26,117 bases of DNA from a virus: positions 1 to 26,117 of IMG/VR virus record IMGVR_UViG_3300042870_000518. One strand, 5' to 3'. The notes under the pieces were generated by a model, which was given only the letters and a program-made list of their open reading frames with translations, was not told the DNA's origin and did not search any database. Shown piece by piece: positions 1-26,117 of the stretch (position 1 is the first letter of the stretch; every line of letters begins with the position of its first letter). The translations under genes were made by a program, and so were the position numbers.

Positions 1-741
1 TAATGTTGCGCCAGAACCAGCAACAAAAACGATTGTTGTCCCAACTGGAAAAGCAACTTGAGGTGTACCACCAGTAGTATTTCCAGGAATGGTTATTGTG
101 CGAGTTGCTGTTGAGTAGATGTGTTTTCCAGCATCGGCCGCAACTAGACGATAAGCACTTGTCGTGGTGGCGTTTTGTGGTAGCCCCATATAGCCAAAAC
201 CGCTAGTGCCAGTTGAGACTGTTCCAGCGGCAGGGTTTCCAGTAACATTTCCTGCAAGAGTAAGATTGCTAGCGAGTGCGGTTACGCCTGCACCGTTTAC
301 GGTTACATCACCAGACAAAGTTGTGGCAGTGACAACACCGGTAGTGGTGGTTCCGAGCAATACCTGACCAGCAGTTGCGTTGGCTAATTTGCTGTGAGCA
401 ATAAGGGCCGAAGCATTGATGTCAATGTTCATGATAGTGCCGTTGAGAATGTTGGCTGAAGTAACAACCCCTTCTTCAATGAGCGCTAATTGCGGAGTCC
501 ATTCTGTACCGCTCCAAATGTAAATTTTGTTATCGTCCTTGAGGTAGCAGATTCTTCCCTTGTTCTCTACGCCAAGTGCTGGTTCGGTTAGAACAATATT
601 TGGGGCCGTGCCGGTAAACCCACCAAACGCAGCGTCTCTTTCATCCGAATCTTCAAAAACAATGAGCGCCTGGTCCATGAAGTACGTATTTACATCGGAC
701 GCATCAAGAATTTCGCCATCCTGAAATAGTTTGATTGGCAT
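1..741 (-). CDS. Tail fibre / minor tail protein, N-terminal part (runs off left edge)
   Basis: The frame is open from an ATG at 741 to base 1 (247 codons) with no stop, so the C-terminus lies outside the window. An AGAGGG ribosome-binding sequence sits 7 bases before the ATG. The N-terminus MPIKLFQDGEILDASDVNTY followed by FMDQALIVFEDSDERD is of a type I recognise at the start of many phage tail-fibre and minor tail proteins, probably the baseplate-attachment end. Residues about 55-85 hold a short module ending in YIWSGTEW, the same kind of G-x-x-Y/W-x-G-x-x-W module seen in other fibres of this window. The last 50 visible residues (YRLVAADAGKHI onward, then FPVGTTIVFVAGSGA) form a beta-rich domain related to the C-terminus of the fibre at 3517-4311. 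No collagen-like triplets are visible in this part. Role: probably receptor binding or fibre assembly; receptor unknown. Confidence 0.85.
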   Translation of the reverse strand, partial: MPIKLFQDGEILDASDVNTYFMDQALIVFEDSDERDAAFGGFTGTAPNIVLTEPALGVENKGRICYLKDDNKIYIWSGTEWTPQLALIEEGVVTSANILNGTIMNIDINASALIAHSKLANATAGQVLLGTTTTGVVTATTLSGDVTVNGAGVTALASNLTLAGNVTGNPAAGTVSTGTSGFGYMGLPQNATTTSAYRLVAADAGKHIYSTATRTITIPGNTTGGTPQVAFPVGTTIVFVAGSGATL

Positions 742-816
742 TTAAGACCCTCTTGTTGGTAGAACTCAACTCAATTTTACGTTAATTCAACCGCGCAGAG
801 GGTAAGTAGTTGCTAT

Positions 817-1872
817 TTAAAGTTCGTAAAAACCTTTGCCCCAAAGAGTCAAAAGACGAGTGAAGTATTTTTCGTACAGTAGTGCGTTGACGTCTAACCC
901 AAAACGATTGACTGCATATTCTCTAATCGCTTTACGGTCAAGAGTTGGGGCAGCGACAGCAGCGTCAATAAATTGTCGCAATGTACGGCAACGAAAACCA
1001 TTAACTCCGTGAATTACGTTTTCAGGAAAAGCGCCCCAGTCGGTTGTGATTACCGGAGTGCCACATGCCATCGCTTCGGCTACAACCAATCCAAATGGCT
1101 CGGTGTAAATAGTTGGCACAAAAGATGCAATCGCTCCGCCCATCAACTTGGCTCGTTCTTCTGTTCCCACAACACCCACGTACTCGCCGTAATCGGGCAC
1201 AGTTCCCTGTCCAGCGACTATGAGACGCTTTCCTAGGTGTCTGCAGACGTCTACGGCCACCTGATAGCCCTTACGGTCTATAAGCCGTCCTATGAAGAGA
1301 TAGTAGTCATCGGGTGTCTCTCTAAAAGGAAAGTCTTTTATGTCTACATGGCCTGGGATTACATCATCGTAAAACTGACCGTCTACGTCATTGGGGTTGC
1401 CAGCCGCTGCTCCGTAAACAACATGCATCCAGGCATAGGACTCAAAGACCTTGTACTTGGCAAAAGTCCCACCGTACCCAACTTCAAACTCTACGGTCAT
1501 ATTGTTGGGGAAAGCATCAGCAATCACTTTGTGCGCCCGTCCACCAATAACACAAATAAAGTCTTTGGGCTGGATTCGCTTAGCCATCTCTTCAATGGCT
1601 GTGTTGTTGAACTTAACCCAGTGAGGCAAGGAATAGTCAAAAGACGCAAGGGAATAATGCTTGCCTTCCAAGGAGTCAAGGCGCTCCTGCTCGGAAATGC
1701 ACATGATGTTCTCATCACAAGGCGCATCGGTGAATTCCCCACCGTAAAGAAAAACCTCATGATTGAGGGATTTCATCATTATTGCAAATTTACGAACATT
1801 CTCAGTAAACGCGCAAGCCGTGAAATCTAGGGTCGTGTTTGCGTGAGGAAGACCTACTACATGAAATCTCAT
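817..1872 (-). CDS. GT-B glycosyltransferase, family 4-like
   Basis: A 351-aa protein with the C-terminal Rossmann half of a retaining GT-B glycosyltransferase (Glycos_transf_1). FIGRLIDRKG at residues 193-202 is the usual start of the nucleotide-sugar domain, and EPFGLVVAEAMACGTPVITT (258-277) gives the E-x7-E signature (E258, E266) that contacts the sugar nucleotide. The N-terminal half (MRFHVVGLPH, then FTENVRKFAIMMKSLNHEV) fits the acceptor domain. No signal peptide or membrane segment is seen, so it should act in the host cytoplasm. The donor and acceptor cannot be read from sequence. It lies among fibre genes, 4 bases after a small hypothetical gene, so the target may be a fibre protein or a host surface polymer. 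Family call is firm; substrate is inference. Confidence 0.92.
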   Translation of the reverse strand: MRFHVVGLPHANTTLDFTACAFTENVRKFAIMMKSLNHEVFLYGGEFTDAPCDENIMCISEQERLDSLEGKHYSLASFDYSLPHWVKFNNTAIEEMAKRIQPKDFICVIGGRAHKVIADAFPNNMTVEFEVGYGGTFAKYKVFESYAWMHVVYGAAAGNPNDVDGQFYDDVIPGHVDIKDFPFRETPDDYYLFIGRLIDRKGYQVAVDVCRHLGKRLIVAGQGTVPDYGEYVGVVGTEERAKLMGGAIASFVPTIYTEPFGLVVAEAMACGTPVITTDWGAFPENVIHGVNGFRCRTLRQFIDAAVAAPTLDRKAIREYAVNRFGLDVNALLYEKYFTRLLTLWGKGFYEL

Positions 1873-1876
1873 GCGA

Positions 1877-2080
1877 CTACTCTACAGAAGATACGAAGTT
1901 CTGTCCATCCCAGATATCCCCAATTTCAACAGAGTCAACTATACGAAGAACTGGGCTAGACGCAAGGACCGCTTCCATCATCTGAAGATTGTCGCCACCC
2001 TCAAAAACGGGGAATGAGTATTTGAGCACGGCTTCACCGTCCACTTCCACAACTAAAAATTTTAGTATTACATTATCCAT
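1877..2080 (-). CDS. Small hypothetical protein (67 aa)
   Basis: A 67-aa acidic protein with a good AGGAGA ribosome-binding site 4 bases before the ATG at 2080, tucked between the fibronectin-III gene (18 bases upstream) and the glycosyltransferase (4 bases downstream). The sequence alternates short hydrophobic strands (VILKFLVVEVDG, then VLRIVDSVEIG) and ends in IWDGQNFVSSVE, suggesting a small beta-rich fold. No cysteine, signal peptide or membrane segment is seen. I do not recognise a family with confidence. The strong ribosome-binding site and tight packing make it a real gene; its position suggests a fibre accessory or chaperone, but that is a guess. Confidence 0.75.
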   Translation of the reverse strand: MDNVILKFLVVEVDGEAVLKYSFPVFEGGDNLQMMEAVLASSPVLRIVDSVEIGDIWDGQNFVSSVE

Positions 2081-2098
2081 AAATTCTCCTTAAAGAAA

Positions 2099-3517
2099 TT
2101 AACAAGGGTCACCGAATACGTTAAGACAAGGCTCACTGGAAGTAAGGTTAATTGTATTTGTTCCGTTACAGACCGTAACAGAATAGAAAGCATTGCTGAA
2201 ACCGCAAGCGCCACAGGTTGGGTTAGGGAACGCATAGTACGAACCAGGGGTGCCAGTGTAGGTGTAATCTATTCCGCCCTGGCTGAAATCGCCTGTCTTG
2301 GCTGCGCTTGTGTAAGAGCCACAACCGGTACAACTGGTACAAGTTCCACCCGTGCAACTGCCGTAAGCGCCACTGCAAGCAGCGCTGTTGTCTGAGTTGC
2401 GTAGTGGACCCGGGGTGGAACTAGTAGCAGTCCTGGTCCATCTGTAGCAAAGTCTACTTCCAGTCCGGGTGGTGTTGGTTCCTGTACTTGTTCCGCAATC
2501 ACAAGCAGCACAGTCGCATGCTACTGAAGCACACGTTCCTGAATCTGTATATCCACCAAAAGCCCAAGCAATACTGGCCTCGGTAGTAAGCCCGCTCGCA
2601 TAGGGCCCTTGACCAACACCATTAACGCCACTGGCTCTTACTTTCCAACGGTCAGTTCTGTACTGGGTAGCCAAAGCCACAGATAGACCAGCAACTTCCG
2701 TATATCCATTTAGAGTTCCACCAATATTGCTGTACCAAGTGGTTCCGTTGTCGTTAGTAACCTGATATCTGTATGCAGTTACGGTGGAGCCATTAGATGC
2801 TGCTTGACTCCATGTAAACGTATCTGTTGTATCACCATGTGTTATTATTGCCGTTCCAGGAGGGCCTGGAACAGTCGCTGGAACCGCGCCTGCAGAAATA
2901 GTGGAGTACGAACTATCTCCGGCACAGTTTGTTGCTTTTACTCGGAAGTAATAAGTTGTTCCATTGGTCAGGCCATTCACTATCAACGGAGACGATGATG
3001 ATGTTGTTCCAAAAGTAGTAACAGAAGAGGCAAATGTTGAAGAAGTTGAGTACTGAACCGTGAACGTAAACGGAGGTCCGTTGCCACCAGTTCCGGCTCC
3101 GCTTGGTGCAACCCAAGACACAGAAGATTCTCCGTTTGCATTGGACGTACCCGACACACTGGTTGGAGCGTTGGGAACAGTTGCAGGAGTTATCACTGTA
3201 GACACGCCCGAGTAAGAGCCAGTTCCGTATGTGTTGACTGCTGCTACTTTAAAATAGTACGTCGTTCCGTTAGAGAGACCAGTTACTGTTGCTCCAGTTG
3301 ATGCAGATGTGCCATCCGAGAACGTGGTCCAACCACTGGTACCGTTAGTGGAGTATTGAACCACGTAGTCAGTGATTGCAGAACCACCATTGTTTGTTGG
3401 TGCGGTCCAAGAAAGAACAGACTGAGCGTTTGCGCATGTTGTAGCCGTAGGTGTTCCGGGAGTGCCTGGTACTGTGCCCAGAAAACCACTTGCTACGGTT
3501 CCTCTATGAAAAGGCAT
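2099..3517 (-). CDS. Fibronectin type III tail protein with cysteine-rich C-terminus
   Basis: A 472-aa protein. Residues about 18-112, 113-213 and 214-313 are three consecutive fibronectin type III domains, each with the proline-rich entry (VPGTPGTP, VPNAPTSV, VPGPPGTA) and, in the first two, the strand pattern ending GLSNGTTYYFKV / GLTNGTTYYFRV. Fn3 domains are common on tailed-phage surface proteins, where they are thought to give weak contact with cell-surface carbohydrate or to act as spacers. From residue 329 to the last residue (472, itself Cys) there are 16 cysteines in about 144 residues, including CDCAACDC and CTSCTGC. The start ATG shares one base with the stop of the collagen-like gene upstream (TAATG), so the two are probably translationally coupled. 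No enzyme motif seen. Likely a virion surface or fibre-tip protein. Confidence 0.9.
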   Translation of the reverse strand: MPFHRGTVASGFLGTVPGTPGTPTATTCANAQSVLSWTAPTNNGGSAITDYVVQYSTNGTSGWTTFSDGTSASTGATVTGLSNGTTYYFKVAAVNTYGTGSYSGVSTVITPATVPNAPTSVSGTSNANGESSVSWVAPSGAGTGGNGPPFTFTVQYSTSSTFASSVTTFGTTSSSSPLIVNGLTNGTTYYFRVKATNCAGDSSYSTISAGAVPATVPGPPGTAIITHGDTTDTFTWSQAASNGSTVTAYRYQVTNDNGTTWYSNIGGTLNGYTEVAGLSVALATQYRTDRWKVRASGVNGVGQGPYASGLTTEASIAWAFGGYTDSGTCASVACDCAACDCGTSTGTNTTRTGSRLCYRWTRTATSSTPGPLRNSDNSAACSGAYGSCTGGTCTSCTGCGSYTSAAKTGDFSQGGIDYTYTGTPGSYYAFPNPTCGACGFSNAFYSVTVCNGTNTINLTSSEPCLNVFGDPC

Positions 3518-4311
3518 TACGCGCTCAAGTCGCCAATAAGTACATAACTGTTGGTCGTGATACAGAATAATGTAGCCGAAGAATATTGAGCACGAAGTTT
3601 TAATCCAGGAGTAGCAACTGGAACTGCAGTGCCATTAAATGTTACGTTGCCGGTTCCAAAACGAAGAAAATCAATGCTTTGTCCTGCCGTTATGCCGATA
3701 CCACTATTTACGGTGATATTAATATCTCCACTATTTGTGAGTTGAATCAACTTGCCAACGTCAGATGAAGATGGAGTGTATGTTGCACCTGAAACAATTA
3801 TTTGTGAAGTTGCCCACGTCCCTTGCGTTCCCGATGCTCCAGAAACTCCCGAGACGCCACTAACTCCAGATACTCCAGATACTCCTTGTGCTCCAGAAAC
3901 TCCCGAGACGCCCGAGACTCCAGAAGCACCTTGCGGACCAGACACGGTAGAGGCAGTTCCACTTACACCAGAAACACCCGAAGCGCCCGACGGCCCTGTT
4001 GCGCCGATAACGCCAGAGACACCGCTTACACCGGAGACACCGCTAGGACCAGGAACCCCAGAAACACCCGAAACACCCGAAGCGCCCGACGGCCCTGTTG
4101 CGCCGATAACTCCGCTGACCCCCGAGATGCCTGAAATTCCGGAAACGCCCGAAACTCCACTAACCCCAGATACGCCACTGGGTCCTGTTGGACCAACAAC
4201 ACCTAAAGAGTCAACATTGAGCGCCCACTTACCATCCGTGTATGTCCACGTTTTGCCGTTTACGGTGTGGTTGTCACCTGGTGCAGGTGAGTTTGGGAAA
4301 TCAATAGCCAT
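3517..4311 (-). CDS. Collagen-like tail fibre (264 aa)
   Basis: Three parts are visible. Residues 1-35 form a short attachment module (DFPNSPAPGD then NGKTWTYTDGKW) that recurs at the start of the proteins at 14997-15227 and 12449-13213. Residues about 40-165 are Gly-X-Y repeats, mostly GVS with GATGPSGAS interludes and one gap (GTASTVSG). Residues about 170-264 form a beta-rich C-terminal domain (SSSDVGKLIQLTNSGDI, then LIGDLSA at the end) of a kind common at phage fibre tips and related to the C-terminal visible part of the gene at 1-741. Collagen-like repeats in phages are expected to form trimeric helices. A 41-bp perfect direct repeat lies inside. Probable receptor-binding or spacer fibre; overlaps the fibronectin gene start by one base. 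Confidence 0.93.
   Translation of the reverse strand: MAIDFPNSPAPGDNHTVNGKTWTYTDGKWALNVDSLGVVGPTGPSGVSGVSGVSGVSGISGISGVSGVIGATGPSGASGVSGVSGVPGPSGVSGVSGVSGVIGATGPSGASGVSGVSGTASTVSGPQGASGVSGVSGVSGAQGVSGVSGVSGVSGVSGASGTQGTWATSQIIVSGATYTPSSSDVGKLIQLTNSGDINITVNSGIGITAGQSIDFLRFGTGNVTFNGTAVPVATPGLKLRAQYSSATLFCITTNSYVLIGDLSA
3971..4110 (-). repeat. 41-bp perfect direct repeat inside collagen-like gene
   Basis: Bases 3971-4011 and 4070-4110 are identical over 41 bases and lie 99 bases (33 codons) apart, in the same reading phase. They encode a VIGATGPSGASGVS-type block, so unequal exchange between the copies would remove or add exactly 33 residues without breaking the frame. Confidence 0.85.
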
Positions 4312-4335
4312 ATGCCCCTATTTTACACTATGTTC

Positions 4336-5085
4336 CTATTGAGCCTTGGCCCACTGAATGACTTTTCGGCTTGTGTGCTGTGCAATGCAGTTGTCCCCAA
4401 TTGAGGTGATGTCATAACCAAGCGACTCAACATAGGCAATAATCTCCTTACGCCGTTCTTGGTACCAGTCCATAATGCTCCACGTCTCAAAGATGATGGG
4501 TGGATAATTGTTTGCCTTGAGGGTTTCTAGACCGCCCTTAATAACAGCCAACTCAAGACCCTCAACATCTATCTTGATGAGCCTGATGTTCTGAAATCCG
4601 TAATCGTCCAGTCGGTCAATCTGTATCTTTTCCAGCCTGCCCTGACTGGCGCAAACATTGTTATTCTCTTGAACGCCAGCATCCAGACTGAAAGCACCGA
4701 TATTCACTTCAACGGAATAATCAGGAGTAAATATTTCAACCTCAGCCGCAGTCTCTCCGAGACCCTTGTTTGTCAAATGAACATTCTCTAGGCCATTCAA
4801 AACAACATTGGCGCACAACTGATAGAAAACTATCCTCTGTGGTTCAAAACCGTAGAACTCAATACCAGGGAATTGTTTAGCCAAAGGAACAACATAGGTT
4901 CCGATATTGCTGCCGATATCTAGGACTACTCCGTCCTTGTTGTCTCCGACCAGGATTGTTGAATAATATTCCAGCCATGCGTCATGACCGGCACCTGACC
5001 GAAGCCCGTCACTGATTACGTCAGGCTTATCAAAGATAAGGAACTGGTTTCCCCTGCATTGAACTACGAGCATATTAGGCAGCAT
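4336..5085 (-). CDS. FkbM-family SAM-dependent methyltransferase
   Basis: A 249-aa protein with the FkbM methyltransferase layout: SAM-binding motif VVLDIGSNIG at residues 53-62, the acidic residue after strand 2 in GFEP (79-82), and the family's characteristic IKIDVEGLE block at 170-178 followed by a hydrophobic strand YPPIIFE (195-200). FkbM enzymes are O-methyltransferases, most often acting on sugar hydroxyls of glycans or on polyketides; in phages they are typically found with glycosyltransferases. No signal peptide is seen, so action is cytoplasmic. It closes the enzyme cassette, 11 bases after the small membrane protein and 24 bases before a collagen-like fibre gene. Family call is firm; methyl acceptor unknown. 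Confidence 0.93.
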   Translation of the reverse strand: MLPNMLVVQCRGNQFLIFDKPDVISDGLRSGAGHDAWLEYYSTILVGDNKDGVVLDIGSNIGTYVVPLAKQFPGIEFYGFEPQRIVFYQLCANVVLNGLENVHLTNKGLGETAAEVEIFTPDYSVEVNIGAFSLDAGVQENNNVCASQGRLEKIQIDRLDDYGFQNIRLIKIDVEGLELAVIKGGLETLKANNYPPIIFETWSIMDWYQERRKEIIAYVESLGYDITSIGDNCIAQHTSRKVIQWAKAQ

Positions 5086-5096
5086 AGAAATTTATT

Positions 5097-5381
5097 CTAA
5101 ACCCACCAAAAGTGTTTTAGGATAGAAAGACTGGCCAAGATAACCCAAGCCACATTGAATAGAATGATTGTAGGAAGAGTCTTTTCGGTAGATGACCAAA
5201 TCAGGGCAATGCTTGAAGCGATAGCGAAGATATAAACCCACCACCACTGGTAGCCAAGAAGCAAGCCGGGAAAGATAATGGCGATTTTGGTAGCAAAACC
5301 CCACGCCTCTACGATGTTGGGTTTAGTCCAATACCCCTTGTGAGACATTGTCTTGGTTGCTTGTATTACTTTGTTTATCAC
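5097..5381 (-). CDS. Small integral membrane protein (three predicted helices)
   Basis: A 94-aa protein from a GTG at 5381, three bases after the stop of the upstream oxygenase; an ATG at 5348 would give 83 aa, and neither has a clear ribosome-binding site, so the start is uncertain. Three hydrophobic stretches are visible, about residues 30-44 (IAIIFPGLLLGY), 46-64 (WWVYIFAIASSIALIW) and 70-90 (PTIILFNVAWVILASLSIL). The first 28 residues are polar and basic with two lysines, suggesting a cytoplasmic N-terminus. Rich in tryptophan. No family recognised. Could anchor the cassette enzymes at the membrane, be a transporter subunit, or be a holin-like or superinfection protein; none of these is shown by sequence. 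Confidence 0.72.
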   Translation of the reverse strand: MINKVIQATKTMSHKGYWTKPNIVEAWGFATKIAIIFPGLLLGYQWWWVYIFAIASSIALIWSSTEKTLPTIILFNVAWVILASLSILKHFWWV

Positions 5382-5384
5382 GTT

Positions 5385-6050
5385 CTATCTACTCATGTCA
5401 TTTACGAAAGCACGGGCTTCATCGGCGCGATATTGCTCGTACTGTTTTTCAATTGATTTTTCTTCTACGACTGGTTTTTCTATTAATTTTAGATGAGAAT
5501 TTTCTTTTTTGTCATATGCATGACTGGCCCAAGGACCGTTGGCGTCAACGTAATGATAGAACCCTTGAATGTGGTACGAATCTTGAGGGACGTTAAATAC
5601 GGGTCGGAAATGATTTACTTCCATTCCTTTGTACACAGCGCCGTCTCCTGGCTTCATTGCAATAGGGGTATCGCCCATAACTAGGGGCCACTCATAGTCT
5701 TTGCCACGGTAGTTGTACTCATAGCAAACGCTTACAGATATTTCGCAAGCAGGTCGGTCTATGTGTGGAGTCAGTTCCTGACCGCGTCTATAAACCCTGT
5801 AAAAAGAGTATGTAGGAATTAGTGATAATCCTGTAACTTCTTCTACCTTCTCTTTATAGTCAAGCAATAGGGACTCCATTAAGAAGTCTGCATAAACAGC
5901 GTGAGCATTGATTACCTGTGCTGTATCTGGACTGAAAGAATATGCTTCTTTCAGGAGTGCGTATTTTGACACAACAGACACGACAGAGGCGTCTGCAAAA
6001 TTGGGCACATAGACATAGTTGTCTGTAGAAAAGTTTTCAGACTTACTCAT
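5385..6050 (-). CDS. Fe(II)/2-oxoglutarate-dependent oxygenase (subfamily with HxD and GxGxxxYxG)
   Basis: I place the start at the ATG at 6050 (221 aa, MSKSENFSTD); a start at 6089 would overlap the previous gene by 47 bases, while this one overlaps by 8. The iron-binding facial triad is visible: H96 and D98 in TPHIDRPACEIS, and H147 in GDGAVYKGMEVNHFRP, with R149 next to it, then QGFYHYVDANGP at 162-173. This layout is known in a group of small 2OG-Fe(II) oxygenases distinct from the prolyl-hydroxylase type next door. The last about 45 residues are charged and probably helical (EEKSIEKQYEQYRADEARAF). Expected chemistry is hydroxylation or related oxidation using O2 and 2-oxoglutarate; substrate unknown. 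Part of the halogenase cassette. Confidence 0.85.
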   Translation of the reverse strand: MSKSENFSTDNYVYVPNFADASVVSVVSKYALLKEAYSFSPDTAQVINAHAVYADFLMESLLLDYKEKVEEVTGLSLIPTYSFYRVYRRGQELTPHIDRPACEISVSVCYEYNYRGKDYEWPLVMGDTPIAMKPGDGAVYKGMEVNHFRPVFNVPQDSYHIQGFYHYVDANGPWASHAYDKKENSHLKLIEKPVVEEKSIEKQYEQYRADEARAFVNDMSR

Positions 6051-6624
6051 AGCGCAGCCACGTGACAAGAGAGTATCTGATTCCCTCACTTACGGGGTGA
6101 ACAATATGTGGAAATGAATAGCAAGACGGAAAAAACACGACGTCGCCAGCAGACGGTTGGTACGTTATTCCTAGAGTTGGAAACTCTAGTTTTCCTCCCT
6201 CAAAGTCGTCGTTCAAAAAAGCAATCATGGACAGGACCCTGTCTTTGTGGTCACCACCACAATCAAAGTGTTGCTTATATTGTGTTCCTTTTTCATATTT
6301 TAAAATAAAATACCCTTCATCAACCAGTCCGCCCAAACTGTGGTGTTCGGCATATTCTGAAGTGGCTCCAGTAACTGCGTTAAAAACATATTCATCAAGT
6401 TTCTGTGTACCGCCATCAATTATGATGTGGTTTGGTAAGTGTATTAACTTGTTGCTTCTGTATAGATTCTGAATATTTGGATTGTCTCTATCTTCAAAAG
6501 TGCTGGCGTATACCCAGTTTAAAGAAATGTCGCTGTCTATTGCTTTTTCTATAGAGTCAATAATAATTTTAGGTTCACTCAACAACTTGTCGTAAACCCA
6601 TAACGAAGGGTGTAGTACTTGCAT
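6043..6624 (-). CDS. Fe(II)/2-oxoglutarate-dependent oxygenase, prolyl-4-hydroxylase-like
   Basis: A 193-aa protein about the size of the P4Hc catalytic core. The jelly-roll iron site is clear: H119 and D121 in YKQHFDCGGD, distal H173 in FPHIVHPV, and R183 in GIRYSLVTWL, the residue that binds 2-oxoglutarate. FLNDDFEGGKLEFP (136-149) and the SAGDVVFFPS strand (158-167) are standard for this family. Phage members of this type are widespread and their substrates are mostly unknown; animal and some bacterial relatives hydroxylate proline in proteins. Its start ATG shares one base with the stop of the 247-aa gene upstream (TAATG), and its end overlaps the next oxygenase by 8 bases, so translation is probably coupled. 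Confidence 0.92.
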   Translation of the reverse strand: MQVLHPSLWVYDKLLSEPKIIIDSIEKAIDSDISLNWVYASTFEDRDNPNIQNLYRSNKLIHLPNHIIIDGGTQKLDEYVFNAVTGATSEYAEHHSLGGLVDEGYFILKYEKGTQYKQHFDCGGDHKDRVLSMIAFLNDDFEGGKLEFPTLGITYQPSAGDVVFFPSCYSFPHIVHPVSEGIRYSLVTWLRYE

Positions 6625-7367
6625 TATTTTTCTTTTTTGGCTAGTTCAGTATCCACTCTGTGCTTATGCCGTCTATATGGTCCTGCGGTTCCTAGTGAAG
6701 GCATGATGTATCCCGACCCAAAGCCACTGTTTGCAACATACTTAAAATAAGATTCGTCTTCAAACTCAATGGATGAAAGATTAGTGCTTCGTTTAAATGG
6801 GACTACCTGCATCATAGGAGTTCCATAAGGAATCATAAAGTCTGTATTTGCTTTTATGTTTAAAACGATATTACTTACATGATAAAAATCTGTATGAACT
6901 ATTGCTGGCAAAACATCATAGTTCTCGTTTGGTTCCCAAGACAATGGGAGTATCAATGATGACCATCCTGGAGCAGTTTCAAAACGCCACGGACTTACAA
7001 TTTTTGGGTATTGCATATTCTCTAGTTTGCGAATACCAACAACAGGACATCCTGGCGTGTCCTGAACAGGAAATCCTTGAACCGATATGTTTTCAAGTGG
7101 TGGATTCATGTTCTCCATGCGTGATTCCCAGAAACCACCTTCTGGGTTTGGTCTGAAAAATAGATTGCTCCAAAGAGGAACAGTCATTCCCGCTGAAAGA
7201 TAGTCATTAACGCCTGCACACTTTTTTAAACCTGCACCGCTTGGCATTGTCTTGTACCACTTAGGCATTGTTAGTTGTGAGTTCAAATACGGAGGCATCT
7301 CCATTAGACGATTGTCTTCTGGGGTTACTCTAATATGTCCTGGCTTTACTGGTTTTTTCTTTTTCAC
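6624..7367 (-). CDS. Conserved protein of unknown function next to halogenase (247 aa)
   Basis: Starts at a GTG (7367) that overlaps the halogenase stop as GTGA. The N- and C-terminal ends are strongly basic (MKKKKPVKPG; RRHKHRVDTELAKKEK). The centre has PKWYKTMPSG, a KKCAGVNDYLSAGMTVPLWSN segment with one cysteine, then ETAPGWSSLILPLSW and a closing DFMIPYGTPMMQVVPFKR. I recall phage proteins with this APGWSSLILP / IPxGTPMMQVxPFKR pattern being found close to halogenase genes in marine phages, but I cannot name the family or its function. The IPxGTPMMQV strand resembles a beta-roll or cupin-like segment, which is only an impression. No signal peptide or membrane helix. Its overlap with the halogenase argues for a joint role. 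Confidence 0.85.
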   Translation of the reverse strand: MKKKKPVKPGHIRVTPEDNRLMEMPPYLNSQLTMPKWYKTMPSGAGLKKCAGVNDYLSAGMTVPLWSNLFFRPNPEGGFWESRMENMNPPLENISVQGFPVQDTPGCPVVGIRKLENMQYPKIVSPWRFETAPGWSSLILPLSWEPNENYDVLPAIVHTDFYHVSNIVLNIKANTDFMIPYGTPMMQVVPFKRSTNLSSIEFEDESYFKYVANSGFGSGYIMPSLGTAGPYRRHKHRVDTELAKKEK

Positions 7368-8860
7368 TGTTTATATTCCTCGTCTAGGTGACCAATCTCC
7401 AGCAATCCAATCTTGTGGTCAATCAGTTCGTGATTGTGTCTAGAGTTCCTAAAGTTGTCCATTTCCATATTGACTTTTTGCCGTAAATTTAGTCTATCAA
7501 GAGCAAGTGATGATGGCTCTTTCGGCAACAACCCCTGCCCCTGCATGACGTGAACTAAGTGAGGGACATGAAACATTAAGTTAGGTTCTTGGTATGGGTC
7601 GTACCTGGATGGTGCTTTTTCTGACCATAAATCAATTAATTCTTCAAGTTCGTCATTTAGTGGCATTGTTGCTTGGTCTGTCCAGAATTGGGTATCTCGT
7701 CTATCGGAAACATAGTGCAGTCTAATCATTGTAAGAATGTTTCTCATTGTTTGCGTAATTGTTTTATTGTAGGCAATTTGCATTTTTGATGACTTTTTAG
7801 TGTATGAAGCAACGTTTTGAATAAGAACCTTTAATTGAATTAAAGTACTTCCAATACTGGTGGCTTCCAGTGGTTCAACAAACGACGAAGCAAGACCCAC
7901 GGAAACACAGTTTTTTACCCACTGATTTTTTAAGAACCCTGCGTCGTATTTAAAAGTTTTAGGATTTTCTGGGACCTTATACCCGGTCATCGCTTCCGCT
8001 TCTTCAATAGCCTTGTCTGTAGAGATGTGGGCGGAAGAAAAAATGTAACCATTGCCGCGACGTTCTTGTGTTGGTATTTCAAACATCCACCCAGAAGATG
8101 CTGCTCTTGCACGAGTATATGGTCGTATTTGCCCATTAGGGTCGGACTCTGTTGGAAAAGCAATTGCCGAGTCACAAAGAAGATATGGTGAAAAAGACTC
8201 CCACTCCGTATTTCCTAGTTTTGTCATAAGTACTCTAGAAAAACCAGTAGCGTCAATCCAGAAATCAGCAGAAACAATTGATTGCTGTTCTGTTGTTACG
8301 GAAGATATTTCACCAGTTTCAGAATCAAGTTCTATTGAATCTACTTCAGCATCAATAAACTTAATCATTCTTGAAAAACACAAACCAGTTAAGTAGTCAT
8401 TCAGTTTGTTGGTATCAAAATGAAACTGGTTTGTTGTCATGTGAATGTTTCGTCTACCAATCTTGTTTTGCACAAGACCAACACTTCCAGTTTGGGAAGT
8501 GATTAGTTTATTGGAATCAATAAAACCTGCATAGGTAGCATATAAGCCGTGTGCAAAGATTTCATCCACTCCGCCAATGCTATGAAAGTAGTCAGGAGTA
8601 TGTGTTGTCCAATTTTCAAAACGAAGACCATACTTGTGGGTTGCACTTGTGTTTTCAATGAGTTCACTAGTTGGGATGTCGCATTGATTCATGAACTCAC
8701 GCCAATGTTCTGTAGAACCTTCGCCAACGCCAATAATACCTATTTTGGAAGAGGAGATTATTGTAATTTCGGAGTTCGTAAAAGCCCGTCGCAGCATTAA
8801 GGCAGAAACTAACCCAGCGGTTCCCGAACCAACAATGCAAAACGATAAATTGTTATTCAT
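7364..8860 (-). CDS. Flavin-dependent halogenase (tryptophan-halogenase family)
   Basis: A 498-aa protein, the usual length for the family. GSGTAGL at 11-17 is the FAD-binding GxGxxG; GVGEGSTEHW (44-53) matches the family's GVGEAT box; THKYGLRFENW (74-84) carries the lysine (K76) corresponding to the catalytic lysine that handles hypohalous acid (K79 in PrnA); GWMFEIP (257-263) is the WxWxIP motif with the second Trp replaced by Phe; FVEPLEATSIGST (327-339) holds the glutamate (E332) corresponding to PrnA E346. A related cyanophage enzyme, VirX1, is reported to halogenate, preferentially iodinate, diverse substrates. FADH2 must come from a reductase; none is encoded in this window, so a host enzyme is likely. 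Substrate unknown. Sits 6 bases after a 359-aa unknown gene and overlaps the 247-aa gene. Confidence 0.95.
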   Translation of the reverse strand: MNNNLSFCIVGSGTAGLVSALMLRRAFTNSEITIISSSKIGIIGVGEGSTEHWREFMNQCDIPTSELIENTSATHKYGLRFENWTTHTPDYFHSIGGVDEIFAHGLYATYAGFIDSNKLITSQTGSVGLVQNKIGRRNIHMTTNQFHFDTNKLNDYLTGLCFSRMIKFIDAEVDSIELDSETGEISSVTTEQQSIVSADFWIDATGFSRVLMTKLGNTEWESFSPYLLCDSAIAFPTESDPNGQIRPYTRARAASSGWMFEIPTQERRGNGYIFSSAHISTDKAIEEAEAMTGYKVPENPKTFKYDAGFLKNQWVKNCVSVGLASSFVEPLEATSIGSTLIQLKVLIQNVASYTKKSSKMQIAYNKTITQTMRNILTMIRLHYVSDRRDTQFWTDQATMPLNDELEELIDLWSEKAPSRYDPYQEPNLMFHVPHLVHVMQGQGLLPKEPSSLALDRLNLRQKVNMEMDNFRNSRHNHELIDHKIGLLEIGHLDEEYKQ

Positions 8861-8866
8861 TTTTAC

Positions 8867-9946
8867 CTACGAATATGCGATGTAAGACTTGATGTAATTA
8901 ACATCAAGAATCCACTGACTCTGTGTCAAGTCGGTGAATGGCGGAATTTGCTCCAATATTTCCATAGGAGACAAGGACAACTCTATACCATGCCTAATGC
9001 AGATTTCGTATATCTTTGATTCAATGTACTGCCGTTCCGAAGAAAGTACTTCTTCTGGGACAACGGGAGGAGAAGGGTGGTTGTGCACCAAAGCATTTAA
9101 TGTTCTGTATCGGTGGGTGCCCTTTATCCAGTTCAAAAAAAGTGGCCCAACACTAATTTGCTCAGTAAAACCACTGCGAGCATTTTCCTGATTACTAAAG
9201 TAACGGTACAGGGGCATGTCTTCTTGATGCTCAGATATTTCTGCTAATACGTTTTCTGGTATTTGAAGAGTGTTGATGTAGTTTTTGCACAGTAAAGCAA
9301 CCCTGTCTGTGCTATTGAATGGTTCGTCAGCAAGGGACGCCCATTCAATAATGAGTTTCATTAGACCTGTCAATGTTTTAGACATGCTTGACACAGCAGG
9401 CCAATCCCTAAAAGAGGTCCCCAATCCAGGCACCGCACCATACACGATATTCCCAACACCAGCAGAGGCAAGCATTATCGTGGCCTTGGTAATGTGTTTA
9501 AATAAAGAAATATCTGTTGGCGTAGGACGTACACCGTCTTCTAACAAAAGCATGGCAGGTCCGTATTTCCCTGCATCACAACGGTCAACTAACTGAAGAG
9601 CCTCGGTTTTTACAAAAGCAGGGGTCATCACCTTAGACGGCATTATGCAATACATGTCTTGTTCTTTAATATCTTCTTTGGAAAGATGTTGCAAAATATC
9701 GTCGTAACAAATAGCGTCAATAATTGACTCTTTGTTATCACAAACTAGAACGTAATTAAAGTCCCCTGAATAAGGGTCTAGTTCTTTAAAAGCAATAATT
9801 ATTTTATCCGCTGAAGTAAATACGTCATATTCGGTGTACTCAATATTCCCGCTAGGCGTCGGGGTATACAGCCTAAAATCAGTTACGCTATCAAAACTGT
9901 AGTAGCACTTATAATTTGCTGTATCTATTAGCGAAATATCGCTCAT
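8867..9946 (-). CDS. Unknown protein, first gene of the halogenase cassette (359 aa)
   Basis: Starts at ATG 9946 with an AAGGT ribosome-binding sequence about 6 bases before it, and ends 6 bases before the halogenase. I do not recognise it. Residues 1-110 look like a beta-rich domain (KIIIAFKELDPYSGDFNYVL). Residues about 120-260 look helical, with a glycine-rich hydrophobic segment IMLASAGVGNIVYGAVPGLG near residues 155-175. Residues about 290-359 contain NALVHNHPSPPVVPEEV and a helical EVLSSERQYIESKIYEICI stretch. A HNHP motif appears, but without the surrounding residues of JAB/MPN or HNH nucleases, so I do not assign either. No signal peptide. Context suggests an adaptor, substrate carrier or target of the halogenase and oxygenases, or simply a virion protein. 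Confidence 0.85.
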   Translation of the reverse strand: MSDISLIDTANYKCYYSFDSVTDFRLYTPTPSGNIEYTEYDVFTSADKIIIAFKELDPYSGDFNYVLVCDNKESIIDAICYDDILQHLSKEDIKEQDMYCIMPSKVMTPAFVKTEALQLVDRCDAGKYGPAMLLLEDGVRPTPTDISLFKHITKATIMLASAGVGNIVYGAVPGLGTSFRDWPAVSSMSKTLTGLMKLIIEWASLADEPFNSTDRVALLCKNYINTLQIPENVLAEISEHQEDMPLYRYFSNQENARSGFTEQISVGPLFLNWIKGTHRYRTLNALVHNHPSPPVVPEEVLSSERQYIESKIYEICIRHGIELSLSPMEILEQIPPFTDLTQSQWILDVNYIKSYIAYS

Positions 9947-9956
9947 TTTTTACCTT

Positions 9957-10184
9957 TTATGATAGTTCGGCAATTTTTGCTTCTGCACGTGCAATGTTGG
10001 TCAATAACGACCTTACTCGTGCTTCATTACCTGTTGGCGGTTCTTCAGGTACCCAGGTTGCTAAGTCAAATTCGTCGGGGTCAATCCCTAGTCCTACAAG
10101 GAGGCCGTACACTTCATTAAGCATATGCCTCTTCGTCTCCCTGAGTGAGTTAAGTTTTTGTTCTGCAGTTAAGTTGAATTCCAT
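9957..10184 (-). CDS. Small helical hypothetical protein (75 aa)
   Basis: A 75-aa acidic protein with a CGGAGA ribosome-binding site 5 bases before the ATG at 10184. Two amphipathic helices are likely, residues 6-31 (AEQKLNSLRETKRHMLNEVY) and 52-75 (NEARVRSLLTNIARAEAKIA), separated by a proline-rich loop WVPEEPPTG. The pattern fits a short coiled-coil or helical hairpin. It lies between the 748-aa fibre and the 359-aa cassette gene. Family not recognised. Similar small helical proteins near phage fibre genes often serve assembly, but that is inference. Confidence 0.78.
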   Translation of the reverse strand: MEFNLTAEQKLNSLRETKRHMLNEVYGLLVGLGIDPDEFDLATWVPEEPPTGNEARVRSLLTNIARAEAKIAELS

Positions 10185-10199
10185 GATTTCTCCGTTTTG

Positions 10200-12446
10200 T
10201 TAAGCGTTAAGAAGGATATAAGTAGTTCCAGAAGAAGCCGTATAAACATCGGATACTGCTGTAGTGCCAGAACGCACATCGTAGGACAATCCAGACGGTG
10301 TAGTTTCTGTCAAGATAAGAATAGCACCACCGCCACCTGCTCCGCCTCTTACTCCACTTGCGCCTGTAACTGAAGGTGAACCCGCTCCACCTGCTCCGCC
10401 GTTTCCTCCGGCTCCACCAATGCCACCTGCTACGCCAGCGCCTCCAGCACCTCCGGTACCTCCAGTACCGCCTCCGCCTCCTGCGCCTCCATGACCGCCT
10501 GCGCCACCTGCTCCCCCAGCGCCTCCAAGACCTCCTGCGCCACCTGCGCCACCTGCGCCACCTGCGCCACCTGCGCCTCCGGCCCCCCCAGCGCCTCCTG
10601 CGCCTCCGGCTCCGCCTGCTCCACCAACGTAATGAACGGTTGGATTGGCGTGGTGATGAGCATGAGAGGGCACGTGCTGTTGATGATGTGGATGTGTAGT
10701 GTGATGAGGATGAGTGTGGTGATGTCCACCATTAACATGATGGTGACCACCGGGCGTAGTGTGGTGACCGCCATTAACAGTATGTCCAGCATAATAACCA
10801 GACTTAGCGTTGTGTGAATCACAACAATGATGGTGTGGGTTTACGTGGTGATGAGGATGAGTGTGATGATGAGGGTTCACATGATGATGCCCACCAGGGG
10901 TATGATGGTGGCCATTAGGGGAGTGATGTGGAGTTGAATGGTGAGTTTGGCCAGCCGAATGCGGAGTAACCGTGTAGTCGGGCGCTTTAGTTCCGGCGGC
11001 ACCCGTAACTCCAGTAGCACCCGTCGTTCCTGTGGCTCCCGTCGTTCCTGTGGCTCCAGTTGTTCCCGTGGCTCCAGTGGTTCCTGTGGCCCCAGTGGTT
11101 CCTGTGGCTCCAGTTGTTCCTGAAACTCCTGAAACCCCCGAAATGCCACTAACTCCAGCAGCGCCCGTTGTTCCGCTTACACCGCTTACACCAGAAACTC
11201 CCGAAACTCCGGAAACCCCAGATGCACCAGATGCACCAGTGAGACCTGTTGCGCCGACAGCACCAACCATTCCAAGAGACATTACTGTTCCGGTACCTAT
11301 GATTGTCTTGGCAATGATGGCAACTACTGGTCCACCCGAACCGCCCGTTCCTCCTGAGCCGCCCGCTCCAGCAATTCCTGTTGCACCGGTTGCTCCACTT
11401 GCGCCGCTTGCTCCGCTTGCACCGCTTGCACTAGTTCCGCCTCTTGCTCCGCTTGCTCCGCTTGCACCGCTTGCACCTGTTGCGCCACTTGCCCCACTTG
11501 CACCAGTTCCGCCTCTTGCACCAGATGCACCACTTGCACCAGTTCCACCTCGGGCACCACTTGCCCCACTTGCACCAGTTCCGCCTCTTGCACCAGATGC
11601 ACCACTTGCTCCCGAATAACCCCTACCGCCAGCAGCGCCTACTGTTCCACCGTCAGTAGGGTGGCCTCCCGCCGTTCCTGTGGCACCTACTGACCCCACT
11701 GGACCCAATAGTCCTGTTGCACCTGCTGACCCCGTTGCGCCTAAAAGTCCTGTTGCACCTGCAAGTCCTGTTGCACCAGCAAGTCCTGTTGCGCCTGCGG
11801 CCCCCGCCGAACCAGCAAGTCCTGTTGCACCTGCAAGTCCTGTTGCACCAGCAAGTCCTGTTGCACCTGCAACTCCTGTTGCGCCTGCAAAACCTGTTGC
11901 TCCACTAATGCCAGACCACGGTGCGGTTGGAACTGGAGTTGTTGCGCCCGTAGCGCCAATCGTTCCCTTGGAACCTCCTGCTAATGGGGTGGGTGTGGGG
12001 CCGTAGACAGCATCAATAATTGCGCCACCAAGCATTGAAGTAACACTTTTAAGAAGATATGTAGGAAGAGCACTGACGTTTGGGTCGGTGTTTCCTCCGC
12101 CTTGTCCACCTAGTCGGTAAGTAATGGCACCAGAAGTGTGACCAGACAATGTTCCAGAAGACACAGCAGAGGCTGAACTAACAATTGTTCCATTACTAGA
12201 ACCAGCAGTGTTACCAGTGACATCACCAATACCAACAACACCATTAATAGTTGCAGTACCTTTAACAAATATTTTAAAACCTGCGGTAAGAAGAATGTTT
12301 CCCAAAGGAACAGTTAGTGTGTTGTAGTGCATATCCCTTGTAAGGGTTACGGTTCCACTGATGGTTACGTCGCCATCTGCGCCATTTCCGTAAACAGCGT
12401 CATTTCCTGAACGAACAACGCTTGTTTCAATTCTTGAAATTGCCAT
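10200..12446 (-). CDS. Giant glycine-rich fibre with collagen-like, histidine-rich and polyglycine blocks (748 aa)
   Basis: Order of parts: residues 1-75, a beta-rich N-terminus (VYGNGADGDVTIS, LTRDMHYNTLTV, FKIFVKGTA) shared with the next protein upstream at 12449-13213; about 178-340, Gly-X-Y repeats of GATGLA and GASGARGGT types; about 355-385, a hydrophobic strand insert (PVVAIIAKTIIGTGTVMSLG); about 390-485, GVSG and GTTGAT repeats; 496-605, a block with 43 histidines in 110 residues plus one CC pair; 606-690, polyglycine of GGA triplets; about 695-748, a closing beta segment (GGGAILILTETTPSG ... YILLNA). Glycine-rich phage adhesins such as the gp38 tips of T-even relatives fold GGx tracts into polyglycine-II sandwiches, which this block may do. 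Likely a large surface fibre or adhesin. The gene holds several direct repeats. AT its start it is separated from the previous gene by two bases. Confidence 0.93.
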   Translation of the reverse strand: MAISRIETSVVRSGNDAVYGNGADGDVTISGTVTLTRDMHYNTLTVPLGNILLTAGFKIFVKGTATINGVVGIGDVTGNTAGSSNGTIVSSASAVSSGTLSGHTSGAITYRLGGQGGGNTDPNVSALPTYLLKSVTSMLGGAIIDAVYGPTPTPLAGGSKGTIGATGATTPVPTAPWSGISGATGFAGATGVAGATGLAGATGLAGATGLAGSAGAAGATGLAGATGLAGATGLLGATGSAGATGLLGPVGSVGATGTAGGHPTDGGTVGAAGGRGYSGASGASGARGGTGASGASGARGGTGASGASGARGGTGASGASGATGASGASGASGARGGTSASGASGASGASGATGATGIAGAGGSGGTGGSGGPVVAIIAKTIIGTGTVMSLGMVGAVGATGLTGASGASGVSGVSGVSGVSGVSGTTGAAGVSGISGVSGVSGTTGATGTTGATGTTGATGTTGATGTTGATGTTGATGVTGAAGTKAPDYTVTPHSAGQTHHSTPHHSPNGHHHTPGGHHHVNPHHHTHPHHHVNPHHHCCDSHNAKSGYYAGHTVNGGHHTTPGGHHHVNGGHHHTHPHHTTHPHHQQHVPSHAHHHANPTVHYVGGAGGAGGAGGAGGAGGAGGAGGAGGAGGAGGLGGAGGAGGAGGHGGAGGGGGTGGTGGAGGAGVAGGIGGAGGNGGAGGAGSPSVTGASGVRGGAGGGGAILILTETTPSGLSYDVRSGTTAVSDVYTASSGTTYILLNA
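10380..10631 (-). other. Polyglycine (GGA) block, possible polyglycine-II lattice
   Basis: This part encodes roughly residues 606-690 of the 748-aa protein as consecutive GGA triplets with occasional GGL, GGH, GGT, GGI and GGN. Such spacing, glycine at two of three positions, is what polyglycine-II helices in phage adhesins use. Boundaries are approximate. Confidence 0.7.
10534..10577 (-). repeat. 9-bp tandem repeat, nearly five units
   Basis: The plus-strand unit CCTGCGCCA is repeated four times exactly from 10534 to 10569, followed by eight further matching bases to 10577. Each unit encodes one GGA triplet, so slippage changes the polyglycine block in frame. Confidence 0.9.
10632..10961 (-). 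other. Histidine-rich block (43 His in 110 residues)
   Basis: Codons for residues 496-605 of the 748-aa protein. Histidines come in HH and HHH clusters spaced by Gly, Pro, Asn and Thr, for example GGHHHVNPHHHTHPHHH, with a CC pair near the middle. The density and spacing are typical of metal-binding tracts (Zn, Ni, Cu or Fe); no metal can be named from sequence. Confidence 0.9.
11485..11609 (-). repeat. 53-bp direct repeat, 72-bp period
   Basis: Bases 11485-11537 and 11557-11609 are identical over 53 bases with a 72-base offset (24 codons). They encode GASGASGARGGT units of the 748-aa fibre. Confidence 0.85.
11745..11864 (-). repeat. 48-bp direct repeat, 72-bp period
   Basis: Bases 11745-11792 and 11817-11864 are identical over 48 bases, again offset by 72 bases (24 codons). 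They encode GATGLAGATGLA units of the 748-aa fibre. Confidence 0.85.
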
Positions 12447-12448
12447 AG

Positions 12449-13213
12449 TTAGACCTGCTGAATGTAATTTACAGTTCCAGCGTTTGCTCCGGTTACATCT
12501 GTTGAGATAGTACCAGGGAGTGCGCTTGCGGAAGAGACTATGAGTATGACGCCACCACCAGCGGGTGCAGTTGCTGGTGCTTGAATATATCCAGTTCCAG
12601 ATGATGGACCGCTGATGTAACGAGCAGCAAGGATGACAACTCCGCCACCTGCCTGTCCAGTACTACCAGCGCCTCCACGAAGGAACATAGGTCCTCCTGT
12701 TGCCGTTATGGTGTATCCAGTGATTGCCTGCATTGGTTGTTTGAAGTAACCAAGTCCACCCATTGTTGCATGAGGCGCAGTGGCTGTATAGGTTGCAGTT
12801 GCGTTACCGCCAAGACTGTGTGTCACTGACGTAGTTGCTGCTCCACCTTGCATGATTGAACCCAAAGATGCGTATCCAGTCGTAAAGCCAACAATAGAAC
12901 TTGTACCAAAACGTAAGGTTCCCTTAACAAAGATTCTGTAACCGTTAGGGGCCAGACGAACGCTGTTGCCCAATGTCAAATCGTTAAAATACATATCTCG
13001 CGTCATGGAGTAAACGCTCGCAGATGGAACCATGCTTAAGACTGTTGTTGTTCCGTCTAAGGTGGCATCACCGTCAGCACCTGTTCCGTAGATGGAGTCA
13101 ACGCTTTCGTTGAAGTAAGCGTTCCATACATAACCGTCCCATTGCCAACTCTTAGGGCCAATAGTAAAAATCTGATATTGATACGGAGAAGCAGGAAAAG
13201 TAATCGCTGACAT
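12449..13213 (-). CDS. Glycine-rich tail protein, short paralogue of the 748-aa fibre (254 aa)
   Basis: Residues 1-32 are the short attachment module (ITFPASPYQYQIFTIG, then KSWQWDGYVW). Residues about 38-110 (IYGTGADGDATLDG, MTRDMYFNDLTL, YRIFVKGTL) closely match the N-terminus of the 748-aa protein downstream. The C-terminal half has glycine-rich stretches followed by hydrophobic strands (GGGVVILAARYISG; GGGVILIVSSASALPG), the same pattern that ends the 748-aa protein. It therefore looks like the same fold without the collagen, histidine and polyglycine insertions. It overlaps the stop of the 594-aa fibre gene by one base (TAATG) and ends two bases before the 748-aa gene. Probably a virion surface protein that may form part of the same fibre. 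Function inferred. Confidence 0.87.
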   Translation of the reverse strand: MSAITFPASPYQYQIFTIGPKSWQWDGYVWNAYFNESVDSIYGTGADGDATLDGTTTVLSMVPSASVYSMTRDMYFNDLTLGNSVRLAPNGYRIFVKGTLRFGTSSIVGFTTGYASLGSIMQGGAATTSVTHSLGGNATATYTATAPHATMGGLGYFKQPMQAITGYTITATGGPMFLRGGAGSTGQAGGGVVILAARYISGPSSGTGYIQAPATAPAGGGVILIVSSASALPGTISTDVTGANAGTVNYIQQV

Positions 13214-14997
13214 TAAACACCACCAATATCTTCAACCAGTAAATACGCAGGTTCTGTTGCTGACGCTTTCCATGTTGTGTTTGTGGCTGCATTGGACACC
13301 ACACGAGCAAATACAGTTTGCGTACCTGCTGCAAAAGTTGTAACACAACTACAAACGCTGCCCTGTTGAAGGCTTGCGGAAGGGTAATAAATTAATGTAT
13401 TTGCAATAATTGTTCCGCTAGTAGTAGCGGTTCTTAGGTAATGGTTGTTTACTGACGCATTTACGCCGTTATCTACTTTTCCCTCTACCCATGTTATTTT
13501 GTAGTAACGATTTGCAACCGCAGTCCATGTGACGCTAGCCCGTGTTACTTCAGTACTGCCATTACTTGTTATGTTGCTTGTAATGTTGGCTAAAGCCACA
13601 ACACCTCGTGGTGCCTTGGTTAGCGCAGAAACAACCTCAACCCACGCTGAGCCACTGTATAAATAGAGAAGGTCTGTGTCAGTCTCATAAATCGTCTGAC
13701 CTTCCCACGGTGCAGATGGACGAGTAGACGAAGTAACTGGTAGTGGCGACATTGCACCGCCACCTAGTTCAACCCAAGCAGAGTTGTAGTAGATGTACGA
13801 AGAACCGGTAGTTGTGTCAAACCAAACTTGACCAGCAGTTGGTGATACTGGTGCAGTTGCAGAACTTGTAATTCCTATAGGTCCTGTTGGTCCTGTTACG
13901 CCCGTTGGTCCTGTTGGTCCTGTTGGACCAGTCGCACCTGTCGTGCCACTCACGCCCGAAACACCGCTAACACCAGATACTCCAGAGACTCCTGAGACTC
14001 CTGAAATTCCGCTAACACCGCTTACGCCCGATACGCCTTGAGGACCTGTCGGACCCACTGGTCCGATACCGCCGGTTTCTGCGAACTCAATTAGGTCTGT
14101 GCCGATTTTAATAGCACCGCCAGCAGCAGTTCCGTAATTCGTTTGAATGAACGTTTGACCTGCATGGTCACCTTGAGCAACAAGAGTAAAGTCTCCGTTT
14201 TCAACTTCGCCAGCAATACTGTTATCAAAGTCAGTTGCGCGAGTGAACTTAAATTTAGAACCCGCCGAACCGAGACTGGTTACGGTGTAAATACCGTTTT
14301 CAACTTTATTTGTTCTTCCCGAAAAAAGAACACGGTCACCAACAATGATTGTTGCTCCGCCGACTGTAGAAATAGCACCATTAGCATTTGCTTCAATGTA
14401 GGCACCAATACCAAAGCCTTCACTTGCATCTGCAGTTCCAGCAAAGTAAGTACTTGCGTCTTGCGTGTCTTGAACTGTTACGACAGATGCGTGAGCGTTT
14501 TGTGCTCCAGGAACACCAGAAACTCCGCTTACGCCCGATACGCCACTAACTCCAGAGACACCAGAAACACCCGACACCCCTGAAACTCCAGAAACGCCCG
14601 TTGCTCCGATTACTCCACTGACACCCGATACTCCAGAAACGCCCGAAACACCAGATACTCCGGAAACTCCAGAAACGCCTTGAATTCCCGTAGGACCAGT
14701 CGCTCCCGTTGCACCTATGACACCACTTACACCACTGACTCCGCTTACACCTTGTGGACCAGTAGCACCAATAACACCGCTGACGCCAGAAACTCCAGAA
14801 ACTCCACTGACTCCGGAAACACCACTGACACCTTGAGGTCCAGAACTGTAGGCAAGAGAAGTCCAAGCAGTTGTACCGGTACCTACCTTGAATTTACCTG
14901 TATCGGTTTCTGCGCCGAGTTCACCTACAGCAAGCGTTGGGTTTGCAGCCGTCCACTCTGCGGCGGTGCCACGTCTAAATTGAATCTGAATAGCCAT
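13213..14997 (-). CDS. Collagen-like tail fibre with Mtd-type N-terminal domain (594 aa)
   Basis: The ATG at 14997 is preferred to a TTG one codon earlier because it forms a TGATG overlap with the gene upstream. Residues 1-45 ([20 protein letters not shown], then [21 protein letters not shown]) match the N-terminal domain of the Bordetella phage major tropism determinant family. Residues about 50-163 are Gly-X-Y repeats (mostly GVS). Residues about 164-315 form a beta domain with [20 protein letters not shown], a module also seen in the proteins at 18814-20121 and 20874-22376. A second collagen block spans about 316-375. Then come two copies of the G-x-x-W/I-x-x-T-x-S-x-x-Y-x-Y-x-x-x-W-V-E module and a C-terminal beta domain of about 120 residues. 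Probable receptor-binding fibre. No C-type-lectin variable domain is visible at the end. Confidence 0.93.
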
Positions 14998-15227
14998 CAA
15001 ACACCTCCTGAATCAAGCGAAGTAATGCCACCGTAATTGGTGGACGGGAAGCCCCCATCAATATTAGCAATAGAAACCCCTGTTGGACCTATAGGACCAG
15101 ACGGACCTACCGCGGTTTGGGCTTGTAGGTTCCATGCGCCAACCGTTGTTGAATAAACCCATGTTTTATCGCCATTGGTGAATACTTGCCCGTTCGTCGG
15201 GGATGTAGGAAAGTCTATTGTAGGCAT
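14997..15227 (-). CDS. Mini-fibre protein with short collagen-like stretch (76 aa)
   Basis: A 76-aa protein consisting of the attachment module (IDFPTSPTNGQVFTNG, KTWVYS, W) followed by only three or four Gly-X-Y triplets (GPSGPIGPTGVS) and a short tail. The same module starts the fibres at 3517-4311 and 12449-13213. Its start shares one base with the stop of the 50-aa gene (TAATG) and its stop overlaps the start of the 594-aa fibre (TGATG), so it is held in a chain of translational coupling. It could be an adaptor joining fibres to the baseplate, or the remnant of a fibre whose distal part was lost. I cannot tell which from sequence. Confidence 0.8.
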   Translation of the reverse strand: MPTIDFPTSPTNGQVFTNGDKTWVYSTTVGAWNLQAQTAVGPSGPIGPTGVSIANIDGGFPSTNYGGITSLDSGGV

Positions 15228-15379
15228 TATTCAGGGTTCCATTCTTCAGTGGTGTTACCTTCAGCAACCCACGCAAGATACGCCTCGTGTAGAGGGTTTC
15301 CATCGGGGATAACAATTCCTGAGTCATAGTAAACAACTCCGTTGTCATCTATCTGAAAATTATAATGACTTAGTTCCAT
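15227..15379 (-). CDS. Overlapping 50-aa protein, possible tail-fibre assembly factor
   Basis: A 50-codon frame from ATG 15379 to TAA 15227. The ATG overlaps the stop of the 1065-aa fibre (TGATG), and the TAA overlaps the ATG of the 76-aa gene (TAATG), filling exactly the gap between the two. The protein is acidic, with strands DDNGVVYYDSGIVIP followed by a helix and the ending YLAWVAEGNTTEEWNPE. A YxAWxAEGNTPE-type ending is common in small phage tail and fibre-assembly proteins, so I suggest a fibre chaperone or tail accessory role, with low certainty. Double overlap and plausible composition make it a real gene. Confidence 0.8.
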   Translation of the reverse strand: MELSHYNFQIDDNGVVYYDSGIVIPDGNPLHEAYLAWVAEGNTTEEWNPE

Positions 15380-18300
15380 CACAACTCCGCACTTACCCAT
15401 ACTGCTGTATTCAAAATACCCATTGTGTAACCCACTGGCAACTGATTACCAGTATTGTTATCAGACGAGTATGCCAATGTTTTAAAACCTACAGTGGTAG
15501 TTGACTGTCCTGATTGGTAAACCAGCACTCTGGAAATATTAGAACCTGCACTGTATTGATAGAAATCAAACGAGTGACTACCGCTTCCTGCTGAAGTATA
15601 AGCAGTTGGGTCTACTCTCATTGTTACTGGAAAAGAATGACTTATCAGAAGATTCCCACCACTTAAACCGACATTCCAATATTGATTAACTGCTTTTATG
15701 TTTCCTGCTGGGATTACATGAAAATACCGTTGGCATAGGGCTAGTTCTACACCGTATGGTCGTTGTTCAAATGGGGTTGGCTGTGTGTTTGCTTCTAGCT
15801 GTACACCAGTCAAATAAAAAGTTGCACCGTTGGTACTAATCCAGTTAACACCGCCAGAAGTTTTAGGCGTAAAAGAAGTTTTCCAAGAATTAACAGCACC
15901 GACAGCATCTGCCCCTGAGCCTAAATCAAACCAAAGACTTAAACTTTCAGTGTTGTTGGTGCTCCATGAACCACTTGTTTCTCCAGGGATTGTTATAATT
16001 TCTTTTTCCCAAGTGTTGGCAGTCGTAATAGTGTAAGTAGCGGTATACATTCTTGAAGAGGCAGGGTTCTTGATGGATACTGTATATGTCCCAGCAATAC
16101 TTGAGCGAACCCAGAAAGAAAGAGTTACCGTTTTTGCACTAGCAGTCCCCCATCCCAAATAAGCGGTGTTTAAACCTTCCATAAAGTGACGTAAACCGTA
16201 GTAGGCATCACTGCTAGGGGTGGTTGCTGCTAAAGATGTTAGTAAAGTTGAATATGCAAATTCACCTGGTGCAACTGTTGATTGAATCATGCTTAATTTA
16301 GCATTAAGTGAACTGTATGTTGCCCAACGGTCCAATCCAAACACGTTATTAGCAAAACCACTGTTGACGGCAGTGGTGCCTCGTTGAGAAATGCGCATAT
16401 CGCCGTTAATGATTAAGTTGCGGAAACCAGACACTTGACTTGTTGGTTCAAAAGTATCTGTCGCATCGTTGTAGGCAAGAACTTGACCAGCGGTTGCACC
16501 AAATGGTCTTATACTTACGCTTTCATTGGTAACGTAATTAGCCCACTCTACTCCATCGTAGTTTAATTCAAAAAAGTTATCAGCATCTAGGCTGTTGACA
16601 TAGCCATAGGTTAGTTCCGCGTTTGAACCAGCCCCATTGTTTACCCCAACACCATTTGTGTCAAATGAACCAAAGCGCCCATCCGTTGGATGAAAAATCA
16701 GAGAACTAGGACTCAAGTCCACATAGTCACTAACACCTGCTTCACCTAAGCGAAGGTACTGGTTAAATGGTCCAGACTGCCAGTTGGTGCCATCCCAAAT
16801 GAGTGGTTGATTTTGCACTGGAGTAGCAGCAGATACATCACTAAGGTCGTCTATCGGACCGTTGGGTCCAGTAGCACCAGTTGTGCCACTAACGCCAGAA
16901 ACTCCACTGACGCCAGAGACGCCAGAAACACCAGAAACGCCTTGTGGGCCAGTTGGGCCAGTATCTCCAATTGCACCACTCACACCCGAAACACCGCTTA
17001 CCCCTGAGACGCCAGACGGTCCTGTGGCACCGCTAACCCCAGAAACACCACTAGCACCTTGTGGACCAGAAGGACCAACAACACCGCTGACTCCAGAAAC
17101 ACCCGATACTCCGCTTGGTCCAGTAGCACCAGTATCGCCAGAGACTCCGCTTACTCCTGAAACCCCACTAACACCAGAGACACCACTGACGCCCGAAGGT
17201 CCGGTTGCGCCAGTATCTCCCTTGTCGCCAGTGCGAACAAAAGTGATGATTACATCTTGTCCAGATGTCCACGAAGGGGATGAGCCAGTTAGGTAAGAAA
17301 CAGGAACTTTGTAGTAAGTAGACGCAAATGTGTGAGAACCTGTAATTGCGTAGTAAACAAACTGTGCAGAATCGCCAATTGCCTCAACTCTAAAATGACC
17401 TTTAACTGCAGATGTTGAATCGTCAATTGTTTCAAGGTACGCGGACACATCGTTAGACGTAAAGTCAACTGGGTCTATATATAAAAATGTTGCAGTTGCT
17501 AAAGCCGAGTCAAACTTTAAGTTTGTAGCACCCGGGTCGGTGTCGGCAGTGTTGGTTAGATAGTTATAAGAGAATGTTGCTCCACCAAATGAACCAGTAA
17601 GACCAGTTGCACCAGCAACGCCACTTACACCAGAAACTCCTGAGACGCCCGAGACTCCGCTTACTCCAGATACGCCCGAGACTCCGCTTACACCAGATAC
17701 ACCAGAGACGCCGCTGACGCCCTGGGGGCCAGAAACTGTTGAGTCAGCACCACTCACGCCACTTATACCGCTTACTCCCTGAGGTCCGCTTGGACCGCTT
17801 GGACCAGTAGCACCCGTTGGTCCAATATTTGCGTTACCAAACTCAACCCATTGAGAAGTATTGCCATCATTATAGTAAATATAGGTTCTGCCGTTGTCAG
17901 AGTTAAACCAAACATCGTTTACTGACGGTGAAACTGGAGCAGTTGCGGAAACAATATAGGAACCAGAAGCGCCTATAGGACCAGAAGGTCCAGATGGACC
18001 AGACGGACCAGTGGGTCCAATCTGTCCTAGAGGCTGTGCTCCAATTTCAATCCACTGGGAATCGTAATAAACAAAAGTTTTACCAGAGTCGGACTCAAAC
18101 CAAATCTGGCCAGCAAACGGGGTGCCTGGGGCACTATCAGAGACCGTTGCGCCACCTGCAGCATTGGAGTTAACCCACGCAGTTCCGTTGTATTGCAGAA
18201 CTTGGTTGGTAGCAATGCTTGTTATGGTTACGTCTGTTAGGTCATCAAGGGAAGCGACTGTTGATGCGACTCCTGGAACAAACTTTGTTCCGTTGAATTT

Positions 18301-18576
18301 AAGTACTTGGTCGCTTGCCGCGCCGGTTGTGTCTACTTCAATGCCATCAATGAAAAGAGTAGGAACCTTGAAGGTGTCGTCTGTTTTAAGGACGTTCGCT
18401 GCATCGCGGTAGAGGTTTACGTCTCCACCGCCAGTTCCGTCACCCCAGACAAGACGACCGCCTCCTTGAATCTGGAGTCTTGCAAAAGTTTCTTGGTCTA
18501 CAAAAATTGTCAACCCATCGGAGCCAGCAGAGGACAACTGCTTAATGGCGATAGGGGTTATAAATTTTTGAGCCAT
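15379..18576 (-). CDS. Large collagen-like tail fibre with carbohydrate-binding-like C-terminus (1065 aa)
   Basis: The largest gene here. N-terminus [20 protein letters not shown] resembles that of the 435-aa fibre (MAQKFLTNIDLNQNQL), probably a shared baseplate anchor. Residues about 145-250 hold two copies of a WF-x-S-D-x-G-x-T-x-x-Y-Y module with a short collagen stretch between. Collagen-like blocks lie at about 250-328 and 449-572, with a 120-residue beta domain between them. From about residue 716, [17 protein letters not shown] starts a domain of about 350 residues ([43 protein letters not shown]) found at the ends of many phage fibres and resembling carbohydrate-binding jelly-rolls. 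A GAGGT-like ribosome-binding sequence precedes the ATG. Likely a principal receptor-binding fibre. Ligand unknown. Confidence 0.94.
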
Positions 18577-18619
18577 GACCTCAGTCGTTTCTCTTGTTAG
18601 TGCCCCTCAGGGCTAAGCA

Positions 18620-18808
18620 TTAAGCCTTTTTGCCGAATGCTTTGTCGTTTGGATTCAGGTAACGCATAATAACAGGAAGACCTGCTGCCCAGAGAGCATT
18701 CGCTGCCATCTTGATGTCTCCTGTTGAAGCGTAAACCGCGACTGCTGCGCCAAGGACGCTTCTTGCGTACGATGCTGCCATTGCTTTTTGTTCTGCTGTA
18801 ATTTTCAT
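18620..18808 (-). CDS. Small membrane protein, holin-like (62 aa)
   Basis: A 62-aa protein with a TAGGAAAT ribosome-binding site just before the ATG at 18808. Residues about 12-30 (ASYARSVLGAAVAVYAS) and 34-50 (MAANALWAAGLPVIMRY) are two alanine-rich hydrophobic helices joined by a short TGDIK turn, followed by the charged ending LNPNDKAFGKKA. The pattern SYARSVLGAAVAVY ... YLNPNDKAFG is one I associate with small holin-like proteins of actinobacterial phages, but two short helices are weak evidence. If a holin, it would permeabilise the host membrane at lysis; no endolysin is adjacent. Its 42-base downstream gap has only a 4-bp stem and no T-run, so no terminator is called. Confidence 0.7.
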   Translation of the reverse strand: MKITAEQKAMAASYARSVLGAAVAVYASTGDIKMAANALWAAGLPVIMRYLNPNDKAFGKKA

Positions 18809-18813
18809 ATTTC

Positions 18814-20121
18814 CTATCCGGTCACTACGATTGTGTAGTCGCCTGCGCCGATTGCCCCTTGTAGGACTACGGTTACTGTGTCTGTTGTTCTGTTTGTGAC
18901 ATCCCCAATAACTATTTCCCCAGTTGACACTTGAAAAATTTGCACCATTACAACAGTGGTATTAAAGTTATGTGTAACTACGGTAGTTGAAACGTTGCCA
19001 GAGTGCGCCAGACATGCTTTGCTTGCAATGCGAGCGAGCGTAGGAGTTGTGCTGGTGCGACCGGTGGCTTCAGCAGACGATGACGCTAAGTTGGTACGAG
19101 CACCAGATTCTGTTGAGGCGTTGGTACCACCGTGTGCTACGGCAACATCTGTTGCTGCCCAAGTACCAGTTCCGATTGTTCCGAGTGTCGTAATTGAGTC
19201 TTGACCAACGTAAGTTGATGCAATGTCAATCGCATCTGCGGTAATTGCTGTTCTGTTAGCAGTTACGTTGACATTGATTGTGTTTCCAGATTGACTAATC
19301 CCGTCACCAGCAGTAAATGAACCAGCACCAGAGAACTGAGTCCACGCAATGCCTGTTGAGTCAATTGTGATTGTTCCGTTTGTAGAAACAACAAATCCCT
19401 TATCTGAGTGAGTAGAACCTTCTTCAACAAAAGTGAACGTCCCAGGCTTTAGTTCGCCCGTATCGGCTGTTCCATTGGCGTCAGAAGAACGAGAAGCAGC
19501 CCCAGAAGCAACAGCGACATAAATGCCGTTTTCTGTCGCAGTACTTTGGTCCTTTACGAGAACGCGGTTACCAGCAACAAGCGTTACCCCGTCAATTACC
19601 TGTCCAGCGGCAAGGTCAGAAGCAATGTTAATTGCTCCAGTTGTGGCAACCCTTACCGACTGTTTGACATCAAGACCCTGACGGGCAGCGTCTACATATC
19701 CCTTGGTGGCAATGTGTGCGGCATCCGTTGGGGTAGCAACTTTAGCATTTCCGTTTGCGTCTCTTTTGACCAACTTGGAGGCAGTTGCATCTGAAGTTGC
19801 GTCTGTAAGCATTTGCCACATTGCCGCAGGCAGCAGACCGGCACTGTCTGTATCTGCAACATTAAGAGTGAGAGTTACCGTACCATTTGACTCGGAAACC
19901 GTAAGCGCTTCTGCGATTCCAGCACCGCCACCAGAAACAATCGTGTGAGGAAGAGATTTAAATGCAGAACCTGTGTACACCTTGATGGTGTCGGTAGCCG
20001 TATCGTATATAAGACGACCTTCAAAATTGCCCGATGCTGGTTCGGTGGCCAGTTTTTCAAAAGTGGCATTGACTAGTTGATTTTGATTAAGGTCAATATT
20101 TGTTAAAAATTTTTGTGCCAT
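18814..20121 (-). CDS. Tail fibre protein (435 aa)
   Basis: A GGAGG ribosome-binding site lies four bases before the ATG at 20121. N-terminus MAQKFLTNIDLNQNQLVNAT is a classic phage fibre start, followed by GRLIYDTATDTIKVYTGSAF. Residues about 85-145 contain AGLLPAAMWQML and TPTDAAHIATKGYVDAARQG, common to phage fibres and likely trimer-forming. Residues about 149-266 form the GDRVLVKDQSTATENGIYV module (here GNRVLVKDQ), shared with 13213-14997 and 20874-22376. Residues about 310-350 contain the VAHGGTNASTESGARTNL motif frequent in phage tail fibres. The final 60 residues (THNFNTTVVMVQIFQ ... GDYTIVV) are a small beta domain related to the end of the 104-aa protein. No collagen-like triplets. 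Probable receptor-binding or side fibre. Confidence 0.92.
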   Translation of the reverse strand: MAQKFLTNIDLNQNQLVNATFEKLATEPASGNFEGRLIYDTATDTIKVYTGSAFKSLPHTIVSGGGAGIAEALTVSESNGTVTLTLNVADTDSAGLLPAAMWQMLTDATSDATASKLVKRDANGNAKVATPTDAAHIATKGYVDAARQGLDVKQSVRVATTGAINIASDLAAGQVIDGVTLVAGNRVLVKDQSTATENGIYVAVASGAASRSSDANGTADTGELKPGTFTFVEEGSTHSDKGFVVSTNGTITIDSTGIAWTQFSGAGSFTAGDGISQSGNTINVNVTANRTAITADAIDIASTYVGQDSITTLGTIGTGTWAATDVAVAHGGTNASTESGARTNLASSSAEATGRTSTTPTLARIASKACLAHSGNVSTTVVTHNFNTTVVMVQIFQVSTGEIVIGDVTNRTTDTVTVVLQGAIGAGDYTIVVTG

Positions 20122-20133
20122 TTTTCCTCCACC

Positions 20134-20448
20134 TTACGTGAGATATGCTTTTCCAGAAAACGCCGCAGAAAACGTCACCGTAATCCGAGTATTACTATTG
20201 TATTGTACCTCACCAAATACATGTGTATCTGCAGAGTCCACAATGGTTACCTGTGGCCTGCCCCCGAGTGTGTGGTCTATTACCCAAGTTGCCGCTGCGG
20301 TTGCCTGAGTAAATTCAAGTCTGTTTGTAAGAGTGTTAGAAGGAGAGGTTGAGCGAACAATAACAAGGTTCGGCGTATCTTGGTCAACGGTTACATTGTT
20401 TGGAGTATCTTGATAAACATTTACATTGTTTGGAACTGTGTTGCTCAT
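20134..20448 (-). CDS. Small tail protein with decapeptide repeats (104 aa)
   Basis: Starts at ATG 20448 within an ATGA overlap with the 124-aa gene. Three ten-residue repeats open the protein (NNVNVYQDTP, NNVTVDQDTP, NLVIVRSTSP), probably successive beta-strands of a trimeric stalk. The rest (ATWVIDHTLGGRPQVTIVDS, then VQYNSNTRITVTF and GKAYL) is a compact beta domain typical of phage fibre proteins and similar to the C-terminus of the 435-aa fibre next to it. Likely a short fibre or a cap of a longer one, assembled on the baseplate. Family recognised by pattern only. Confidence 0.82.
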   Translation of the reverse strand: MSNTVPNNVNVYQDTPNNVTVDQDTPNLVIVRSTSPSNTLTNRLEFTQATAAATWVIDHTLGGRPQVTIVDSADTHVFGEVQYNSNTRITVTFSAAFSGKAYLT

Positions 20449-20819
20449 CGTGTTACCTCAAGAGAAAGGGTAAATGTTCCCTGAATAACTCTTGATACGA
20501 GTCCACCAGAAGAAATAATTTCAAGGTCATAGACCCCACTAGAAGTAAGAGCCGCAGTGTCCGCAGCGCTTATACTTAGGCTTATTAAGCCAGCAGCACC
20601 GTTGAGGGTTATTCTTCCATTCTCTGTTGTCAATGTAATAAGTGGAGTTGTTGACTCAATTGTTCTCCTGACCTGCATTCGTGCCGTGTGATTGGTTAGC
20701 GGGTAAGCCTCGTATTCATCTGGATTTTGTTCTGTTGGAGTCCTTGGTTGCTCAAGGGCTATGGTGCGCGCAAAACTAGACCCTTGCTGACAAAGCATGT
20801 TGTAATTTCCTGCAATCAT
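20445..20819 (-). CDS. Conserved phage baseplate/tail accessory protein (124 aa)
   Basis: Residues 1-20 (MIAGNYNMLCQQGSSFARTI) and the ARMQVRRT, TTENGRITLNGAAGLISLSI, SGVYDLEIIS and FTLSLEVTR blocks match a small beta-sandwich protein that is widespread in phages and often found between baseplate and fibre genes. I know it as a conserved structural protein without a settled function; an immunoglobulin-like fold is plausible. It lies 54 bases after the I-like gene. The gap upstream shows only a GGGCGG stretch near the ATG. Probably a virion component that joins fibres to the baseplate. Confidence 0.85.
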   Translation of the reverse strand: MIAGNYNMLCQQGSSFARTIALEQPRTPTEQNPDEYEAYPLTNHTARMQVRRTIESTTPLITLTTENGRITLNGAAGLISLSISAADTAALTSSGVYDLEIISSGGLVSRVIQGTFTLSLEVTR

Positions 20820-20873
20820 TTTTCCGCCCGCATTACGTTTATTTGGATATACATATTGTGCCTCATTAAGTCA

Positions 20874-22376
20874 TCACAGAACAGCAGTCTTTAACACGCC
20901 GTAAATAGGGTCTCCAAGGATTAATGTAAATCTTTCTACTATTACATGCGTAATTGAATAACCCATAGGTCTTGCTGGTTCAACGACAGCCAATACTTCC
21001 GGTGAGCCAGAAAACTCGGCAAAGACTAGACTTGTGCTATTTAGGGTGATTGTTCCCGTTGTTGTCAAAGTAAACGCTTTACCGTTGTTTGCGGTTCCTC
21101 CACTAACGAAGAACAGCGCACCGCTGGCAACCTCCAATGCAGAAACTGCGTCAAAGTTGGTCGCACGACTCCAAGTACTAGCACCAACAATATAGACACC
21201 GTTTTGCGACTGAGTGCTCTGATTCTTTACAAGAACACGGTCGCCAGCAACAAGGGCTACGCCATCAATGGTTTGTGTACCCGAGAGCGTAATGTTGGCT
21301 GTAGTTGCCGCTTTAACGTTTGGTCTAATGTCAAGACCCGGAGTTTCACTACCAACCGTAGTGATTCTCATAGCCCAAGGGTTGTTGCCGTATCTTTGGC
21401 TAATGATTAAAGACTTTGTCCCAGTAAGAACAAATTCAGCAGCCTCCCGTATCGCCGACTGAGTTCCAGCGCCACGACCATATCCAGCAGGGTAAAGTTG
21501 CCAAGTTTTAAAATCAGCCAAATTATTGTTGTCTACTACCCCGGTATTGTTTAGATATATCTGATTTTTAATTTTATTTCCAGAAAATTGAGTTAGCCAT
21601 TCAGTATTTTCGTTTCTAACATGTTCATAATCAACGAGCCTGCTTCTGCTCTCATAGGTGTTTAAGCCAACATTTGATGGTATTTCTCTTCTGTCGTACC
21701 TAAACCATTCACTGTACAAATTCATGGTGTCAGATACCGCATCGGTTAAAACGTCTACAAATCTAAAAAACGGATACGTCGGGTCCACTTCTTTACTATC
21801 GTAATCTTGGTAAAAATCAGGAATAAAAGGACGCATGCTTTGTATGACTGGAGAGTTTGCCCACGCAATATCATTTACTAAGTTAGGTGTTGATATGCGA
21901 ACGTTTTTAGTGTTGTGATTTGAAATAGTCAAAACAACTTTGTAGTCAGTACTTGCTGGAGTATTGACGGAAAGGGTTATCTGATTTGACCTTGCCGCAC
22001 CCCATGCTCCGCCCTGAATTGTCCGAGTGTTTCCAGCGTCAACTACTCCATTGTCGTCATAAATAGCAGCGTTTATAGTAAAACTTTCGTCTATTGAAAA
22101 GGCAACGCAAGTAAACACAAAAACACCAGCAGCGTCGGCTGCCTCAAAAACGTCATTGACATTTAGTGTCAGGACCATTGGGTTGGCTGAACTCGGGGAG
22201 GCTTCCAAAACGTAATGAGACGACCAGTAGTAGTCGTTTCCAGTCATTGTTATAGCGCCGTTAGAAATAGTCCAGTTATGGTTGGCGTTTATGTAACTTA
22301 AAGGTATTGCGCGTTGATTCTCAAGACTATAAGTTCTTAGCGCATCTTCGTCTAATAGTCTCTGTAGAGTTTTCAT
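20874..22376 (-). CDS. Tail protein I-like baseplate protein with inserted domains (500 aa)
   Basis: The core resembles phage P2-type tail protein I: MRPFIPDFYQDYDSKEVDPT (about 181-200), FFRFVDVLTDAVSDTMNLY, then ENTEWLTQFSG near 255-265, and the ending ILGDPIYGVLKTAVL. Protein I joins wedge to fibres in contractile baseplates, and the gene follows J directly (ATGA overlap), in the classical W-J-I order. Two additions stand out. Residues about 10-170 form a beta-rich domain with ISNGAITMTGNDYYWSSHYV and VLTISNHNTKNVRIS, looking like a carbohydrate-binding jelly-roll. Residues about 345-452 are the GDRVLVKNQSTQSQNGVYIV module, also present in two fibre genes of the window. Typical I proteins are about 200 aa, so this one is more than doubled. 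Call confident; insert function inferred. Confidence 0.85.
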   Translation of the reverse strand: MKTLQRLLDEDALRTYSLENQRAIPLSYINANHNWTISNGAITMTGNDYYWSSHYVLEASPSSANPMVLTLNVNDVFEAADAAGVFVFTCVAFSIDESFTINAAIYDDNGVVDAGNTRTIQGGAWGAARSNQITLSVNTPASTDYKVVLTISNHNTKNVRISTPNLVNDIAWANSPVIQSMRPFIPDFYQDYDSKEVDPTYPFFRFVDVLTDAVSDTMNLYSEWFRYDRREIPSNVGLNTYESRSRLVDYEHVRNENTEWLTQFSGNKIKNQIYLNNTGVVDNNNLADFKTWQLYPAGYGRGAGTQSAIREAAEFVLTGTKSLIISQRYGNNPWAMRITTVGSETPGLDIRPNVKAATTANITLSGTQTIDGVALVAGDRVLVKNQSTQSQNGVYIVGASTWSRATNFDAVSALEVASGALFFVSGGTANNGKAFTLTTTGTITLNSTSLVFAEFSGSPEVLAVVEPARPMGYSITHVIVERFTLILGDPIYGVLKTAVL

Positions 22377-23578
22377 TCATCTACCGACACCAAGGTAACG
22401 GTTGTTCCCGCAATAGTCAAAGACGGCAAAGAACCTTTTTTTGTAAACAAAACGTTTTCATCAACGTCGCTTGTTCCACCAGAACCAGGAGTTACGGTCA
22501 AAGACTGAACATACAAAACTCCAGGAACGGAAGATGCTATAGAATAAAATTCTGAAAGTTTTATTCCTTCTGCAAATCTGTAGTTAACTGGGGAGAAGTA
22601 ATTTGTCAAAACAGTTTCAACGTTTTCCTGAACTACTGTGCTTTCGTACGAAGAAGAATACGCAACCTGAATACTTACGGTAAGAGTGACTATGCTTGCA
22701 TCACGAACTTCAAGTTCAAGACCAGCAACAGTTCTATTTTGAACATCAATTAGAATATCTGATTTTTGGTCAATGGTTAAAGTTGTGTTTATGCCGTATA
22801 CGAATATTGTTACATATCCAGGTTCGTCGGCGTCTGCCCACTCAAGTCCGCTTGCAGAATTTGTAAGGTCGTATGCTTTGCATCTACTGACCGTTGTGGC
22901 AAAAGTTGATAATACATAGCCGTCAATTTGAGATGCGCGAGCAAAAGAAGAAGACAGAGAACCAAGAAATTGAACGGCTCTATTTAAAAACTGTTCAGTT
23001 GTTTCAGGGCTCGTGCCGTTGCTAATAAATTCATTAACAGTCGCCCCACTTATGCTTGACGTTGGGGTGTCAATCCCCAGAGCAGTGTTTACTGGAACAG
23101 GTAGAGTTGCACCTACGTCAATTGCTCGTGCTTCCACAATAACCGTGGGTAGTGCTTCCGTTCCGGTGTAGACAACCACAGGAATAGTTCCCTCTTCTAT
23201 CGTCTCAAAGTAAATAGATTTTTGTTCACCAAGAAATTCATAGTCATATCTGACGATTGTGCCCTGAGGGACGATTGTTCCGTCATAGTCAATACATGTG
23301 AACTTCACGTCAATCACTGCCTGAGTGCCTTCGTTTATCTCAACACCCATCATTGCTACTAGACCCGCCATGAGCCTGTCTGGCAGTCTGTTGATTGCCG
23401 AAATATTCAAGGCTGATATGTACGAGACAGCCTGAAGTATTGCATCTTCTGGTGTTCCCTGTCTTGGCTGAAATTCAGGTAGCGCAATTTTTGCGTACTC
23501 AATTGAGTCTAAATAAACATCGGTTGGAGAGACGTCAAAAGGGACTAAGTAAACATATTCTGAAAAATCTATTGGCAT
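22373..23578 (-). CDS. Baseplate J-like protein
   Basis: A 401-aa protein with the features of the gpJ / T4 gp6-like baseplate wedge family: an N-terminal helical region (PEDAILQAVSYISALNISAI, then NRLPDRLMAG), a central TIVPQGTIVRY beta region, SPETTEQFLNRAVQFLGSLS near the middle, and a C-terminal VPGVLYVQSLTVTPGSGG. The W-J-I gene order supports the call. J proteins form the wedge dimer around the central hub and transmit the sheath-contraction signal. It starts 5 bases after the gp25-like gene and overlaps the I-like gene by four bases. I see no unusual insertion. Length is somewhat longer than the P2 relative. Confidence 0.93.
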   Translation of the reverse strand: MPIDFSEYVYLVPFDVSPTDVYLDSIEYAKIALPEFQPRQGTPEDAILQAVSYISALNISAINRLPDRLMAGLVAMMGVEINEGTQAVIDVKFTCIDYDGTIVPQGTIVRYDYEFLGEQKSIYFETIEEGTIPVVVYTGTEALPTVIVEARAIDVGATLPVPVNTALGIDTPTSSISGATVNEFISNGTSPETTEQFLNRAVQFLGSLSSSFARASQIDGYVLSTFATTVSRCKAYDLTNSASGLEWADADEPGYVTIFVYGINTTLTIDQKSDILIDVQNRTVAGLELEVRDASIVTLTVSIQVAYSSSYESTVVQENVETVLTNYFSPVNYRFAEGIKLSEFYSIASSVPGVLYVQSLTVTPGSGGTSDVDENVLFTKKGSLPSLTIAGTTVTLVSVDE

Positions 23579-23583
23579 ACCAA

Positions 23584-23880
23584 TTACCCACGCAACTTAA
23601 AAGAAAATTCTACACTAAGCCCACCGTTTGCGGTAAACGATGGGCTTATACCAGTTATATCTACTTCGGGAACAAATCTCGCAGCATTGATTATAAAGTC
23701 TTCCGGCTCAATCGGCGTAAAAGATGGGTCAAGAACGCCGAACTCTGGAGTTATTGGGTGCTCCCCTGGCTCTGTGAGTAAAGAAATTGTCAAGATTTGT
23801 TTGTAGAAATCAAAGGTTCCCTCTTCTACTCGCCTGAGTCCGGTATCGGTAAATTTAATTGGGAAGGAAAGACAGTCCAT
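23584..23880 (-). CDS. GPW/gp25-like baseplate wedge protein
   Basis: A 98-aa protein of the GPW/gp25 family: LSFPIKFTDTGLRRVEEG at the start, a helix, then LLTEPGEHPITPEFGVLDPS, the family's hallmark T-x-PGE-x-P-x-x-PEFG segment. This small protein sits where wedge and inner sheath meet, and in contractile systems is needed for sheath attachment. The name lysozyme-like is historical; no catalytic residues are evident. It precedes the J-like gene by 5 bases, as usual. Confident call. Confidence 0.93.
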   Translation of the reverse strand: MDCLSFPIKFTDTGLRRVEEGTFDFYKQILTISLLTEPGEHPITPEFGVLDPSFTPIEPEDFIINAARFVPEVDITGISPSFTANGGLSVEFSFKLRG

Positions 23881-23898
23881 CTCTGTATTATCCCATAC

Positions 23899-24081
23899 TC
23901 ATGAGCCTGTTGGTCCATTGTTGAGGGACTGCTGATTGGCCACTCGCTGAGCAACGCTCTCAATTTCTGCCTGTTCTAACAATGCCTCAAGTAACGCAAT
24001 TTTTTGGGCTGCTTCTGTAATTTGACGAAGTAACGAGTTAATCACCTTCTGGGCATCTACCTGTTGACCTTGTTCTTCCAT
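23899..24081 (-). CDS. Small coiled-coil protein (60 aa)
   Basis: A 60-aa protein; its ATG shares one base with the stop of the spike gene (TAATG). Residues 8-48 form a single amphipathic helix with heptad-like leucines and isoleucines (VINSLLRQITEAAQKIALLE and following), ending in a polar NNGPTGS. Likely a dimer or trimer coiled coil. Its place between the spike and the gp25-like wedge gene suggests a baseplate assembly role. Family not recognised. Confidence 0.8.
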   Translation of the reverse strand: MEEQGQQVDAQKVINSLLRQITEAAQKIALLEALLEQAEIESVAQRVANQQSLNNGPTGS

Positions 24082-26090
24082 TATTGTTCTCCTTCTAGGG
24101 CTTTTACCTTATCGCTAAGTTCTTTAATAGCCTGCACCATTGGTGCAATGAACTCAGTAATACCAATGTATTGACGGTCATAAACTGCATCTTCCGTACA
24201 AGCAACCAGGCCCATGTCAGGACCACCAATGTCGTGTATTCGTACATCTCTTGTTTCGCCAACAGCGTCTAATGCTGACCGTACATTCTGCGCAGTAAAC
24301 CCGTAGTAGTAACCCTCTTGTGTTGCCTCAGGGTCGTCATCAGTTCTTTCTGTTAAACGCAAATACGAAATCGGTTCTAGAGATTCAATAAAGTTCAAGC
24401 CAACACTCAATGGTTCTATTTCTCGCTTGAATCTTTCGTCTGAACCAACTTCTAAGGTGCTGAAGTTCCATAACCAGTTCCAAGTACTGTTGTCCGTGTA
24501 CATACCTGAGTAGTTGTATTGTTTCACCATGAGGGTTTGACCTTCGGGCGAAACAAATTCAATACCGCCCCAGTCTCCTGAACGACCATTAGAACCAACA
24601 GTTATTGAACCGTATGAGCCACGCTGTCTGCTTGCATTAGACGAGAAAGAACCATTAGCACGAATTTCAGCGTCAACGTAGAAGTTTTTACTGCCATAAG
24701 TACGAATCCATGAGGAGTCCGTCATGTGTATACCACCACCATGGGTTTGGTTATACCAACCTGTGTCACCCCATGAACGAAACCAATCTTTTGCGTAAAT
24801 TTGATTAGCGCCGTGGTCTTGTGAGGTTGAAGTACCAATATTATTAGCATTCAAAAACATTGTTCCATAAAGCCAGTTATTACCTGTGGAGTAAATACCT
24901 GACGGATGGTATGAGGCGTTTCCTGTACCAGCAACGTTGGCATTGCCAGAAATTGAATACGCATTCAAGGCACCAGATACACCCATGCCTCCAGTTACCG
25001 AGGCTGACGATGAGCCAACAGACAGGGTGTTGTTGCCATTTCCCCCAATGTGAACACTGGAGTTATGATAAGTACGGACATAAACATTATAATCACTACC
25101 CGTGTTACCTACAAGTACATAACCATTCCTGCCTCTTACGCTTGCCCAAGTAGCATCTGCTGTCCACGCACCAAGTATTGCACCACCATTACCACTCGCA
25201 GTTACTGTTCCAGTAGCAGTAATAGACGCAAAGGTAGGAGATGCGCTTGTAGCAACAGATTGTCCAATACTTATAGTAACTGCACCAGTACCACTGGATA
25301 CTCCCACCCCAGTACCTGCTACGGCTGAAGTAACGCCAGTATTGGTAATTGTTACGGCTCCCGTTGCTCCCGTGTTTGTACTTAAACCAGAAGAAGTAGT
25401 AATGCTTGTGACGCCACTTGAAGGACCAGTTGCGCCAGTTGTTCCGCTAACACCTGAGACGCCACTTACGCCTGAAACTCCGCTTACGCCCGAGACACCG
25501 GAAACACCAGAAACACCAGAAACACCAGAAACACCACTGACACCCTGAGGTCCAGAAGGTCCTCCAGAAGGACCGGTAGCGCCCGTTAATCCTGTCGGAC
25601 CAGTTGCGCCAATGACTCCCGAAACTCCAGATACGCCCGAAACTCCAGAAACTCCGCTGACCCCCTGCGGTCCACTGGGTCCAGTAGCACCTATAACACC
25701 GCTAACTCCAGAAACACCACTAATACCAGATACGCCCGATGGTCCAGTTGGTCCACCGGCAGGACCAGAAGGACCGGCAGGACCAGAAGGACCCACTACT
25801 GTTGCGTTAACCCATTCCGTTCCATTGTAAGAAAGTAATTGACCGGGAGACGGTGTAGTTATTATCGGTGTAAATATGTCTCTTGCGTTTACGTAGCCAA
25901 GTACGTACATTTCGTCGTTGGACATGCTTGTAAAAGCGCAAAGAACCTGCTCGTCAACTAACAGGGGGCTATTAATGTTTGAATTAGCAACTCGTAGTGG
26001 ACCTATCGTATTGCCGAGTTTTGGTATTGATACAAACACTCTTCCATCGGCAGCAATTGTTTTTACAATACCGACATAAATACCACCCAT
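24081..26090 (-). CDS. Baseplate spike-like OB protein fused to collagen-like fibre with S74 chaperone (669 aa)
   Basis: Residues 1-68 (GGIYVGIVKTIAADGRVFVS, then VDEQVLCAFTSMSNDEMYVL and GYV) look like the OB-fold domain of baseplate spike/hub proteins. GQLLSYNGTEWVNA follows, then Gly-X-Y repeats at about 98-232, a long beta region (233-545), and a Peptidase_S74 chaperone domain from about 545. In the latter, SDERFKRE gives S550 and K555, the Ser-Lys pair used for self-cleavage in this family; the chaperone drives trimer assembly and is then released. A C-terminal coiled coil (IKELSDKVKALEGE) closes it. No ribosome-binding site is seen before ATG 26090, and the frame stays open for nine more codons to the window edge, so the true start may be further upstream. 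First gene of the visible unit. Confidence 0.9.
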   Translation of the reverse strand: MGGIYVGIVKTIAADGRVFVSIPKLGNTIGPLRVANSNINSPLLVDEQVLCAFTSMSNDEMYVLGYVNARDIFTPIITTPSPGQLLSYNGTEWVNATVVGPSGPAGPSGPAGGPTGPSGVSGISGVSGVSGVIGATGPSGPQGVSGVSGVSGVSGVSGVIGATGPTGLTGATGPSGGPSGPQGVSGVSGVSGVSGVSGVSGVSGVSGVSGVSGVSGTTGATGPSSGVTSITTSSGLSTNTGATGAVTITNTGVTSAVAGTGVGVSSGTGAVTISIGQSVATSASPTFASITATGTVTASGNGGAILGAWTADATWASVRGRNGYVLVGNTGSDYNVYVRTYHNSSVHIGGNGNNTLSVGSSSASVTGGMGVSGALNAYSISGNANVAGTGNASYHPSGIYSTGNNWLYGTMFLNANNIGTSTSQDHGANQIYAKDWFRSWGDTGWYNQTHGGGIHMTDSSWIRTYGSKNFYVDAEIRANGSFSSNASRQRGSYGSITVGSNGRSGDWGGIEFVSPEGQTLMVKQYNYSGMYTDNSTWNWLWNFSTLEVGSDERFKREIEPLSVGLNFIESLEPISYLRLTERTDDDPEATQEGYYYGFTAQNVRSALDAVGETRDVRIHDIGGPDMGLVACTEDAVYDRQYIGITEFIAPMVQAIKELSDKVKALEGEQ
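25501..25536 (-). repeat. 9-bp tandem repeat, four exact units
   Basis: The plus-strand unit GAAACACCA occurs four times without change from 25501 to 25536. Each unit encodes one Gly-Val-Ser triplet of the spike-like fibre, so slippage would alter fibre length in frame. Confidence 0.9.
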
Positions 26091-26117
26091 TGGGCTTGGG
26101 TGTGAAGAAGCCTTGCT

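What the first reader, a model, noticed from the sequence alone, without database searches (positions are those of the whole stretch)
4336..9946. Seven-gene halogenase / oxygenase / methyltransferase cassette embedded among phage fibre genes
Seen: seven consecutive minus-strand genes (unknown 359 aa, flavin halogenase, unknown 247 aa, two 2OG-Fe(II) oxygenases, three-helix membrane protein, FkbM methyltransferase) separated by at most 11 bases and mostly overlapping, flanked on both sides by collagen-like fibre genes. Known: a cyanophage flavin halogenase (VirX1) is active; 2OG oxygenases and FkbM enzymes modify proteins, sugars or small molecules. Inference: this is one pathway, expressed late with structural genes, making a halogenated and/or hydroxylated and methylated product. 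Late co-expression fits a virion or cell-surface target better than a takeover of early metabolism.
Basis: partly seen in the sequence, partly recalled or inferred. Interest (0 to 1): 0.82.

Follow-up and report, generated by a model that had tools for sequence, protein, structure and literature searches.

The report
Phage tail-fibre locus with fixed halogenase
A group of uncultured phages, and some distantly related marine phages, keep a halogen-adding enzyme, usually with a fixed partner protein and oxygen-using enzymes, right behind their glycine-rich tail-fibre genes, which suggests they chemically decorate the part of the virus that touches the host.

Summary
The seven genes are there as described, but they are not one fixed pathway. 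A core, halogenase plus the 247-aa protein (with a P4H-type 2OG oxygenase in most loci), sits just behind a Gly-rich, His-rich adhesin gene (window 10200-12446). The 359-aa protein, second oxygenase, FkbM enzyme and 94-aa protein come and go.
Tests: of 80 loci chosen by the halogenase, 78 have the 247-aa gene adjacent (one of the other two ends at the halogenase). All 20 loci chosen by a neighbouring fibre gene that share no sampled 60-mer with the halogenase- or 247-aa-selected loci carry the halogenase. Halogenase and 247-aa distances correlate at r = 0.91, against 0.17 for the 94-aa gene.
WhiB genes (19 of 20 long related contigs) and no psbA (0 of 20) point to actinobacterial hosts. Yet some marine cyanophages, including the source of VirX1, have a like layout.
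The 247-aa protein has a dUTPase-like signature, but the residue aligned with the catalytic Asp is His or Asn in 50 of 50 window-type proteins.
Best reading: a fibre-linked modification module whose substrate is the adhesin's His/Tyr/Trp-rich segment. Location, co-inheritance and intact catalytic residues are shown; substrate, product and timing are inferred.

The parts
10200..12446 (-). Gly-rich, collagen-like adhesin with a His-rich segment (20 His in 40 residues): proposed substrate
   Evidence: PF01391 collagen 2.6e-20; His count. Distinct genes at this place have >=10 His/40 aa in 54 of 57 cases, against 8 of 576 other ORFs of >=150 aa
12449..13213 (-). 254-aa fibre-type protein without His-rich segment; upstream neighbour of the adhesin
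   Evidence: U254 family; used to select loci independently of the halogenase. No PHROG match; 'fibre' is by sequence likeness and place
9957..10184 (-). 75-aa protein between adhesin and cassette; function unknown (assembly factor?)
   Evidence: Family within 7 genes of the halogenase in 74 of 80 loci; distance correlation r 0.79
8867..9946 (-). 359-aa protein, optional; part of it homologous to 216-236-aa proteins that often travel with a 75-aa-like gene
   Evidence: Alignment; variable place; AF2 pLDDT 66, no solved-structure match at E <= 0.001
7364..8860 (-). flavin-dependent halogenase (core)
   Evidence: PF04820 1.2e-102; GxGxxG glycines, Lys76 and Glu332 in 81 of 81 rows; dN/dS 0.04-0.05
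6624..7367 (-). 247-aa partner, dUTPase-like signature, position 158 His/Asn (core)
   Evidence: phrog_7084; PF00692 in 10 of 50 family members, best 6.4e-6, none for the window protein; weak profile match to solved dUTPases; H/N at 158 in 50 of 50
6043..6624 (-). P4H-type 2OG-Fe(II) oxygenase (near-core)
   Evidence: PF13640 1.4e-15; prolyl 4-hydroxylase structures 9e-9; HxD 71 of 71 rows, His173 70 of 71
5385..6089 (-). second 2OG-like oxygenase (accessory); an ATG start at 6050 is possible
   Evidence: phrog_2954 1.7e-43; HxD 7 of 7; near the halogenase in 6 of 80 loci
5097..5381 (-).
   Evidence: Distance correlation with halogenase r 0.17 over 34 loci; membrane helices not tested
4336..5085 (-). 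FkbM-type methyltransferase (accessory)
   Evidence: PF05050 5.5e-11; near the halogenase in 5 of 80 loci
3517..4311 (-). collagen-like fibre protein downstream
   Evidence: sequence
817..1872 (-). GT4-type glycosyltransferase downstream (possible fibre glycosylation)
   Evidence: PF00534 1.1e-17; phrog_3408 1.4e-78

Best explanation
A fibre-linked modification module. The halogenase, its 247-aa dUTPase-fold-like partner and a P4H-type oxygenase are made with the tail-fibre genes and halogenate and hydroxylate the Gly-rich adhesin encoded just upstream, most likely Tyr, Trp or His side chains in its His-rich/aromatic segment. The host supplies reduced flavin. Optional genes (FkbM, a second 2OG enzyme, P450, glycosyltransferases) add further changes. 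Shown: gene order, co-inheritance, catalytic residues, dUTPase-like signature, a like layout in two halogenase clades. Inferred: substrate, product, timing, and a halogenase-partner complex.
For: Halogenase-selected: 247-aa gene adjacent in 78 of 80 loci (75 downstream, 3 upstream; L161 ends at the halogenase, L198 has none); within 7 genes in 47 of 48 non-redundant loci. 247-aa-selected: halogenase within 7 genes in 76 of 80; in the other four the gene starts 2-520 bases into the contig. Fibre-gene-selected, divergent set: halogenase in 62 of 62 loci with at least 5.6 kb downstream, 55 downstream on the same strand; all 20 that share no sampled 60-mer with the halogenase- or 247-aa-selected loci have it, 19 downstream and 1 upstream. 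His-rich segment in 54 of 57 adhesins against 8 of 576 other ORFs. Distance correlations with the halogenase: 247-aa .91, 138-aa .81, 75-aa .79, P4H .71, U254 .53, TM94 .17. Cyanophages: all 12 records with the Syn10-type Gly-rich fibre (6 phages, duplicates and Syn10/syn9 pooled) have a halogenase shortly downstream on the same strand (gene tables of the six put it 0.45-0.7 kb after the fibre gene); 14 of 15 records (with duplicates) with the Syn10 247-aa homologue have it next to a halogenase. Fibre-locus halogenases form two starred clades. No flavin reductase (PF01613) in 20 contigs, which are fragments.
Against: No chemistry or virion proteomics. Gene neighbourhood is not substrate. The His-rich segment weakens in some lineages (5-7 His/40 in L193, L194, L196; 6 in L331, L334, L335) although the halogenase stays. 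The adhesins of the two halogenase clades were not shown to be homologous, and the cyanophage ones carry only 6-14 His in all. Three of the six cyanophages with that fibre (S-SZBM1, S-WAM1, P-RSM6) gave no 247-aa match. Other phage halogenases have no fibre gene annotated within 6 kb (P-SSM2, S-H38, HTVC008M). The 20 loci come from one broad phage group, some near-identical, so they are not 20 evolutionary events. P450 and methyltransferases also fit small-molecule tailoring.
Confidence: 0.58

Rival explanations
1. A small halogenated metabolite (antibiotic, signal or toxin) is made during infection; the fibre locus is just where the genes sit.
For: Iyer et al. (PMC7824862, passages read) predict that for a 10-gene cyanophage cluster (SSM6a and others) with halogenase, 2OG enzymes and carbamoyltransferases; capsule decoration is their alternative. 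S-CREM1 authors assume free Trp (passages). A P450 sits in some related cassettes (PF00067 3.5e-29).
Against: None of the cassette ORFs scanned matched a carbamoyltransferase, carrier protein or backbone-making enzyme. Fibre-gene-selected loci carry the halogenase. A Gly-rich fibre gene and a halogenase go together in two halogenase clades.
Confidence: 0.2
2. Host surface glycan or lipid is modified (superinfection exclusion), with GT4 and FkbM as the sugar part.
For: FkbM and GT4 beside the cassette in the window; GT4 within 7 genes in 16 of 80 loci.
Against: FkbM in 5 of 80 and GT4 in 16 of 80 loci; the core persists without them. TM94 is decoupled.
Confidence: 0.09
3. No pathway: fibre loci are recombination hot spots that collect morons, and adjacency is hitch-hiking.
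For: The accessory genes do shuffle; cyanophage 2OG genes are many, and S-SZBM1's are described as scattered (passages).
Against: Near-constant halogenase/247-aa adjacency, r 0.91; like layout in a second halogenase clade; dN/dS 0.03-0.13.
Confidence: 0.08
4. Nucleotide or DNA modification: the dUTPase-like protein holds a nucleotide that the halogenase and oxygenase change.
For: dUTPase-like signature; weak Tet_JBP match of the P4H protein, 0.0017, below cut-off; Syn10 homologue has Asp at the aligned place.
Against: That Asp is His/Asn in 50 of 50 window-type proteins; best solved relatives of the oxygenase are prolyl 4-hydroxylases; no DNA-modification family among the scanned cassette ORFs apart from PHROG labels that look wrong.
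Confidence: 0.05

Closest known systems
VirX1 (cyanophage Syn10 flavin halogenase; PDB 6qgm)
   Same: Phage flavin-dependent halogenase; Syn10 has two Gly-rich fibre proteins (PF21722), phrog_1787, VirX1, a second halogenase, a phrog_7084 protein, a small gene and 2OG-type proteins in order
   Different: Window halogenase belongs to a separate clade, 28% identity; window has one halogenase, a His-rich collagen-like adhesin, and relatives that look like actinophages
Cyanophage S-CREM1 locus (collagen-like, stress-response-like, halogenase, 'triphosphate nucleotidohydrolase', small gene, eight 2OG enzymes and a JmjC)
   Same: Same order of Gly-rich fibre, halogenase, 247-aa homologue and oxygenases
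   Different: Authors read the halogenase as an auxiliary gene for free Trp (PMC9964418, passages)
Predicted halogenated-metabolite cluster of SSM6a-type jumbo cyanophages (Iyer et al. 2021, PMC7824862, passages)
   Same: Phage halogenase with 2OG/cupin oxygenases and methylases
   Different: Has carbamoyltransferases; no fibre or 247-aa partner in the passages read
dUTPase fold
   Same: Profile match around motifs III-IV; 47 of the 50 Foldseek rows shown (of 803) are titled dUTPase, but from a poor model and none at E <= 0.001
   Different: Residue aligned with the motif III Asp is His/Asn in window-type proteins; long N-terminal part outside the match
Prolyl 4-hydroxylase (3itq, 5hv0)
   Same: 2OG-FeII_Oxy_3 core, HxD...H
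   Different: Similarity limited (E 9e-9 over 71 residues); the adhesin has only 27 Pro in 748 residues (identical protein in L127)

Membership tests
Flavin-dependent (tryptophan) halogenase, PF04820 | Family profile over nearly the full length | tested here: met
   E 1.2e-102, residues 8-452
Flavin-dependent (tryptophan) halogenase, PF04820 | GxGxxG, catalytic Lys and Glu | tested here: met
   81 of 81 rows; which Lys and Glu are catalytic is recalled, matched by the alignments
Flavin-dependent (tryptophan) halogenase, PF04820 | WxWxIP motif (recalled) | tested here: inconclusive
   Third position W in 69 of 81 rows, F in 12 including the window; fifth position I 79, L 2
Flavin-dependent (tryptophan) halogenase, PF04820 | Halogenating activity | not testable with these tools
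   no assay
VirX1 orthologue | Same clade as VirX1 | tested here: not met
   Separate starred clades
dUTPase | Family profile | tested here: inconclusive
   PF00692 in 10 of 50 members at E <= 0.01, none for the window protein; hits in 7 of 20 contigs, over cut-off in 2
dUTPase | Catalytic Asp of motif III (assignment recalled) | tested here: not met
   His 41, Asn 9 of 50; alignment to E. coli Dut. Syn10 homologue reads GILDPKYGH, Asp at that place
2OG-Fe(II) oxygenase (P4H type) | HxD...H iron ligands | tested here: met
   HxD 71 of 71, His173 70 of 71 distinct rows of 170-215 aa
2OG-Fe(II) oxygenase (P4H type) | Prolyl hydroxylation | not testable with these tools
   no assay
Iyer et al. 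phage halogenated-metabolite cluster | Carbamoyltransferases in the cluster | tested here: not met
   None among the cassette ORFs scanned; not every ORF of every locus was scanned
Cyanophage auxiliary metabolic gene | Cyanobacterial host | tested here: not met
   On relatives: psbA 0 of 20, WhiB 19 of 20 contigs, one of them (G018, L007) with 93% halogenase identity; controls rang. Not tested on the window, a 26-kb fragment

The most novel reading that the evidence does not exclude
Phages of actinobacteria and, separately, marine cyanophages carry a dedicated machine, possibly a trimeric halogenase with a trimeric dUTPase-fold guide, that halogenates and hydroxylates aromatic and His residues in the trimeric Gly-rich receptor-binding tip. 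This would be a genetically fixed, phage-made halogenated virion protein, and the native job of VirX1-type viral halogenases.
Probability: 0.38. Interest if true: 0.92.

Novelty: new variant of a known kind. Interest (0 to 1): 0.75.

Why it matters
The native substrate of viral flavin halogenases is open: papers whose passages I read call them auxiliary genes for free Trp, antibiotics or metabolites. A constant place behind a fibre adhesin, in two halogenase clades, makes one clear prediction that ordinary virion proteomics can test in cultured cyanophages. If right, it adds halogenation to the ways phages alter their fibres, and supplies a natural protein-halogenating system.

Tried and rejected
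Seven-gene unit: rejected, four genes shuffle. Cyanophage nature of the window's relatives: rejected. Gp23 search rang nowhere, controls included, so says nothing. Structure of the 247-aa protein: pLDDT 44, used only as a pointer. The 359-aa protein: no solved-structure match by profile at E 1 or by fold at E 0.001; three uncharacterised phage proteins in BFVD at E <= 0.001. Promoter scan at chance level (14 found, 14.2 expected); terminator-like sites 16 against 8.3, not interpreted. Bacterial origin of the 247-aa gene: the genome scan gave 3 relatives, all in MAG contigs that look like phage by eye (L290 and L291 carry a like order; L289). Worm-jaw analogy (His/Gly-rich halogenated protein) is recalled; a search listing was seen and the passages read on halogenated Tyr and His do not cover the jaw protein. 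The statement that no paper links phage halogenases to tail fibres rests on searches and on passages of ten papers; the VirX1 paper itself is not held. Habitat of the contigs was not looked up; that many are from lakes is recalled from IMG numbers.


Full report
WHAT IS THERE. The window is a whole 26,117-base virus record. Its main genes run on the minus strand: fibre genes, the seven genes of the finding, more fibre genes, a glycosyltransferase. The seven genes are spaced by at most 11 bases. A 75-aa gene lies between them and the upstream collagen-like gene.

THE CORE AND THE PASSENGERS. In the halogenase-selected set the 247-aa family lies within 7 genes in 78 of 80 loci, directly downstream in 75 of the 79 with a downstream gene and directly upstream in 3; of the other two, L161 ends at the halogenase and L198 shows none. 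Below 90% identity: 47 of 48. From the other side, 76 of 80 loci chosen by the 247-aa protein have the halogenase within 7 genes (39 of 41 non-redundant); in the four others the gene starts 2-520 bases into the contig. Within 7 genes of the halogenase: P4H family 73 of 80, 75-aa family 74, a 138-aa family 62 (absent from the window), U254 62, 359/236-aa family 53, TM94 51, GT4 16, OxyB 6, FkbM 5 (some loci are cut by contig ends, so these are lower bounds). Distances follow the halogenase with r .91 (247-aa).81 (138-aa).79 (75-aa).71 (P4H).53 (U254).51 (359/236-aa).17 (TM94), over 34-52 loci each; shared ancestry alone raises such values, so TM94 and U254 serve as inner controls. So the usual unit is adhesin, 75-aa, 138-aa, P4H, halogenase, 247-aa; the window is a variant without the 138-aa gene and with P4H downstream.

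THE ADHESIN. The gene before the 75-aa gene is Gly-rich and holds a His-rich stretch: 54 of 57 distinct examples have at least 10 His in 40 residues, against 8 of 576 other ORFs of 150 aa or more; four of those 8 lie where the adhesin is expected. To test the link without using the halogenase, loci were chosen by the U254 protein upstream of the adhesin. Close set: plus-strand halogenase in 56 of 60 loci with at least 5.6 kb downstream; the four others are contigs that reappear in the second set, where their halogenase lies on the opposite strand about 5 kb away. His stretch of at least 10 in 64 of 69. Divergent set: 62 of 62, of which 55 downstream on the same strand; His stretch of at least 10 in 54 of 71, at least 7 in 68 of 71. 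Twenty of the 62 share no sampled 60-mer with the loci found by halogenase or 247-aa protein, and all 20 carry the halogenase. Only the best 80 of 220 and of 346 relatives were returned, so more distant fibre genes without halogenase may exist.

HOSTS. Of 20 long related contigs, 19 carry WhiB (of 14 controls only Corynebacterium rang) and none psbA (only Synechococcus rang). One relative lies in a MAG labelled Actinomycetota. DSL-LC01, a metagenome-assembled phage with Actinomycetia as predicted host, has collagen, collagen, a YHYH protein, a divergent halogenase (26% identity), a glycosyltransferase and WhiB in order. Two contigs in a MAG labelled Gammaproteobacteria have adhesin, 138-aa-like protein, a 2OG-like protein (by eye), P4H, halogenase, 247-aa protein; the 138-aa match there is weak.

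CYANOPHAGES. In Syn10 the order is two Gly-rich fibre proteins (phrog_863, PF21722), phrog_1787, VirX1, a second halogenase, a phrog_7084 protein (1.8e-71), a small gene and then 2OG-type proteins (phrog_81 in three of the three scanned there). Profile comparison ties the Syn10 protein to the window's 247-aa family (97.8%, E 1.2e-12). Of 15 phage records with this homologue, 14 have it next to a halogenase; S-RIM4, a weak match, has none annotated within 6 kb. Two further records, Sf-CH5 and Sf-CH8, match only the window protein, at 26%; Sf-CH8 has no halogenase annotated within 6 kb, Sf-CH5 was not looked at. Of 12 records (6 phages) with the Syn10-type fibre, all have a halogenase shortly downstream; for comparison 20 of 153 cyanophage genomes had one in PMC10452541 (passages). 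Three of those six phages gave no 247-aa match. S-CREM1, Sf-FP1, P-TIM40 and S-RIM44 repeat fibre (PF21722, two genes before the first halogenase), halogenase(s), 247-aa homologue; 2OG enzymes are labelled behind it in S-CREM1 and Sf-FP1 and were not tested in the other two. In the halogenase tree, fibre-locus enzymes form two starred clades; S-H38 and P-SSM2, with no fibre gene annotated within 6 kb, group beside the window's clade, and DSL-LC01 is a long branch of unsure place. The root is unknown, so one origin with later change of place is as possible as two recruitments. The adhesins of the two clades were not shown to be homologous.

PROTEINS. Halogenase: GxGxxG, Lys76 and Glu332 in 81 of 81 rows; the WxWxIP motif reads W-x-F in 12 rows, the window among them. 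No flavin reductase gene was found in 20 contigs (controls rang in 13 of 14), so the host would supply reduced flavin. The 247-aa protein: PF00692 hits in 10 of 50 members, not in the window's; profile match to solved dUTPases E 0.001. Of the seven contigs with PF00692 hits, six hits fall on the 247-aa gene by coordinates and the seventh (L203) on a second copy between another halogenase and a 2OG-like gene (by eye) on the same contig. Position 158, aligned with the catalytic Asp, is His in 41 and Asn in 9 of 50, so dUTP hydrolysis is unlikely there; the Syn10 protein has Asp. dN/dS 0.03-0.13.

HOW IT PROBABLY WORKS. The module is made with the fibre genes (inferred from the tight order). The halogenase makes hypohalous acid at host-reduced FAD (known chemistry); the partner may hold or orient the substrate. 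VirX1 is a trimer with a large open active site (PMC8407142, passages); dUTPases and fibres are trimers too (recalled), so a three-fold complex is an attractive guess, untested. The P4H-type enzyme would hydroxylate the same protein. Small-molecule tailoring remains the main rival.

WHAT IS NEW. Viral halogenases and phage clusters with 2OG enzymes are in print (passages). I found no paper linking them to tail fibres or naming a constant partner (searches; the VirX1 paper is not held).

Noticed in passing
L073:7762-8994 (-) and related loci: A cytochrome P450 gene (PF00067 3.5e-29 in the one member scanned) sits inside several related cassettes, mostly between the 236-aa and TM94 genes; family of 11 ORFs in the set.
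   Followed up: partly
L010:16073-17024 (-), L028:9680-10672 (-), L040:8759-9684, L006:10254-11163, L008:11399-12323: A two-gene unit (75-aa-like plus 216-236-aa protein homologous to part of the 359-aa protein) recurs near fibre genes on either strand; function unknown.
   Followed up: partly
L013:2921-3601; L014:7240-7983: A family of about 226-262 aa just upstream of the halogenase in 19 of 80 loci looks methyltransferase-like by eye; no Pfam match for the two members scanned.
   Followed up: no
L203: Contig 3300042291_001557 carries a second, divergent halogenase/247-aa/2OG-like set about 10 kb from the first.
   Followed up: partly
PHROG labels (phrog_2954, 3531, 274, 2297): Labels 'ferrochelatase' and 'DNA endonuclease (V)' are attached to families that match 2OG-type oxygenases, and 'DNA endonuclease V' stands on such genes in phage records.
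   Followed up: no
window 10200-12446: The His-rich stretch of the adhesin could bind metal; not examined.
   Followed up: no
L014:10270-10965, L169:3449-4174, L110:6764-7267: Other relatives add a second 2OG-type enzyme or a protein matching phrog_1574 and, weakly, a glycosyltransferase family after the 247-aa gene.
   Followed up: partly
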